In this document: piece by piece, positions 1 to 64,000 of the stretch
Position numbering within the stretch: position 1 is the stretch's first letter
Layout: each line of letters opens with the position of its first letter
NCBI GenBank assembly: GCA_030019205.1
Contig: JASEFH010000001.1
Location: 124,001 to 188,000 of the forward strand
Reading direction: 5' to 3'
DNA length: 64,000 bases
Origin: Methanomicrobiales archaeon
GTDB taxonomy: Archaea; Halobacteriota; Methanomicrobia; Methanomicrobiales; JACTUA01
Notes under the pieces: generated by a model
The model's input: the letters and a program-made list of their open reading frames with translations, nothing else
The model's database searches: none
Told to the model about the DNA's origin: nothing
Translations under genes and position numbers: made by a program

Positions 1-365
1 ACACAGTGATCGTTGCGGATCCGAACTGCATCTACCAGGCGATCGAGACGCTCGTCTCAAATGCCGTGCGCTATAACACTCCTCCAAAAGCGGTCTCCAT
101 CACCTACAGCAGCGACGGCAGGGATCACTGCATCGCTGTAGAGGATAACGGCATCGGCATCGACAAAAAGTCGCTCGGAGCCATATTCAAGCCGTTCTAT
201 CTTCCGGACGCTGACAATCTTTCACGCCAGACGAACCGCATGGGTCTGGGACTATCCATCGCGCGCGAGTATATCCGCCTTCATGGCGGCGACATACACG
301 TGCGGAGCCGGATAAACCAGGGAAGCACGTTCACCATCCGCATTCCGAAGGAGGCAGAACGATGA
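1..365 (+). CDS. Histidine kinase, C-terminal ATPase part (5' end outside window)
   Basis: This is the C-terminal end of a sensor histidine kinase; the reading frame is open to the window edge, so sensor and dimerisation domains lie upstream. About 120 residues of the HATPase_c fold are visible: the N box with N and NAVRYN near the start, the G1 box DNGIGI and the G2 box GLGLSIARE, followed by the terminal beta strands (GSTFTIRIP). It would phosphorylate a partner receiver. The stop codon overlaps the start of the following receiver gene (ATGA, 362-365), so the two are translationally coupled and are almost certainly a cognate pair. The signal sensed cannot be told from this fragment. Confidence 0.9.
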   Translation, partial: TVIVADPNCIYQAIETLVSNAVRYNTPPKAVSITYSSDGRDHCIAVEDNGIGIDKKSLGAIFKPFYLPDADNLSRQTNRMGLGLSIAREYIRLHGGDIHVRSRINQGSTFTIRIPKEAER

Positions 366-751
366 ATCGCCGCGTTCTGGTGGTGGATGACGATCTGCCC
401 ACCCTGGAGGTGATGGAGCTTATACTCCGCAAGATAGGATGCGAGCCCCTCGTGGCGGACAACGGGATGGATGCCGTGCACCTGATCAAGGCGCACGTGC
501 CGGAGCTGGTTCTCATGGACGTGATGATGTCTCCGATGAACGGCTGGCAGATCCTAGAGACGATGATGCAGGATCCGGAGATGCGGAACGTCCCCGTAAT
601 CCTCTTCACCGCGAAACGCCTGGAGGACGAGGAGATATCCCGCTACGGGAGCATGGTCGCCGGTGTTCTGGAGAAACCGATCTCCCCTTCAGAACTGAGA
701 AACGCCCTTCAGATCTTCTTCGACGGACAGAAGATTTCAGGATGGGCGTAG
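362..751 (+). CDS. Receiver-only response regulator (CheY-like)
   Basis: A 129-residue protein made of a single receiver domain. It has the acidic pocket VVDDD near residues 7-11, the phospho-acceptor Asp in LMDVMM near residue 51, the conserved Thr in LFTAK and the Lys in EKPIS. No output domain follows, so it probably acts by protein contact or passes phosphate on, as is common in methanogens. It overlaps the preceding kinase by ATGA. A hairpin spans its stop codon. Confidence 0.92.
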   Translation: MNRRVLVVDDDLPTLEVMELILRKIGCEPLVADNGMDAVHLIKAHVPELVLMDVMMSPMNGWQILETMMQDPEMRNVPVILFTAKRLEDEEISRYGSMVAGVLEKPISPSELRNALQIFFDGQKISGWA

Positions 752-758
752 CCCATCC
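740..758 (+). terminator. Hairpin over the receiver-gene stop codon
   Basis: The arms GGATGGGC (740-747) and GCCCATCC (751-758) pair perfectly with a three-base GTA loop, and the stop codon TAG (749-751) lies inside. No T tract follows, so a terminator role is plausible rather than shown. Confidence 0.35.
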
Positions 759-1076
759 CGCATGCGGTGCGCGGTTCGGAACGGCGCCCGGCATCATCGG
801 GGATGGAGAACGGGCGGGGCATGCCCGCCCCACGGCAGGCATGGGGATCCATTCTCCGCGATCGGCTTGCACCGTTCCGAATGAGCGCCAGACAGACCCT
901 CCGGTTGCCTGTTCCCCGTACAGATGGGATAGCAGGCCCCTTCCGCATGTGCTGTGCAGGAACCGCCCTCGTCGCCCCTCTGGGGATGGTTCCTGCTCCG
1001 TCAGAAAGGGACTTCCCTGCCGGCGTACCGGCCGCATGGGGGCCATGGAGGGGCCGGAACAACAGAAAAACGCGAG
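759..1076. other. Intergenic stretch without recognisable gene
   Basis: About 320 bases between the receiver gene and tRNA-Phe. All open frames here look random (no domain, no SD). The only structure I see is the GC-rich partial palindrome GGGCATGCCC near 817-826. Confidence 0.5.
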
Positions 1077-1150
1077 TGCCTCAGCCCGGATTTGAACCGG
1101 GGACAACCAGATCTTCAGTCTGGCGCTCTCCCGAACTGAGCTACTGAGGC
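1077..1150 (-). tRNA. tRNA-Phe (GAA)
   Basis: Minus-strand cloverleaf of 74 bases. The acceptor arm GCCTCAG (1150-1144) pairs perfectly with CTGAGGC, with discriminator A at 1077. The anticodon stem CCAGA/TCTGG encloses loop CTGAAGA, giving anticodon GAA. The T arm carries the GGTTCAAATCC motif. CCA is not encoded. Confidence 0.96.
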
Positions 1151-1274
1151 AGGAAGACCTGAGGATTATAATAGTACGTGAATCCTAATAAATGATCGGT
1201 TTGCACCACGCTGGACGCATCCGAGCAGAGCGGGAAGATTCTGCCGGGATTGGAATTGCAGGCGCAGGTTTGAG

Positions 1275-2228
1275 ATGTCGAGGAGTAAGGAGAAAGAGAG
1301 CGGTCTTGAAGATGCCCTCGTCTCCAGGAGGTGCGATGTGGTTCACCTCACGCACAACGATCTGGATGCCGTGGGGGCAGACGCGATTCATCGGATGAGG
1401 TACGGGGAGATCTTCACCGTCTTCAGCTCGGTGGGTACCTTCCCGCAGCTCTTCCAGCGGATCGCGGGTGTCGCGGGCAGGGGTCACCTTCTGTCCATAT
1501 CCGACCTGGGCTACCAGCAGGGGATCGAGAAGGCTGCCGAGAAAGCCGTTTCGAACGGCTGGAGGATCGAGTGGCGGGACCACCATCGCTGGGAAGACGA
1601 AGAGGTTCAGCGTATCCGCGGGAAGGTGGGGGTGCTGCATGTCGACACCGAGCTCTGCGCCTGCGGGATTGTGGCACGGGACCTTCTCCCGCACGATGGC
1701 AGGGCTCTCGAGGTGGCAGAGGTGGTCTGCGACTACGATCTCTGGAAGAACCGGGATCCGCGGGCCGCCATCCTGGCCCGGGTACTGACAAGGGAGGAGA
1801 ATCGGGAGTACGTGCGGGATTGTCTGATCCGGGGCATTTTTTCCGACGAACGCATCGAACAGCAGTTCCATGAGATCGACCGCGAGATGCAGGCCATGAT
1901 CGACAGGAGCATGCGGGACGCCCGGATCTACGAGAACAAATACCGCATCGCGTTCACGCCTCTCTACGGGCATCCGAGCGAGACGGCATACGCTCTCCGA
2001 GAACGCTACAGATCCGACATCGAGATCATCGTCTCCCCTTCGGGGCGGTTCTCCATCCGTTCGGTTCCCCCCATCAGCCACCTGATTGCCCGCCAGTTCA
2101 GGGGTGGGGGCCATCCCCATGCAGCCGGGGGGAACTTCTCGTTCAATCTGATCGATAGAGCGATCTTCTGGCTGTTCAAACGGACCCGGCACTTCAACCG
2201 CCTGGCGAAGGTTGCCAATTCTATCTGA
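1275..2228 (+). CDS. DHH-family phosphoesterase (RecJ/NrnA-like)
   Basis: A 317-residue DHH superfamily protein. An N-terminal motif HNDLDAVGADA (about residues 27-37) corresponds to DHH motif I, and DHH-type motifs follow (HVDTEL near 122, CDYD near 157). The C-terminal DHHA1 domain has the GGGHPHAAGG signature near residue 280. Members hydrolyse short oligonucleotides, nucleotide second messengers or pyrophosphate-type substrates; the exact substrate here is not resolved. The ATG at 1275 starts the conserved part. The gene converges on and overlaps the next gene by 8 bases (2221-2228). Confidence 0.88.
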   Translation: MSRSKEKESGLEDALVSRRCDVVHLTHNDLDAVGADAIHRMRYGEIFTVFSSVGTFPQLFQRIAGVAGRGHLLSISDLGYQQGIEKAAEKAVSNGWRIEWRDHHRWEDEEVQRIRGKVGVLHVDTELCACGIVARDLLPHDGRALEVAEVVCDYDLWKNRDPRAAILARVLTREENREYVRDCLIRGIFSDERIEQQFHEIDREMQAMIDRSMRDARIYENKYRIAFTPLYGHPSETAYALRERYRSDIEIIVSPSGRFSIRSVPPISHLIARQFRGGGHPHAAGGNFSFNLIDRAIFWLFKRTRHFNRLAKVANSI

Positions 2229-3006
2229 TCAGATAGGCCCGGCTGGCAAGATCGTCCCAGTACCTGCCGCAGTCTTCCCGACAATAACCCCCGACCCGGA
2301 TCCGGTCGATATCCATGACCTCGGCAGCCCGTGAGATGTCTTCCTGCTGCGGATCCAGCAGGACGAGCTGCTGGATGGTATACTCCGCTGCCAGGTCGAG
2401 GGCTTCGTCGAGGAGGGAGGGCACGATCGCGATCTGCCGCTGGTGCTCAAGCAGGGATGCGAGCAGTCTGCGATTCGGTTCGGGATGAAAGAATAACACC
2501 CTCGGTGCAGAGAGCAGTTCCAGCTCGATCTCGCCGGGATCGTCCGTCAGGATCACGTGACCTGCGATCCCCGCGTCCCGCATCGTTCGCATCAGGTCAC
2601 CGTATGCCCGTGCCATCCCCTCCTGGAACTCCTCGGAATCATGGAAGTATTCATCTGCGATCGGAAGCATACCTGGCCCCGGTATGGCCAGCCAGGCTCT
2701 TTTACAGAGGGTGAGGATCGTTCCGGCATCCATGAGAGCATCCTCCTCGCGGATCTCGGGCTCGCCGCGGAGTTTCCCGTCTTCAATGCCCCCGATGCAC
2801 TCCAGCAGCCTGTCCGCGTAGAACCGTCCTCCGGCACAGGGGGTGGTGATCCTGGCTTGGAGACGGAGGGAGGTCTCGATCCGATACGTGATGATGTCCC
2901 CGGGTCCCTGTTTTCTTCCCGATATCCATCTCGAAAGAGCCGAAATTCCGGGCTCCTCCGCATCGGCGCCGAACGACCGGGTTGCAATCTCGAATATCTT
3001 CGCCAT
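2221..3006 (-). CDS. Conserved hypothetical protein, 261 aa
   Basis: I do not recognise this family. The protein is soluble, acidic and without membrane segments, and it has no obvious nucleotide-binding loop. Its middle and C-terminal parts alternate hydrophobic strands and helices (VILTDD, VLFFHPE, LVLLDPQQED), which resembles an alpha/beta fold. Three cysteines (C57, and CREDC near the end) are not spaced as a zinc site. It is divergent from metG with only about 40 bases between starts and overlaps the DHH gene at its 3' end. The coding pattern and clean flanks support a real gene. Confidence 0.7.
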   Translation of the reverse strand: MAKIFEIATRSFGADAEEPGISALSRWISGRKQGPGDIITYRIETSLRLQARITTPCAGGRFYADRLLECIGGIEDGKLRGEPEIREEDALMDAGTILTLCKRAWLAIPGPGMLPIADEYFHDSEEFQEGMARAYGDLMRTMRDAGIAGHVILTDDPGEIELELLSAPRVLFFHPEPNRRLLASLLEHQRQIAIVPSLLDEALDLAAEYTIQQLVLLDPQQEDISRAAEVMDIDRIRVGGYCREDCGRYWDDLASRAYLIR

Positions 3007-3049
3007 CTCGATATCACCTATTTATAGCAACAATACAAAAATTGTAGGG

Positions 3050-5050
3050 ATGATGGATAGTCCGTTGCTGGTGACGTGCGGCCTTCCCTACACAAATGGT
3101 CCCTGCCATGTGGGACATCTGCGCACCTATGTGCCTGCCGATTTCTACGTGCGGTTCCTGAGGCATGCGGGGGAGGATGTCGTATTCGTCTGCGGTTCCG
3201 ACAACCACGGCACCCCGGTGGTGGTGAGCGCCGAGGAGGAGGGGGTTTCGCCGCGGGAGCTCTCCATGCGCTATCACAGGCATTTCCTGGACTGTTTCCA
3301 GCGCATGCACGTCGTGTTCGATCATTTCGGCATGACCGATGGCGAGACCAACCATCGGCGCACGCAGGCAATCGTTCAGAGCCTCATCAATAACGGGCAT
3401 ATCTATTCCCAGGTTGTCCAGCAGAGCTACTGTCCGGAGTGTGCACGGTTTCTCCCCGATCGTTATGTGGAGGGGATCTGTCCGCACTGCGGCGTGCCGG
3501 CGCGGGGCGACGAGTGCGATATGGGGTGCGGACGGCACCTGGAACCGGGGGAGATCAGGGAACCCCGCTGCAGGGTGTGCGGCACCCTAGCGCTCCTGCA
3601 GGAGCAGGAGCATTACTTCTTCCGCCTGAGCGATTTTCACAATTTTCTGCTGGACTACCTCGATACGCTCGAAGGCACGTCAAATGCCCGGAATTATGCC
3701 ATCGGCTGGGTGAAAGAGGGGCTGCGCGACTGGTGCATCAGCCGCACGCTGGAATGGGGTGTGAAGTTCCCCGGACAGGACGACCTCGTGGTCTACGTCT
3801 GGGTGGATGCCCCCATCGGCTACATCTCGTTCACGGAGGAATGGGCGGAGAAGGCAGGGACCGATTGGAAGAAGTACTGGTGCGGAGATGCCCGCGTGAC
3901 CCATTTCATCGGGAGCGACATCATCTACCACCACTGCGTCTTCTGGCCGGCAATGCTGAAGGGGGCAGGTTACGGTGTCCCTTATGCGGTCGTGGCGAGC
4001 GGTATGGTGAAGATCGACGATCAGAAGTTCTCGAAATCCCGCGGTTACGTCGTCTGGACGGATGAGGACTACCTGGATCAGGGGCTTCCCGCCGACTACC
4101 TCCGGTATTACCTGCTATCGTATACCAGCCACACAAAAGAGCTGAACTTCTCCTGGAAGGTCTTCCAGGAGCGGATCAATAACGAGGTGGTAGGGACGCT
4201 GGGCAATTTCATCCACCGCACGCTCCACTTTGCCCAGAAGTTCTATGGCGGGGTTCCCGAGGGGATGGCGACTCCCGAGGTTCGGGATCAGATCTCTGCG
4301 ACTCTTGCGAACGCAGAACATGCGATCCGGGAGTATGAGTTCAAGAACGCTGTGGATTCGATCGTCGCCCTGGCCGCCTTCGGAAACAGCTATATCCAGA
4401 AGAGCGCCCCCTGGCAGCTGGTGAAGACGGACCCGGAGGCGGCCCGTCGCGTGATTCGGAACTGTCTTCAGCTCGTGAAAGCCCTCGCACTTCTCACCGA
4501 TCCGATCATGCCCGAGCGGGCGTCCAGGATCTGGAAGATGCTCGGGTACGGGGATGCGGTGACGGGCCACACCTTCCGGGAGGCGCTGGAGGATCTGCCC
4601 GTGCAGCAGCTCCCCCGCCCCTCACCAGCGTTTGAGAAAGTGGAGGATGAGAAGGTGACCGCCCTTGAGGCGACTCTGCGGATGCGGGTCGAGAGAGCGA
4701 AGGCAAAGGGGGCGAAGGAGGTGCACATGGGGACGGTAACCATCGACGAGTTTGCACGGATGGATCTTCGGGTGGCGCGGGTCCTGACCGTGGAAGAAGT
4801 GAAGGGCTCGAATAAGCTCTATGTGATGCAGGTGGATCTCGGCGAGGGTGAAACGCGGCAGATCGTGAGCGGCATCGCTCCGTTCTATGCTCCGGAAGAT
4901 CTGATGGGGAAGGATGTGGTCGTGATAGCCAACCTGAAACCGTCAAGGATATTCGGTGTGGAGAGCCAAGGCATGCTTCTCGCTGCCGGCGAGGCAGCAT
5001 CGCTCCTGGTGCCTCTTCGAACCGTGCCCCCCGGAACGAAGATCTGCTGA
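3050..5050 (+). CDS. metG: Methionyl-tRNA synthetase
   Basis: Charges tRNA-Met; 666 residues from the ATG at 3050 (a second ATG follows at 3053). The Rossmann catalytic domain opens with LVTCGLPYTNGP and the HIGH box reads HVGH near residue 18. A zinc knuckle with four CxxC-type pairs lies at about 127-180 (CPEC, CPHCG, CDMGC, CRVCG), and the KMSKS loop reads KFSKS near 325. A C-terminal EMAPII/Trbp111-type tRNA-binding domain (MDLRVARV ... SQGMLLAA) occupies about 562-666, so this is the fused single-chain form. The reading frame is open upstream to 2843, but that extension overlaps the divergent gene and lacks conservation. A TATA-like TTTATAG lies near 3019. Confidence 0.97.
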   Translation: MMDSPLLVTCGLPYTNGPCHVGHLRTYVPADFYVRFLRHAGEDVVFVCGSDNHGTPVVVSAEEEGVSPRELSMRYHRHFLDCFQRMHVVFDHFGMTDGETNHRRTQAIVQSLINNGHIYSQVVQQSYCPECARFLPDRYVEGICPHCGVPARGDECDMGCGRHLEPGEIREPRCRVCGTLALLQEQEHYFFRLSDFHNFLLDYLDTLEGTSNARNYAIGWVKEGLRDWCISRTLEWGVKFPGQDDLVVYVWVDAPIGYISFTEEWAEKAGTDWKKYWCGDARVTHFIGSDIIYHHCVFWPAMLKGAGYGVPYAVVASGMVKIDDQKFSKSRGYVVWTDEDYLDQGLPADYLRYYLLSYTSHTKELNFSWKVFQERINNEVVGTLGNFIHRTLHFAQKFYGGVPEGMATPEVRDQISATLANAEHAIREYEFKNAVDSIVALAAFGNSYIQKSAPWQLVKTDPEAARRVIRNCLQLVKALALLTDPIMPERASRIWKMLGYGDAVTGHTFREALEDLPVQQLPRPSPAFEKVEDEKVTALEATLRMRVERAKAKGAKEVHMGTVTIDEFARMDLRVARVLTVEEVKGSNKLYVMQVDLGEGETRQIVSGIAPFYAPEDLMGKDVVVIANLKPSRIFGVESQGMLLAAGEAASLLVPLRTVPPGTKIC

Positions 5051-5235
5051 TCCCGGCAAACAACCATAACCCTACGGTGAAAAGGGTTTGCATCCGTGCA
5101 TGACCGCCCCCTGCATGACTGGCGGGGGGATGGCGAAGTCCATCGAAGTTCGTCGCATCGTCCGCCGATAAAGGTACGGGGGAGCGGTCTCCTGCACGGG
5201 AAGCCTCCCCCGAATGTGATTGGAGCAGAACGGCT
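5051..5235. other. Intergenic region with GC-rich hairpin
   Basis: A 185-base gap between convergent genes. An imperfect hairpin (CGCCCCC ... GGCGGGGG, about 5107-5130) could end transcription from either side. Nothing else recognised. Confidence 0.35.
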
Positions 5236-5532
5236 CTAGCGTCTCTCCCGCAACGCCGCGATCAGCTCGTGCTTGGACATCTTCGATCGTCCGCTGATAT
5301 CCAGCTCCTTCGCCCGCTCGTACAGGTCCCTCTTGGTCCGGTTCTCGTATCTGCGGGCTTCCTGCGCTTTTTCAATGTTCTCTCTCCGAGCCCGTTGCTG
5401 TGCAGGGGTCGGTCCCCCCTCCTCTCGCTCCCTGCCGCCCTGGAACCGCTCTGCTGGAGCGCCCCTCTGCCACTCCTGCCGGGCCTCGTGAATGTGCTCC
5501 CGGGCGGACCCGGTGTGCTTCTCTGTCGCCAT
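5236..5532 (-). CDS. Small Rho-N/SAP-type nucleic-acid-binding protein
   Basis: A 98-residue highly charged protein. The N-terminal two thirds is rich in Arg, Glu and Gln, likely disordered or coiled (about residues 1-62). The last 35 residues (KRDLYERAKELDISGRSKMS then KHELIAALRER) match the helix-extended loop-helix of Rho-N/SAP domains, which bind nucleic acid. The start at 5532 is preceded by a G-rich SD-like AGGGGG. It stands alone next to the decayed region. Function unknown; a chromatin or RNA role is inference. Confidence 0.75.
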   Translation of the reverse strand: MATEKHTGSAREHIHEARQEWQRGAPAERFQGGREREEGGPTPAQQRARRENIEKAQEARRYENRTKRDLYERAKELDISGRSKMSKHELIAALRERR

Positions 5533-6410
5533 ACAACCCCCTATAAAGGGTGGGATCCTGATAAATGTTATTGCCGATTCCAAACGTTCCCGCCCGGCGC
5601 GGAGGAGAATTCCCGAATGGCCCCGGGACATTGAACAGAATGGGCAGGGAACGATGAAAGGCGAACGGAGCCGGTAACGGGAGTTCTCTGCATCGAAACG
5701 GAGAGAATCCACGACGGAGTCCGCCCGGCATGCTAGCACCGCCGGCAGGAAGAGGTACTGCCGGTACAGAAGATTGCAGCGATTCAGCCGTGTGAATGCG
5801 ATGCTGCAGAGGCTGCCGCCCCGTGTCCCGCGTCCTTCAGCGGGGTGCGGTGCCGTCCGCCTTCCCGCGCTCCTGCTGTTGTGACCCCGTGGTGCCGCTT
5901 TCGGCTGTAGGTGCCAAACCAATTTTGCATTGTATCAGTTCCATTAATCTGCTTGTTTATGCAATGGATCCCGTACATATTCCGGTTTTGTCAGTTCAGG
6001 GGCTTACACAGGTTCATGAACTGTCGAGGCACCTCGATCAATACCGATACCGATCGTGCTTCTGCGTCGGCACGGTTCGGTACTGTTCATCGCTGCTCTG
6101 CCGTGCCGGGGTATCGTTTCGGCGAGCAGCAATCGATGCGGCATGCCGGATCCCGTTCCGATCGCGATTGGATGGATCCCGCCCAGCCTGGCAGACGGAC
6201 ACTCCGGTGCGAGACGAGATCCCTGTTCGCAGACGACGCATACATCCGGCAGAAGAAGCGCTCGAGAAGCGTCCGAAGATCACGCGGCAGATCAGGCTGC
6301 CGGATATCGATGAGAGAAGGAGTTCTGGACAGAAGATACCGGATACGCTGCCGGCACCGATCGAAGATCGCCGTATCGTCGGTGCGGAGCGCAAGCAACG
6401 GAATCAGGGG
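5533..6410. other. Coding-poor stretch upstream of the decayed kinase
   Basis: About 880 bases with only random-looking frames. The frame running into the kinase remnant is open from about 5796, but its translation before 6411 is Arg/Ser/Pro-rich and without domain features. It may be the eroded N-terminal part of the same kinase. Confidence 0.4.
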
Positions 6411-7475
6411 ATGATCCGCTTCCGCCACATGCTCGACAGGGAACAGAAGAGATACCGGCACGTATTTGTTACACCCCGGATGCCTCCCCCTGTCATCGAT
6501 GCGGATGGCAGAATTCTCGAGGCGAACCGGGCCGCTCCGCCCCTGCTATCGTGTACGCCGGGGGCGTTCGTCGGGAGACTGCTCGATCAGTTCATCGATC
6601 CTGATGCGCGTCCGTCGTACCGGGCAGCCCTGAAACGGGCCGCTCGGGGTGATAACCCTGCGAACCGGGAGATCAGCATGCGTACCGCGCAGGAGAAGAC
6701 GTTTCCAGCCCCGGGCACGGAAGCTGCCGAGTACGAGTTAATTGAGGCGGTAGCCGAACTCCGCTGGATAAGGCGGGATATCTCCGAGCAGAGAGTCGCC
6801 GAGGAGGGGCGCCGGCGGGATGCGGCCCTGTTTCATCGGATCCAGGAGGATCTCGAACGGTTTGCACAGGTTACCTCGCACGAACTGCAGGAGCCCATCC
6901 GAATCCCTGTCAGCTCCTCGTCCGCCGATACTGCGACAGGTTCACTTCGGGTGCTGCCGAGTTCCGGGGATTCCATCGAGGGCGGGGCAACGCACAGGCA
7001 GACGCTGAACAACGATCTCCCGGAGTACTCCCGCGTAATCTCCTGCCGACGGACAGCGAGCAGGTGCTGGAGAGAACCCTCGACAGGATGCGCTCTGCTG
7101 TCCTGGACCAGAGGCGGTTGTCACCAACAATCCGTTCCCGCTCGTTCTGGCCGATGGCGCCCAGCTCGAGCAGTTCTTCATTCATCTGCTTGGCAACGCC
7201 GTCAAGTTCCGCGGAAATGATCCCGAATGTACACGTCGGTGCCTGTACGGACGATCGCCGCTGGATCTTCTCCGCTGCGTAAATTGGTATCGGCATCGAG
7301 CCACATCACTACGACTGCATCTTCGTGATCTTCCCGCGTCTGCACAACCGCACGGCGTATCCTGGCATCGGCATCGGCCTTCTCCTGGCAAAGAGGATCG
7401 TCTCGCGCCATGAAGGAAGATGTGGGTGAGATCCGAGTCGGAAAGGAGTCAACATTCTGTTTCACCCTCCCGGTG
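6411..7475 (+). pseudogene. Decayed PAS-domain sensor histidine kinase
   Basis: Fragments of one kinase can be followed across three frames. A PAS remnant (VIDADGRILEANRA ... GRLLDQFID) lies near 6490-6600 and the HisKA helix with its phospho-His (FAQVTSHELQEPI) near 6860. The second helix is degenerate (DLPEYSRV) near 7020, after which the frame shifts (VLERTLDRMRSAV). It shifts again to an N box (HLLGNAVKFRG) near 7180. A TAA at 7280-7282 interrupts just before the G1 box (IGIGIEP), and the G2 box remnant is [14 protein letters not shown] further TGA at 7426-7428 precedes the last strand (GKESTFCFTLP) in another frame. The same layout is intact in the kinase at 56490-58223. It cannot make a functional kinase. 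Confidence 0.85.
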
Positions 7476-8675
7476 CATGCGCCGTCCCCCTGTACGGGAC
7501 GAATGCGCCGTCGCCTGCGCTGCCTGCGGCCTCACTGCGTTCGGAACTCTCCGGATCTTTCTGGATGGACGGGCGGTTCGATATCTTAAGGTCCGCTCTT
7601 TCCAGTGCGGCAGAGCGTACCGACCCCGAAGCCCATCAAGCTGGCGCCCCAGATCCGCGATAGGAGGTTCTCGGGCACTGCCCCGTCGGATCCACAGCAG
7701 GGATGCCGGTTCCGATCGATGCACAGATCTCATCGGAGGCGCAGGGAGGGTCCGGTACGCGATGGAACTACGTCGTCCGGGTATCCCGTCCTCTCCGCTC
7801 CTGCGCGGGACTGGCGGCCTGCCGGGCTCGGTGGGAGTGCGCGTTCATCATATCCGGACGGGTTCGGCTGGTGCCATATCAGCTCCGATTCTCCTGCCCC
7901 CTCACATGGGATCGCCCCGGCACGCCCGGGTGAAACGGCCGTATCGTCCCCAGGCGATGCCCGGCGGTTCTCACTGCCCGTTCCATTCGGACCTGTCCCT
8001 GGCGGCGCGATGATCCCCGAACTCCGTGCCCCCCAATCGGTATCCGGCAGATCGACGGTAGCCAGCACCACGCTCCCCTGCTCTGCATGATCCTTGTCGG
8101 GGCGAGATCCTGACGTCCATTCTGTTCATCGCAACCGTCGGACAAACGAGCAAGGTGCCTTCCCCGACCCGCCGGCGGGCTTGCGCGGCAGTCTCCCTCT
8201 CCCGCGTTCGCCCCCCATCAAGATTGTCCGATCGCCATCCTGGAGCGGAGATACGGGCATTCGCAACCACCTGAGGGTGCGAAGGGGCATCCCCTGTGTT
8301 TCGGACGGACGAAGCAGAGACACCTGCGGGGTTTCGATCGAGGAGACTCCATCGCTCTCGGGGCGAATTGTGCAGTTGAATCCTGGATGACCGCACAGAC
8401 GCTATTATCTAAGGGCGGGCGTGCGGCATGCATGCTATCGCACGGGGGGTAGACGATGGCAGAGACGAACGACCATCAGGGGCGGAGAGCCGGCCTGATG
8501 AGATAGCCCCTGCGTCTGCCCTGCGAAGAGCATCGGCAATCGCACGAGATCGCTGACGATGCCAGAGGTCTGAACATCTCCCCGGGAGGTCCCGGGACTG
8601 GCAGCGGCGCTCGATGCCCGAAGCAGACTGAAATAAGATCTGAAGCGGATCTGGCAGCCGTTATGAGAACCGGAA
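7476..8675. other. Coding-poor stretch, no gene recognised
   Basis: About 1.2 kb between the kinase remnant and the strong hairpin. Frames on both strands are open by virtue of high GC but give Arg/Pro/Ser-rich translations without motifs. It is probably eroded sequence continuous with the pseudogene. Confidence 0.5.
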
Positions 8676-8706
8676 GAGACGGAACCGGTCTGGCCGGTTC
8701 CGTCTC
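8676..8706. repeat. Perfect 13-bp inverted repeat (strong hairpin)
   Basis: GAGACGGAACCGG (8676-8688) and its exact complement (8694-8706) flank a five-base TCTGG loop, followed by ATTTCT. It lies in non-coding DNA about 170 bases downstream of the tRNA-Arg 3' end. It could be a terminator or the relic of a lost gene. Confidence 0.8.
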
Positions 8707-8878
8707 ATTTCTACCAGGACCGCCGCCAGAAAGCAGACGGTAATATTACAGCACGGCTAATCCACCTGCGGATCCAGCGAAAATCGGTTTTTCCCTTCTT
8801 TGCGACGGGGTTGCGGTGCGCCCGTCTGCTAACCGCGCGGCCCTTCTGCGGCATGTACTGAGAGGAAATTAATAATAG

Positions 8879-8953
8879 CGGGCCTGGAGGGATTTGAACC
8901 CTCGATATCCGGGTTAGAAGCCCGGCGCTATATCCTGGCTAAGCCACAAGCCC
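8879..8953 (-). tRNA. tRNA-Arg (TCT)
   Basis: Minus-strand cloverleaf of 75 bases. Acceptor GGGCTTG pairs with CAGGCCC (one G-T), with discriminator G at 8879. The anticodon stem CCGGG/CCCGG carries loop CTTCTAA, giving anticodon TCT. The T arm has GGTTCAAATCC. CCA is not encoded. Its 3' end faces the coding-poor stretch. Confidence 0.95.
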
Positions 8954-8975
8954 CTGAACTGTTCCCTGAACTGTT
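8952..8975. repeat. Tandem 12-bp repeat at the tRNA-Arg 5' end
   Basis: CCCTGAACTGTT occurs twice back to back (8952-8963, 8964-8975). The first copy touches the 5' end of the tRNA gene, so the repeat lies in its promoter-proximal leader. Confidence 0.85.
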
Positions 8976-9034
8976 AATATTCATCGTATGTACTCATTAA
9001 ATCTTGCAGGCGCCAGGGACCCTGAAAAGAAAGA

Positions 9035-9439
9035 TTATCCTGCATGGTAGCACTCGGACTTCACCACCTCGATAACGGTCGGATTTCCCATCCCCTTGGA
9101 CTGGATGGACTTGATGATGGATGGACACGCGTACTTCAGCTGCACGCGCGCGGAGGTTCTCTCCCGTTCCTCGATCGAGGAAGAGTGAGAGTACTCCACG
9201 ACAATCCGCCGCATGCTGACAGAGATGGAGAGGATCTGGGCGAGAATGCCGACATCGCCGGGCGAGAGGTCCTCCATGTCGATGGCGGTCAGAAAGATGA
9301 ACGAACCTGGTTCCTCACCGGCCAGGGTGATGATATTGTGGGCGCTCTGGAGCTCCAGCGTCCGGGGCCTTCCGGTTCGGAGCGCATCGATGATCGCGGG
9401 ATTGATCCCTGTAAGTGCTGCACAGCGCATCTGAATCAC
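9035..9439 (-). CDS. DUF473-like protein
   Basis: A 134-residue soluble protein starting with an ALTGI motif and followed by regular beta strands (RTLELQSAHNIITL, GSFIFLTAI). This resembles DUF473, a family of unknown function found in methanogens; the assignment is from memory of the pattern and moderate. It overlaps the upstream PAC2 gene by ATGA (9436-9439), so both are one transcript. No catalytic motif is visible. Confidence 0.7.
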   Translation of the reverse strand: MIQMRCAALTGINPAIIDALRTGRPRTLELQSAHNIITLAGEEPGSFIFLTAIDMEDLSPGDVGILAQILSISVSMRRIVVEYSHSSSIEERERTSARVQLKYACPSIIKSIQSKGMGNPTVIEVVKSECYHAG

Positions 9440-10149
9440 CCGTACATCGGCAGCTGCTCTTTCTTCTGCAGGGTCTCCGTTCCCTGCACCTGTTCTGCCA
9501 GCCGCGCCATCGCCGCTTCGATCTCAGCTGCCTGCTCGATCAGCGGCTGCGTCTCCAGATCCAGGCCGTACATCAGGTTGAGCACCGCGATCGCGGATGC
9601 CGCAGCCCTGGGATCGGGGGTGGGCGCCGATTCTCCGAGCAGCCCCACCGCCGGAATCCCCCTTACCTTGCATTCCGTGAGGAGGCTCCCGGCGATACCG
9701 GAGATGCTCCCCATGGGGAGGATGATCGTCTTGTCCTCGATCGTCTTCAGGACATCTTCCGTGGTGGCCACGCCGAAGACTCTCTTTTCTGGTTCGTTTG
9801 TCACGATGCCCGCAATGGTGACGATCTCTTTCACATCAAACTGCGTGAGCCAGTCGAGAAGCCCGTTTGCCACCTCGTAGCAGATCATGGGGTGTATGGG
9901 GATGTCCCCGACGATGGCGGCGAGGTTCCCCTTCTCGTACACCCGCACCGGTACGCTGATGACACCCCGGTTCATCATCACGATCGGCGGGAAGTATTTG
10001 CTCGTGACACTCCCGACCTGTTCGAAATCCAGGCGCTCTACCATGTAGGAGAGAGCGATACTGCCCACGAGACCGCTGCCGGGAAACCCTATTATAACGG
10101 ATTTATCGGAACCCGTGAGAGATCTGGCAGTAATTTTAATATCATTCAC
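9436..10149 (-). CDS. PAC2-family protein (proteasome assembly chaperone-like)
   Basis: A 237-residue PAC2-domain protein. The glycine-rich start VIIGFPGSGLVGSIA (about residues 18-32) and the later VTIAGIVTNEP and GLLGESAPTPDPRAA segments are typical of the archaeal family, which adopts a phosphorylase-like alpha/beta fold. Eukaryotic relatives help assemble proteasomes; the archaeal role is unproven. The C-terminal 30 residues form a Glu/Gln-rich helix. An SD GAGGTGA sits 8 bases before the ATG. It is translationally coupled to the DUF473-like gene. Confidence 0.9.
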   Translation of the reverse strand: MNDIKITARSLTGSDKSVIIGFPGSGLVGSIALSYMVERLDFEQVGSVTSKYFPPIVMMNRGVISVPVRVYEKGNLAAIVGDIPIHPMICYEVANGLLDWLTQFDVKEIVTIAGIVTNEPEKRVFGVATTEDVLKTIEDKTIILPMGSISGIAGSLLTECKVRGIPAVGLLGESAPTPDPRAAASAIAVLNLMYGLDLETQPLIEQAAEIEAAMARLAEQVQGTETLQKKEQLPMYG

Positions 10150-10198
10150 AAAATCACCTCAGCGTAGCTTAACATAGATGGAGGTGCTTAAAAACATT

Positions 10199-10516
10199 AT
10201 GCAAGAATTCGAAGTAAAGCGAGGCCATTCTGCGAATCTGGAGGAAAAAATGGTCCGGGGACTCGTCGACGCATTCGGTGTGGAACCGACGAAGTTGGAG
10301 GGCCGCTACAGGATCCGTTATGGCGCGCTCAAAAGGCTCGACGTCTGGCTCGGCAGGAACGGAAAGAGTCTGATCGTTGATTCGGAGTCGGATCCTGAGG
10401 CAGGAGACGACGAGATCGTGGACACCAACCGCCGCTTTCGGCGCTATCTCGAGGAGGTAACGGGATACACCGCGAAAGAACGTGTAAAGCGGGCGAAAAA
10501 GGGTGTTGAGGGGTGA
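10199..10516 (+). CDS. DUF5611-like protein
   Basis: A small basic protein (105 residues) with the pattern YRIRYGALKRLDVWLG then LIVDSESDP and a C-terminal TNRRFRRYLEEVTGYTAKER helix. This matches what I recall of DUF5611, found in methanogens; its function is unknown. I favour the ATG at 10199 because the exact anti-16S motif GGAGGTG lies at 10180-10186. An upstream in-frame ATG at 10178 would place this SD inside the gene. It is divergent from the PAC2 gene and ends one base before leuS. Confidence 0.72.
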   Translation: MQEFEVKRGHSANLEEKMVRGLVDAFGVEPTKLEGRYRIRYGALKRLDVWLGRNGKSLIVDSESDPEAGDDEIVDTNRRFRRYLEEVTGYTAKERVKRAKKGVEG

Positions 10517-10517
10517 T

Positions 10518-13307
10518 CTACTCGATCACGATGGCTGGCTTGTAGGGAAGCGCGTTCTCCGCCTTTGCATGGTTACCGCCATCCGCCGTGAGGACCCGGA
10601 CGGGGACGGAGAACTCCCTTTCCAGGAAATTCCGGACGCTCTCGAATAGAGCCTTCTCATCCAGATCCTGCTCGAGCAGCTGCTCCACGATCGACGGCGG
10701 GAGGCGGTGAATGAGCGCAGTGATCTGTTTGGCGGCGGCCGCCGCCTCTTTTCCGCGTGCCCGGATGGATGCATCCTTCATGGCCTCCCGCTGCCCCTGC
10801 GACCGATCGGGGCAGCGGGCGATGGTGCGGAAGACGTCCCACTTCCATGCCGGCGCCACATAGAGGTGAATCACTCGGGGCTTCAGCTGGATCAGCTTCA
10901 CGATGGACTCGATATCCTCGACGGTGCGGGAGAGGAGTTCCTCCTCGAGCTCGATCCGCCGATCGACGCGCCGGGGATCGGGGACGGGCCAGTCTGCGAA
11001 GGCGACGAGCCCTTCTCCTCCCATGTCTTTCCAGAGCTGCTCGCAGGTGTAGGGGATGAACGGAGAGAGCAGCCGCACCCATGTCCTGCATAGCTCGGGC
11101 ATCACTGCCCCTTTGCCCCCCTCTGCAGCGGTGCGGCGGCGGTACCACTTCAGATCGGACTCTATCCCGAAGTACGCCTCCTGCAGCGCCTGGCGGGTCT
11201 GGAATGCCTCCAGCGCTTGGGTGGTCCTCTCGATGCGGTGCTGCAGCCGGCTCATGAACCAGGCATCGATCGGGGACGGTTGCCCGCAGCCTTCCGCTGC
11301 CATCCCCTCCTGTACGATGTTCCAGAACCGCTCGATCTGTTTGCGCACGGATGCGACCAGCTCGTTCCGCCAGTCGAAGTCCTGCCAGGGTTCGGCGCTC
11401 CCGACGAGGAACATCCGCACTGTATCCGCCCCGAACTCGGTGACGGCATCCTCGAGTAGCACCACGTTCCCTTTGCTCGAGGACATCTTCGCTCCGTTCA
11501 GGAGACCCATGCCGAACACCACCATTCCCTGTGGCTGCAGCGACGCCGGAAAGATCGCACGGTGATGGAAGAGCTGGAAGGTCAGATGGTTGGAGATCAG
11601 GTCCTTTGCGGAGAACCGGAAGTCGTAGGGATACCAGTAGAGGAACTCGCCCCGAATCTCGTCAAGGAGCGATTTATCCAGGGTATCCGGGCAATCTGTT
11701 CCGAAGAAGATATAATCGAACACCTCGGGCGTCAGTTTCGCCGGATCAAGGCTCTTCAGGTGATGGGCGATGGTGTAGTACGCCATGTACATGGTGGAGT
11801 CCGAGAGCGGCTCCACGATCCATTCCGGATCCCAAGGCAGTCTTGTTCCGAGGCCGATCCGACGGGTGCACGCCCAGTCCTTCAGCCAGTCGACAGTCCG
11901 ATCGAACTCCGCCCTGACCTCGGGAGGGACGAGCACCATGGTGCCGATCTGGTCGTGAACCGACTGCTTCCACTCGGGATTGCTGTACTGCAGGAACCAC
12001 TGGTCGTGGAGGATCTTCACATACGCTCTCCCGCCGCAGCGGCAGACCACGGGACTGAGGTCAAAGTCGTACATGAACACGGAGCGGTACCGCTCGATCA
12101 TCTCCGCGATGACCGCATCCCGCGCCTCCCGCACCGGCAGCCCGCCGTACTCCGCCCGCATCTTTCCGCGGCTGAACTCCGCGCTGTAGACCTCCTGCGT
12201 CACGCTCTCCAGTCTCGGATCCTTCTGGTTCCTGATGCCGGCGCGCTCGACGGCGTCGCGCGCCGGCACCTCCCCGTATCCCTCCACCTGAACGAGGGGA
12301 ATCGGGCGGATTTCTGTATAGCGCCCCTCCTGCTGGAGATCCCGCAGGGCGATGTAGTCAAAGGGTGCATGAGCGGGAACGCTCATCACCAGACCGCTCG
12401 CCATGTCCGGATCGACGAAATCTGCCGGCAGAATCGTGACCTCGCCGGAGAGGGGGTGCCGTACGGTCTCGCCGACGAGCGTCCCGCCGGGAATCTCCTC
12501 CAGAACCGTCACGTCGTGATCCTGCAGGCGGAGCTTATCCGCCGCCTGCGGACTGACGATCCAGATCTGCCCGTCCACCCGGACGCGAACATACGTCACG
12601 TTCGGGTTCGCCCAGAGGTTCGTCACCCCGTATATCGTCTCGGGACGCAGGGTTGCTGTAGGTATCAGGGCATCCTTCCCGGTGAACATCACTAGGGTGA
12701 ACTTGACGATCTCCGCCTTATCGCCCTCCAGGAGATCGTGATCTCCGATCGGGCTCTCGCACTGCGGGCAGTACTTCACCGGGTGCGCACCCCGCACAAC
12801 GCACCCCCGCTCCTGGAGGTGCTTGTACTGCCACTCGATGAACCTGCTGTAGGGGGGGTCGACGGTGATGAACCGCCGTCGCCAGTCGATCGATAGGGCC
12901 AGACGGCTCATGATCCGCTGGTATTCTTCGGAGAAGTAGCGAACGATTGCCCTCGGTTCCGTGAACTGCTCCAGCGTCTCCGGCGGCACGCGGTAGAGGT
13001 CGCGGTAGAGCCGGATCGTCTTCTCGTCGCCGCGTGCGATCCGCCGAGAAATCCCGATCACCGGTGTCCCCGTGACGTGGAATCCCATGGGGAAGAGCAC
13101 GTTCCTGCCCTGCATCCGGTAGAACCGCGCAATCACATCCGGTACTGTGTAGGTTCGCCCGTGACCCACGTGCATGGCGCCGCTCGGATAGGGGAATGCC
13201 ACGTTCAGGAATACCTTCTCTCTGCCATCGGGATTTGCCTCGAATGCCTCCATCCAGCTGTCCCGATACTGCTCTTCTATGCGACGCAAATCAAGTTCTT
13301 TCACCAA
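10518..13307 (-). CDS. leuS: Leucyl-tRNA synthetase
   Basis: Charges tRNA-Leu; 929 residues, the usual archaeal length. The HIGH box (HVGH) lies near residue 47 after [12 protein letters not shown] zinc-type [12 protein letters not shown] motif follows near 183, then the CP1 editing domain with [12 protein letters not shown] near 210. The synthetase signature [10 protein letters not shown] is near 520, and the KMSKS loop reads KMSSSKGN near 604. The anticodon-binding helical region and the archaeal C-terminal extension complete the protein. It ends one base from the convergent DUF5611-like gene. Confidence 0.97.
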
Positions 13308-13323
13308 GATCTCACCCTCCCGC

Positions 13324-15180
13324 TCATACCGGACGGAGACGGATCATCTCCCCGCTGCTGTAACGCCGCAGCATCTCCTGTGCGATGCTGCTGTTCTTCG
13401 CGAGGTGGATCTCCCCCTCCTCGTTCACGGTTGCGGTGAAGAGGTACTCTTTGCCGGAGAAGACATCCACGATTTTCCCCCTGTTCTCGGGCGAAAGGAT
13501 CAGAAGCTGCTTCTTATCCGTGCGAATCCGTATGCCGCCTTCCAGTTGAAGGTCGCCTTCCCCCTCGGGCTTCTCCCCTTCGCTTCGGGGGCGGATGTCG
13601 ATTCCGATGCCCAGTTTGTTGACGATGGCCGAGACGTTCTTGCCGCCCTTTCCGATCGCGGCAGGCACATCCTTGTCGTCGATGTAGACGACCGCCTTGG
13701 TGTCGGAGAGCATATGGACATCCACGTAGCCGTCTGTATACCGTCCTATCTCGCGCTGTATCTCCTTCTCCGCCAGCTTCCACGAGAACTTCTCTTCGCT
13801 CTCGCGGGATGGAACCCCCTTCTGGGCAGCCCTGCCTCTGGTCGGCATGACGATGGTCTCTCCATCGTACTTGAATATCTCGATCTCTGTCTCGTCGGTC
13901 TCGTGGTCCCGCACCGTGATGACCGGGCGGAGGTGCACATCCCCGACCATCCCCTCCGGCACCTTCATGGTGAAGGCGAGGCTGTAGATCTTGACAATCT
14001 CGCCCTCGCTCAGGATAATGATGGTATCGATGATCTGCGGCAGCACTCCGAAATCCACGCGGTCGAAGAATCTCCAGAGGGCATCGGCAGCGCCCACGGC
14101 ATGCACAACGCCGATCATGCCCACGCCTGCAAGGCGCATATCGACAAAGACCTCAAAGTCGCCGTTCTTGCGCAGCTCGTCAAAGACGACGAAATCAGGA
14201 CGAACCAGCAGCACCACGTCCGCCGTGTTCGCCATGCTTCCATCCAGCAGGGTGTACTGGGTGATCTGATCCGGAACCTGAAGGTCTCTCGGGGCTTCCA
14301 TGGTCTTGACGACGTAGTTGTGGTCTGCGAGGAATGTGGCGATGCTCTGTGCCAGCGTGGTTTTGCCCGCACCGGGTGGTCCGGCGATCAGGATGCCGCG
14401 TTTGTCTCCGATGATCGCCTTTTTTATCAGGTTTGCCTGGGTGTAATCTGCCAGGGTGATGTGCCCGATCGGCCGCACCGCTGTTATCTCCATCCCGTCG
14501 GAGAAGGGTCTTCGGGCGATGGTGATGCGCATGGATCCGATCTGGACGACCGTGATCCCCCGCTTCTCGAGCTCGATGAATCCATCCGGATCCCTCTTCG
14601 CCCGCTCGAGGATCTCCTGCGCGAGCCCTCGCAGCTCGTAATCGCTGAGCGGCGCCTCCCGGATCGGGACCAGCCGCATCTCCTTGATCGTCCCTTTCCG
14701 CGCGATCGGAGGAGCCCGCTCCTTCAGGTAAACCGCCACTGTGTTCTCGTCGAAGAACTGGTCGATTCCCAGGGGAACGAAGTCGCCGATCTGGGGCCGC
14801 AGGTATGTCACGTCGAGACCTTTGGCCTTGGCCACCTCTGCCTGGACGATATCGCTGGTGATGAACTTGGCATCGTTCTCTATCGCTGCGTTCCGAATGA
14901 TGGCATCGATCTCGCCGCCGCTGGCGAGTTTCACCTGATCCAGATTCGGTCTTGCGCCCACGAACTTCATCTGGATGATGCCCTCCGCGGCCATCTTCCA
15001 GAGCTCCTGCAGTTCCGTCAACCCCGAGAAGCCAATCTCTCTACCCTGGTTTGCCTGCGCCTCCAGCTCGGCAACGACCGCCTCGGGGATGATTATTGTC
15101 GCGTCTTTGTATTCGCCTTTTTTTATCATCTGGGTTATTCGTCCATCTATTACAGCACTGGTATCCGGAACTATTTTCAT
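13324..15180 (-). CDS. PINA: PIN domain-PilT-type ATPase-KH fusion
   Basis: A 618-residue archaeal fusion. Residues 1-130 form a PIN domain ([12 protein letters not shown] with its first Asp, later EIDAIIRNA and FITSD). The middle is a PilT/VirB11-type ATPase with Walker [10 protein letters not shown] near 265 and Walker B FVVFDELR near 335. A KH domain ([17 protein letters not shown]) follows near 515, then a short beta-rich tail. The Sulfolobus homologue PINA is a hexameric ATPase working with Holliday-junction helicase and resolvase, so a DNA repair role is likely here; it is not a pilus motor. It sits upstream of leuS in the same direction. Confidence 0.92.
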
Positions 15181-15206
15181 AAAAAATCACCATTCAGTAT
15201 AAAGCG

Positions 15207-15572
15207 TCATCTACCTTTATTAGCATATACATTCGCCGGGTCAAACACCGCCTTCTGTATCTCTTCCCCCTCGATCGTCCTGAAAAAGCAACTGGCATGT
15301 CCGGTGTGGCATGCGGCGCCCTGCTGCTCAACCTGGTAGAGGAGGCAGTCCTCGTCGCAGTCCACCAGAATCCGCACGATCCGCTGAACGTGCCCGCTCT
15401 CCTCACCCTTCTTCCAGAGCTTTTTGCGGCTCCGGCTGAAGTAGTGGGCAAACCCTGTCTCGACTGTCCGATCGATCGCTTCGCGGGAGGCGTAGGCGAC
15501 CATGAGCACCTCCCGTGTTCCTGCATCCTGGACGACGACGGGGATCAGCCCGTCCACGAACTGCAACTCCAT
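15207..15572 (-). CDS. hisI: Phosphoribosyl-AMP cyclohydrolase
   Basis: Third step of histidine synthesis: opens the adenine ring of phosphoribosyl-AMP. The 121-residue length fits the stand-alone HisI form without HisE. The metal and substrate signature is clear: [16 protein letters not shown] near residues 46-61, [15 protein letters not shown] near 71-85, and AACHTGH with its zinc Cys. No other his genes are nearby. It begins one base after the prepilin peptidase gene and is probably cotranscribed with it. Confidence 0.96.
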
Positions 15573-15573
15573 C

Positions 15574-16686
15574 TTATACTCCTGCTACATATTGCATCAT
15601 AAAGTAGAGGACATCCCCTAAAAATACCGCGGTGACGAACCCGGCGGTGATTGGCAGGATGAAGGGAACCCCGTACAGAATCCAGACATGGCCGGCCCTG
15701 CGGTAGAGCGCCAGCTCCCTCTGGTATCTCTCCGGATGATTCCTAAGGTCTTTCGTATACCGCGTCCGCTGGCCGCGGAACATACGCAGCAGAAGTTCTC
15801 GGACGGGGATGAATCGGCGTTCGATTCTCGTATCCTCCTCCTCAATCTCTTCCATGACGAACCCAAATGCATGCTCGACATGATCGCCCGGCACCGGGTA
15901 TCCGAAGAACAGGTGGGGAAGCGGCGCCCGATGACGGTGAACGACATTCCAGATAAAGAGGCCCAGCGGCGCTGCGAGGTTCAGGAGCACCGCGTTGGTG
16001 AGCACAGTGAACGGCAGAAAGTTATGGACAGGGTATCCCAGAAGGGGCTGAATGGGAAAGATTGGGACACTGAGACCCAGTAAAATCAACGCCCACGCGT
16101 CTGCCCCTCCAAAGAGGTGCAATGCCCCAAAAGTATAGAACAGAGCACAAAATAGAGCGGTGATTGCGATATACGCTCCGATTGCGCTCCCGGTGCCGTG
16201 AATAGAATAATGCTGTGTGACGAATGCGAACGCGATCATGACTGGAGCAATGTACAGTCTCCGAAACAGCGTCAATCTCTCATGCATATCAAGAAACGTT
16301 GCATACAGAAGGATCACGGCAATGACGGCGTACGCCAGCAGATCTGCCAGCGACGCTTCCGTGGATGCCACAAACCAGGATACCGCTGGAAGGGCAAGGG
16401 TGACAATGAGAAGGACGGGATTGAATGCATTATTCGTATCTGTGCTGTCGAGGTAGTATGCATACAGCACCAAGGCAGCCAGGGCGACAAAACCGGTGAG
16501 AGGGCCCATGGATCCTCCAGCGATCCAGTAGAATGCGGAAGTGGCAGGTAATGCGATCACCAGCATCGGGTACCACGTTCTGAACGGCACTCGCCGATCC
16601 TTCAGATCGAGGAGGGATGCGTAGAGCAGCGTGATTAAAACGGCCGATGCAGAAATGGCGAGAGGGAGAATCATGGCGGATACCAT
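15574..16686 (-). CDS. Archaeal prepilin peptidase (A24 aspartic protease)
   Basis: A 370-residue polytopic membrane protein with about eight hydrophobic segments. The two catalytic aspartates of the family are visible: D27 in [10 protein letters not shown] after the first helix, and D196 in FGGADAW (the GxGD-type site). It would cleave class III signal peptides of pilins or archaellins on the cytoplasmic side. A charged loop of about 80 residues ([14 protein letters not shown] onward) separates the last helices. It lies divergent from the ferredoxin-hydrogenase-pilus cluster and may serve the motor encoded there. No pilin gene is visible in the window. Confidence 0.88.
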
Positions 16687-16788
16687 TAATTATATGTAGG
16701 TATTTTTAAGTATAACGATTTTCAATAAGTTTTAATATTGTGAGATAATAGTTTTTAAAGATAGATAATCCTGTACAGGTGAGGATCG
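16687..16788. promoter_or_regulatory. AT-rich divergent promoter region
   Basis: A 102-base AT-rich gap between the prepilin peptidase and the ferredoxin/hydrogenase cluster. TATA-like boxes are ATTTTTAAG (about 16703-16711, either strand) and GTTTTTAAAG (16751-16760, plus strand). The latter would start transcription about 16784, giving almost no leader. An SD GGTGAGG precedes the TTG start of the ferredoxin. Confidence 0.5.
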
Positions 16789-17034
16789 TTGATAGAAATT
16801 CGGGTCGATAGCCAGGCCTGCAACGGATGCGGGCTGTGCGTCAAGGATTGTCCCATGCATGTCTACGAGCTGCGGGACGGAGTATCGGTCCCCATCCGTC
16901 CGGCTGGCTGCATGGGGTGCCTCTCCTGCCATGAGATCTGTCCGGCCCAGGCGCTGGAGCACCGCGGGGTATACCCCTCGAAGCGGCACTACGTCGACAG
17001 CCGGGTCTGCGAGATGCTGAACAAGGTGATCTGA
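16789..17034 (+). CDS. 2[4Fe-4S] ferredoxin (TTG start)
   Basis: An 81-residue electron carrier with two complete CxxCxxCxxxCP motifs (C11/C14/C17/C21 and C41/C44/C47/C51), each able to hold one [4Fe-4S] cluster. The start is a TTG, supported by the SD GGTGAGG six bases earlier and by the motif beginning right after it. It is the first gene of the hydrogenase cluster and ends one base before the V4R gene, so it is the likely redox partner of the hydrogenase. Confidence 0.93.
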   Translation: MIEIRVDSQACNGCGLCVKDCPMHVYELRDGVSVPIRPAGCMGCLSCHEICPAQALEHRGVYPSKRHYVDSRVCEMLNKVI

Positions 17035-17035
17035 G

Positions 17036-17599
17036 ATGGTCGGAGGCCACATCGAGCAGATGAACGAGACCTTCCATACGGACACGGTCTATCGATCCGA
17101 GGATGTTCCCCTGAGCTGCCGCCCCAATGCCGCGGACGTGGAGGATACCCTTCACGGGCTGATGAAGCTGAATGGTCTCATCATACGCTCCCTCGAGGAG
17201 ATCGCCGGGCGAGGGGCAAACGCGGTGACATATCGGGCCGGAAAGAAGTTCGGGCACGAAACGGCCAAGTACTTCCGCAAGATCGACGACATCGAGGAAG
17301 CGCTCGAGGAGCTATCCCACATTCTCCGCGGGCAGTATACCTTCGAGATCTGGAAGCCTCAGGATGCGAAGACGTACATCCAGGAGGAGAACGGGAGTTC
17401 CTTCATCTACCTGGTCTTCCACGACTGCATCGTTCGCCAGACGCTGCGGAGAAACGGGCAGGATCAGGGAGGACCGCTCTGCCAGACTCTCTACGGCTAC
17501 GTGGTGGGGGCGATCGAGGAGATCACAGGCAGGCGCGCCCGGCTGGAGATCGTGCATACCGGCCCCAATGCATGCCTGAAGAAACTGATCCTGAAGTGA
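17036..17599 (+). CDS. V4R-domain protein in hydrogenase operon
   Basis: A 187-residue soluble protein resembling the V4R (4-vinyl reductase) small-molecule/metal-binding fold. It has a helical N-terminal half (YRAGKKFGHETAKYF), then VFHDCIVRQTLRR and a C-terminal helix-strand (GYVVGAIEEITGRRARLEIVHTGPNAC). Cysteines C131, C149 and C180 sit where V4R proteins usually bind a metal. The SD AGGTGAT precedes the ATG at 17036. V4R domains often occur as sensor or ligand-binding modules. Its placement between ferredoxin and hydrogenase genes is unusual and suggests a cofactor, sensing or assembly role (inference). Confidence 0.75.
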   Translation: MVGGHIEQMNETFHTDTVYRSEDVPLSCRPNAADVEDTLHGLMKLNGLIIRSLEEIAGRGANAVTYRAGKKFGHETAKYFRKIDDIEEALEELSHILRGQYTFEIWKPQDAKTYIQEENGSSFIYLVFHDCIVRQTLRRNGQDQGGPLCQTLYGYVVGAIEEITGRRARLEIVHTGPNACLKKLILK

Positions 17600-17609
17600 G
17601 GCGGAAAGG

Positions 17610-18527
17610 ATGAAGATTGCAATCGAGGAACTGGCAAGCTGCTCCGGCTGCTCCATCGCGGTGCTGGATCTGCACGAAGCCCTGCTGGATCTCGTCAGGG
17701 CAGCCGAGATCGTATACTCTCCCGTCCTCATGGACGTGAAGGAACCCCCGGAGGGTATCGATGTGGCATTCGTCACGGGCGCCGTTCGAAACCAGGAGAA
17801 CCAGGAGCGCTTGCAGAAGATCCGAAACCGCTCGAAGCACATCATCGCGCTGGGCACATGTGCCTGCTACGGGGGGATCTCGGGGCTCTCCATGCTGAAC
17901 AGCAACGAGGAGATCTTCCGGTACGTGTACCAGGAGGTGGAGTCGGTACAACCCGACGGAGTCATCCCGACGGACGTCCCGCCGTTTCTGTACCGTGCGT
18001 TCGCAGTGGGAGACGTCATCCCCGTGGATTACTACATCACCGGCTGCCCGCCAAAGGAGATTTACTTGAAGAAGATCCTGCCGGCGCTTGTCTCGGGAGA
18101 GAAACCCGATCTTCCCAAGAAGTCCGTCTGTTCGGAGTGCGACCGGAAGATGGGACCCATCTCGAACTGGCAGCTGAAACGGCGGCACGAGGGCATACCG
18201 GACCGGGAACACTGCCTCCTCGGGCAGGGATACCTCTGTCTGGGCGCGGTCACCTTCGGGCGGTGCGGAGCATCCTGCCCGCACAACAATATCCCCTGCC
18301 ACGGGTGCAATGGGCCGTCCCTGGACATCCTCCGGGAACCCTGCAGGGACATCTACAACATGATGGTGCGCAGGGTTTCGGATCTTACGGACAGGCCCCG
18401 TGCCGAACTGGAGAAGGAGATGTACGATATCGCCCACACCCTGTACGGATTTACAATCGGGAGCCTGGTGATGGAGGACAAGGAGATCTCAAAGATTCGG
18501 GACTTGGTCAAGGAGCGGAGCCAATGA
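17610..18527 (+). CDS. [NiFe] hydrogenase small subunit (MvhG-like)
   Basis: A 305-residue electron-transfer subunit of a group-3 type cytoplasmic hydrogenase. The proximal cluster is set by C11-x2-C14, C84 and C146 (GTCACYGG, TGCPPK). The C-terminal half carries the additional clusters through C174, C177, C202, C210, C219, C223, C230 and C233 (CSECDRK, CLLGQGYLC, CPHNNIPCHGC), the layout of MvhG. There is no Tat signal, so the enzyme is cytoplasmic. Its stop overlaps the large-subunit start (ATGA). An MvhD, FrhB or Hdr partner is absent nearby. Confidence 0.93.
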   Translation: MKIAIEELASCSGCSIAVLDLHEALLDLVRAAEIVYSPVLMDVKEPPEGIDVAFVTGAVRNQENQERLQKIRNRSKHIIALGTCACYGGISGLSMLNSNEEIFRYVYQEVESVQPDGVIPTDVPPFLYRAFAVGDVIPVDYYITGCPPKEIYLKKILPALVSGEKPDLPKKSVCSECDRKMGPISNWQLKRRHEGIPDREHCLLGQGYLCLGAVTFGRCGASCPHNNIPCHGCNGPSLDILREPCRDIYNMMVRRVSDLTDRPRAELEKEMYDIAHTLYGFTIGSLVMEDKEISKIRDLVKERSQ

Positions 18528-19945
18528 GAGAGATCAGCATCAGCCCGGTGACCCGCATCGAGGGGCATGCTCAGGTGAAGATCGCACTCGACGAGCAGGG
18601 GAATGTGGCTTCCGCCCACTTCAACGTGGTGGAACTCCGCGGATTCGAGAAGTTCATGATCGGTGCCGCCGTGGAGGAGGCCCCCCGGATCACCCCCCGC
18701 ATCTGCGGCATCTGCCCGGCGGCGCACCATCTCGCCTCGGCAAAGGCCGTCGATCAGATCTTCGGGGCAGAACCCCCGGCAACGGGAACGAAGCTCCGGG
18801 AGCTTCTGCTGCACGGTCAGTACATCCATTCCCATGCCCTCCACTTCTTCATGCTGGCAGCCCCGGACTTCCTGATCGGACACGACGCCCCCCCGGGCGA
18901 GAGGAACGTTCTCGGGCTGGCAAAGAAGAATCCCGAGATCGCAAAAAAAGCGATCGAGGTGCGGAAACTGGGTCAGCGGATCACCGAGGCGGTAGGCGGC
19001 AAACCCATTCATCCCAGCAACGCCGTGCCGGGAGGAATGTCGAAGGCCCTGTCAGAAGAGGATCGATCACGGCTCTTGGCCATGGCAGAGCGCGGACTCG
19101 CCATTGCCGCGGAAGGCTGGGAGATCGCACGGGGAATCCTGGACGCGACCGACCTCGCCTTAGGCGCCGTTGAGACCGCCTTCATGGGCATGACCGCCGG
19201 AGGGGTGTACTCTCCTTACGAGGGGACGGTGCAGGCGATTGGTGCGGACAGGAGCCCTATCGGCACCTTCAGAGGCGCTGACTATCTGGAGTTCGTACAG
19301 GAGTACTCCCTTCCCCGATCCTACCTGAAGTTCTGCAGGTTCAGGAACGGTCAGCACTACCGCGTCGGACCTCTGGCCCGCCTGAACATCTGCGGGAGCA
19401 TGGGCACCCCTCAGGCGGATGCCGCCCTGAAGGTGTACCGGGACAGGTACGGATCGCTCGTGCAGTCTCCTCTGGCGTACAACGTGGCGCGGTACGTGGA
19501 GTTCCTCTTTGCCTGCGAACGGGCAGTTCAGATTCTCAAGGACGCCGCCATTTGCGGGTCCGACATCCGCACGCCCGTCTCGGAGGTGAAGAACCTGAGG
19601 GGCGTCGGCATCGTCGAAGCCCCGCGGGGTACGCTGATCCACGATTACACGGTGAACGCGGAGGGATTCATCGAGCGGTGCAACCTGATCGTTGCCACCT
19701 GCCAGAACAATTACGCGATGGACAGGAGCGTGGAAGCGGTCGCAAGAAGGGTGGTGCAGAACGGTTCGCTGACCGAAGGAGCGGCGAACCGTATCGAGAT
19801 GATCATCCGTGCCTATGATCCCTGCATCTCCTGTGCAACGCATGCGATCGGGAGGATGCCGCTGCACATCGAGATCGAAGGGAAGGCGGCACATGCACCG
19901 CACCCTTCAACTGCACGTAGAAAAGGAGATGATTCGGAATGTTAA
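18524..19945 (+). CDS. [NiFe] hydrogenase large subunit (MvhA-like)
   Basis: A 473-residue catalytic subunit that activates H2 at a NiFe(CN)2CO centre. The four nickel ligands are present: C61 and C64 in RICGIC, and C434 and C437 in DPCISCATH. A 33-residue tail follows H440 and is likely the peptide removed by a maturation protease; its last part is charged and ends with Cys. The sequence resembles group 3 enzymes (Mvh/Frh branch). The ATG at 18524 overlaps the small-subunit stop, and the 3' end overlaps the Roadblock gene by 7 bases. No maturation (hyp) gene or protease lies in the window. Confidence 0.94.
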   Translation: MREISISPVTRIEGHAQVKIALDEQGNVASAHFNVVELRGFEKFMIGAAVEEAPRITPRICGICPAAHHLASAKAVDQIFGAEPPATGTKLRELLLHGQYIHSHALHFFMLAAPDFLIGHDAPPGERNVLGLAKKNPEIAKKAIEVRKLGQRITEAVGGKPIHPSNAVPGGMSKALSEEDRSRLLAMAERGLAIAAEGWEIARGILDATDLALGAVETAFMGMTAGGVYSPYEGTVQAIGADRSPIGTFRGADYLEFVQEYSLPRSYLKFCRFRNGQHYRVGPLARLNICGSMGTPQADAALKVYRDRYGSLVQSPLAYNVARYVEFLFACERAVQILKDAAICGSDIRTPVSEVKNLRGVGIVEAPRGTLIHDYTVNAEGFIERCNLIVATCQNNYAMDRSVEAVARRVVQNGSLTEGAANRIEMIIRAYDPCISCATHAIGRMPLHIEIEGKAAHAPHPSTARRKGDDSEC

Positions 19946-20286
19946 AGCAAATACTGGGCGAATTCCTGAAGCTTGACGGCGTAACCGCTGCGGTCGTCGT
20001 CGGAAGGGATGGTTTCGTGATTGAGAGCGCGGTATCGGGCAAGGTGGATATCGATGCCCTTGGCGCAATGGCATCGACGGGCATGGGAACCTCCGAAGCC
20101 ATGGGAGCGGAGCTCGGGAAAGGAGATCTCCGCCAGATGCTCGTGGAACTGGATAATGGACCGATCCTCCTCTCCCCCCTCTCCGCAGACGAGCTGATCG
20201 CGATCGTGGCCGAGACCGACGTCAACATCGGCCGAATTCGATACGAGCTGAAGAAGAACAAGGATAGACTCATCGCTGCGCTGTAA
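19939..20286 (+). CDS. Roadblock/LC7-domain protein (MglB-like)
   Basis: A 115-residue single-domain Roadblock/LC7 protein (LDGVTAAVVVGRDGFVIES near residues 12-30; DVNIGRIRYELKKN at the end). Such proteins form dimers and, as in MglB, regulate small GTPases or scaffold complexes. It overlaps the hydrogenase large-subunit gene by 7 bases, so it is coupled to hydrogenase translation. No Ras-like GTPase is seen next to it; the MinD-like ATPase downstream could be the partner (inference). Confidence 0.88.
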   Translation: MLKQILGEFLKLDGVTAAVVVGRDGFVIESAVSGKVDIDALGAMASTGMGTSEAMGAELGKGDLRQMLVELDNGPILLSPLSADELIAIVAETDVNIGRIRYELKKNKDRLIAAL

Positions 20287-20288
20287 CC

Positions 20289-20957
20289 ATGAAGCTACCC
20301 GAGGGAACAAGGATCGGGCTCCTCAAGGCCACGCTGGACGAGGCAATCCCCTATACTGCGGCCTTCTGCGGTGCTCTGGAGGTCACTGCGGAGCAGGGGA
20401 AAGGGTTTCTCTTGGTGGATCGGGGCACCATCACAGCGGCGTACTTGAATGGAACGGGAGGATCTTTTCGGGGAAGGTCCGCGCTCGTCCGCCTGGCCGA
20501 AGAGCCCTCCCCCGAGTTCGGTATACGCAAGTATACTCCAGAGGAGTATGCTGATGCTCTCTCGATCTGCTCCGCTGAGAGGCTCCTCGTACCCGAGGAG
20601 CCGGGAGCCACGGATACACCCCCGCGTATCCTGGATGAGGGGAAGATGCGAAAGATCCTCGGGCAGCCTGGGATCCGGGCAGTGTCGGCGTTTTTCGAGG
20701 GGTTTGCGGTCCAGTCGCTGGGCGATGCCGATTTCGATCAGGTGGCTGCCCTGGCGGAGGATCTGCTCCGGGCCGGCACGAAGATCGCCGCGGATATGCG
20801 TATCGGCATGCTCGATCAGATCATCCTGGAGACGGTTTCGGGCAAGATCGTCATCGCACCTTACGGAGACCTGTACCTGTGCGTGCTTGCCGATGCCGAT
20901 ACCAATCTGGGGCTGATCCGGGTGGCATTGAAGGGACTCCAGTCGGAGGTGAACTAG
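20289..20957 (+). CDS. DUF2226-like plus Roadblock/LC7 protein
   Basis: A 222-residue two-domain protein. The N-terminal 85 residues start LPEGTRIGLL and contain GKGFLLVDRGTITAAYLNG and GRSALVRLAE, the pattern of archaeal DUF2226 (DUF4388-like) domains. The C-terminal part (FFEGFAVQSLGDADFDQVAALAED to DADTNLGLIRVALKGL) is a Roadblock/LC7 fold. It starts two bases after the previous Roadblock gene. It may form mixed Roadblock dimers with that protein. Function not established. Confidence 0.78.
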   Translation: MKLPEGTRIGLLKATLDEAIPYTAAFCGALEVTAEQGKGFLLVDRGTITAAYLNGTGGSFRGRSALVRLAEEPSPEFGIRKYTPEEYADALSICSAERLLVPEEPGATDTPPRILDEGKMRKILGQPGIRAVSAFFEGFAVQSLGDADFDQVAALAEDLLRAGTKIAADMRIGMLDQIILETVSGKIVIAPYGDLYLCVLADADTNLGLIRVALKGLQSEVN

Positions 20958-20961
20958 GGTT

Positions 20962-21648
20962 ATGCAGATTCCTAACGGTACAGTTCGGTCACGGGAGAAG
21001 GAGGTACATCTTGGAGACTTTCTGGACAGCCTGGGATCCACGGGCTTCACGGGGTGCTGTACGGTCACTTTTTCGGGTCAGAGCTGTCGCCTCGTGTTCG
21101 GGCGGGGCGAATGCATCCTGGCGGAGTATCAGGGATGCCAGGGAGAGGCTGCCTGGAAGGGCATCCTCCGGATGAAGCACGAGAGGGCTGATGCCGTGCT
21201 GACCGATCTCACGCCCGATCAGATTGAGGCAGCGATCAGCGCCAATCGGCCGTTCCTTGTCGATCCGAACCACTGGAAGGCACCGCCCAGGGTTCGGCCG
21301 TCGACCACCGTCATCAGACCGGTCGCGGCGAGGGGAACGCCGGGGCGGAGGGTGAAGGTGAGCACGGTCTCCACCAGCCCGGCAGGAGCTTCGAGCCCGA
21401 CACGGGCGGGCAGCCATACCGGCGGACAGACCCAGGGGAGAGCTGCCAGCCTGGAGGGAGGCGCCGACCGCATATCCCTCGAATCACTGAAAGGCCTCAG
21501 GGGATCTTTTAAATCCGATGCTGCAACACTCCTCAGGGATCTGGACCTCGAACATCTCATAGTGGAGGTTGCGGAAAAAGAGAATGTAAAGAAAACAACG
21601 CAGGATACGGAGAAAGAAGGTTGTCGATCTTCAAACGGCAATAGATAA
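20962..21648 (+). CDS. DUF2226-like protein with disordered linker
   Basis: A 228-residue protein. Residues 1-90 repeat the DUF2226-like pattern (LDSLGSTGFTGCCTV, CRLVFGRGECILAEYQG, LTPDQIEAAISAN). The middle (about 95-165) is rich in Pro, Thr, Ser and Gly, likely disordered. A short helix (SLESLKGLRGSFKSDA, LLRDLDLEHLIVEVAE) lies near the end. It follows the previous gene by four bases. Probably a scaffold in the same complex; no enzymatic motif. Confidence 0.7.
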   Translation: MQIPNGTVRSREKEVHLGDFLDSLGSTGFTGCCTVTFSGQSCRLVFGRGECILAEYQGCQGEAAWKGILRMKHERADAVLTDLTPDQIEAAISANRPFLVDPNHWKAPPRVRPSTTVIRPVAARGTPGRRVKVSTVSTSPAGASSPTRAGSHTGGQTQGRAASLEGGADRISLESLKGLRGSFKSDAATLLRDLDLEHLIVEVAEKENVKKTTQDTEKEGCRSSNGNR

Positions 21649-21671
21649 GTATGTGAATTGCTAAAACCTTA

Positions 21672-21683
21672 ATTGACGTCAAT
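21672..21683. promoter_or_regulatory. Perfect 12-bp palindrome upstream of minD-like gene
   Basis: ATTGACGTCAAT is a perfect palindrome 26 bases before the ATG at 21710, in the only AT-rich gap (21649-21709) of this gene run. It is a candidate operator. Confidence 0.45.
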
Positions 21684-21709
21684 ACAGTTATTTCGTGAGA
21701 AGGTGTTTC

Positions 21710-22498
21710 ATGATCAGAGCGTATACAGTTGCTTCCGGCAAGGGCGGTACGGGAAAGACGACAGTGACGGTGAATCTCGGCACGTCCCTTGCGCAGCTCG
21801 GGAAGGAGACCTATATACTGGACGCGGATATCGGGATGGCCAACATGGGACTGATCCTGGGTCTCGAGGGGGCTCCCATCACCCTGCACGAAGTGCTTGC
21901 CGGCAAGGCCAAGATCGACGACGCCATATATGAAGGCCCCAGCGGGGTGAAGGTTGTTCCAAGCGGGATATCCCTGCAGGGGTTCCAGAACTCCAATCCC
22001 GAGCGAATGCGGGATGTCATGCGGGAGCTGGTCGGGCGGTGCGAGTTCCTGCTGATCGATGCCCCTGCGGGCATCAGCAAGGATGGGGTGGTGGCGCTCG
22101 CCATCGCGGACGAGGTGATCCTGGTGGTCAATCCCGAGCTCTCGTCGATGGCAGATGCGCTCAAGACCAAGATTCTGACCGAGATGGTGGGGGGGAAGGT
22201 ATACGGTGCAATACTTAACCGCTCTGGCATGGAGAATACAGAACTGCGGCGCCACAGTGTGGAGGATGTTCTCGGCGTCCGTGTCATCGATATGATTCCG
22301 GAAGACCCCAATGTCCGTCGAGCAGCTGCATACAAGACGCCGGTCGTGATCAAGTATCCCACTACCGAGTCCTCCCGGGCGTTCCGGAGGATCGCTTCGG
22401 AGCTTGCCGGGTACGAGTACAAAGAGGAGTCCGAGCGGGTGAAGGAAGGCTTTATCGACCGCCTTGCACGCACCCTCTTCGGAGGCAGTTCCCGGTAA
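21710..22498 (+). CDS. MinD/ParA-family ATPase
   Basis: A 262-residue deviant Walker A ATPase. The start is set by the ATG at 21710 with SD GAGAAGGTG before it. GKGGTGKTT (about residues 10-18) is the P-loop with the signature Lys, followed by ILDADIGMANMG and the FLLIDAPAG Walker B region. A C-terminal amphipathic helix (KEGFIDRLARTLFGG) resembles the membrane-targeting sequence of MinD. Such proteins position or cycle complexes at the membrane. It sits between the Roadblock genes and the pilus motor, so it could localise that motor (inference). Confidence 0.9.
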   Translation: MIRAYTVASGKGGTGKTTVTVNLGTSLAQLGKETYILDADIGMANMGLILGLEGAPITLHEVLAGKAKIDDAIYEGPSGVKVVPSGISLQGFQNSNPERMRDVMRELVGRCEFLLIDAPAGISKDGVVALAIADEVILVVNPELSSMADALKTKILTEMVGGKVYGAILNRSGMENTELRRHSVEDVLGVRVIDMIPEDPNVRRAAAYKTPVVIKYPTTESSRAFRRIASELAGYEYKEESERVKEGFIDRLARTLFGGSSR

Positions 22499-22838
22499 CC
22501 CATCCACGTCCGAAAGTAAGTCCGGCTTCATGGCGGGGAACGTCGCCATGCAATGGTGCAGTCCATCAATGCATCTCGCTTTTATGGCAGAAGAAGAAAG
22601 GCGTTCTTGAATGTTTCGTGTCCATGGTCGATTGTGTAATTACCGGCTTTAATTTCGTATAAATTCAGTTTTCAGAATGTTTTACCGTATACTATTAAAA
22701 TTTTCATGTACAGCAAAACAAAATGCTTAACTATAACTTAGTACGGAAGTAATGTACGCAAGACTGCTGAGCGCACGTTCTCCCCAGGGGAGTGGAAGCA
22801 CTCACAGAACGTCTATCGACCGATGGATACTGATATGC
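22499..22838. promoter_or_regulatory. AT-rich gap with promoter and possible leader structure
   Basis: A 340-base gap. An AT-rich block (about 22625-22745) contains TATA-like TTAACTATAACTTA near 22728. Downstream, ACGTTCT (22775-22781) and AGAACGT (22806-22812) form an inverted repeat enclosing GAGTG-GAAG-CACTC (22790-22803) and CTCC-CCAG-GGAG. A folded 5' leader upstream of the pilus-motor genes is possible. Confidence 0.4.
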
Positions 22839-23456
22839 ATGGATATAAGTGGCATAATTGATGAAGTGCTCGGCACCTCGACGTACATCGGGGACTACGC
22901 GTATCGCGATCTTATCCAGTATGCGAAGTCGCAATCCCTTCATGGTGTGGGGATTTCAGACGAGAAATCCCAGAAGTTTATCATCATTTTTGAAAAGGGC
23001 GATCCGGCGGGTGTCATGCTGATCGACAGCAAGGGCACTCTCTTTGGTGAGACGGCGGCCTATCACCTTCAGGACAGGGACCGGTTCGAGCTATTCTCCA
23101 CGGATCAGTCCATTGCCAGTGCACTCGCCTCTCGCTGCCGGGTATTCGATAAGATCCATCTCGAGAAACGGCTTTCGGACGATCTACCGATCATCGGCGG
23201 CAAGCGGCAGAGCCCGGGAGTGTTATGCCTGATCATCGTGCGGGATGGCGTTGTGCAGTCCGGGATGCGGGTCTCGATTCGGAAGGGCAGGCAGGTCATC
23301 GGTACGGATAACACCACCGAAGACGGCCGGGCTTGCTTCCGGCTCCTAAACGGCAGATACGACTGCGTGATCATGGATCGCGCCCAAGAGATGTACACAT
23401 TCATGGTAGACTTCAAGGATCCCTATGCGGAGTCCGTTATCGATATTGGAGGGTGA
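22839..23456 (+). CDS. DUF2226-like / carboxypeptidase-regulatory-like protein
   Basis: A 205-residue protein without membrane segments. The N-terminal part (IIDEVLGTSTYIGDYAYRDL, IIFEKGDPAGVMLIDSKG) resembles the DUF2226-like domains encoded just upstream. The C-terminal 70 residues (VVQSGMRVSIRKGRQVIGTD, ARCGxFRLL-like ACFRLLNGRYDCVI) look like a small Ig-like carboxypeptidase-regulatory domain. The ATG at 22839 is chosen because the conserved pattern starts there. It precedes the secretion ATPase by eight bases and overlaps its SD, so it belongs to the motor operon. Confidence 0.72.
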   Translation: MDISGIIDEVLGTSTYIGDYAYRDLIQYAKSQSLHGVGISDEKSQKFIIIFEKGDPAGVMLIDSKGTLFGETAAYHLQDRDRFELFSTDQSIASALASRCRVFDKIHLEKRLSDDLPIIGGKRQSPGVLCLIIVRDGVVQSGMRVSIRKGRQVIGTDNTTEDGRACFRLLNGRYDCVIMDRAQEMYTFMVDFKDPYAESVIDIGG

Positions 23457-23464
23457 AAGGCAGC

Positions 23465-25837
23465 ATGTCAAATGAAGACGAATCGAAAGAAGGATTGAGC
23501 GCTTTATTGAAACGCATCGGAACAGTAAGAAAAGAGGAAGAGAGTCCGAAGGAGGGTGCGGAGTCGGGCGGAGCTGGTGAAAGCGGCGCCCTGAAGGAGA
23601 AGACGAACCTCGCAGGACTGATGAAACGGATCCAGATGATCCGCCCGACCGAGGACGAGATGGCCCCTTCCGCACAGGCGGATGCGGGTCCGCCCCCCGC
23701 TGCGCCGCAGCTGCGGTCCAGCGGGGGAGAGGCGGAGGAAGGCGAGGCGATAGCGAAAGACGGCGATTCCGCCGCACTGCCCGCCGCCCGTTCCGGATCC
23801 GGCAATCTCGAGCAGGATCTGAGATCCGTCATGGAAGGGATTCTGAAGTCGCCCGAGGGAGGGGAGACATCGATCACCGAGGGCGATGAACCCCGGACGG
23901 AGACTCCCGAACACGTCCCTCCGACGACTCAACCGTCCCCTGCCACGCCGGTGAGGGACGCGAAACGGACGCAGTGGTCGAGCGGGAATGAGCGCCAGGA
24001 GAAGATCATCTCGATCGACCAGATCAGCGATATCTCCGATCTCATTCTACCGAAGGGCGCCACGTTCGAGATCGATGAAGTGAAACTCCGTGGGCGGACG
24101 AGCATCTTCGATGCCACGAACATCGGCACCCTGCCGTCCGAGATCGACGAGATCTGGCGCACCGGATTGCCGTCTGTCGGCCTGAAAGACATCTCCATCG
24201 GCTCCGATCGGGCACAGGAAGACGAATCCGCCCGGACCGGCGTGCTGGGTCGGTTCCGGATCTTCAAGGCCATCCGCTCGGAGGTCGAGGAGTACAATCG
24301 GAAGATCCACGGGCCCCTGGTCGACCTCACTCTGAGAGTCCCGCCCGGTGTCGAGGAGATCGAGCTCTACCCGGTGAACGAACCCTACGCCTATATTCGG
24401 GTGACTTACGACAACACCACGCACGAATACACGTACCATGTGCTGGAGCCGGAGCTCAACGAGGCCGAGAAGGAGCTGCTCTCCGAACTCAAGGAGCGCC
24501 TGTTTGAGACGCTCGACGTGAACACCAAGGATCTCACGAAAGAGACTGCAAAAAAGGCACTTCGCACAGCAGTCGATGATATCACGGCAGACTACGGCAT
24601 CAAACTCACCCCGGTGTCCCGGGAGAAGATCATGTACAACATCGAGAAGGAGTTCGTCGGGGATGGACTCATCGATGCCATCATGCACGACAAGTACATC
24701 GAGGACATCTCGTGCGATGGCGTGGGCAGCCTGATATTTGTGTACCACACCAGTTACGAGAACATCAAGACCAACTTGATGTACAAGAACGCAAACGAAC
24801 TGGACTCATTCGTCACCAAACTTGCGCAGAGGGCCGGAAAATACATCTCGATTGCAGAACCCATGCTGGATGCGACGATGAGCGACGGATCCCGTATCCA
24901 GATGACGCTCGGGACAGAGGTCACCGCCCATGGGTCCACGTTCACCATCCGCAAGTTCCGCGAGGAGCCGATTACCCCCACCGACCTCATCGAATGGTCC
25001 ACCTTCTCGCCGCTCTCCATCGCCTACCTCTGGCTTGCCGTGGAGAATGGCAAATCTTGCATATTCGCGGGCGGCACGGCGTCGGGCAAGACGACATCCC
25101 TGAACGCGATCTCCCTCTTCATCCCCCCCAACGCCAAGATCATCACCCTCGAAGATACGCGTGAGCTGAAGCTGCCTCACCCCAACTGGATCCCGAGCGT
25201 CACCCGCTCGTCGTTCGACTCGGCCGGCAAAGGAGAGATCGACATGTACGAACTCCTCCGCGCAGCACTGCGGCAGCGGCCGGAATACCTCCTCGTGGGC
25301 GAGGTTCGAGGCAGGGAAGCCCTGACGCTCTTCCAGGCGATGAGTACCGGGCATGTCACCTACTCGACCATGCACGCCGATTCGGTCGCCAGTGTCGTAC
25401 ACCGCCTGGAGAACCCCCCGCTGAACGTGCCGAGGAACATGCTCTCTGCCCTGAAACTGGTCTCGGTCCAGGTCCAGGCCCGCGTCGGAGGGCAGCGGAT
25501 CCGGCGGAACAAGCAGCTCATCGAGATCCTGGACATCGATCCCCGAACGAACGAGCTGATCACAAACGAGGTATTCCGCTGGAATCCGGCGACCGATGAG
25601 ATCCGCTACTCCGGGAAATCCTTCATTCTCGAGGAGATCATGGAGGATCGGGGCTGGAGCGAAGCCAGGATGAAAGAGGAGCTCAAGCGTCGCCAGGAGC
25701 TTCTGGAGTGGATGCGGCTGAAGATGATCCGCCACTACACCGATGTCTCCAAGATGCTCATCTCCTACCACCGCGATCCCGAGGCGGTGGTCAATCTTGT
25801 CCGCGGCGATCTCTACGGCGAGGGACGATCGGCATGA
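23465..25837 (+). CDS. Archaeal type IV pilus/secretion ATPase (GspE/TadA family)
   Basis: A 790-residue hexameric-type ATPase driving pilus assembly or secretion. About 180 N-terminal residues are low-complexity and charged, with two similar short motifs (LSALLKRIGTVRKEE, LAGLMKRIQMIRPTED). Then come the N2 domain and the ATPase core: Asp-box region AEPMLDATMSDGSRIQ, Walker A GGTASGKTT near 535, ITLEDTREL, Walker B YLLVGEVRG near 610 and the His box STMHADS near 635. The SD GGAGGGTGA overlaps the preceding stop. Its stop overlaps the first TadC-like gene (ATGA), showing a dedicated motor-platform operon. Confidence 0.94.
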   Translation: MSNEDESKEGLSALLKRIGTVRKEEESPKEGAESGGAGESGALKEKTNLAGLMKRIQMIRPTEDEMAPSAQADAGPPPAAPQLRSSGGEAEEGEAIAKDGDSAALPAARSGSGNLEQDLRSVMEGILKSPEGGETSITEGDEPRTETPEHVPPTTQPSPATPVRDAKRTQWSSGNERQEKIISIDQISDISDLILPKGATFEIDEVKLRGRTSIFDATNIGTLPSEIDEIWRTGLPSVGLKDISIGSDRAQEDESARTGVLGRFRIFKAIRSEVEEYNRKIHGPLVDLTLRVPPGVEEIELYPVNEPYAYIRVTYDNTTHEYTYHVLEPELNEAEKELLSELKERLFETLDVNTKDLTKETAKKALRTAVDDITADYGIKLTPVSREKIMYNIEKEFVGDGLIDAIMHDKYIEDISCDGVGSLIFVYHTSYENIKTNLMYKNANELDSFVTKLAQRAGKYISIAEPMLDATMSDGSRIQMTLGTEVTAHGSTFTIRKFREEPITPTDLIEWSTFSPLSIAYLWLAVENGKSCIFAGGTASGKTTSLNAISLFIPPNAKIITLEDTRELKLPHPNWIPSVTRSSFDSAGKGEIDMYELLRAALRQRPEYLLVGEVRGREALTLFQAMSTGHVTYSTMHADSVASVVHRLENPPLNVPRNMLSALKLVSVQVQARVGGQRIRRNKQLIEILDIDPRTNELITNEVFRWNPATDEIRYSGKSFILEEIMEDRGWSEARMKEELKRRQELLEWMRLKMIRHYTDVSKMLISYHRDPEAVVNLVRGDLYGEGRSA

Positions 25838-26757
25838 ACAGTTACCAGAGATTCAGTTTCAACCTGCTCGGAGGGCGTCTGAAGGAGAAACGGGACGATT
25901 ACCTCGTGCTGCGCAACAACCTCATGAGCGCCCGGCTGAAGACGCCCTTTGAGGCCTACCTCGCCACGGCCTATGTCACCTCGATCCTGGTCGGCCTGGC
26001 AGCTGCAGCCGTCTTCGGCGTTCTGAGTGTCGTCCTGAACCTGCCGGAGCTCTTCACCTACAGGGGAACGGTGCCGGAGTTCTTCCTCTTCCTGAACGAC
26101 TACAAGCTGATCATCGGCACTGTCATCATCACCATCCTGTCGCTGCTCATCTTCGGCGGCATCACATACCTGATCTTCCTACTGTATCCGGGCATCGTCG
26201 CGGGAGAGCGGCGACGGAATATCGATGCGACACTTCCCTACGCGATCAACTACATCACCGCCATGTCGACTGCCGGTATCCCCCCGGCGGAGATCTTCCG
26301 CCTCCTGGGGGAGAGTACGATCTACGGTGAAAGCGCGGTGGAGGCACGCTACATCGCCCGGGAGATCGACATCTTCGGCCGCGATCTCATCGACGCGATG
26401 CGCATCGTGGCGACAATCACCCCGAGCGAGCGGTTCAAAGAGTTCCTCCAGGGTGCAATGGCGGCAATATCCAGCGGCAGCAATCTCACCGAGTATTTCC
26501 GCACCAAGGCGGCGCAGTACGCCCTGGAGAATCGTCACGAGCAGAAGAATTTCCTGGAAGTCCTCGGTCTCATCGCCGAGTCCTACGTCACCGCGCTCGT
26601 GGCCGGCACGCTCTTTCTGATCATCCTGCAGTCGATCATGTCCATTCTATCGGGGCAGAGCGACCCGATCTTCCTGTACGTCGTCATCTACCTGATTGTG
26701 CCCTTCGGGAGCATCATGTTCACGATCCTGATCAGTTCCATGACACCGGAGGTGTGA
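25834..26757 (+). CDS. TadC/GspF-type pilus platform protein 1
   Basis: A 307-residue inner-membrane platform protein. A basic N-terminal stretch precedes two hydrophobic segments (about residues 45-72 and 88-122), then the cytoplasmic GspF domain (AINYITAMSTAGIPPAEIFRLL ... EFLQGAMAAISSGSNLTEYF), then two more membrane segments at the C-terminus. It anchors the ATPase and the growing pilus or pseudopilus. It overlaps the ATPase gene by ATGA and is followed after one base by a second member of the family. Confidence 0.9.
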   Translation: MNSYQRFSFNLLGGRLKEKRDDYLVLRNNLMSARLKTPFEAYLATAYVTSILVGLAAAAVFGVLSVVLNLPELFTYRGTVPEFFLFLNDYKLIIGTVIITILSLLIFGGITYLIFLLYPGIVAGERRRNIDATLPYAINYITAMSTAGIPPAEIFRLLGESTIYGESAVEARYIAREIDIFGRDLIDAMRIVATITPSERFKEFLQGAMAAISSGSNLTEYFRTKAAQYALENRHEQKNFLEVLGLIAESYVTALVAGTLFLIILQSIMSILSGQSDPIFLYVVIYLIVPFGSIMFTILISSMTPEV

Positions 26758-26758
26758 G

Positions 26759-27799
26759 ATGGGATTTACAGACATTGTTAACGACTTCCTGAACCGCCCA
26801 AGGTCCAAGGACGATCTGGTTCCCGCAACAGACCTTGAAGAGTACGAACGGGAGCAGCAGAGGATCTTCGACCGGATCGAGTACCAGAGACGGCACCGCT
26901 ATGGGCTTGGCAAATTCTTCAAGCACCCCATGGAATTCCTCCGCGAGAAGCCCATGAACGTCCTCGTCCTCTCCCTGCCCGCCTCGTTCCTGGTGTTTTT
27001 CGTCGGATTCTCCTTTATCGTGGGTATCTATGGGATTGAAGCACTCTTCAACTCCACGATGATCGACGATGTGATCGTCCTATCCGTGCTGATCGCAGTG
27101 ATACCTCTTGCGGTCCTCGACTTCATGGAGGGGCGGAGGGTCAAGAGTCTGGAAGAGTCCCTCCCCAACTTCTTCCGTGACGTCGCCGGTATGAACGACA
27201 GCGGGATGACACTCCCGAATGCAGTGCATATCGTCTCCGGCGGCGAGTACGGTGCTCTCACGCCGCATATCCGGAAACTGGACGCGGAGATGTCCTGGAG
27301 CGTGCCGTTTGTCGATGCGATCTACCGTTTTGGAAGGAACGTGAATACTCCCCTGGCAGGGCGGAGCGTGGATCTGATCGCAAAGGCGAGCAAAGCCGGC
27401 GGTGATGCCAGTGAGGTGCTCCGCGCAGCGGCGACGGACGCCTACGAGTTCTTCAACCTGAAGACCGAGCGGATGAACAACATGCTCATCTACATGATCA
27501 TCGTCCTGATCTCGTTCTTTGTCTTCCTCTTCGTGATCGCGATCCTGGTCTCCACATTCCTCACCACGATGGCAGAAGCCGGCGGGGCAGCCTCCGCCGC
27601 GGGCGGTGCGGCCACGCGGTTCATCGGGAACGTGGACATCTTCTTCTACAAGCGGCTCTTCTCGCACGCAGGGTTCACGCAGGGCTTCTTCTCCGGGCTC
27701 GTCGCGGGCCAGATGGGTGAGGGGCGTGCTGTCGCTGGTCTGAAGTACTCGGCAATCATGCTGATCCTGGCCTGGATCATGTTCCGGTTCTTCGTGTAG
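26759..27799 (+). CDS. TadC/GspF-type pilus platform protein 2
   Basis: A 346-residue paralogue of the preceding platform protein. It has a charged N-terminus of about 65 residues, two membrane segments (about 70-95 and 105-125), and the GspF-like domain (LPNFFRDVAGMNDSGMTLPNAV ... SKAGGDASEVLRAAA). Two or three C-terminal segments follow, with a Gly/Ala-rich stretch (AGGAASAAGGAA). The SD GGAGGTG precedes the ATG. Having two TadC proteins per ATPase is usual in euryarchaeal pili. The last gene of the cluster; no pilin follows. Confidence 0.9.
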   Translation: MGFTDIVNDFLNRPRSKDDLVPATDLEEYEREQQRIFDRIEYQRRHRYGLGKFFKHPMEFLREKPMNVLVLSLPASFLVFFVGFSFIVGIYGIEALFNSTMIDDVIVLSVLIAVIPLAVLDFMEGRRVKSLEESLPNFFRDVAGMNDSGMTLPNAVHIVSGGEYGALTPHIRKLDAEMSWSVPFVDAIYRFGRNVNTPLAGRSVDLIAKASKAGGDASEVLRAAATDAYEFFNLKTERMNNMLIYMIIVLISFFVFLFVIAILVSTFLTTMAEAGGAASAAGGAATRFIGNVDIFFYKRLFSHAGFTQGFFSGLVAGQMGEGRAVAGLKYSAIMLILAWIMFRFFV

Positions 27800-28395
27800 G
27801 GGAGATCCCCGGAATCATATTTTCGGGTCCGCCCCGGCAGTACCAGAGCGGCTTCCGGACGGATCTCTCTGGAACTCCGCGTTCAGTTCACAGGTCCGGG
27901 ATTTCGGGCTTCGGCTAGGAGTTTGGTCCCGGAATCCCCCTCTTCAGCCTCCGGCGGAGGAATCGGATCGTGAGAGAGCGGTCCTCGAACATGGATGGGC
28001 GGGATACGGTCGCCCTCGTCCGTTCTCGCACCCTCTCCGGGTTCGAATTTTTTCCGTATCGCCACTCCGGTTTCGGGCCGGTGGCACAGAGGCTGCATAT
28101 ACCGCGTCCGGCGGATCGTCTTCCCGCCTCTTCCGGCACGGGTTGCAGCGGGAAGTCCGATGCGGCAACAGAAAACATGGATTGCGGGGGGAGCAAACGG
28201 CTGCATCCGAGGGGGGGGAATGCGGTGGCTGCGAGTCCGCGGAAGCCGTCGCTGAATCGGTGATGTCGCGTAAATTTCAGCGATTTCTGCCACCGGACAA
28301 GCAAGACAACTGTGTTTCGACCGGATAGTTCAAACGACGGGATCCCGAATAAAAAGAGAAATCATCTTGATTGCACGCGCTGGCCCGTGCCCGGT
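27800..28395. other. Intergenic stretch without recognisable gene
   Basis: About 600 bases between convergent units. A small inverted repeat GGGG-AGAT-CCCC sits just after the platform gene and may aid termination. Open frames on both strands are Arg/Pro/Ser-rich without motifs or SD. I see no pilin-like class III signal here. Confidence 0.5.
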
Positions 28396-28701
28396 TCAGC
28401 TGATATTGTCGAGCTTGTACCCCTTCTGGGCGAGGAGCTGCTTCACCCGGTCGAGGTGATTCCCCTGCAGCTCAATGGTGCCCCCTTTGATGGTCCCGCC
28501 GCACGCAAGTTTGCTCTTCATGTATTTCGTCAGATCCTCCAGGTCGATGTCGTCCGGGTCGAGACCCTCGATGATGGTCACCTCTTTTCCGTACCGTCGA
28601 CGGTTCATCTTCACCTGGATCCGCTGCTGCTCCTTTGCTACCTCCTCACAGATGCACAGTTCTCGTGGTAGTCCGCATGTTGGGCATATCCCACCATTCA
28701 T
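28396..28701 (-). CDS. Translation initiation factor aIF1 (SUI1)
   Basis: A 101-residue SUI1/eIF1 protein that helps start-codon selection on the small ribosomal subunit. An N-terminal zinc-type knob ([13 protein letters not shown]) leads to the SUI1 fold ([19 protein letters not shown] ... [18 protein letters not shown]). A TATA box (CTTTATATATTT, 28722-28733) lies about 26 bases upstream of the ATG, so the mRNA is probably leaderless. Confidence 0.95.
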
Positions 28702-28720
28702 TGCAATGTACCTTGCGTTT

Positions 28721-28734
28721 CTCTTTATATATTT
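28721..28734 (-). promoter_or_regulatory. TATA box of aIF1 gene
   Basis: AAATATATAAAGAG read on the minus strand, centred about 26 bases before the ATG at 28701, the archaeal spacing for a leaderless start. Confidence 0.7.
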
Positions 28735-28747
28735 CTTGGCATGCCAT

Positions 28748-30388
28748 TCAATCCAGCCTGCATACGTCGCATCCGCTGGTGAGAACCTGGTTTTCTTTGC
28801 TCCTGTTTCGATAGATGGTTATGCCTTTGCACCGGAGGGATCGGGCGAGCTCGAATACCCGCGACACGTCGTCAACCGATGCATGCTCCGGCAGATTGAC
28901 CGTCTTTGAGACGGCATTGTCGACGTGTTTCTGCAGAACTGCCTGCATCCGCACATGGCACTCCGCGGGGATCTCGAGTGCGGTCTGAAAGAGGTCCCGG
29001 GTGTGATCGGGGAGCGGCAGATCCTGAACGCTCCCTGTCCTTTTCGCATGGGAGAGGATATCGACGCTCCCGCGATACGATGCCGCATACGCCTCCAGGA
29101 GCGGATTGACCACCTCGACGGGCCGTCCGTCGATGGTACGACGGTATGCGAGAGAGAAGGGAGGTTCGATCCCTTCGCTCGTACCGGCGATGATATGGAG
29201 GGATCCGGTCGGAGCGATGGTGGTGACGGTCGCATTCCGCATGGGGCTGCGGAATACGCTCTTGTCGATCGCCGGAAAGGATCCTTTCCTCTCGCCGAGT
29301 TCCCGGGACGTCTCCCGGGCTTCCTGCTGGATCAGGCCCATCAGGCGGTCGGCGGTGGCAAGCGCCTCGTTCGAACTGTAGGGCAACCCGAGCTGGATGA
29401 ACATGTCCGAGAGCCCCATGATCCCGAGCCCTATCTTACGAGTGGACAGCGTCTTCTCACGGATCTGCGGGAGGGGAAATTGGTTGACATCGATTACCGC
29501 ATCCAGGAACTCGACGCCGTTCCGCGCTGCATGCCGCAGCAGGTCATCATCCAGCTCTCCCTTCCGGACACACTTTGCGAGGTTGATACTTCCGAGGTTG
29601 CAGCTCTCGTAGGGATAGAGGGGCTGCTCGCCGCAGGGGTTGGTGGTTTCGATGAGACCGAGCCCCGGGACGGTATTCCGGCGGTTGATCTCGTCCAGGA
29701 ACAGCATGCCGGGATCGCCGGTGGACCAGGCCGCATGCGCCACTATCTCCCACAGATCGCGGGCCCCTATCGTTCCCCAGACGGATCCGTCCCGGGGGTT
29801 CACGAGCTCGTACGGCCTTCCCGACTCGAGGCACCGGAAGAACTCCGCGTCGAAACCCACGGAGATATTGAAGTTGCGCAGCCCCCCGCCACGTTTGCTG
29901 TTAACGAACGCGACGATATCCGGGTGCGAACTGGCCAGCACGCCCATGTTCGCGCCTCGTCGTCTTCCCCCCTGCCGCACCGCCTCCGTCGCCTTGTCGA
30001 ACACCTCGATGAAGGACAGCGGTCCGCTGGCGATTCCCGCTGTACCATTCACGGAATCCCCGCGGGGCCGCACGTGGCTGAACGAGAATCCGGTTCCTCC
30101 GCCGCTCTTGTGGATGAGTGCCATATGCTTAAGCGTGGAGAAGATGCTCGCGATCGAATCTTCAACCGGGAGGACAAAGCAGGCGGAGAGCTGCCCTGAT
30201 GGTGTGCCGGCGTTCATGAGGGTGGGGGAGTTGGGTAAAAAGAGCAGGTTCTCCATCATGGCAAGAAACTCGCGTGCCTTGCCCGTATCAACGGCCCGTG
30301 CAACGCGCGAAAAGAGATCCGATGGACTCTCTCCAGGCAGCAGGTAGCGAGACTGCAGCAACTGGAGTGCGACGGTGCTGAACTTCAT
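28748..30388 (-). CDS. Adenosylcobalamin-dependent ribonucleotide reductase (class II)
   Basis: Reduces ribonucleotides to deoxyribonucleotides using an adenosylcobalamin radical. The 546 residues contain the catalytic barrel: [11 protein letters not shown] (about 51-61), the redox Cys in [19 protein letters not shown], and [19 protein letters not shown] with the thiyl Cys and Glu near 253-271. [21 protein letters not shown] follows near 388, and a C-terminal CDVC pair re-reduces the active site. There is no N-terminal ATP cone, so it lacks the usual overall activity site. It is divergent from cobQ, a cobamide-synthesis gene. Confidence 0.94.
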
Positions 30389-30398
30389 TGTATCACTG

Positions 30399-30419
30399 CT
30401 GGATATACTCTCAATCCAG
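30399..30419. promoter_or_regulatory. Inverted repeat in RNR-cobQ intergenic region
   Basis: CTGGAT (30399-30404) and ATCCAG (30414-30419) are separated by nine bases, immediately upstream of the RNR start. The site would fall in the RNR leader or promoter and may be an operator. Confidence 0.35.
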
Positions 30420-30423
30420 GTAC

Positions 30424-30437
30424 TCTTTATTTAAATT
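30424..30437 (+). promoter_or_regulatory. TATA box of cobQ
   Basis: CTTTATTTAAATTC, centred about 27 bases before the cobQ ATG at 30458; a leaderless transcript is expected. Confidence 0.6.
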
Positions 30438-30457
30438 CATCTAAATGTACCTACAGC

Positions 30458-31936
30458 ATGTCGCTGATGGTGCTCGGCACGGCGTCCCACGTAGGAAAGA
30501 GCGTAACGGTGGCGGCGATCCTCCGTGCCCTGGAACGGCGGGGTATTCGGGCAGCGCCCTTCAAGTCGCAGAACATGAGCCTCAACTCCTATGTCACTCC
30601 CGATGGCGGCGAGATCGGGATTGCCCAGGCGATGCAGGCATGGGCAGCCCGCCTGGCGCCGGAACGGGATATGAACCCCATCCTGCTGAAGCCCAAGGGG
30701 GACCAGACCTCGCAGATCGTGCTGCTCGGCTCCCCCTACAAGGATGTGCACATATCCGAGTACTACCGGGAGACCGATGCGCTGCTGCAGGAGTCGTTGC
30801 GGGCTTACCGCCGGCTGGAGGGCAGGTACGGGCACGTCGTCGTCGAAGGGGCGGGGGGGGCAGCGGAGCTGAACCTCTACGACCGCGATATCGCCAATGT
30901 GCGGCTGGCGAAAGCGCTGAAGATCCCCATCGTCCTCGTCGCCGATATCGAGCGGGGAGGTGTCTTTGCGCAGGTCTTCGGGACAGTCGAACTCCTCCCG
31001 CGGGATGTGCGGGACTGCATCGTGGGGCTGATCATCAACAAGTTCCGGGGAGATCCCGCCATCTTTGCCGACGGGCTGAAGCAGCTGGAGGAGATCAGCG
31101 GGCTCCCGGTGCTCGGGGTGGTGCCCTGCTTCGATATCCCCCTGCCAAGCGAAGACTCCCTGTCCCTCGCCGACAAGAGGCCGTCCCGTTCCAGCGTGCG
31201 AATCGCCGTCGTGCGGCTCCCCCACATTTCGAACTTCACCGACTTCGAGATTCTGGAGCGCAGCGCTGCCGTGGAGTACGTGCCCCTGGGGCGATCGCTC
31301 CGCGGCTACGACTGCATCATCATCCCCGGCACCAAGAACACGATCGAGGATCTGCAGAAGGTGAAGGAGAGCGGCACGGCAGAGGAGATCCTTCTTGCGC
31401 GAAGACGCAATATCCCCATCATCGGTATCTGCGGAGGGTATCAGATGCTCGGGCGGACGATTGTCGATTCCGGGGTCGAGTCGAGGCGGGGGGAGTATGC
31501 AGGACTCGGGCTGCTGGACTCGACCACCTACTTCGAGGGCTACCGCAAGACGACAGTCCAGGTACGGCGCCGGGCCCGTGCAATCCCCCCCCTGCTCCTG
31601 CACATGGGCACCGTGTGCGGCTACGAGATTCATATGGGCCGGACGGAGAGGGGAAGCGCTTCCGAAGCCTTCGAGGGAGACGGGGCGGCAAGCGAGGATG
31701 GACTGGTCTTTGGAACCTACATGCACGGCCTCTTCCAGAACCCCTCTGCAGTCCGGGGGCTGTTGCGATACCTCCAGGATGCGCATGGCGATGGTTCCGG
31801 AGAGCTATCCGGAGACGATCCCCCTGCCGATGCCCCTCTCACGGACTCCTATGACCGCCTGGCGGACTGGTACGAGGCTCATGTCGACATGGACTTTGTC
31901 GCCTCCTTCTTTCGGGACGGTCTCGCATCAGGATGA
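30458..31936 (+). CDS. cobQ: Cobyric acid synthase
   Basis: Amidates adenosylcobyrinic a,c-diamide at four side chains in cobamide synthesis. The 492 residues show the synthetase domain first ([17 protein letters not shown]-loop-like start, [44 protein letters not shown]). A triad glutaminase domain follows, with nucleophile Cys in [10 protein letters not shown] near 330 and His in GTYMHGLFQ near 425. A TATA box at normal distance supports the ATG at 30458. It lies divergent to the cobalamin-dependent RNR. Confidence 0.96.
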
Positions 31937-32041
31937 CTGCCTACAGGGTGCGGAGGGATGATCCGGGCGGCGTACGACAGAGATGAAACCGTCAGGCATG
32001 TAATGGTGAACGTTCAACATGGGGTGACCGGAGTGTGTCCC

Positions 32042-32830
32042 ATGAGATGGATCGGGTGTCTTTCCGCGATTCTCGTTATCGCGCTTGCCGGCTGCAGCCC
32101 TGTGCAGGCGGCAAATGGAGAGCCCTTCGCCGCGTTCTACTTCCACGGCATCGGATGCTCCCACTGCAAGAACGTCGATCAGGCTCTCTTTCCTGGCTGG
32201 CTGGAGAACTCGTCAGGCCTGGTGGTGATCGAGTACGAGGTGTTTCGCGACAGGGAGAATGCCCTCGTTATGGCACGCTTCGATGAACAGTATGGCATCG
32301 GAAGCGGTGTACCCGTCCTCCTCGTCAATCCAGACACCGCGTGGATAGGAGATCGGGCAATCCTGGCCGAAACTCCCAGGCTGCTTGGAGAGTGCGAGGC
32401 TGATCTCGCATTCTGCCGGCAGAATACAGCCCCGTTCAGGAGTCTGAACCTTGCCGACCTCGCGGGCCATCCGCGCATCTGGTACCGGGACAGGGTTCTC
32501 ATCCTGCAGGGTCCTGTCGATGACGGCGGTGCGCTGCAACGGCTGCTTGTCGGCCAAAGCGTTCCCGAATCTCTGAAAAACATTCCGCATACCCGGATCG
32601 CTCCTGCACCCATCCCGTTCTCGGGACAGAACCTCACCTTCCAGAATGCAGTCCAGATGGAGGGTGCGGTATTCCAGTGGAATGCCTCCGAGCTGCCCGG
32701 CTCGCCGCCGGGCGATCAGAAGCCGGGCGGCGTGGACTCTCCCCCCCGACAGGCCCCGCTCGTATATGCCCCGATCCTGGCGGTACCTTTTTGCCTGGTA
32801 CTCTCAGGGATGCGGAAGAAGACCCCCTGA
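32042..32830 (+). CDS. Membrane-anchored thioredoxin-fold lipoprotein
   Basis: A 262-residue exported protein. The first 18 residues form a lipoprotein-type signal (hydrophobic ILVIALAGC lipobox, Cys18). A thioredoxin-like segment follows with the FHGIGCSHC motif near 37-45, then an extracellular middle domain and a C-terminal membrane segment ending in basic residues. The CxxC suggests disulfide exchange outside the cell. I choose the ATG at 32042 because the signal peptide starts there; the frame is open from 31958. It follows cobQ by about 100 bases and may be independent. Confidence 0.75.
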   Translation: MRWIGCLSAILVIALAGCSPVQAANGEPFAAFYFHGIGCSHCKNVDQALFPGWLENSSGLVVIEYEVFRDRENALVMARFDEQYGIGSGVPVLLVNPDTAWIGDRAILAETPRLLGECEADLAFCRQNTAPFRSLNLADLAGHPRIWYRDRVLILQGPVDDGGALQRLLVGQSVPESLKNIPHTRIAPAPIPFSGQNLTFQNAVQMEGAVFQWNASELPGSPPGDQKPGGVDSPPRQAPLVYAPILAVPFCLVLSGMRKKTP

Positions 32831-32945
32831 ATACCATCTTCTTTACAGGCAGCGCCACTCCCGATGCCGCACGCCTTCATGGCCGGATCCGTTCCAGGAA
32901 TGGAACGTCCAGTCGTAAAGCCGGCTTCTCCAGGGATATCCCGCT

Positions 32946-33431
32946 TCACTCGAATATCTTTACGGTAAAGCCCTCCCGTTCCAGCAGATTCTTCACGCGC
33001 AGGATCCAGGCCTGATCGCTCTCGTCCTTCACGGGCGCAACCCTCTCTTCCCAGATGCGGTTCAACGTTGCATCGGACGAGAGGAGGCTTCTCCTTCCTC
33101 CGACGCGGCCGGCTAGCCTGCCATCCGCGTGCAGGATCTGCATGGAGTAGCACTTGAACTCGCGGCAGAGTGCAGGCCTCGTCTGGTAAATGGTGCAGAC
33201 GTACCCCCGGTCACTCTTCCGCAGGAACGGGCACCAGCCGGGATGCACCTTCCCGCCGTCCCGATCCCGGAAGAGATCGCGGTATGCGCTATCCACACGG
33301 GCGAGAAACATCTCCTGGGTAACCAGCAGTCTGCAGTAGAAATCGGTGGGCGAGAGCGCTCTCTCGATCCGAATGACACCGCCAAGCGACATGCAGCACT
33401 TGCCGCAGCGGCTGCACTCAAACGCAGGCAT
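32946..33431 (-). CDS. YkgJ-family CxxCxxCC metal-binding protein
   Basis: A 161-residue member of the YkgJ family. The N-terminal CSRCGKCC (residues 6-13) is the family signature, followed by WCPFL, YVCTIYQTRPALCREF and a further Cys, which together probably bind zinc or an iron-sulfur centre. The enzymatic role is not known. It is divergent from the nucleotidyltransferase gene. Confidence 0.88.
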   Translation of the reverse strand: MPAFECSRCGKCCMSLGGVIRIERALSPTDFYCRLLVTQEMFLARVDSAYRDLFRDRDGGKVHPGWCPFLRKSDRGYVCTIYQTRPALCREFKCYSMQILHADGRLAGRVGGRRSLLSSDATLNRIWEERVAPVKDESDQAWILRVKNLLEREGFTVKIFE

Positions 33432-33530
33432 TTCAAAAAATCCTCTGTCCTACAGCTATATAGGCGTTCGGACCGCCGCGTCGCCGCCTTCCCCGCAGTC
33501 GTGGAGGAGCCTGACCGACTGCGTGGACAG

Positions 33531-33540
33531 GCTTAAAATC
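33531..33540 (+). promoter_or_regulatory. TATA box of nucleotidyltransferase gene
   Basis: GCTTAAAATC lies about 27 bases before the ATG at 33563, which fits a leaderless start and helps to choose that codon. Confidence 0.5.
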
Positions 33541-33562
33541 GATGGGAAACTATATGTCCGGC

Positions 33563-34741
33563 ATGAAGGTCTGCATCATGTGCGGGGGCGAAGGTACCCG
33601 CCTTCGCCCTCTCACCTTCGATCGCCCAAAGCCCTGCATCCCCATCGTCAATGCGCCATCGGTCCAGCATCTGGTCGACCACCTCTCCAGCCTCGGATTC
33701 AACGATGTGATCGTGACGCTGGGATACAAGGCAACCGAGATAGAGGAGGCCCTGGGCGACGGCTCCCTCTTCGGTGTCGATATCACATATGTTCATGAGA
33801 AGACCAAACTCGGCACTGCTGGCAGCGTCAAGAACGCACAGAAGTACCTGGACGGTCAGCCTTTCCTGGTGGTCGGGGGCGACCACGTCACCGACCTGAA
33901 CCTGCTTGAGTTCTACCGCGGGCATTTGACGGGCGATACGATCACGACGATCGGGCTGCTCTCCATCGACGATCCGAGTGAATACGGAATCGCCGAGATC
34001 GACGTGAACTACACAATCCAGCGGTTCAAGGAGAAACCGGCTCCGGGTGAGACGTTCAGCAACCTGGCAAGCACCGGTATGTATGTCTGCTCGCCCGAGA
34101 TCTTCGACCATATCCCCACCGGCACGAAGTACGACTTCGCCCGCGACCTCTTCCCCCACCTCATGGACGAGGGTTACCGCCTGAAGGCCTGGCTCGCACG
34201 GGGCAACTGGACCGATGTGGGGAGCCCGCGCTCTCTACGGCAGGCGGAACGCTGGAAGCTGCAGGGTATCGCCCATACGAGCATCAGCGGGGATCTCACC
34301 ATGAAGGGCGCCCGTGTCATCGGTCCCGTGCGCCTGGGCGGGTCGATCACGCTCGGGGCGAACTCGCGCCTGATCGGTCCGGTCGCCATCGGCGCCGGGA
34401 CTACCATCGAAGAGAACGTGCTGGTCGGGCCCTACACATCCATCGGCGATGGCTGCACCATTCGCCAGAACACGAAGATCTTCTCCTCGTCCATCTACAA
34501 CCGTGTCCGGATCGGCAGGGACTGCTCGATCAGCGGAAGCATCATTGACAACGATACCCGCATCGGCGATGGCTGCTCCATCGAGAACGACACCGTTATC
34601 GGTCCCCGTGTCGACATGCAGCGGCGGGTGGTCGTTCACTCCGGCACCCGCCTCTGGCCGGAGCTGGTCATACCGGACGACGAGGTCGTCAAAGAGCATG
34701 TGCTCAACAGCCGATACGACGTGCACACAGAAGGATCCTAG
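33563..34741 (+). CDS. Sugar-1-phosphate nucleotidyltransferase with left-handed beta-helix
   Basis: Makes an NDP-sugar for surface polysaccharide or glycan synthesis. In the 392 residues, the N-terminal Rossmann-type domain has the signature GGEGTRLRPLTFDRPKP (about 7-23), VVGGDHVTDL and the ETFSNLASTGMYVC segment. From about 245 onward hexapeptide repeats (VIGPVRLGG, IGAGTTIEEN, IGDGCTIRQN, IGRDCSISG) form a left-handed beta-helix, as in GlmU- and GMPP-like enzymes. Exact sugar and nucleotide are unresolved. Upstream ATGs at 33542 and 33554 are in frame but lie too near the TATA box. It ends in a CTAG shared with the convergent CBS-ParB gene. Confidence 0.88.
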   Translation: MKVCIMCGGEGTRLRPLTFDRPKPCIPIVNAPSVQHLVDHLSSLGFNDVIVTLGYKATEIEEALGDGSLFGVDITYVHEKTKLGTAGSVKNAQKYLDGQPFLVVGGDHVTDLNLLEFYRGHLTGDTITTIGLLSIDDPSEYGIAEIDVNYTIQRFKEKPAPGETFSNLASTGMYVCSPEIFDHIPTGTKYDFARDLFPHLMDEGYRLKAWLARGNWTDVGSPRSLRQAERWKLQGIAHTSISGDLTMKGARVIGPVRLGGSITLGANSRLIGPVAIGAGTTIEENVLVGPYTSIGDGCTIRQNTKIFSSSIYNRVRIGRDCSISGSIIDNDTRIGDGCSIENDTVIGPRVDMQRRVVVHSGTRLWPELVIPDDEVVKEHVLNSRYDVHTEGS

Positions 34742-35541
34742 GTGTGCCGGACCAGACGGTGGGTGAGCGCCACCAGAGGGTGGCGAGCGTAGTCGAGGAC
34801 CTTGATGTCGTCCAGCGTGGAGAGGTTCATCGCCCGTGCGGTCCTCTCCAGCCCCAGTTCGAGATCTTCGTCGATCTCGATGATATAGGCGTCCAATTTC
34901 GTGATACCCAGCCTTTTTGCGGCGATTGCACGGTGATGCCCGTCCACCAGGATGAGTCTCCCCGGCCGCTTCACCACGATGAGGGGTTCTGCAAGACCCT
35001 TCTTGATCTCGTACATGCGCCCCTCCAGCTCGTCCTCGTATATCTTGGACTGCGTGGGGAGAAGAGTGTCTATCGGGACATTCTCGCGTTTCAGGGTGGG
35101 GTCGACCCCGTAGAGTTTGCGAAGCGTCTCGATGAACTTGAACACCTTCTCCGGCGAGACGCGTTCGATCTGCGATCGGATCACGTCGGCGTTTGAGATG
35201 ATGCCCACAAGCCGGTTCTCCTCGTCCACCACAGGCAGTTTCTGGATGCCGGATCGGAAGATCACCCGTGCTGCATCCTGGATACTCATCTCGGGATCGG
35301 CGACGATCAGGTGCTTGCTCATGATCCTCTCGACAGGTGTCTGCGGGGGGACAAAAAGAAGGTCTCGAGCGGCTATGTATCCAACGACTTCCGAGCCGTT
35401 CACCACCGGGAATCCATCGTGGCCGGTCTTCCGTATCTTCTCTATCACGTCTCTCGCCGTCCCGCTGACATCCACGGTGACGACATCGTAGGTCATATAA
35501 TGTTTGACCTTCTTTTTATCCATTACAGATACATTCCTCAT
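34738..35541 (-). CDS. CBS-pair plus ParB-like domain protein
   Basis: A 267-residue fusion. Two CBS domains (about 12-125; KHYMTYDVVTVDVSG, VERIMSKHLIVADPEMS, FRSGIQKLPVVDEENRLVGI) usually bind adenosine nucleotides. A ParB/sulfiredoxin-like domain follows (PIDTLLPTQSKIYEDELEGRM, LILVDGHHRAIAAKRLG near 215). Such proteins may act as DNA-binding or nucleotide-triggered kinases/nucleases; the role here is unknown. An internal ATG seven codons in, with GAGGA before it, is an alternative start at 35523. The stop overlaps that of the nucleotidyltransferase. Confidence 0.85.
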   Translation of the reverse strand: MRNVSVMDKKKVKHYMTYDVVTVDVSGTARDVIEKIRKTGHDGFPVVNGSEVVGYIAARDLLFVPPQTPVERIMSKHLIVADPEMSIQDAARVIFRSGIQKLPVVDEENRLVGIISNADVIRSQIERVSPEKVFKFIETLRKLYGVDPTLKRENVPIDTLLPTQSKIYEDELEGRMYEIKKGLAEPLIVVKRPGRLILVDGHHRAIAAKRLGITKLDAYIIEIDEDLELGLERTARAMNLSTLDDIKVLDYARHPLVALTHRLVRHT

Positions 35542-36227
35542 GCCGTTACTTCAATCCATCGGTAGGTCGGGGGCTTCCTGCCCCCGGGTCGGCTCTATAT
35601 CCTGATTTCAGGGTTTTTTCGGCTGGCCGTGCGGTTTGCCGTATCTGCTGGAGGATGCGAGACCGTCTTGCCGCGGATGAATCCCATGGCAAGAGGCCCC
35701 TATCACCGGATACGCTCGGCGGGCCAATCGGCGGGCGAGCCGTCGCACGAACACCCCACGCGGAATGCCGTTCCCCCTTTTCTCCCCCGCGAGGTTTCCG
35801 TATGCACCGCATAAGGACATGCATGAGGGCAAACCCCGGTGGATACTTTGGAACTTATCACTCTCTTTTGCTTCCGGACGTTCGAAGTATCCGCTGGGCC
35901 TCTCTCAACCAGAGTCATGTCCTCGCGGGCCCATCCGCCTCCGATGCCCTCTGTTCCGCACGGCTGCACGCACCCTACTCTGCCCCCATTCCTATATAAC
36001 TGTTCCCGGCCCATCCCTCTGCTACCGGGAGATGGGATTTGACCTTCGGTCCGACGCGCCATGCACGGGCCGCCATGCGCAACTGCCCCCTGCGATCCGC
36101 CAATCCCCGGTACGGCCGGATAACCCTGCGGGAATAGCTGGTGAGACGGTTTTTGCGGCGGGTTCTCTCTCCGTGCCGCGGATGCGTTTGTGGACTGCGT
36201 GATTGTGCGCGCTGCGGCAGCACAACC
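35542..36227. other. Intergenic stretch without recognisable gene
   Basis: About 690 bases. Frames on both strands are short or give Arg/Pro-rich translations; no SD-linked start, RNA gene or repeat was recognised. Confidence 0.5.
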
Positions 36228-36238
36228 ATTTTATCTCT
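36228..36238 (+). promoter_or_regulatory. TATA box of FKBP gene
   Basis: CATTTTATCTC, centred about 27 bases before the ATG at 36260, indicates a leaderless start. Confidence 0.5.
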
Positions 36239-36259
36239 ACCGCACAAACCGGATTGACG

Positions 36260-36937
36260 ATGAAGAAGGAGCAGAAGAAAAAGCCCTTAAACTGGACAAA
36301 AGTATTCATCGTCGGTTTTGGCGTCTTTTTTGCCGTTGCCATGGTCGCCACGTACATGTCCCCTCTCATCGAAGGTTTTCGAACGGTGAAGGTGAACGAT
36401 ACGGCTGTGGTGGGCTTCACTATCCGCGATGCGGAGGGGAAGGCGATCCTGACCACCGATCAGCAGGCGTATGCCGATGCGCTTCGTTCCGGGGTACCGG
36501 CCTTCCATACCCAGCCTCTTGTTGTTCAGGCTGGTAAGATCGGCAATAAGGTGGTGAATCCCGTTCCGGCGTACAATCCGGCAACAGGATGGCTCGAGTA
36601 CGCGATCCTTGGGCTGGAGCTCGACGACATATCCCGGGGCGTCGTGGGCATGCGCCCGGGGGAGATAAAGTCGGTTTCGTTCACCTTTGCCGACCCTCTG
36701 ACCGTTGATATCGATGCCGAAGAGTTCGACATCATCGGCGGAAATTTCACCACGGCGGAGGTCGGGGACTGGGTGCCCATGGGCTTTACCGACACTCCGG
36801 TCATCTCGGCGCCCGGGGAGAACGTCACTCCCAGTGGCAGCTTGAGAATGGCGAAAATTACCGAGAAAAATGCAGATAATCTCACCATCGTGCATCGCTA
36901 CGGGTCCGTGGATATCATCGTGAGCGATATCCGGTAG
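36260..36937 (+). CDS. Membrane-anchored FKBP-type peptidyl-prolyl isomerase
   Basis: A 225-residue protein. A Lys-rich cytoplasmic start is followed by one membrane segment (about residues 13-33, VFIVGFGVFFAVAMVATYM). The exported domain begins VKVNDTAVVGFTIRDAEGK and contains the FKBP core AILGLELDDISRGVVGMRPGEIKSVSF, with an inserted flap like SlyD-type isomerases. It probably speeds folding of proteins outside the membrane. The aromatic binding pocket is only partly recognisable, so activity is inferred. Confidence 0.82.
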   Translation: MKKEQKKKPLNWTKVFIVGFGVFFAVAMVATYMSPLIEGFRTVKVNDTAVVGFTIRDAEGKAILTTDQQAYADALRSGVPAFHTQPLVVQAGKIGNKVVNPVPAYNPATGWLEYAILGLELDDISRGVVGMRPGEIKSVSFTFADPLTVDIDAEEFDIIGGNFTTAEVGDWVPMGFTDTPVISAPGENVTPSGSLRMAKITEKNADNLTIVHRYGSVDIIVSDIR

Positions 36938-36951
36938 ATCGGATACCGCAG

Positions 36952-36963
36952 GCTTTTTATAAC
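36952..36963 (+). promoter_or_regulatory. TATA box of thioredoxin-like gene
   Basis: GCTTTTTATAAC lies about 27 bases upstream of the ATG at 36984, with no SD between; a leaderless start is expected. Confidence 0.65.
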
Positions 36964-36983
36964 CAATCCTCTTTTCTTTGAAC

Positions 36984-37244
36984 ATGACGATTCGGGTCAT
37001 CAGTTTTCACCAGGAGGGCTGCATGGGGTGCATCGAGCAGACCGCCATCAACCAGGAAGTGAGGAAGGAACTGAACATCGATATCGACGAGATCGATGCG
37101 GTGAAGCATCCCGAATATATCAAGAAGTATAGACTGCGGGTTACGCCCACGATCGTGATCCTGAAAGACGGCGCGGAGCTGAAGAGGTTCGAAGGCCTGG
37201 TGCACCGGGAGGAGCTCGAGGGCGAGATACGGAGATTCCTGTAG
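36984..37244 (+). CDS. Small thioredoxin-like protein (CMGC active site)
   Basis: An 86-residue thioredoxin-fold protein. The redox motif is HQEGCMGCIEQ near residues 8-18, followed by the cis-Pro loop RVTPTIVILKDG near 54-65 and the last helix. It differs from standard WCGPC thioredoxins and is closer to the compact archaeal thioredoxin/glutaredoxin type. The start is fixed by the TATA box; an in-frame TTG six bases upstream is less likely. It follows the FKBP gene by 46 bases. Confidence 0.88.
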   Translation: MTIRVISFHQEGCMGCIEQTAINQEVRKELNIDIDEIDAVKHPEYIKKYRLRVTPTIVILKDGAELKRFEGLVHREELEGEIRRFL

Positions 37245-37855
37245 GCGAACTTCCCCTGGTCGGAATGGCGCGGTTTTCCTCCTTCCCGTTGATTGCCCCC
37301 AAATTTCTCCGGATTGTTGCGGGGAGCCGCGAAGGGATGCCGAAGGAAGCACCGACATCGGGGGCCCGATGAAGAGCAGCATCCTACCCGCATTCTCGGC
37401 GATCGAATGTTCAGAGTATAGTTCCGGGGCAATTCCCTCCCTGCCCGCCCTCGCCATGTCACCGGAACCGCGATTCCCGTGCGGATTCGAAGAGGGGACT
37501 GTCCATGCCGGTGGAGTAGCGCGTGGGGGCGAATCCTTCTTCCGACCGTCCCCTGTCAATGCGGCAGGGTGCTCGTGGGAGTAGCTCCGTACGGCGAACA
37601 CCCCCCACACCGAACTCTTGCCGCATCGGAGAGCGGGTAACGAGAAGGATTCTTCACGATCACGCGCCCAACCCGGGCGACATAGGGATTATCGCGCCCC
37701 CGGGGTCTCCCCCTGGTCGATCCATGCGAACGCTGATACAGGCGTATCGCACTCCCATCATCGGCAGAGCGGGTGACAGGGAGCGGCTCTTCAGGGGAGA
37801 CGGTATGGGGCGGGCTGGGGCGATGTCGGGGGCGCAGCTGCGCCCTGCCGATCCC
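37245..37855. other. Intergenic stretch without recognisable gene
   Basis: About 610 bases downstream of both flanking convergent genes. No frame has a domain or SD, and no RNA gene or strong hairpin was recognised. Confidence 0.5.
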
Positions 37856-38431
37856 CTACGATCCGTAGCCGTACAGGCGCCTGACATCCCGCGCCACAGC
37901 CTTCTGGCCTTTCCGGCGGAGCACATCCCCTCTCCGGAGCTTGATGTGGGAGACTCGAAAGGGACGGTTTCCAAACCGGTAAGACTCCCCAACGGCGAAC
38001 TCCTCCTCGCCGGGAAACGCCTGATACATCGGAATCGTCTTCCACCCCGCGTGGATGGAGGCCTTCACCACCACCTGATCGACCGCCCTCGTCCAGAGCG
38101 TATCGATCGAATCCCCGCTGGCCTTCCTCACCCGCCGCCCCTTCTGCTCGATTGCCGTGATCTCCACGCCCAGGGCTTCCTCACCGCACTCCGCCACCAA
38201 CATGTCGCCAACGGCATAGTAGTCCCCTTCCATGACCTCGGTACTGCAGACCTTCGACGCGTCGTGCAAACTGACGATGGTCTTCACGGTTCGTGGGGTC
38301 TCTTCCTGCCGGGGTATGCGCCGGACGGTGCCGCAGACCCTGCAGCGGACCAGGAGCTCCCGCGCTTCCTGCAGGACGACGTACTCCGTCTCCTCGTTGC
38401 AGGCCGGACAGTAGTAGTGCGAGGTATACAT
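37856..38431 (-). CDS. HVO_0476-family zinc-finger protein
   Basis: A 191-residue archaeal protein with an N-terminal zinc ribbon (YYCPACNEETEY ... VRCRVCGTVR, residues 7-37) and a conserved beta-rich remainder (GDYYAVGDMLVAEC, WTRAVDQVVVKASIHAGWKTIPMY). This is the pattern of the haloarchaeal HVO_0476 family. Its function is unknown, probably nucleic-acid or protein binding. A palindromic TATA box about 26 bases upstream gives a leaderless start. Confidence 0.82.
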   Translation of the reverse strand: MYTSHYYCPACNEETEYVVLQEARELLVRCRVCGTVRRIPRQEETPRTVKTIVSLHDASKVCSTEVMEGDYYAVGDMLVAECGEEALGVEITAIEQKGRRVRKASGDSIDTLWTRAVDQVVVKASIHAGWKTIPMYQAFPGEEEFAVGESYRFGNRPFRVSHIKLRRGDVLRRKGQKAVARDVRRLYGYGS

Positions 38432-38451
38432 TGATTAGGAATAGCGGAGCT

Positions 38452-38463
38452 TCCTTATAAAGG
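38452..38463 (-). promoter_or_regulatory. Palindromic TATA box between divergent genes
   Basis: TCCTTATAAAGG (ATATCCTTTATAAGG on the minus strand) is centred about 26 bases from the zinc-finger gene start at 38431. It lies only a few bases from the plus-strand ATG at 38466, so it serves mainly the minus strand. Confidence 0.6.
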
Positions 38464-38465
38464 AT

Positions 38466-38903
38466 ATGAAGGCGAGGGATGTGGTGCGGTGCCGGGGAAG
38501 TCCGACCATCCGGGCGACGCATCCCTCGACGTTCGAGGTTACCCGCGACCGGGATCTGACCCCCGCCGGGGACTGCATCATCGGCATCTGTGCCGACAAG
38601 GGGGCATCCGCTCTCGACTCCCGCCTCAAGCAGGTGCTCGTGCGCGACGACGCCATCCTCATCACCCGGCTTACGGCAGAGGACGAGACCGTAGAGGTGA
38701 TCGCCCATGGCAGCTCCCGCTTTACCCTGGATCACCCGACGGATCTGGTATGGCGGAGGAGCACCTTCGTCTGCGGACGGACGGTGGGCATCGGAGCCAG
38801 CCATACCGCCCGCACCCTGCCGCGCAGCCTCGTTACCCTCCTGCGGCAGGGCTGCAGCCTCAACGTCGAGCTCATCGCTGTTGCTCCTGATTCAGACGAC
38901 TGA
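38466..38903 (+). CDS. DUF371 protein
   Basis: A 145-residue protein with the DUF371 pattern: RATHPSTFEVTRDRDLTPAGD near residues 17-37, CIIGICADKGASAL and a C-terminal VGIGASHTARTLPRSL. The family is common in archaea and of unknown function. It diverges from the zinc-finger gene by 34 bases, and its end overlaps the convergent xseB by 32 bases. Confidence 0.88.
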   Translation: MKARDVVRCRGSPTIRATHPSTFEVTRDRDLTPAGDCIIGICADKGASALDSRLKQVLVRDDAILITRLTAEDETVEVIAHGSSRFTLDHPTDLVWRRSTFVCGRTVGIGASHTARTLPRSLVTLLRQGCSLNVELIAVAPDSDD

Positions 38904-39063
38904 TCCGCAACTCGGCCGTCTCCAGGATCTTCTCGCACTCCCCGATCAGGTCTATCCCCCGTTCGTAGAGGGCGATGCTCTCCTCGAGGGTCAGATCCCC
39001 CTCCTCGATTCTACGAACGATATGCTTCAGCTCTGCAACGAGTTCTTCGTACTTCTGTGTCAT
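38872..39063 (-). CDS. xseB: Exodeoxyribonuclease VII small subunit
   Basis: A 63-residue all-helical subunit (YEELVAELKHIVRRIEEGDLT, LEESIALYERGIDLIGECEKIL) that binds the long helices of XseA and supports cutting of single-stranded DNA. The ATG at 39063 overlaps the xseA stop (ATGA); an upstream ATG at 39075 is less likely. Bacterial-type genes, probably acquired by transfer in methanogens. The 3' end overlaps the DUF371 gene. Confidence 0.92.
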   Translation of the reverse strand: MTQKYEELVAELKHIVRRIEEGDLTLEESIALYERGIDLIGECEKILETAELRISRLNQEQQR

Positions 39064-40472
39064 CTGTCTATCCACTCCACCCGCATCTCACACCTGCCGT
39101 CCTGCAGATGGGCGACGATGCGATCGCCGATCGAGAGCTGGCGTACGGAGCCGACCGGGACCGATCCTTTTTCGAGGTAGCAGTATCCGCGTGCCATGAT
39201 CAGGCGCGGGTTGCTCCCGTCCAGTCTCACGCGCATCTCCGCGAGCATGACGCGCTCCCTCTCGATCCGGGTCCGCAGACCGGCCTCGACCTGCGCCGCC
39301 AGCGCTCCGAGCACGCGCCGTGCCTCTTCGACCCTGCCATACAGGCGGCATGGCTGGAGCCACGCGGCCGCTTCGATCAGTTCGCTCCTCGATCGTCGCA
39401 ATCTGTCCCCGAGTGCGATCTCCATCCGTTCACGCCGGCGCGCAACAGTGGACAGGGATGATCGCGCACCGCGTGCCAGGCGTTCGGTGAGATCCTGAAT
39501 CTCCAGGCGTGCCGCGTCCATCCGGCGCAACAGCCGTCTTGGATGCATGCGGAGCCGGAGATCCTCCAGGTCGCTCCAGCATCCGACAATCGCGCCGTCG
39601 AGGATGCGGTTCAGGCGTTCTCGCAGGTCCGCGAGATCCCGCAGGAGTTCTGCCCGGTCGGGGACGGCAAGCTCCGCCGCCGCCGACGGCGTGGGAGCCC
39701 GCGCATCGGCAGCGAAGTCGGAGAGGGTCACGTCCACTTCGTGCCCGACCGCACTGATCAGCGGTGCGCCGCAGCCTCGCACCGCCCGCACCACATCGGG
39801 ATGGTTGAATGGGAATAGGTCCTCGAAACTCCCCCCTCCCCGTGCCAGGATGATGATGTCGCACTTCCCGTCCGCCCGGCGGATCGCCTCTGCGATCTCT
39901 CGATGCGCGTTCTCGCCCTGGACCGCCGTGGGTGAGAGGACAACCTCGAGGGGGAACCGCCGCGACAGCACTGTCACGATGTCGTGCAGCACCGCGCCGC
40001 TCTCCGATGTGACGACGCCGATCCGCCGTGGATAGGATGGAAGCGGGCGTTTCTTCCCCGGATCGAAGAGCCCCTCCTCCTCCAGCTCCCGCTTCCAGCG
40101 CTCCACAAGGATATGCCTCTCCCCCTCCCCGGAGAGCGCCAGTTCGCGGACGTAGAACTGGTACCTCCCCGCCTGCGGGTGGATGCCGATGGAGCCGTAT
40201 GCCAGGACGTCCATTCCGTTCTCCGGCTGGAACTGCATTTTTTTTGCGTCCGCCCGCCACATGATGCACTGCAGCAGCGCATCGGGATCGCCGAGGGTGA
40301 AGTACTGGTGCCCGGAGTTGTGCTGCTTGACGTTGGAGAGTTCTCCCCGAACCCAGATGTCCTGCAGCGCCCGGGACTCCAGCATCTCGCCGATGATGCA
40401 GGTGACCTCGGTGACTGTGAGGGCGCCCGCCCAGCCCTTCCCGTCCATGCCCGGGGGCTCCGCTGAATCCAT
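39060..40472 (-). CDS. xseA: Exodeoxyribonuclease VII large subunit
   Basis: A 470-residue single-strand DNA exonuclease subunit. An OB-fold (ALQDIWVRGELSNVKQHNSGHQYFTL) occupies about 35-120. The catalytic domain carries RRIGVVTSESGAVLHDI, DIIILARGGGSFEDL and PLISAVGHEVDVTLSDFAADARAPTPSAAAE. A long coiled-coil region and the C-terminal segment (NPRLIMARGYCYLEK) follow. With xseB it forms a two-gene operon. A TATA box 25 bases before the ATG is shared with the divergent gene. Confidence 0.95.
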   Translation of the reverse strand: MDSAEPPGMDGKGWAGALTVTEVTCIIGEMLESRALQDIWVRGELSNVKQHNSGHQYFTLGDPDALLQCIMWRADAKKMQFQPENGMDVLAYGSIGIHPQAGRYQFYVRELALSGEGERHILVERWKRELEEEGLFDPGKKRPLPSYPRRIGVVTSESGAVLHDIVTVLSRRFPLEVVLSPTAVQGENAHREIAEAIRRADGKCDIIILARGGGSFEDLFPFNHPDVVRAVRGCGAPLISAVGHEVDVTLSDFAADARAPTPSAAAELAVPDRAELLRDLADLRERLNRILDGAIVGCWSDLEDLRLRMHPRRLLRRMDAARLEIQDLTERLARGARSSLSTVARRRERMEIALGDRLRRSRSELIEAAAWLQPCRLYGRVEEARRVLGALAAQVEAGLRTRIERERVMLAEMRVRLDGSNPRLIMARGYCYLEKGSVPVGSVRQLSIGDRIVAHLQDGRCEMRVEWIDR

Positions 40473-40491
40473 TAAGTTCTATTAGGATCGG

Positions 40492-40503
40492 TCCCTATAT
40501 CAA
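40492..40503. promoter_or_regulatory. Shared TATA element between xseA and TIM-barrel gene
   Basis: CCCTATATCAAC (GTTGATATAGGG on the other strand) is centred about 25 bases from the xseA start and 22 bases from the plus-strand start, so one box may serve both directions. Confidence 0.5.
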
Positions 40504-40518
40504 CTGTTGGGGGCGACG

Positions 40519-41340
40519 ATGGTTCGCATTGCGGCTTCGAGCATGTTCTTCCACGAATACCCGCTGCCCGACGTATTCGACTTCGTCGCTGCCGCGGGTC
40601 TCGACGGCATCGAGTTCTGGGTCGAGACCCCGCACTTCTGGACCCGCGATCTCCCTGTCGGCGAGCTTCTGGCGTGCATCGCGAGCCATCGGTCGCTGGC
40701 GCCGATCACCGTTCACGCACCTATCCTCGACCTGAATCCCTGCTCCATCAACCCCCGTGTAGCCGCCCTGTCTCTCTCCGACATCCTGCAGGCGGTGGAG
40801 ATCGCAGCGCAGGCGGATGCGGACGTGGTGACCGTTCACCCCGGGCGGCGCACGGCAAAACGGGTCCCGACTGCGGCCGACTACGAGCGGTTCGAGAGGC
40901 TGATCCAGACGCTTCGGGATGCGGCGCGCAGAACCGGCGTCTCCATCAGCATCGAGAACATGGAGCCCCAGGTGAACTCCCTGCTCCACACCCCGGAGGA
41001 TGCGCGGGACCTTCTGGATCGAGAGCCCTGGCTCAAGTTCACGCTGGATACGGCGCATGCGCTCTCACGGGATCTGGCATCCGCCCACGCCTATATCGAT
41101 CTCTGCTTCGATCGCTTAGTAAATATCCACCTGTCCAGCGTGAGAGACGGCCGTAAACATCTCCCGGTCCACGGGGATCCCGCTGCCGCGACGATCCTGG
41201 AGGATCTGGCCTCCAGAGGATATGCGGGGCATCTTACGCTGGAGATCGAGGATCTGAACTTCGGCTACGAAGCCACAGCCGAGGAGAAGATTCTGCTGCT
41301 GGCGCGGGAACGGGAGTTTATACGCCATTATATGGGCTAG
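40519..41340 (+). CDS. Sugar phosphate isomerase/epimerase-type TIM barrel
   Basis: A 273-residue member of the xylose-isomerase-like/AP-endonuclease-2 TIM barrel superfamily. Characteristic stretches are GLDGIEFWVETP near 28, APITVHAPILDLNP near 64, VVTVHPGRR near 111 and SISIENMEP near 145. LKFTLDTAHAL near 172, NIHLSSVRDGRKHLPVHGD near 205 and HLTLEIEDLN near 238 follow; the His, Glu and Asp residues would hold a metal. The substrate is unknown. The ATG at 40519 is chosen over an in-frame TTG at 40507, which lies in the SD-like GGGGGCGACG. Confidence 0.85.
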   Translation: MVRIAASSMFFHEYPLPDVFDFVAAAGLDGIEFWVETPHFWTRDLPVGELLACIASHRSLAPITVHAPILDLNPCSINPRVAALSLSDILQAVEIAAQADADVVTVHPGRRTAKRVPTAADYERFERLIQTLRDAARRTGVSISIENMEPQVNSLLHTPEDARDLLDREPWLKFTLDTAHALSRDLASAHAYIDLCFDRLVNIHLSSVRDGRKHLPVHGDPAAATILEDLASRGYAGHLTLEIEDLNFGYEATAEEKILLLAREREFIRHYMG

Positions 41341-41423
41341 ATCGCTGGTTTTATTTAGTTAGAACTCAATAATCAATACAAACTATATATGAATGCCTGT
41401 TCGTATGTGGCCGTAACTGCGGC

Positions 41424-42698
41424 GTGGAGGCCATGATTTCAGAATCTGCAAAGATTTTGCTCTTTATTATCAGCCTTGTCATGTCCGCATTCTTCTCCGG
41501 CTCCGAAGTGGCGCTCCTCTCCATCACTCGAGCCAAAGTTCGCAGCCTTCTGGTGCAGGGCGACCGAAGAGCAGCGGCGCTGACAGCGCTGAAACAGTCG
41601 CCGGATCATCTGCTGATCACGATCCTCATCGGCAACAACATCTTCAATGTGACCGCATCGACGCTGGCCGCCTCGATCGCTATCGACCGCTTCGGGGATG
41701 CCGGCGTGGGCATCGCAACCGGTGTCACCGTTTTCCTGCTGCTGATCTTCGGGGAGATCGGGCCGAAGACATACAGCGTGCGGGCGAGCGACCGGATAGC
41801 CTTGGCCGTAGCCAGGCCCATCTACCTCCTCTCCCGCCTCTTCACCCCTCTCTTCTGGATCGTGGACAGAATCAGCAGCACGCATGCGCTCGCGAGGGCG
41901 TTCGCCAAACCTTCCATCACGGAGGATGAGATCAAGGGCTGGATCGATCTTGGCAAAGAGGAAGGTGCGATCGAGGAGGAGGAGAGCGATCTGCTGCACA
42001 GCGTATTCGAGTTCGGGGATACCACGGCACGGGAGGTGATGACCCCTCGTCTGGACGTTGTGCTGGTGCGGGACACCAGCGATCTCGAAGAGGCAATCCA
42101 TATCTTCAACGAGACGGGATTCTCCCGGTTACCTGTGTACCACGACCAGATCGACAATATCGTCGGGCTCCTGAACGTGAAGGATCTCTTCCCCGTCGTC
42201 CTGGCCAGGAAACACACGGCGATCCGCGATCTCATGCACGAACCGTTCTTCGTACCGGAGTCCAAGAAGATCGACGAGCTCCTCAAGGAGCTGCAACGGC
42301 GGAAGGTTCACATGGCCATTGTCCTGGACGAGTACGGCAGCTTTGCGGGAATCGTCACTGTGGAGGACATCCTGGAGGAGCTCGTCGGGGAGATTCTGGA
42401 CGAGTTCGATCAGGAGGAACCGGAGATCCAGAAAACGGACGGAGGCTATCTCGTGGACGCACGGGCGTGGGTGGAGGACATCAACGACGAGCTCGCCATC
42501 GAGCTGCCGCTCGACGAGGCCTACGAGACCATCGGCGGCCTCCTCATCGAACGGCTGGGCCATATCCCCTACAAGGGGGAGAGGATCGTGCTGGAGGATA
42601 GCGGGATCACCCTGGCGGTCGCCCAGATGCGGGGGCGGCGTGTCGTAAAGGTAAAACTCATCCCGCCTCCCGCGGAGAATCCTCCGCTGAAAGAATGA
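41424..42698 (+). CDS. CNNM/CorC-type membrane transporter with CBS pair
   Basis: A 424-residue membrane protein. The N-terminal DUF21/CNNM domain (about 1-190) has four hydrophobic segments and the motif MSAFFSGSEVALLSITRAKVRSL. Two CBS domains follow (TAREVMTPRLDVVLV ... NIVGLLNVKDLF; IRDLMHEPFFVPESKKI ... GIVTVEDILEELVGEI) and then a CorC_HlyC domain. The family exports or regulates Mg2+ or similar ions. Start: GTG at 41424, or the ATG at 41433, which sits only two bases after GGAGG. A TATA-like ACTATATATGAA is near 41381. Confidence 0.92.
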   Translation: MEAMISESAKILLFIISLVMSAFFSGSEVALLSITRAKVRSLLVQGDRRAAALTALKQSPDHLLITILIGNNIFNVTASTLAASIAIDRFGDAGVGIATGVTVFLLLIFGEIGPKTYSVRASDRIALAVARPIYLLSRLFTPLFWIVDRISSTHALARAFAKPSITEDEIKGWIDLGKEEGAIEEEESDLLHSVFEFGDTTAREVMTPRLDVVLVRDTSDLEEAIHIFNETGFSRLPVYHDQIDNIVGLLNVKDLFPVVLARKHTAIRDLMHEPFFVPESKKIDELLKELQRRKVHMAIVLDEYGSFAGIVTVEDILEELVGEILDEFDQEEPEIQKTDGGYLVDARAWVEDINDELAIELPLDEAYETIGGLLIERLGHIPYKGERIVLEDSGITLAVAQMRGRRVVKVKLIPPPAENPPLKE

Positions 42699-42712
42699 AA
42701 AACTGTTAAGAG

Positions 42713-42734
42713 GGATTCCAAGGAACCTTAATCC
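42713..42734 (+). promoter_or_regulatory. Inverted repeat abutting the purN start codon
   Basis: GGATT-CC-AAGG-AA-CCTT-AATCC forms an imperfect stem ending exactly at the base before ATG 42735. It could be an operator or mRNA hairpin. Confidence 0.4.
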
Positions 42735-43337
42735 ATGCACCGCATCGCTGTGCTGGCATCCGGACGGGGGTCCAACTTCCAGGCCCTGATCGACGCCGTC
42801 CAGTTCGGTGCCATTCCGGACGCCGCCCTGTATCTCATCACGGATAATCCTCGGGCATATGCGATACAGCGGGCGCAGTCTGCCGGCATCCCGCATTCCC
42901 TGGTCGACTTCTCCGCGTTCGCGACGCGGCAGGAGTTCGAACAGGCCCTTCTTCGGGAGATGCAGAGAGTTTCGGCGGACCTCTACGTGCTGGCAGGCTA
43001 CATGCGCATCCTCGGGGCGGATACGGTCCATGCATTCCCGGGGAGAATCATCAATATCCATCCGGCGCTCCTGCCGGCATTCCCCGGGCTCCATGCCCAG
43101 CAGAAGGCGCTGCAGTACGGGGTGAAGGTGTCCGGCTGCACGGTCCACTTTGTGGACGAGGGGATGGATACTGGCCCGATCATCCTGCAGCGGTGCGTTC
43201 CGGTGCTGGACGGCGATGATGAGGAGACGCTTGCCGCCCGCATTCTCAAGGAAGAGCATGTCGCCCTCCCGGAGGCGGTTCGGCTCTACTGCGAGGGGAG
43301 GCTGGAGCTCGTTGGAAGAACGGTGCGGATACGATGA
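42735..43337 (+). CDS. purN: Phosphoribosylglycinamide formyltransferase
   Basis: Transfers a formyl group from formyl-tetrahydropterin to GAR, the third step of purine synthesis. The 200 residues show VLASGRGSNFQAL (4-16), VLAGYMRIL near 90, the active-site IINIHPALLPAFPGLHA near 105-121 with Asn and His, and FVDEGMDTGPII near 137-148 with the catalytic Asp. It begins about 36 bases after the CNNM gene. Confidence 0.96.
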   Translation: MHRIAVLASGRGSNFQALIDAVQFGAIPDAALYLITDNPRAYAIQRAQSAGIPHSLVDFSAFATRQEFEQALLREMQRVSADLYVLAGYMRILGADTVHAFPGRIINIHPALLPAFPGLHAQQKALQYGVKVSGCTVHFVDEGMDTGPIILQRCVPVLDGDDEETLAARILKEEHVALPEAVRLYCEGRLELVGRTVRIR

Positions 43338-43367
43338 ACCATTCCTGTTTGCGTGCGATCCGCGGAT

Positions 43368-43377
43368 CCTTTAAATG
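43368..43377 (+). promoter_or_regulatory. TATA box of RNase P component 4 gene
   Basis: CCTTTAAATG, about 27 bases before the ATG at 43399; leaderless start expected. Confidence 0.55.
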
Positions 43378-43398
43378 CTCCCGAGCTGGTTTGGTCAG

Positions 43399-43713
43399 AT
43401 GGCCATGAGTGCGAAGTCGCAGCGCTCGGAAGGGAAGAGAATTGCCCGCGAACGAATAGAGAGGCTGTTCCAGCAGGCGGCGGCATTCTTCCCGGAGAAT
43501 CCCCTCTGGAGCGATCGGTGTGTCGCTCTGGCCCGATCCATCGCCATGAAACATCGTGTGAGAATCCCCCGCCCGCTGAAGAGACAGTTCTGCCGCCGCT
43601 GCAGTGCGTTCCTCGTTCCGGGCAGAACCTCGCGCGTCCGCGTTCACCGAGGGCGGGTGGTGATCACCTGCCTCCGCTGCAGGAGCCGGAGACGATACCG
43701 GGTGGTGCATTGA
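43399..43713 (+). CDS. rnp4: RNase P protein component 4 (Rpp21/Rpr2)
   Basis: A 104-residue basic protein of archaeal RNase P, which matures tRNA 5' ends. Two N-terminal helices (RIARERIERLFQQAAAFF, CVALARSIAMKHRVRIP) are followed by a zinc ribbon FCRRC ... TCLRCRSRRRY. The start follows the TATA box at leaderless distance; a second ATG is at 43405. Its stop overlaps the YhbY gene if that uses the TTG at 43710. Confidence 0.9.
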   Translation: MAMSAKSQRSEGKRIARERIERLFQQAAAFFPENPLWSDRCVALARSIAMKHRVRIPRPLKRQFCRRCSAFLVPGRTSRVRVHRGRVVITCLRCRSRRRYRVVH

Positions 43714-43943
43714 GCCGGGATCGGAAGCCGATGCAGGAGCTGAAACCAACGGTCTGGATCGGGAAGAAAGGGTGCACGGAGGGTACCCTCCAGGAGATCG
43801 AGAGGCAGCTCGCCGCTCGCCGGGTGATCAAGGTCCGCTGGCTCCGCAATACCGATGTCGATCCCTACGCCATTGCCGAAAAGACGGAATCGGACGTGGT
43901 TCTCGTGCGGGGGAGAACGCTGGTCCTTTCGGCAAAAAAGTGA
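43710..43943 (+). CDS. YhbY/CRS1-type RNA-binding protein
   Basis: A 77-residue CRM-domain protein that binds structured RNA, often linked to ribosome assembly. The pattern LKPTVWIGKKGCTEGTLQEI with ARRVIKVRWLR and TESDVVLVRGRTLVLS is typical. Start: TTG at 43710 overlapping the upstream stop, with SD-like GGGTGGTG, or the ATG at 43731. It shares a transcript with RNase P component 4. Confidence 0.88.
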   Translation: MSRDRKPMQELKPTVWIGKKGCTEGTLQEIERQLAARRVIKVRWLRNTDVDPYAIAEKTESDVVLVRGRTLVLSAKK

Positions 43944-44066
43944 TGCCGCGGCGGACGAACAGCGGGGCCGTTCCGGAGCGCCCGGCGGCAGGATCTGCAC
44001 CGCCGCTCCTCTTCTCGAAATCCGATGGACGAACCGTCTCCGATGCAGAGGACGGGCGCCTATACT

Positions 44067-44080
44067 CGAAATATATAAAA
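44067..44080 (+). promoter_or_regulatory. Strong BRE/TATA promoter of ribosomal operon
   Basis: CGAAATATATAAAA is a near-consensus archaeal BRE plus TATA box, 54 bases before the S19e ATG. Transcription should start near 44105, leaving a short leader that includes ATGGTAAGGAG. Confidence 0.75.
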
Positions 44081-44133
44081 GGCTACTGGACAAATATGTA
44101 AAGACTGTTAAATCCCCATGGTAAGGAGTATTC

Positions 44134-44571
44134 ATGACAACTGTCTATGATGTCCCGGCTGATTTGCTCATCAAACATGCGGCAGAGGCGCTGAAACAGC
44201 GTCCTGAGGTCAAACCTCCCGAATGGTCGGCTTTTGTGAAGACGGGTATACACAGAGAGATGCCCCCCGAGAATCCCGACTGGTGGTACATCCGCGCAGC
44301 ATCCGTTCTGCGCCGGCTCTATATCGACGGCCCGGTGGGAGTCCAGAGGATGCGGACCGCATATGGAGGAAAACGAGACCGCGGGTCCAGCCCCAATCAG
44401 TTCAGAAAAGGGAGCGGCTCCATCCTCCGCAAAATATTCCAGCAGATGGAAGCGGCAGGTCTCGTTGAGAAGGGCAGAACCGGGCGCCGCATCTCGGCGC
44501 TTGGCATGTCGTTCCTGGATACGGTGGCGCAGAAGGCCCTGAAAGCTGCGGAAGGCGCCGCTCCGAGGTAG
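44134..44571 (+). CDS. rps19e: Ribosomal protein S19e
   Basis: A 145-residue archaeal/eukaryotic small-subunit protein (VYDVPADLLIKHAAEALK; DWWYIRAASVLRRLYIDGPVGV; then SSPNQFRKGSGSILRKIFQQME). First gene of the S19e-PDCD5-L39e-L31e-aIF6-LX-prefoldin-FtsY-SRP54 operon. A strong promoter lies just upstream. Confidence 0.96.
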   Translation: MTTVYDVPADLLIKHAAEALKQRPEVKPPEWSAFVKTGIHREMPPENPDWWYIRAASVLRRLYIDGPVGVQRMRTAYGGKRDRGSSPNQFRKGSGSILRKIFQQMEAAGLVEKGRTGRRISALGMSFLDTVAQKALKAAEGAAPR

Positions 44572-44598
44572 ACAACCACCAGGATGGAGGCGTCAATC

Positions 44599-44937
44599 TT
44601 GCCAGAAGATGAGCTGGAGGAGCTTCGCCGGCGGCGATTGGAGCAGCTCCAGCGTCAGGCCGGTGACCAGAGGGCTCTCGAGGAAGAGATCGAGCGGGAG
44701 CGTCGGCAGGAAGCCCAGCTCCAGATGATCCTCATGCAGATCCTCGAACCTGAAGCGCGGGAGAGGCTGAACACGATTCGGCTTGCCCGTCCGGAGTTCG
44801 CACGTGCGATCGAGCAGCAGCTCGTCATGCTTGCGCAGAGCGGTCGTCTGCGCCAGAAGATCACAGACGACCAGCTCCGCGAGCTTCTGCGGCAGGTCGT
44901 GCCCAAGAAGAGAGAGTTCAAAATTGTCCGAAAGTGA
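44599..44937 (+). CDS. PDCD5-type DNA-binding protein (TTG start)
   Basis: A 112-residue helical protein of the PDCD5/YMR074c family, usually encoded next to S19e in archaea. Arg/Glu/Gln-rich helices (EELRRRRLEQLQRQAGD) precede the core (EPEARERLNTIRLARPEFARAIE, ITDDQLRELLRQ). I prefer TTG at 44599 because GGAGGCG lies six bases before it; the ATG at 44584 would put this SD inside the gene. DNA binding is known for relatives, the cellular role is not. Confidence 0.9.
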   Translation: MPEDELEELRRRRLEQLQRQAGDQRALEEEIERERRQEAQLQMILMQILEPEARERLNTIRLARPEFARAIEQQLVMLAQSGRLRQKITDDQLRELLRQVVPKKREFKIVRK

Positions 44938-44991
44938 TCGGCAGGATAATATGAGATCCTCCCCTTCAAAATCACACTGTACGGTGAACGT

Positions 44992-45144
44992 ATGAGCAGA
45001 TTCACAAAAGGTCTGAAGATCCGTTTTGCAAAGGCATGCGAGCAGAACCGGCGGGTGCCGGCATGGGTGATGCTCCGGACCAAGCGCACGGTCACATCGC
45101 ACCCCAAGCGGCGCAGCTGGAGAAGAAGCACCCTGAAGGTGTAA
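44992..45144 (+). CDS. rpl39e: Ribosomal protein L39e
   Basis: A very small basic large-subunit protein of 50 residues ([20 protein letters not shown] then [20 protein letters not shown]). It lines the peptide exit tunnel. The SD GGTGA lies just before the ATG. It sits four bases upstream of L31e in the operon. Confidence 0.95.
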
Positions 45145-45147
45145 TCC

Positions 45148-45411
45148 ATGGTAGAGAAATTGCAGGAGCAGATATACGTCATCCCGATGATCCAGACAAA
45201 GCGGGTTCCGCGATGGACGCGGGCGAGCCGGGCGGTAAAGGAGGTGCGGCAGTACCTCGCCCGTCACATGAAGAGCGATGACATCAAGATAGATGCAAGC
45301 ATCAATGAAAAGATCTGGTCTCGCGGTGCCGAAAATCCGCCATCCCGCATTCGCGTCCGCGCGATGAAGTTCGAGGATGGTCAGGTCCAGGCAGAACTCG
45401 CAGAGGAGTGA
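45148..45411 (+). CDS. rpl31e: Ribosomal protein L31e
   Basis: An 87-residue large-subunit protein located by the tunnel exit ([60 protein letters not shown]). Sits between L39e and aIF6 with gaps of three and one bases, as in many archaea. Confidence 0.96.
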
Positions 45412-45412
45412 C

Positions 45413-46075
45413 ATGAGTACGACCCTCGACTACGCCGGCGATCCGAACATCGGGGTCTTCTGCAGGGTGATGGGTGATCTCGCCGTGGTATCTCCGACTG
45501 CCCCCGGTGCGTTCGCGGATGCGCTGCGGGAAGAGCTGGGTGTCGAGGTCGTACGTACGACGATCCAGGAGAGCGAGATCGTCGGTTCGCTCCTCTCGGG
45601 GAACAGTCGCGGCATGATCGTCAGCGGTCTCGCACTCGAGCAGGAGATCGGCACTCTGGAGGAGTATGGAGAGGTAATGCAGCTCCGGTCCGGGATGAAC
45701 GCCGCCGGGAATGTGATCCTGGCCAACGATCGGTTTGCCGCGCTTCACCCGGACATGGATCCCGAGATCGAGAAGGAGATCGCAGCGTTTCTGAAGGTAC
45801 CGGCCGTGAAGGTAACCTTCGGAGGGGTGAAGACCGTTGGAATGGCGGCTGTTGCGACGAACTCGGGAGTTCTCGTCCATCCGCGCACGACGAGGACAGA
45901 GCTCGCGGCACTCTCCAGCGTCACCGACCTGCCCATCGGGACGGGCTCCGTCAACCTGGGCGGAGTGCTGGTGGGCAGCGGGCTCGTCGCCAATACACGG
46001 GGATACATCGCCGGAACACAGACAAGCGGTTTTGAACTCGGAAGAATAGAAGAAGTATTCGGATTCGTGGGGTGA
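45413..46075 (+). CDS. Translation initiation factor aIF6
   Basis: A 220-residue anti-association factor that binds the large ribosomal subunit. It consists of five pseudo-repeats of an alpha/beta motif (DPNIGVFCRVMGDLAVVSP, VGSLLSGNSRGMIVSG, NAAGNVILANDRFAALHP, AVATNSGVLVHPRTT, GGVLVGSGLVANTRGYIAG). The start at 45413 overlaps nothing and follows L31e by one base. Clear archaeal type. Confidence 0.96.
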   Translation: MSTTLDYAGDPNIGVFCRVMGDLAVVSPTAPGAFADALREELGVEVVRTTIQESEIVGSLLSGNSRGMIVSGLALEQEIGTLEEYGEVMQLRSGMNAAGNVILANDRFAALHPDMDPEIEKEIAAFLKVPAVKVTFGGVKTVGMAAVATNSGVLVHPRTTRTELAALSSVTDLPIGTGSVNLGGVLVGSGLVANTRGYIAGTQTSGFELGRIEEVFGFVG

Positions 46076-46078
46076 ATC

Positions 46079-46270
46079 ATGCCAGGGAAGAGCTTCGAAG
46101 TGCAGGGAAGCTGCAGGATAAACGATGAATGGAAACCATATACCAAGGTGATCGAAGCGCCCAATGAGCGTCTCGCCATGGAGCGCACGTACACGATCAT
46201 CGGCAGCAAACACCGTCTTAAACGAAATTATATCAAAGTAGACCGTATAAGGGTACTCGATGGCGAGTGA
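46079..46270 (+). CDS. rplX: Ribosomal protein L18Ae/LX
   Basis: A 63-residue archaeal large-subunit protein (FEVQGSCRINDEWKPYTKVI, NERLAMERTYTIIGSKH). Its last 11 bases overlap the prefoldin alpha start. Standard position between aIF6 and prefoldin. Confidence 0.93.
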   Translation: MPGKSFEVQGSCRINDEWKPYTKVIEAPNERLAMERTYTIIGSKHRLKRNYIKVDRIRVLDGE

Positions 46271-46697
46271 GATGGAGAGAGTGGATGCACGGGAGCTGCA
46301 GACTCTCCAGGTCTACCTGAACGAGTACGGGCAGCAGATGGAGATCATGGGGCGCCAGCTGGAGGCCATCGAGCAGCGGAGACTCGAATCCGCTGCAGCC
46401 ATCGAAGCCTTGCAGAGCCTGAAAGAGCAGGGGGGCGGCGTCGTTCTCCTGCCCCTTGGAGGGGGTGTCACCCTCCGCGTGCGGGTAGAACAGCCCGATA
46501 AGGTTCTGGTGAACATCGGCGCGGACGTGGTGGTCGAGAAGACCAACGATGACGCACGGGTGTTCCTTCAGGACAGAGCGACGGAACTTGAAGCCCTGGC
46601 GAAAAGGGTGGCGTCCAGCATGGATCAGATCCGGAACCAGATGACCGAGATCGCGCGCCGCATCGAGACGGGATATCGGGGAGAAGAAGGCAGGTAA
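46260..46697 (+). CDS. pfdA: Prefoldin alpha subunit
   Basis: A 145-residue chaperone subunit that captures unfolded proteins. Two long coiled-coil helices (LQVYLNEYGQQMEIMGRQLEA; VFLQDRATELEALAKRVASS) flank a beta hairpin region (GGVVLLPLGGGVTLRVRVE, VLVNIGADVVVEKT). The ATG at 46260 overlaps the LX gene; an internal ATG at 46272 is possible. Confidence 0.95.
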   Translation: MASEMERVDARELQTLQVYLNEYGQQMEIMGRQLEAIEQRRLESAAAIEALQSLKEQGGGVVLLPLGGGVTLRVRVEQPDKVLVNIGADVVVEKTNDDARVFLQDRATELEALAKRVASSMDQIRNQMTEIARRIETGYRGEEGR

Positions 46698-46704
46698 CGC
46701 ATCG

Positions 46705-47796
46705 ATGTTCGGTTCCCTTCGGGATAAACTCAAGAGCGTCCGGGAAAAGTTCGGGGCAAGTCTCCAGAGGGGGGAGACGGAAGCGGCGGAGAGCATCCCC
46801 GCTGCTCCTCCAGAACCCGCCATCCGAGAGATGCCGGAACCTGCGGGGACGAAGGCGCCGACTGCGGTACGGGCGGCGTCCGACGAGGCGGGGGTTCGCA
46901 GGGGATCCGTGTCATTCCGGGATAAGGTGAAGGCGTTTGTGAAGGAGGGGGAGTTCATCCTCTCCGAAAAGGACATCGAAGAACCCCTCTCCGAGCTGGA
47001 GATGGTGCTCCTGGAGAACGATGTCGCCCTCCCCACGACAGAGGCGATCGTGGAGCGCGTGAGGGACGATCTCGTCGGAAAACACAGGAAACTGCGCGAA
47101 TCCCCCGATACCTTCGTCAGCAGCGCGCTGCGCGATGCGCTGCTGACCGTGCTTGGTGACGGTTTCGATCTTGAGGGCTACGTCCGGAACCACGAGAAGC
47201 CCGTTAAGATACTCTTTACCGGAGTGAACGGGACGGGGAAGACGACGACGGTCGCCAAAGTCGGCAGCTATCTCAAGAAGAAGGGATTTTCTGTCGTGAT
47301 TGGCTCCGGGGACACCTATCGCGCCGGCGCTCTCGACCAGCTGGGCATCCATGCGGAGCGTGTGGGGATCCGGGTGATCCAGCACCAGCCGGGCGCGGAT
47401 CCGTCCGCGGTCCTCTACGACGCGGTCCAGTATGCGACTGCCCACAGCATCGACGTGGTCCTCGCCGATACGGCAGGGAGGTTCCACAACCGCGCCAACC
47501 TTATGAACCAGCTGGGGAAGATAAAACGGGTCATGAAGCCCGATCTGATTGTCTACGTGGACGAAGCGGTTGCCGGCAACGATGCGGTGGTGCGGGCGCA
47601 GGAGTTCGAGAGCTGGGTGGGATCGGACGCCGTGGTCCTTACAAAGGCGGACATCGATCCCAAGGGAGGGGCTGCCATCTCCATCACGCATACCATCGGA
47701 AAGCCTATCCTCTTTCTAGGAACGGGCCAGGGTTACGAGGACATCGTCCCCTTCTCGCCGGAGAGGCTGGTGAACGAACTGCTGGGGGGTGAGTAG
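46705..47796 (+). CDS. ftsY: Signal recognition particle receptor FtsY
   Basis: A 363-residue SRP receptor GTPase. A short N-terminal region of about 60 residues with Ala/Pro/Glu-rich linker leads to the N domain and the G domain (GVNGTGKTTTVAKVGSYL near 172-189, GDTYRAGALDQL, DTAGRFHNRANLM, TKADIDPKGGAA). It docks ribosome-SRP complexes at the membrane. It is directly followed by srp54 after three bases. Confidence 0.96.
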   Translation: MFGSLRDKLKSVREKFGASLQRGETEAAESIPAAPPEPAIREMPEPAGTKAPTAVRAASDEAGVRRGSVSFRDKVKAFVKEGEFILSEKDIEEPLSELEMVLLENDVALPTTEAIVERVRDDLVGKHRKLRESPDTFVSSALRDALLTVLGDGFDLEGYVRNHEKPVKILFTGVNGTGKTTTVAKVGSYLKKKGFSVVIGSGDTYRAGALDQLGIHAERVGIRVIQHQPGADPSAVLYDAVQYATAHSIDVVLADTAGRFHNRANLMNQLGKIKRVMKPDLIVYVDEAVAGNDAVVRAQEFESWVGSDAVVLTKADIDPKGGAAISITHTIGKPILFLGTGQGYEDIVPFSPERLVNELLGGE

Positions 47797-47799
47797 CGG

Positions 47800-49119
47800 A
47801 TGCTCGACCGTCTCTCGACCTCGCTCAAGGATGCGCTGAAGAGACTCGCTGGCAAGGGGGTTATCGACAGGGCTGCCGTCGAGGAGCTGGTGCGGGACCT
47901 CCAGCGGGCCCTCCTCCAGGCGGATGTGAACGTCCGCCTGGTGATGGCGCTGTCGCAGTCCATCAAGCGCCGCTCTCTCGAGGAGGAGCCCCCGAAGGGG
48001 ATGACCCTCCGCGAGCACGTTCTCCGCATCGTCTACGGTGAGCTCGTGCGGCTGATGGGGGCGACCGCCGAGGTGAGTCTCTCGCCGCAGACCATCCTGA
48101 TGGCCGGTCTCCAGGGAAGCGGGAAGACCACCACGACCGCCAAACTGGCACGGTACTTCCAGAGGAAGGGGCTTCGGGTGGGTGTGATCTGCGGGGATAC
48201 GTTCCGCCCGGGCGCATATCAGCAGCTCTGCACGCTCTGCGCGCGGATCAATGTCCCCTGCTACGGGAACCCCGACGAGAAGGATGCGCTGGCAATCGTT
48301 CGGAACGGAATCGCTGCTTTGAAGCCCGCGACCGAGGTGATCATCATCGACACCGCCGGAAGGCATGCCCTGGAGGAGGATCTGATCGCCGAGATCAGGG
48401 AGATCAACGCCATTGCACTCCCCACGCACCGCTGGCTGGTCATCGATGCAGCGCTCGGCCAGCAGGCAAGCGAGCAGGCCCGGCGGTTCCACGAGGCGAT
48501 CGGCATCGACGGCGTGATCGTCACCAAGATGGACGGCACCGCAAAGGGCGGAGGTGCCCTATCCGCGGTCTCGGAGACGAAGAGCGGCATTGTTTTCGTG
48601 GGCAGCGGGGAGACGATCGACGATCTGGAGCGCTTTGATCCCGACGGGTTCATCTCCCGACTGCTGGGCATGGGCGATCTGCGGGCACTCGTGGAGAAGG
48701 CCGAAGAGGTGATCGGCGGGGAGGAGCTTGATGTAAACGCGATGCTCCGCGGACGGTTCACGTTGCGTGACATGTACAAGCAGCTGGAGGCGATCAACCG
48801 CATGGGCCCGTTGAAGCAGATCATGAGCATGCTTCCCCTGGGCGGCATGGAGATTCCGGCTGATGCCTACGACGTCACCACGGTCAAGATGCAGCACTAC
48901 AAGGTCATCATGGACTCGATGACCAAGAAGGAACTGGACGAACCGCAGGTGCTCTCCAGTTCACGGATCCAGCGGATCGCCCAGGGCTCCGGGACAACGC
49001 CCGAAGAGGTGAAGGAGCTGATCAAGTACCACCGCATGATGCAGAACGCGATCAAGAGCATGCGCGGCAACAAGTTCAACATGCAGCGGATGATGAAGAG
49101 GTTCGCCGGGAAGAAGTAG
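47800..49119 (+). CDS. srp54: Signal recognition particle protein SRP54
   Basis: A 439-residue SRP GTPase. The N domain is followed by the G domain ([18 protein letters not shown] near 101-118, [36 protein letters not shown]). The Met-rich M domain (about 300-439; MKRF, MQRMM) binds 7S RNA and signal peptides. Last gene of the ribosomal/SRP operon. 7S RNA is not encoded here. Confidence 0.97.
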
Positions 49120-49125
49120 GACTCC

Positions 49126-50379
49126 ATGGATCCGTCCCTGACCCGCATTCTCCGCTCCTGGATAGACGAGAACTATCCGGCACTTCTGGCATTCTACGAG
49201 GATCTGCACCAGCATCCGGAGCTCTCGGGCAGCGAGGTTCGCACGGCGGATGCGCTCGCGCGGGAACTGAAGAAGCACGGTTTCTCTGTATCTACGGGGA
49301 TAGGAGGACACGGTGTCGTGGGCGTTCTGGAGAACGGCCCGGGTGCGGTGGTTCTCCTTCGGGCGGAGATGGATGCACTGCCCATCGAGGAGAAGACCGG
49401 TCTCCCCTATGCGAGCCGGCGGAAGGTCCGCACACCGAACGGCGTCACAGTCGGGGTGTCGCACGCCTGCGGGCACGATCTTCACATGGCGGTCCTGCTG
49501 GGGGCGGGCGGCGCCCTCGCCCGCTTCCGATCGGCGTGGAGCGGCACCCTCCTCTGCGTGGGTCAGCCGTCCGAAGAGGCGACGTCCGGTGCACGCGCCA
49601 TGATCCAGGAAGGGCTCTACGAGCGGTTCCCCCGTCCGCACTACGCCTTCGCGCTGCATGCAGGGCCCGGAATCCCGCTGGGAAGCGTCGGTTACCAGGA
49701 AAAACTGGTATCTGCCGGCTCCAGATCCCTGGATCTCGTGATCCGCGGGCTGGGCGGGCATGCGGCCTATCCGGATGCCGCCAGGGATCCGGTCGTGCTG
49801 GCGGCCCAGGTCGTTCTCGCCCTCCAGACGATCCGCAGCCGCGAACTCTCTCCGCTGGAGTTCGGTGTGGTGACCGTGGGGGCGATCCACGGCGGCGTGA
49901 AGCACAACGCCATTCCCGATGAGGTGCTCCTGCGCCTGAACTTCCGCTTCTTCACGCAGGAGACCCGGGACAGGATTCTCGACTCGATCCAGAGGATTGC
50001 ACGCGGACTTGCCATGTCCGCCGGAATGCCCGGGGATCGCCTTCCCATCATCCGCCATATCTCGGACGGGGCGCCGCCGCTGGAGAACGATCCCGAGACG
50101 ACCGTGCGCATCGTCGATGCGCTGCGCGGAGCGCTCGGGGACGAACGTGTCATCGAGATTCCTCCTCTCGCCGGAAGCGAGGACTTTGGCTATTTCCGCG
50201 GCGGGGACCCTCCTGTGCGCCTCTGCTACATGCGCCTTGGCGTCGATACGCCCGAGACGCAGAAGGAGAATGCGCCCTACCTGCACAGTCCACTCTTCGC
50301 TCCGCCCCCCGAGGCGATACGGGTCGGGGCGCACGCCATGGCGGTGACCGCCATCTCCCTCCTGCAGCCGGAGGCATAA
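49126..50379 (+). CDS. M20-family amidohydrolase/aminoacylase
   Basis: A 417-residue M20D-type metallohydrolase. Visible are the FYEDLHQHPELSGSE start, AEMDALPIEEKTGLPYAS, the metal site SHACGHDLHMAVLLGA near 107-122, the Glu pair in GQPSEEATSGA and HAGPGIPLG. A dimerisation insert (RGLGGHAAYPDAARDPV) and a late metal-binding segment (PPLAGSEDFGYF) complete the fold. Family members remove N-acyl groups from amino acids or small amides; the substrate is unknown. It follows srp54 by six bases. Confidence 0.9.
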   Translation: MDPSLTRILRSWIDENYPALLAFYEDLHQHPELSGSEVRTADALARELKKHGFSVSTGIGGHGVVGVLENGPGAVVLLRAEMDALPIEEKTGLPYASRRKVRTPNGVTVGVSHACGHDLHMAVLLGAGGALARFRSAWSGTLLCVGQPSEEATSGARAMIQEGLYERFPRPHYAFALHAGPGIPLGSVGYQEKLVSAGSRSLDLVIRGLGGHAAYPDAARDPVVLAAQVVLALQTIRSRELSPLEFGVVTVGAIHGGVKHNAIPDEVLLRLNFRFFTQETRDRILDSIQRIARGLAMSAGMPGDRLPIIRHISDGAPPLENDPETTVRIVDALRGALGDERVIEIPPLAGSEDFGYFRGGDPPVRLCYMRLGVDTPETQKENAPYLHSPLFAPPPEAIRVGAHAMAVTAISLLQPEA

Positions 50380-51077
50380 GTCGATCGGCCCGCGGGGAAT
50401 TCGGGAGAAGGGATGGGGCGTAGCGCTCTCCCCTTCAGCTCAACCGGTGCGATAGGATCGGGCCAGAGAAGAGCGAGCCCGCTCTTTCCCCCGTAGATCT
50501 CTTTCTCACGGTTGCGATGGGATCCCTGGTGGGAGGAGGGGGACGCCATCTCGCCTATCGAGAGGGGATGTTCCCGATGTGAACGGGCTCTTTTCCCGAG
50601 ATGGGTGAGAGGGGAGATGCACAACATCATTCAGAGGTCTTATTGCCAGAGGAGTGGACTACTGGGAGAGGGATGCGCTCCCCTCCCTCCTCAGGGTCCC
50701 CCCCTCTTTACTGCGATAGATCCGGGCAGGAGGGGATGGGGTTGCTTTCCAGCCTGTCCTCGATCCCGGCCCCTTCTCGCGTGCGAATGCGAAAGGCGCA
50801 CGCATCGGTATTCCAGAACAGGCCCCGCCGCATCGGTAGGGAGAGGGTGGTGGGGCGCCACTCCCTCTCAATAGGATGAATGCAGAATGCACCATCCCTC
50901 AACCGCCTTTCTGTGGAGCACCCCTGTGATGAGGGTATTCTATCTGCCGCATCGCCACCTCCCCGTGAGGAGCCAATTATGTACCATTCCTCCCAGTGGC
51001 GTGTCGGACCGAAAAAGGGCTGTCGCGTGGACTGTACGCCGGTTGGATGGACCAGCCACTGAATTGCCGGGAGGTTA
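50380..51077. other. Intergenic stretch without recognisable gene
   Basis: About 700 bases, purine-rich in places. It contains a hairpin at 50841-50869 but no plausible gene or RNA gene that I could recognise. Confidence 0.5.
50841..50869. repeat. Hairpin-forming inverted repeat
   Basis: GAGAGGG-TGGTG and CGCCA-(CT)-CCCTCTC pair around a GGG loop: 12 pairs with one G-T and a two-base bulge. Located in non-coding DNA upstream of trmY. Confidence 0.55.
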
Positions 51078-51087
51078 CTTTTTATTC
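51078..51087 (+). promoter_or_regulatory. TATA-like box of trmY operon
   Basis: CTTTTTATTC lies about 30 bases before the ATG at 51112; a GAGGT upstream of it is too far away to act as SD. Confidence 0.4.
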
Positions 51088-51111
51088 GCCGCTGGCTATA
51101 TACATGTGGAC

Positions 51112-51684
51112 ATGCACCACTTTGCCGTTGTCGGGCATCGCGCAAGGACGAGCGGAGATTTCAGCCTGAACGACCTGCCGGGGAGCGGAGGAAGAATGGA
51201 TATCCTCTGTCGTTCCGTGAACGCCAGCCTGTTCCTCTCCCATGATCTCCGACGGGATGTTGCGTGCTACCTCGTGCTCTGCGGGGAACCGGATCCGCCC
51301 AAGACGATCCTCTTCTTAGGCGGGGAGGTGCGGTATCTCTCTCCGGACGAGCGCAGCGCAGGATCTCTCATTAAAAAAGCGCTCTCCATGCCCTGCGGCT
51401 CCGAATTCCGCGAATCCACACCGGGAGTATTCGTGCGTCGCGGAGGTTTGCCCGAACTGCTGGACCTGCACCTGTTTGCCGTGCTGGAAGAGGCAGGGGC
51501 GGATATCCGGGATAATGCCGATCTCCCTGATGCCTGGCTCCTCTCCGACCACCTGAACTTCACCCCTGAAGAGCAGGCGTGCATTCGGGATCTGCCGAGG
51601 TACTCGGTAGGGCCCCGATCGCTCCACGCCGATCATACCATCACCATCGTCCTGAACGAACTGGACAGGAGGGAATGCGGATGA
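51112..51684 (+). CDS. trmY: tRNA pseudouridine-54 N1-methyltransferase
   Basis: A 190-residue SPOUT methyltransferase that makes m1-pseudouridine at tRNA position 54 after Pus10 has acted. Typical segments: FAVVGHRARTSGDFSLNDLPG near 4-24, LSHDLRRDVACYLVLCGEPDPP, IRFxGGEVRYL-like ILFLGGEVRYLSPDERS and the knot region SMPCGSEFRESTPGVFVRRGG. It overlaps pus10 by ATGA, so substrate and product enzymes are made together. Confidence 0.94.
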   Translation: MHHFAVVGHRARTSGDFSLNDLPGSGGRMDILCRSVNASLFLSHDLRRDVACYLVLCGEPDPPKTILFLGGEVRYLSPDERSAGSLIKKALSMPCGSEFRESTPGVFVRRGGLPELLDLHLFAVLEEAGADIRDNADLPDAWLLSDHLNFTPEEQACIRDLPRYSVGPRSLHADHTITIVLNELDRRECG

Positions 51685-52895
51685 CAGTCCTGGACGATAC
51701 GGAGAAGATACTCGTGTATGGTCCGATATGCGACCACTGTCTGGGGAGATTCTTCGGAAAGCGCTCCCACGGCCTGACCAACGCAGAGCGTGGCCGCTGC
51801 CTCCGCGTAGTCCGCGCTCTCGAGCAGGATCTCCCCTGCGAGGGCGAGCCCGAGAGCTGCTGGATCTGCGGCGGCACCTTCCGGAGCGTCGGTCTCTGGG
51901 CGGAGCGTGTGGTCGCCGCACTCGAGGGGATCGAGTATGCCACGTTCCTGATCGGCACGCGTGTGCCGCCGATAGCCGCCGAGAGCGAGGAGATGGTCTG
52001 GAGCGATCTCTCGCTCTCGAGCCCCGAGCCCTTCAAGGCCGAGATGAACCGCGAGGTGGGAAAGGCAGTGTCCCGGATCAGCGGTAAGAGTGTGGACTTT
52101 GCGCGCCCGGACGTGGTGGCGATCTTGGATCTCGCGGAGGATCGCGTTGAGATCCAGATCAGCCCCCTCTTCATCTACGGACGGTACCTGAAGTTCGAGC
52201 GCGGCATACCCCAGACGCATTGGGACTGCCGGATCTGCCGGGGAAAAGGCTGCGAGCGCTGCGGATTCAGTGGAAAGATGTACCAGGACTCCGTCGAGGA
52301 GTTGATCGGCCGCCCCCTGATCCGTGCGTTCGAAGCGGCCGATGCAGTTCTGCATGGCTCCGGGCGGGAGGACATCGATGCCCGGATGCTCGGGAGCGGG
52401 CGCCCCTTCGTCATGGAGATCGTGAGCCCGCGGCGGCGGAGCCTCGATCTCGGCGATCTCGAAGAGCGCGTGAATCGGGAGGCGGAGGGGCGGGTCGGAG
52501 TCTCGTTTCAGAGGTGGAGCAACCGGAGCGAGGTGGAAACCCTTAAATCGAAACAGGGGTATAAAAAGTACAGAATCCTTGTCGAGGTTTCGGGAGATGT
52601 CTCCCTCGACGAAGTGAATGGTGCCCTGAGCCGCCTGGAAGGCGCGGTAATCCACCAGCGCACTCCCCAGAGGGTGGCTCACAGAAGGGCGGATAAGGTG
52701 CGGGATCGGCGCGTTGTCCATATAGATCTGGTGCATTCCGAAGACGGGAGATTTTTAATCGACGTCGTCGGGGAAGCAGGACTCTATATCAAGGAGCTGG
52801 TATCCGGAGATAACGGCAGAACCCATCCCAGCCTTGCTGAACTTCTCGGGTGCGAAGCGCATGTCGTCGACCTCGACGTGGTGCTGGTTGAATAA
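51681..52895 (+). CDS. pus10: tRNA pseudouridine(54/55) synthase Pus10
   Basis: A 404-residue archaeal pseudouridine synthase acting on U54 and U55 of tRNA. An N-terminal zinc-binding, THUMP-containing part (CDHCLGRFFGKRSHGLTN near 15-32; CWICGG) leads to the CRICRGKGCERCGFSGKM cluster. The catalytic region GREDIDARMLGSGRPFVMEI near 230 contains the conserved Asp. A C-terminal RTYxK-like KELVSGDNGRTHPSLAELLG segment ends it. SD GGAGGGA seven bases before the ATG decides the start. Confidence 0.95.
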   Translation: MTVLDDTEKILVYGPICDHCLGRFFGKRSHGLTNAERGRCLRVVRALEQDLPCEGEPESCWICGGTFRSVGLWAERVVAALEGIEYATFLIGTRVPPIAAESEEMVWSDLSLSSPEPFKAEMNREVGKAVSRISGKSVDFARPDVVAILDLAEDRVEIQISPLFIYGRYLKFERGIPQTHWDCRICRGKGCERCGFSGKMYQDSVEELIGRPLIRAFEAADAVLHGSGREDIDARMLGSGRPFVMEIVSPRRRSLDLGDLEERVNREAEGRVGVSFQRWSNRSEVETLKSKQGYKKYRILVEVSGDVSLDEVNGALSRLEGAVIHQRTPQRVAHRRADKVRDRRVVHIDLVHSEDGRFLIDVVGEAGLYIKELVSGDNGRTHPSLAELLGCEAHVVDLDVVLVE

Positions 52896-52912
52896 GATAG
52901 GAGACACGTACC

Positions 52913-53206
52913 ATGGCGCATCATCACGGTCCGCGGAAGAAGACCCGGTACAAACTGAAAAAGGATCTTCGACGGCGGGGTATACTGCCTGTCACATCCG
53001 TCATCCGGAAGTTTGAGATCGGAGAGAAGGTTCACATCGTCTGCGAGCCGAGCACGCAGAAGGGAATGCCCCACCGCCGGTTCCATGGGAGGACCGGAAC
53101 AGTCGTCGGTCAGCGTGGACGGGCATGGATTCTCGAAGTTCCGGATGGGGAGTCCCGGAAAGTCGTCATCGCCAGACCGCAACACCTAAAACCTCAAAGG
53201 TTCTAA
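52913..53206 (+). CDS. rpl21e: Ribosomal protein L21e
   Basis: A 97-residue basic large-subunit protein (HHGPRKKTRYKLKKDLRRRG, EIGEKVHIVCEPSTQKGMPH, RFHGRTGTVVGQRGRAW). Fourth element of the widely conserved archaeal trmY/pus10-L21e-rpoF-DUF655-ksgA arrangement. Confidence 0.96.
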   Translation: MAHHHGPRKKTRYKLKKDLRRRGILPVTSVIRKFEIGEKVHIVCEPSTQKGMPHRRFHGRTGTVVGQRGRAWILEVPDGESRKVVIARPQHLKPQRF

Positions 53207-53218
53207 TCTGCGCAGGGA

Positions 53219-53575
53219 ATGAATATGAAGGTGAAGGCGGTCCTGAGCGAGGAGAGAATCACCCTTCCGGAACTCCGCGCCAACCTGCTGGCGCTGGAGG
53301 GTGAACGGAGGAGTAAAGAGCGGGAGCTCTCCTATGAACTCCGCCGGAGCATCGAACACGCCAATCACCTCGGCAAGACCAGTCCCGAGCGATCGCGAGA
53401 GCTCGTGGAGGCCCTCCTGAAACACGAGAAGATGAAACCCGACATCGCGTTCCGGATAGCCAACATCATGCCTCGCACTCGGGATGAACTTCGTGCGATA
53501 TACGCGAAAGAACGGTTTACACTGACAGGAGAAGAACTGGACGCCATCATCGACCTAGTAATGGCCCATTACTGA
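53219..53575 (+). CDS. rpoF: RNA polymerase subunit Rpo4 (RpoF/Rpb4)
   Basis: A 118-residue stalk subunit of archaeal RNA polymerase (LPELRANLLALEGERRSKER; HANHLGKTSPERSRELVEAL; IMPRTRDELRAIYAKERFTLT). It pairs with Rpo7, which is not in the window. Start at 53219, with a second ATG at 53225. Confidence 0.94.
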   Translation: MNMKVKAVLSEERITLPELRANLLALEGERRSKERELSYELRRSIEHANHLGKTSPERSRELVEALLKHEKMKPDIAFRIANIMPRTRDELRAIYAKERFTLTGEELDAIIDLVMAHY

Positions 53576-53589
53576 AGAAGGGTACCGGC

Positions 53590-54150
53590 ATGAAGACGGA
53601 GAAGAAGGAGATCTACGCCTTAGTACTGGATCTCCTTCCCAAAGGCTATGCGAACGACCCTCGCCCGGTGTACAAGCGGGAGCCGATCATCCAGGCGGTC
53701 GGAGTCGACCAGTTCAAGCTCCTCGAGCTCATACCCAAAACGCAGAATATCGCCATCCACGAGAAGGTGTATATCGGCGATGAAGAGCGGGAGAAGATCG
53801 AGAGGGTGAAGCGGCGCATCGGCTACGAGGAGCTGACGCAGACGGCACGGCTGGAATTGCCCTTTGCCGTCGAGAAGATTGTCCTGGAGAACGAGGAGCG
53901 GTTTGTCCAGTTTTTCAACAAGGCGATCTCGATCACTCCCCGTCTTCATATGCTGCATCTCCTCCCGGGTATCGGCAAGAAGCTGATGTGGGAGATCCTA
54001 GCGGAGCGGGAGAAGCGGCCTTTTACGAGTTTCGAGGATCTGAGACAGAGGATCAAGGCGATCACCAAGCCCGAGAAGATGATAGTGAGCCGGATTCTGG
54101 AAGAAATCGAAGACCCTGAGACCAAATACCGCCTCTTTACAACAAAATGA
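53590..54150 (+). CDS. DUF655 protein
   Basis: A 186-residue archaeal protein. It has an N-terminal OB-like part (EIYALVLDLLPKGYANDPRP, AIHEKVYIGDEERE) and C-terminal helix-hairpin-helix motifs (LHLLPGIGKKLMWEILAERE, FTSFEDLRQRI). Probably nucleic-acid binding, possibly in rRNA or DNA metabolism. Its stop overlaps ksgA by ATGA, which links it to ribosome maturation. Confidence 0.93.
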   Translation: MKTEKKEIYALVLDLLPKGYANDPRPVYKREPIIQAVGVDQFKLLELIPKTQNIAIHEKVYIGDEEREKIERVKRRIGYEELTQTARLELPFAVEKIVLENEERFVQFFNKAISITPRLHMLHLLPGIGKKLMWEILAEREKRPFTSFEDLRQRIKAITKPEKMIVSRILEEIEDPETKYRLFTTK

Positions 54151-54911
54151 GCGCTCCACGCGATCAGCATTTCTTAGTCGATAAACGCGCCATCGAACGG
54201 ATCGTCGGGGCAATCGACGTTGCCGGCAGACGCATCCTGGAGATCGGACCGGGGACAGGGAACCTGACCCGTGCGCTCCTGGATCACGGTGCCGTCGTCA
54301 TCGCGGTCGAGATCGATCCGCTGCTGTTCGAAGACCTCGGCCGGGCGTTCGCTCCGGAGATCAGGGCGGGACAGCTCGAACTGCTGCTGGGGGATGCATC
54401 CCGCTGCGATCTCCCCTTCTTCGAGTCCGTCATCTCGAACCTCCCCTACTCCCTCTCGTCCAAGCTCACCTTCCGGTTGCTGGCGATCGGGTTTGACGAA
54501 GCCGTTCTGATGTACCAGAGCGAGTTCGCCCAGCGGATGCTCGCACAGCCCGGTTCCCGGGACTACGGGAGGCTGTCGGTCATGGTTCAGACCTACGCGC
54601 ACGTGACCAGACTGTTCGATCTCTCCCCGAGCTGTTTCACTCCCAAACCGCAGGTCCGCTCGACGGTGGTGAAGCTGCGTCCCCGGGAGCCCCCCTATCC
54701 CCTGCGCGATCGGAAGCTGTACGCGGAAATGGTGCGGGTGCTCTTCTCCCACCGCCGGAAGACGGTCCGTAACGGGCTTCGGAGCGCCCGCGGCCTGCTG
54801 GACGAGGAGACTATCGAGAGGATGCAACGAGACCTTCCTGACGGGATCCTGCACGCACGGCCGGAGGATCTCAATCTGGAGGAGTTCGCACGGATCGCCA
54901 ATGCAGCATGA
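54147..54911 (+). CDS. ksgA: 16S rRNA dimethyladenosine transferase
   Basis: A 254-residue SAM-dependent enzyme (RsmA/Dim1) that dimethylates two adenines near the 3' end of 16S rRNA. Motif I LEIGPGTGNLTRAL near 28-41, acidic VEIDPLL, catalytic SNLPYSLSSKLTF near 95-107, and a C-terminal domain with SHRRKTVRNGLRSARGLL. Coupled to the DUF655 gene. Confidence 0.96.
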   Translation: MSAPRDQHFLVDKRAIERIVGAIDVAGRRILEIGPGTGNLTRALLDHGAVVIAVEIDPLLFEDLGRAFAPEIRAGQLELLLGDASRCDLPFFESVISNLPYSLSSKLTFRLLAIGFDEAVLMYQSEFAQRMLAQPGSRDYGRLSVMVQTYAHVTRLFDLSPSCFTPKPQVRSTVVKLRPREPPYPLRDRKLYAEMVRVLFSHRRKTVRNGLRSARGLLDEETIERMQRDLPDGILHARPEDLNLEEFARIANAA

Positions 54912-54992
54912 TCCCTCGGGCCGACTGTTCGGGAATCATCTGCCGTTCCGCCGTTGTCTCTCTATGCGGCAGGGTGTGAGGCGGGATCCGCA

Positions 54993-55553
54993 TTGAGCCC
55001 GTACGATGCCGATCAGGTCTACCCCGTCGAGGCCGACACTCTCCTCCTCGCAGAGGTGGCGCTCGCGGAGGTCAGACCGGGAGACCGCGTGCTCGAAGTC
55101 GGGACCGGCGGCGGCCACATCGCTGCGGCGCTGGCCTCTCGCAGGGGCATCACCGTGACGGCCACCGAGGTGAATCCCCACGCTGCAGCCATGGCGCATG
55201 GCCGCGGTCTGGACGTGATCCGCACGGATCTGACCGCCGGCATCTGCGGGACCTTCGACCTGATCCTGTTCAATCCGCCATACCTCCCTACCGCCCCCGA
55301 GGAGCGGATCGACGACTGGCTGGAGGTGGCTCTCGACGGGGGGAGGAGCGGGAGATGCGTGATCGAACGGTTTGCGGCCATCGTCCTGGATCGACTGGCT
55401 CCGGGGGGACGGCTCCTGCTGCTCGTCTCGTCGCTGACGGGCGTGGAGGAGGTTCTATCGCTCTTCGAAAGGAGTGGCTGCAGAGCCGGGGTGGTACAGA
55501 CAAAGGAACTGGAGGGCGAGACGCTCTCCGTACTCCGGATTGTGCGGGCATGA
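54993..55553 (+). CDS. HemK/PrmC-like archaeal methyltransferase
   Basis: A 186-residue Rossmann methyltransferase, compact like archaeal/eukaryotic Mtq2, which methylates glutamine in release factor aRF1. Motifs: VYPVEADTLLLAEVAL, LEVGTGGGHIAAAL near 36, ATEVNPHA and the catalytic LILFNPPYLPT near 88-98. The TTG at 54993 with SD GAGGCGGGAT is preferred; an upstream TTG at 54954 lacks an SD. Last gene of the ksgA operon. Confidence 0.88.
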   Translation: MSPYDADQVYPVEADTLLLAEVALAEVRPGDRVLEVGTGGGHIAAALASRRGITVTATEVNPHAAAMAHGRGLDVIRTDLTAGICGTFDLILFNPPYLPTAPEERIDDWLEVALDGGRSGRCVIERFAAIVLDRLAPGGRLLLLVSSLTGVEEVLSLFERSGCRAGVVQTKELEGETLSVLRIVRA

Positions 55554-56318
55554 GGTCGGCCTGACACCCCCCGGCTCTCTCCTGTCAGCCCTGCATCTAA
55601 TCCGCGGACGGCCCGCGGCTCGAACGATCGCTTGCAGCACGGATCCGCCCGATACTCCGGCGGGGCATTCGAGTCTGGCCACCGGCGAACCATACCCGTG
55701 GAGACGGGAGCGCTCCGTGCGCGGAGGTCTCTCCCTGCCAGGGCTGGAGGGTGCAAATTCCGGCCGACCGGACCTTCCTCCAGCAGAGAGGGATTCCTTC
55801 GGACACCGTCGTGCAGGGGAAGCCGTGGACCACGAGCGGGATCCGATTCCGTCTCCGCGCGTTCGGACCCTATCCGAATCTCGTGAGAGAGTCCCTCGTT
55901 GCAGAGGTAAGAGCGCGGGAAGGTGGCAGATCGGGAACTCGGAAGGCGGCGTCCCAGCGGGGCGGGTACACCGGGGAACAATCGAGCGGTCTCTGTCCTG
56001 CCATTCTGCGGGCTATACCTCCCGTCGATATTGCGGCTGATTCTATCAGTAGCACTCGGGGGTCTGTCACGAGCCGCGACACGAGAAGATAAGGTTCATC
56101 GATCCGATGAACCTTCTCGGTCGTGATAAATTTATGCGCTCGGGCTGAAGTATCACTGCATAGATTTATCGGAGCGAGTTCGCCTCAAAGCCTGCCATCT
56201 CACGCCGACCGATGCCATCTGGAGGTTCATGGATCGGGCACCGAAGGGAGTAAAAACAGTATGTCTGGTGGATATCGGAAGGTAGCTGCGGAATGCCTCC
56301 ATACGACTATCCGGTCTG
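55554..56318. other. Intergenic region with hairpin and promoter-like element
   Basis: About 770 bases. A frame at 55751-56092 gives a weakly protein-like stretch but no family I know. A perfect 10-bp inverted repeat at 56092-56114 and a TATA-like GATAAATTTATG (56124-56135) precede the kinase region. Confidence 0.4.
56092..56114. repeat. Perfect 10-bp inverted repeat
   Basis: AGGTTCATCG and CGATGAACCT are separated by ATC, with partly paired flanks CGAG/CTCG (56082-56085, 56116-56119). A TATA-like element follows about ten bases later, so it may be a terminator of the upstream operon or an operator of the kinase gene. Confidence 0.6.
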
Positions 56319-56489
56319 TTGCAGGATCGGCAGGGCGCAATCTCGCCCGTTGCATGCAGTGGTGCGAGACGGGAGAGGGATAGCACCGTGATACCGCCCA
56401 ACTTCTATCGCAGACTCCGATGCGGGGATGATTGGCATGCCGAACCGAAAAATGCCGATGACGGACCGGATCCGCGAAGCCCCGCTGTC

Positions 56490-58223
56490 ATGAGGAACAG
56501 CTCTCCGCCATCCCTGGCGAGGCACCACCTCTCGAATTCCTGCGGTGCGCACACTTCAGCCGCACTCTCCGGACATAATCCGGTCCTTCCGACGCCGGAG
56601 AGCCGCGACGCCTGGAGGAGGAGCGGGCGGCTCTGTAGGGGGCCGGAGGGTGACGCGACGAACGGAGGCGAGGCACGTCCGGGGGATCGGGCATTCATCC
56701 GGGCACGGTCCCTGGACATCCTCGACTCGCACCCCGAAGCCACGTTTGCCATCGACAGGCGACAGAGGGTGGTTGCGTGGAATGCAGCAATGGAGAGACT
56801 CACCGGTATCCGGCGGGAAGATATCCTCGGCACCGCCGATCGCAGCTATGCCCTGCCGTTCTACGGGCGGAAGCGACCGATGCTCATCGACATGATCCGG
56901 GAGCATGATGACAGGCTCGAGCAGGAGTATGGGCGGATCGAGAGGAAGGGCGGTGCGATATGCGCCGAGTCTCGGGTTCCATTCCTCCATCAGGACAGGG
57001 AGGGAGTCATCTGCGAACGGGCATCCCTCTGGAACGATGCCGATGGGCAGGTTCTCGGAGCTATCGAGTCGGTCCAGGATCTGACCGACAGAAGGAGCCG
57101 CGAAGAAGAAGTGCTGAAAGGATATCGCGCACGGGTGAATGCGCACCGCGATCAGATGCTGGCCCTCCTCTCGATGCTGCCGGTCCAGATCTACATCCTC
57201 GACTCCAATCTTCAGTTCGAATACCTCAATCGAGCGGCAGCGCAGTCGCTCGAGCGGGACGCCGACGCAGTCATCGGCATGAGGTGGCATGATCTGGGAC
57301 TCCCCGAGGGCAGCCTGCAGACCCTCGATGCGGCGATCGGTAGGATGCGCGAGACCGGTGCGGCAATCACATGCGAGATGCCGCACCCCGTCCGCCGCAC
57401 TGCGATGGAGTTTGTATTCACCCCACTTTCCACTGCAGGCGGAGGGATCGAGTCCGTGTTCGTTGCCGCACGGGACATCCCCGCTCCGTCGGGGACTGGC
57501 GACCTTCCGGTCGCGGTTACCCGGGAGCTGCAGCGAAGCAACGAAGACCTGGAACGTTTTGCCTATGCCGTCTCCCACGACCTGCAGGAGCCCCTGCGGG
57601 CGATCGTCAGCTACACGCAGCTCCTCTCACGCCGCTATGGCGGCAGGCTGGATGAGGATGCCGATGAGTTCATGGGATTCATTGTGGAAGGGGCGTCCCG
57701 AATGCAGGCGCTCATCCAGGATCTTCTCATCTACTCCCGCGTGTCCTGCGGCGAGCTGGCTGCTGAACCGCTGGACATGGAAGCGGTGCTTGAGAAAACC
57801 CTGGAAAATCTGCGCACCGCGATCGACGAGACCGGGGCCCGGGTGACGCGCGATCCCCTCCCGACGATACGTGCGGATGCGATCCAGATGGTGCGCCTGC
57901 TCCAGAACCTGATCGGAAACGGCATCAAGTTTCACCGCGAAGGGGTGAGTCCGCGGGTCCATATCCGGGCGGAACCGTGCGGAAAGGAATGGATCTTCTC
58001 GATCCGGGACAACGGCATCGGGATCGACCCGCAGTTCCATGAGCGCATATTCGAGATGTTTCAGCGGCTGCACACGCAGGACGCCCATTCGGGTACCGGT
58101 ATCGGGCTTTCCATCTGCAGGAAGATCGTGGAGCAACACGGTGGCAGGATCTGGGTGGAGTCCGAACCCGGTATGGGTTCCGTATTCTTCTTCTCCATCC
58201 CCCATTCGCCCGGCGGGCGGTGA
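56490..58223 (+). CDS. PAS-domain sensor histidine kinase (soluble)
   Basis: A cytoplasmic kinase of about 577 residues. It has two PAS domains (SHPEATFAIDRRQRVVAWNA; LPVQIYILDSNLQFEYLNRA), then HisKA with the phospho-His in FAYAVSHDLQEPLRAI. The HATPase domain has N box LIGNGIKFHREG, G1 DNGIGIDP, F box FQRLHT and G2 GTGIGLSIC. No membrane segment is present, so it senses an internal signal. The N-terminus is uncertain: the frame is open to 56319 but the first 130 residues are not conserved-looking. No receiver gene adjoins it. It shares layout with the decayed kinase at 6411-7475. Confidence 0.88.
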   Translation: MRNSSPPSLARHHLSNSCGAHTSAALSGHNPVLPTPESRDAWRRSGRLCRGPEGDATNGGEARPGDRAFIRARSLDILDSHPEATFAIDRRQRVVAWNAAMERLTGIRREDILGTADRSYALPFYGRKRPMLIDMIREHDDRLEQEYGRIERKGGAICAESRVPFLHQDREGVICERASLWNDADGQVLGAIESVQDLTDRRSREEEVLKGYRARVNAHRDQMLALLSMLPVQIYILDSNLQFEYLNRAAAQSLERDADAVIGMRWHDLGLPEGSLQTLDAAIGRMRETGAAITCEMPHPVRRTAMEFVFTPLSTAGGGIESVFVAARDIPAPSGTGDLPVAVTRELQRSNEDLERFAYAVSHDLQEPLRAIVSYTQLLSRRYGGRLDEDADEFMGFIVEGASRMQALIQDLLIYSRVSCGELAAEPLDMEAVLEKTLENLRTAIDETGARVTRDPLPTIRADAIQMVRLLQNLIGNGIKFHREGVSPRVHIRAEPCGKEWIFSIRDNGIGIDPQFHERIFEMFQRLHTQDAHSGTGIGLSICRKIVEQHGGRIWVESEPGMGSVFFFSIPHSPGGR

Positions 58224-58363
58224 CACCATCCCGTCCGCTGCAGCCCCGCCGCCTCCCGAACTGCCGGCGGATCTCTCCCGATCGGGCTCGGAACGTATGT
58301 CCATCGACGCATGCGGAGCATAGATAGAATATCTCGCAGGATCAACTGATATGACGATTGCGA

Positions 58364-59614
58364 ATGGGAGCGACAGTAGTCGAGAAGATCTTCTCGAAGA
58401 AGTGCGGCAGAGAGATCCATGCCGGAGAGGTGGTGATGGCGCCCGTGGACCGTGCCATGATCCACGACATCACCGGTCCGCTTGCCATCCAGAAATTCCG
58501 GGAGATGGGCGGAGACCGCGTCTTCGATCCGGGATCCATTACGATCCTCTTCGACCACCAGGTGCCGGCGGACTCCATCGCGGCGGCAGAGAATCACATG
58601 TTCATGCGGAAGTTTGCAAAGGAGCAGAATATACCCAACTACGACCTCCGCGAGGGGATCTGCCACCAGGTCGTGATGGAGAGGGGGGAGGCAGCCCCGG
58701 GAGAGATCGTGGTCGGTGCCGACTCCCATACCTGCATGTACGGCGCCAGCGGAGCCTTTGCCACCGGCATCGGATCCACGGACATGGGATTCGTGCTGAA
58801 GTTCGGGGCTCTCTACTTCAGGGTACCGGAGAGCATCCGCCTGGATATACGGGGGACTTTCGAAGACCGCGTCGGCGCCAAGGATCTGATCCTCCACATT
58901 ACCGGCGACATCGGTGCGGACGGGGCCACGTATCAGGCGCTCGAGTTCGGCGGCGAGACGATTGCGGGCCTGGATATGGCAGGCAGAATGACATGCTGCA
59001 ATATGGCGATCGAGATGGGCGCAAAGGCAGGTATTGTGCCTCCGGATGCGGTCACCTGGGCGTACATCCGCTCCCGACGGGGGATGACGCCGTTTGCGCT
59101 GTCCAGCGACGAAGACGCCCTGTACGCAGGCTGGCGGGAGTACGACGTGACGGATCTTGAGCCGCAGATAGCCGTTCCCCACAACGTGGACCACGTCGTC
59201 TCCGTCCAGGAGGTGAGCGGCATCCCTGTCGATCAGGTGTTCATCGGCTCATGCACGAACGGTCGATACGAGGATCTCCGGGAAGCCGCGGGGGTGCTCG
59301 GCGATCAGATGTTCCACCCTGAGGTGCGGGTCATCGTCATACCCGCTTCGCGGGAGGAGTACCTGAAGTCGCTTCGGGGAGGGTTGATCGAACGTTTCGT
59401 GGCAGCAGGTGCCCTCGTCGAAGCGCCCTGCTGCGGACCGTGCATGGGAGGAGCATTCGGGCTGCTCGCCCCGGGGGAGGTCTCCCTCTCCACCTCCAAC
59501 CGCAACTTCCGGGGGCGGCAGGGAAGCGCCGAGGCCTCCGTGTATCTCTGTTCACCGGCAACGGCAGCCGCAAGCGCTGTCACGGGAGAGATCACGGATC
59601 CGAGGGAGGTGTAG
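58364..59614 (+). CDS. leuC: 3-isopropylmalate dehydratase/homoaconitase large subunit
   Basis: A 416-residue aconitase-family large subunit holding a [4Fe-4S] cluster, made as a separate chain as in archaea. Cluster Cys are in [16 protein letters not shown] near 297 and [10 protein letters not shown] near 357-366. [23 protein letters not shown] is near 120. Substrate may be isopropylmalate (leucine) or homoaconitate homologues (coenzyme B side chain); the large subunit does not decide this. A TTG at 58358 is an alternative start. It heads a three-gene operon. Confidence 0.9.
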
Positions 59615-59618
59615 GCGG

Positions 59619-60116
59619 ATGCGAGTCTGGAAGTTTGGGAATGATGTGGACACGGATGCGATCATACCGGGGCGGTACCTGACCATCTATGATCCCGAAG
59701 AGCTGGCGCGCCATGTGTTCGAAGGTACCCGAAACGATTTCGCGAACGGCGTACGGCCGGGGGACATCATCGTGGCGGGGAGCAATTTCGGCTCGGGATC
59801 GTCGCGCGAGCATGCCCCCCTCGCCCTGAAGGGGGCGGGCGTACGGGTGGTGATCGCCCAATCGTTCGCACGGATCTTCTTCCGCAACGCGATCAACATC
59901 GGGCTGCTCCCGCTCGTCTGTCCGGATACGAGCGGGATCGAGGACGGTGAGACGGCGGCTGTCGATCTCGACGGTAGCACCCTGATCGTGGGCGGCAGGT
60001 CGTACGCCCTGGAGCCGATACCCGCCTTCGTGCGCGATATCGTCCGCGCAGGCGGACTGGTCCCGTACGCACGGAGCCTGAAGGAGGGGGTGCGGTGTAC
60101 CGTATTGCAGCAATAG
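59619..60116 (+). CDS. leuD: 3-isopropylmalate dehydratase/homoaconitase small subunit
   Basis: A 165-residue swivel subunit partner of the preceding gene. [18 protein letters not shown] opens it and [17 protein letters not shown] near 52-68 is the family signature. The specificity loop after GRYL reads TIYDPEEL, with Thr-Ile instead of the Arg-Thr type I recall for homoaconitases or the Val-Tyr type for isopropylmalate enzymes, so substrate is open. SD GGGAGGTG lies a few bases before the ATG. It overlaps the dehydrogenase gene by 22 bases. Confidence 0.9.
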
Positions 60117-61213
60117 GCGGGGACGGGATCGGCCCGGAGGTGCTCGCCGAAGGGAAGAAGGTGATCGACGCTGCCGCCGAACGGTTCTCGTTCGATGTCG
60201 CCTGGGCGGAGTTCGATATCGGGGCCGAACGCTACCTGAGGACGGGGGAGCTGATCACGGAGGCGGATCTCTCCGCTCTCTCCGAGTTCGATGCCATCTA
60301 CTTCGGTGCGATCGGGGACGAGCGGGTGAAGCCCGGTGTTCTCGAGCAGGGGGTACTCCTCGCCCTCCGTTTCTACTTCGACCAGTATATCAATCTCCGC
60401 CCGGTAAAGCTGCTGGAGGGTGTATGGACTCCGTTGCGGGATAAAAACCCGTCAGACATCGATTTGGTCGTGGTTCGGGAGAATACCGAGGACTTCTACG
60501 TGGGGATCGGCTCCCGCTTCCAGGGTGCCCAGGAGCGCCACCTGGAGGTGATCCGCGATCTCTACCAGGTGAAGTTCGATCTCGAGGCGGAGAGCGATGC
60601 GGAGGAGATTGCCTACCAGATCGGTGTCCTGTCCCGCGAAGGTTCGCGGCGGGTTATCCGCTACGCGTTCGAACTCGCCCGCGAGCGGCGGAGGAAGGTG
60701 ACATCGGTGGACAAGGCGAATGTGCTCACGGATGTCTACGGGCTCTGGCGGGAAGTCTTCTCCGAAGAGGCTCGCGCTTACCCCGAGGTGGAGACGGAGT
60801 TCGCCTTCGTCGACGCGATCACCATGTGGTTTGTGAAGAACCCGGAGTGGTTCGACGTCGTCGTGACGCCCAATATGTTCGGGGACATCATCACGGATCT
60901 CGGGGCGATGATCCAGGGGGGGCTCGGGTTGGCGCCGGGCGGGAACATCAACCCCGAGGGGGTCTCGATGTTCGAGCCGATCCATGGCTCGGCGCCCCGC
61001 TACAAGGGCATGAACGTTGCCAATCCCATCGCCGCCATCTGGGCCGGATCCCTCATGCTCGACCACCTCGGGGAGCACGAGGCGGCAGATGCGGTTCTGG
61101 CAGCCATCGAGAGGACCATTCAGGCGGGCGTCGTGACGCGGGACATGGGCGGATCGGCGGGCACGGACGACGTGGGCGATCGCGTCGCAGAGGTCATCCT
61201 CGGCGGGATCTGA
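60095..61213 (+). CDS. Isopropylmalate/isocitrate dehydrogenase family protein
   Basis: A 372-residue beta-decarboxylating NAD(P) dehydrogenase, the expected next enzyme after the dehydratase pair. [12 protein letters not shown] (5-16), [16 protein letters not shown] near 127, [17 protein letters not shown] near 207 with catalytic Lys, FVDAITMWF near 243 and [19 protein letters not shown] near 265-283. [18 protein letters not shown] follows near 302. The GTG start at 60095 has the strong SD AAGGAGGGGG. Either LeuB (leucine) or AksF (coenzyme B) activity is possible. Confidence 0.9.
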
Positions 61214-61319
61214 GGCAACGGATCCGTGAGATGCGGCAGAGGGGAGGTGCGGGAGATCGGCGGGGTGCCATCACCCTCCGGATGGCGGAATCCTCGCCGA
61301 TCATTCGCGTCCGGTAACC
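61214..61319. other. Gap between convergent operons
   Basis: A 106-base gap where the dehydratase/dehydrogenase operon and the nitrogenase-like operon face each other. No clear terminator hairpin. Confidence 0.4.
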
Positions 61320-62471
61320 TCATGTCCGCCGGATACCCTGCCGCTGGTTCCGGCAGGCGTTGAGCACATCTTCCATGCAGACCATCGCGCCCTCGATGCC
61401 GATCAGAGGGCGGGCGTGCAGGAGGTAACGGTTGCGGATGGGGGGTATCAGACCGCAGAACGCTGCGGTCGGATAGAGGGAGTGCTCGTAGCTGGATCCA
61501 AGGATCAGATCCGGGGCATGATCGGTGAGTATCTCTTCCATCCTTCGAAGGCTCGTTACTTTCTCGCACGGGTGGGCGGACGGCACCGGATCGTTCCGCA
61601 CGGCGATACAGGCGATCTGCGCGTCCAGGAACTCCTCGAGCATGCCCGCGGCAAAGGAAGCGTAGGAGGCGTTGCCACAGACCACGGCGACAGGGGGATC
61701 GAAACGCCGGAGATGCTTGTCGCAGGCATGCTGGATGCGTTCCTTCGCCCTCAACGCCTCGAGGGAGATCGCGTCCAGGTCCATGTCCTCAAACCGGGAG
61801 GCCAGTTCGGCAAACGCCTCCTCCACCGCTTCCAGACCGAGCAGAGACCCTGCGCGGTCTCCGACGCCGCTCTGGAGATCCTCGTTCGTTGTCAGGGTCA
61901 CGGGAGCGCAGTGGGCCAGGGAGTCCAGCCGATCCCTGGCGATGCATGTCGCCGGTGGGACGCCGGCGAGATTGAGCAGGCGCAGGGCTTCCAGCGCATT
62001 TCCCCGGTAGAAGGGGTCCGCCGGGTTCAACCCGTCAATGTTCACCCCTTCCCGCTCCCCGTCGTTCACGGGCGAGAGTGCGCCGAGCGCTCTTCGATAG
62101 CCGCTCTCGAGATCGCCGGAGAAACCCGGACTGTCGATGATCAGAAGGCCGGGACGATCCAGCATGCCCCGAAGGTCTTCGCCAATCACGGCTGGCACGC
62201 AGGTGTTCACAATGGCAACGCGCGCGTAGCGCGCACGGAGCTCATCCACGACTTCCTGCAGGCGATCACGGGAGCCGAAGATGATCTCGCTCTCCAGGAT
62301 GCAGGTGCCGTAGATCGGAGGTTCGAGCAGCGATGCCGTATAGAAGTAGCATCCGCTGGATCCGTGGACGATCACGCCGAGATCCGCAAATCCCGAGAGG
62401 CACGCCGCCGCACCGCTCATGCCGCAGGGCCAGAGAGGATTCTCGCAGGGACGCGGGGGGCGATCAGGCAT
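61320..62471 (-). CDS. Nitrogenase-like component 1 subunit (D-like)
   Basis: A 383-residue oxidoreductase/nitrogenase component-1 family subunit, shorter than NifD (about 480-490). Candidate P-cluster ligands C16, C41 (GSSGC) and C91 (NTCVPAVIGED) keep the spacing of the family. Near the C-terminus the segment HARPLIGIEGAMVCMED aligns with the NifD region that carries the FeMo-cofactor His, but Ile stands at that place, so FeMo-cofactor binding as in NifD is unlikely. The start overlaps the upstream K-like gene by 8 bases. Substrate unknown; it is not a standard nitrogenase. Confidence 0.85.
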   Translation of the reverse strand: MPDRPPRPCENPLWPCGMSGAAACLSGFADLGVIVHGSSGCYFYTASLLEPPIYGTCILESEIIFGSRDRLQEVVDELRARYARVAIVNTCVPAVIGEDLRGMLDRPGLLIIDSPGFSGDLESGYRRALGALSPVNDGEREGVNIDGLNPADPFYRGNALEALRLLNLAGVPPATCIARDRLDSLAHCAPVTLTTNEDLQSGVGDRAGSLLGLEAVEEAFAELASRFEDMDLDAISLEALRAKERIQHACDKHLRRFDPPVAVVCGNASYASFAAGMLEEFLDAQIACIAVRNDPVPSAHPCEKVTSLRRMEEILTDHAPDLILGSSYEHSLYPTAAFCGLIPPIRNRYLLHARPLIGIEGAMVCMEDVLNACRNQRQGIRRT

Positions 62472-63525
62472 GCAGGGCGCGCCTCCAGCGGTGGAGCATG
62501 CGGCGCACCCCGGCGGTTCCCACGGGGGCGCTCACCGGAAGGGGAACCGGTGTACCTTCATCGTCCAGATGCATCCCGAGGCGGGGGACGATCTCCTGCG
62601 CGAGGGAGAGGCTTGCCGGCTCGATATCGATGGGAGAGCCCTTCTGCTGCAGGGAGATCCGTTCTCCTGCGAGGTCGGCGTACTCTTGGAGCATCTCCTC
62701 CTGGTGTGCCCGCTCCTGTTCCTGCGGGAGAGTGCTGTCGATCCCGAGGATGTCGGCGGTGCTCGCGATAAACTCCAGAGTTCCCTGCAGTCCCACGGGA
62801 AATGCAGGCAGGAACGGCGTTCCGAACCTGCTGGCAAGGGCTGATCCCAGCATTGCGATCCCCGGATCGCGCAGGATATTCAATGCACCGTTCCCGAGCT
62901 GCGCGACCATGCGAGTGGAGATGTTCCGCACATAGCGTACCCGAACCTCCAGTCCGAGGGCGGAGAGAAGCCTCGCCACCTCCCGGTAGTTCTCCTCGAC
63001 CTCGTACTCCAGGTTCTTCTCCCCGATCAGGTTCACTGTCTTCTCCGTATCCGTGGACGCTTCCGTTCCCGAGAGCGCCAGGAGAGACAGGAGGGACTGC
63101 AGGAAACCATGGTGGAATGCACCTCCAAAAAAACCGGATGTGGGGATGTGGATCACGGGGACGCCCCAGTCCGCCGCACAGACACCGCCGACGTCATCGC
63201 CGATCGTATCGGCGATGCAGGTGCTCACCACAAAGATCGAGCGGGGATCCATGGCGAGCGCAGTGCGGATAGTATCTTCGAGCGCCTCCTCGCCGCCGAA
63301 GATGATGCTGCCTTCGTCGAGGTTGGTGGAGAGTATCCGCGGGAGGAAGGGATATTCGTTCTCCTGAAGGGTTGCATGCAGAAGGGAGAAGTTGTGGTGG
63401 GCACATCCGGCGGGACCGTGGACGATGGTCACTCCATCGATCACCTGCGTGGTGACCGAGAGGGCACCGCTGAGGGTGCAGCCGTCGTACCTATGCGTAC
63501 TCAAGGGCAAGGGTCTCAAGTTCAT
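62464..63525 (-). CDS. Nitrogenase-like component 1 subunit (K-like)
   Basis: A 353-residue component-1 subunit from the ATG at 63525; the frame upstream to 63621 lies inside the NifH-like gene. The opening [28 protein letters not shown] and [12 protein letters not shown] give candidate P-cluster ligands C16, C41 and C103. [16 protein letters not shown] is the family's partner-contact region. It resembles NifK/NifE-type chains more than the CfbD chain of F430 synthesis as I remember it. It overlaps the NifH-like gene by 35 bases and the D-like gene by 8, so the three are one operon. Confidence 0.85.
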
Positions 63526-64000
63526 CCATCTCGAGCGGGGTCGGAATATCCAGTCTCTTGTTCTCCAGGAGCAACCGCGCCAGCTCGCGGTACGTGCCGG
63601 CCTGCGCGGATTCCGGCGCATACTCGACCACAGGCTGCTTGTGCAGTTCGGCGAGCTGGACGATGCGATCCCTCGGGATATGGGCGATCAGGCGGGAGCC
63701 GATGCGGCGGGCGAACGCGTCCACCAGTTCCTCTTCCCGGTGCAGGGGGGCGGCATTGCAGATCACTCCGCCGAGCTGGCAGCAGCTGCGCCCGCGCCCG
63801 GAGAGGCGCGCAATGGCTTTGGCGATGTTGTTCGCCGCGTAGAGGGACATGAGCGTTCCGGAGGTGACGAGGTAGACCTCCCGCGCGTAGCCCTCCCGCA
63901 TGGGCATCGCGAATCCCCCGCAGACCACGTCGCCGAGGACATCGTAGACGATGACGTCCCCATTGAGCGCACCGAGCCTCTCGAGCAGCTGGAACGTGGC
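63491..64000 (-). CDS. NifH-like nitrogenase reductase ATPase (5' end outside window)
   Basis: The visible 169 C-terminal residues match nitrogenase iron protein: [19 protein letters not shown] with the second cluster Cys (equivalent to NifH Cys132). [57 protein letters not shown] and [12 protein letters not shown] at the end also match. The P-loop and first cluster Cys lie beyond the window edge. As an ATP-driven dimer with one shared [4Fe-4S] cluster it would pass electrons to the two following subunits. Which NifH group it belongs to needs the full sequence. Confidence 0.92.

Follow-up and report, generated by a model that had tools for sequence, protein, structure and literature searches.

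Almost throughout the order Methanomicrobiales, a three-gene nitrogenase-like operon encodes an Fe protein (H) that, judged from its sequence and genomic setting, very probably doubles as CfbC and serves CfbD in F430 synthesis. The operon was found at the end of the window, as the whole analyzed stretch of 64,000 nucleotides is called here. Its two other products are component-1 chains, alpha and beta, which are probably a reductase dependent on H.

The three overlapping genes lie on the minus strand in the order H, alpha, beta, with overlaps of 35 nt between H and alpha and 8 nt between alpha and beta (Table 1). Together with matches to the Pfam families Fer4_NifH (PF00142; E 7e-106 for H) and Oxidored_nitro (PF00148; E 3e-52 for alpha and 1e-28 for beta), this arrangement bears out the description in an earlier note on this DNA of a NifH-like ATPase and two short component-1 genes with overlapping frames. 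The H gene extends 303 bases past the end of the window, and the rest was read from the host assembly (contig C1 of the window genome, G000). This upstream sequence, which the earlier note had called for, completed H to 270 aa and brought into view a flavodiiron-like gene on the opposite strand. A leuB-like gene is located downstream of the operon, and a putative TATA-like sequence, CTTATATAATC, recognized from sequence alone, is found upstream of H. Close homologues of all three genes differ mostly at third codon positions, which indicates that H, alpha and beta are genuine coding genes under constraint.

Table 1. Genes of the operon and ligand-related residues, with positions in the window.
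Feature	Position	Strand	Remarks
H, NifH-type Fe protein	63491-64303; 63491..64000 (residues 102-270) within window	(-)	270 aa, ATG to TAG
alpha chain, NifE/NifD-like	62464-63525	(-)	353 aa; start lies within 3' part of H; labeled K in the earlier note
beta chain, NifK-like	61320-62471	(-)	383 aa; start lies within 3' part of alpha; labeled D in the earlier note
alpha Cys16	63478..63480	(-)	P-cluster-type ligand, NifE Cys37 / NifD Cys62 position; invariant 57/57
alpha Cys41	63403..63405	(-)	P-cluster-type ligand, NifD Cys88 position; invariant 57/57
alpha Cys103	63217..63219	(-)	P-cluster-type ligand, NifD Cys154 position; invariant 57/57
alpha Arg219	62869..62871	(-)	site of NifD/NifE/Mar-type active-site cluster Cys (NifD Cys275); invariant 57/57
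beta Cys16	62424..62426	(-)	P-cluster-type ligand, NifK Cys70 position; invariant 56/56
beta Cys41	62349..62351	(-)	P-cluster-type ligand, NifK Cys95 position; invariant 56/56
beta Cys91	62199..62201	(-)	P-cluster-type ligand, NifK Cys153 position; invariant 56/56

Family models match alpha best to NifE/NifD, and NifE is both its best PDB profile match and its best fold match (AF2 model, pLDDT 89.9). PDB profiles match beta to NifK/AnfK at three cysteines, and its best fold matches are VnfK/AnfK (AF2 model, pLDDT 93.1); it also shares with NifK, AnfK and VnfK the NPxxxC start and a C-terminal GxxGA motif. Thus, the K and D labels given earlier were swapped, and the order, described as H-K-D, is the usual H-D-K by family models, PDB profiles, fold matches and tree position.

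Each chain carries three P-cluster-type cysteines, as had been claimed, and these are invariant in all 57 alpha and all 56 beta homologues, a conservation far beyond chance. One additional cysteine per chain is also invariant (alpha Cys116, 63178-63180; beta Cys9, 62445-62447). In H, the P-loop and the two cluster cysteines (C95 and C128) are invariant among homologues. The cofactor of A. vinelandii nitrogenase is ligated by alpha-Cys275 and alpha-His442. In the alignment, the column of the active-site cysteine is a gap in alpha, beside the invariant Arg219, and the region bearing the cofactor histidine is deleted. Domain III of alpha is mostly lost, the predicted C-terminal domain being a stub in the AF2 model. 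The report of an isoleucine in place of the FeMo-co histidine had been based on the NifK-like chain, which never carries this histidine, but the point holds for alpha, which lacks both cofactor ligands.

The tree comprised 82 chains and compared alpha and beta with Nif, Bch, Mar-like, CfbD and H-D fusion chains. Alpha and beta each formed a clade of their own (support 100/100 and 100/99, respectively) outside the Nif, Bch, Mar-like and CfbD clades, and fell on either side of a modestly supported split (92/94) between D/E and K/N chains. Neither chain was placed in the BchN/B/Y/Z clade, although the long branches of the Bch rows make this placement rough. Topology tests rejected neither alpha and beta as a single clade (p 0.13) nor alpha with NifD/E (p 0.26), and the deep branching order of the two chains appears uncertain. 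Family models for NifD/K/E/N gave scores of at most 105 bits against cut-offs of 327-654. A CfbD identity of either chain was rejected, as the CfbD model (TIGR03282) gave 46-49 bits against a cut-off of 268 and the clades are separate; the CfbD of this genome is another gene, on contig C22 (498 vs 268 bits). The tree that the earlier note had proposed therefore agrees with its view that the chains lie outside NifDK/NifEN and that neither is CfbD.

In the tree, alpha has as its neighbor, with modest support (95/67), the D portion of an H-D fusion from a few members of Methanomicrobiales, which is also its best profile match (hhalign). The fusion and its partner have just 3+1 cysteines, i.e., four of the six of P-cluster type, and their operon contains or adjoins genes for CobN, CbiK, CbiZ, AAA/VWA chelatase-like and FecCD-type uptake proteins. 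Such a NifH-NifD fusion with a K chain was seen in chelatase/corrinoid loci (L200:7003-9303, L201:6549-8762 and L243; genomes G046, G031 and G393), and the system seems to be a tetrapyrrole-linked reductase that has received little study. At the profile level, beta is matched most closely by K-like chains from a genome of another family of the phylum, in which several repeated NifHDK-like sets are found on one contig (G190:C41; L191 and L208). The window genome contains a second H-D-K set (L008, contig C42, 1430-5055), with P-cluster cysteines and the active-site cysteine in D; when compared with solved structures, its K has MarK as best match and its D has NifD.

A beta profile was searched over 394 genomes of the phylum, 83 of them Methanomicrobiales and about 310 others. 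Beta was found in 81 of the 83 (E<1e-119), and the others yielded no family-level match, the best being 3e-33. All 80 named matches belong to Methanomicrobiales or to unclassified Euryarchaeota bins, and include Methanoculleus, Methanoregula, Methanofollis, Methanolinea, Methanospirillaceae and other Methanomicrobiales bins. H, alpha and beta occur together in 57 loci from six families (beta is off the contig in one). The order H-alpha-beta is kept in families f1, f2, f3, f5 and f6; in f4 (Methanoculleus), beta is displaced by a few kb and inverted, still nearby. One bin, which may represent two strains, carries the whole operon twice (G339; L244 and L245). The recurring neighbors belong to flavodiiron-like, desulfoferrodoxin-like, kinase and K+ transporter families. 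In the surveyed loci, these families name no tetrapyrrole step, and neither a NifB/radical-SAM B gene nor sulfur genes recur beside the operon. A nearby ABC transporter was considered as a clue to the substrate and rejected, its "family" consisting of several unrelated ABC proteins.

CfbC is required for F430 synthesis (PMC11423573). Of the 61 genomes searched, 38 encode no NifH homologue other than H; the window genome has a second one on contig C42. All genomes with a completeness of at least 90% contain one separate CfbD that exceeds the cut-off of its family. This CfbD is located in a cfbA-E-D-B cluster (roles read from protein sequences) without cfbC or any NifH, whereas in other methanogens of the phylum a CfbC-type gene adjoins CfbD. 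Since F430 synthesis needs CfbC, the cluster lacks its gene and no other NifH is present, most Methanomicrobiales are left with H as their only candidate for CfbC. H of the window genome passes the NCBIfam CfbC model (404.1 bits, cut-off 402), on which several H proteins of the order reach 412-423 bits. H and the CfbC proteins of other methanogens were neither united nor separated (AU p 0.25), which is compatible both with H having displaced an older CfbC and with CfbC having been relocated.

Two genomes, G049 and G393, have H in the absence of alpha and beta, the next conserved gene following about 170-180 bp after H, and G049 has no NifH homologue besides H. The idea that H is the private partner of alpha and beta alone was therefore rejected. 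Faster decay of H after the loss was also considered; the branches look longer, yet H keeps 109-111 of its 112 invariant residues in these genomes, and thus there is no clear relaxation. G049 and G393 group together in the H trees (99/92 and 98/91), so the absence of alpha and beta may reflect one loss. Collectively, the status of H as sole NifH homologue, the cfb cluster without cfbC and the retention of H after the loss of alpha and beta argue that H also serves CfbD. The operon had been regarded earlier as separate from F430 synthesis. This appears to be only half right, given that H is the one candidate CfbC in most genomes of the order.

A single-chain component-1 homologue with three P-cluster-type cysteines and the active-site cluster cysteine was also seen (L009:8483-9670 on G000:C8, L192:10950-12203, L193, L194, L195, L197 and L198). 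In three genomes, a chain of this type is encoded a short distance past the cfbA-E-D-B cluster and ilvE, and no partner chain was seen. The chain on C8 was rejected as the CfbD of the window genome (68 vs 268 bits).

We lean toward a reading of the operon as a two-component, ATP-driven reductase with a P-cluster-type relay and no FeMo-type site, whose Fe protein is common to CfbD. The gene order, the ligand sets, the distribution, the status of H as sole NifH homologue in most genomes and the clean loss of alpha and beta with H retained are observed. What we infer in this model is that the chains form a complex, which type of cluster they hold, that H delivers electrons to both clients and to which class the substrate belongs. 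H would act as the Fe protein for two clients, CfbD in F430 synthesis and the alpha-beta complex, the latter probably assembled as an alpha2-beta2 tetramer. By analogy with the family, ATP hydrolysis would drive electrons from the [4Fe-4S] cluster of H to a six-cysteine cluster at the alpha-beta interface, which would pass them directly to the substrate in a cavity without a FeMo- or L-type cluster. Such a route would resemble that of protochlorophyllide reductase and CfbD rather than that of nitrogenase. The substrate would most likely be organic, possibly of tetrapyrrole type. DPOR and CfbCD, which have no large active-site clusters, have tetrapyrrole sites (PMC12552129). A tetrapyrrole-type substrate is tentatively favored mainly because the nearest relative of alpha, the H-D fusion, sits among chelatase/corrinoid genes. 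The tetrapyrrole-related option raised in the earlier note thus gains indirect support from the fusion, although the operon's own neighbors name no such step. More speculative, as a whole, is a Methanomicrobiales-specific reductase with a P-cluster ligand set, no active-site metal cluster and an Fe protein in common with CfbD that carries out an extra tetrapyrrole reduction, possibly related to F430.

Alpha and beta might also have no substrate of their own and act as a relay or helper to H and CfbD in the reduction of Ni-sirohydrochlorin a,c-diamide. This is unlikely: alpha and beta share their operon with the sole candidate CfbC and are present order-wide, but all near-complete genomes searched have an intact CfbD that scores above the cut-off of its family, G049 retains H and CfbD without alpha and beta, and G393 retains H without them. 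A NifEN-style scaffold or maturase for an [8Fe-9S-C]-type cluster, e.g., for MCR activation, would be in keeping with NifE as the closest named PDB match of alpha and with the use of L-type clusters in MCR activation (PMC12176620). However, alpha lacks the L-cluster cysteine of NifE and most of domain III, and alpha and beta are confined to one order whereas NifB and the proteins that activate MCR have a far wider distribution (PMC12176620), which makes such a role improbable.

Equally improbable is that the system scavenges sulfur by reducing C-S bonds in the manner of Mar/Isr; a Mar-like function had been put forward as one option for this operon and is now disfavored. Alpha lacks the cysteine that ligates [Fe8S9C] in MarD, is not grouped with Mar-like D chains in the tree and has no recurring radical-SAM B or sulfur genes beside it, even though the two-chain H-D-K arrangement with six P-cluster cysteines is as in MarHDK (PMC12552129) and beta resembles the K chains of Mar-type systems at the profile level. 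It is hardly credible that the operon encodes a nitrogenase, true or alternative: the superfamily and operon layout are shared, but there are no cofactor ligands, scores are far under every NifD/K/E/N cut-off and both chains lie outside the Nif clades.

To our knowledge, the nitrogenase-like enzymes without FeMo cofactor so far all make tetrapyrroles (chlorophylls or F430), whereas a large active-site cluster has so far gone together with the breaking of C-S bonds. As an H-dependent reductase with the full P-cluster ligand set and no active-site cluster, alpha and beta would fit neither group, and their lineage would help to explain how the superfamily came by its electron relay and its active site. 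The operon is near-universal in a major methanogen order and tied to what is probably its only electron route into F430 synthesis, and thus suggests that a reduction step is missing from the known picture there. Because two genomes have lost alpha and beta naturally, comparison is possible without genetics.

No description of the Methanomicrobiales-wide operon, of its function or of its link to CfbC was found in the literature searched. Nitrogenase-like pairs with three cysteines per chain and without both cofactor ligands were noted in 2012 (PMC3464626), so the ligand pattern has precedent, and alpha and beta may belong to this 3+3-cysteine class. The same paper mentions a nifH-nifE fusion without data (PMC3464626).

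Compared to CfbCD, the system has in common an Fe protein that passes the CfbC model and has no other NifH homologue beside it in most of the order's genomes, and no active-site metal cluster is expected in either; however, CfbD is one chain with two cysteines at these positions, in a separate gene and clade, whereas alpha and beta are two chains with six. The H-D fusion, best profile match and tree neighbor of alpha, shares its IGEKxL motif, occurs in the same archaeal order and differs in the fusion of H to D, the 3+1 cysteines and the chelatase/corrinoid loci. Mar/Isr/Nfa enzymes of group IV likewise have two chains and six P-cluster cysteines, but they retain the active-site cysteine, usually have a radical-SAM B partner and form different clades. 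DPOR and COR (BchLNB and BchXYZ) also combine an Fe protein with two short chains without a FeMo-type cofactor, though their [4Fe-4S] cluster is held by fewer cysteines and their clades are different. With NifEN and NifDK, alpha and beta share the fold and the positions of the P-cluster cysteines, and they differ in the loss of the cofactor cysteine and histidine and of domain III of alpha.
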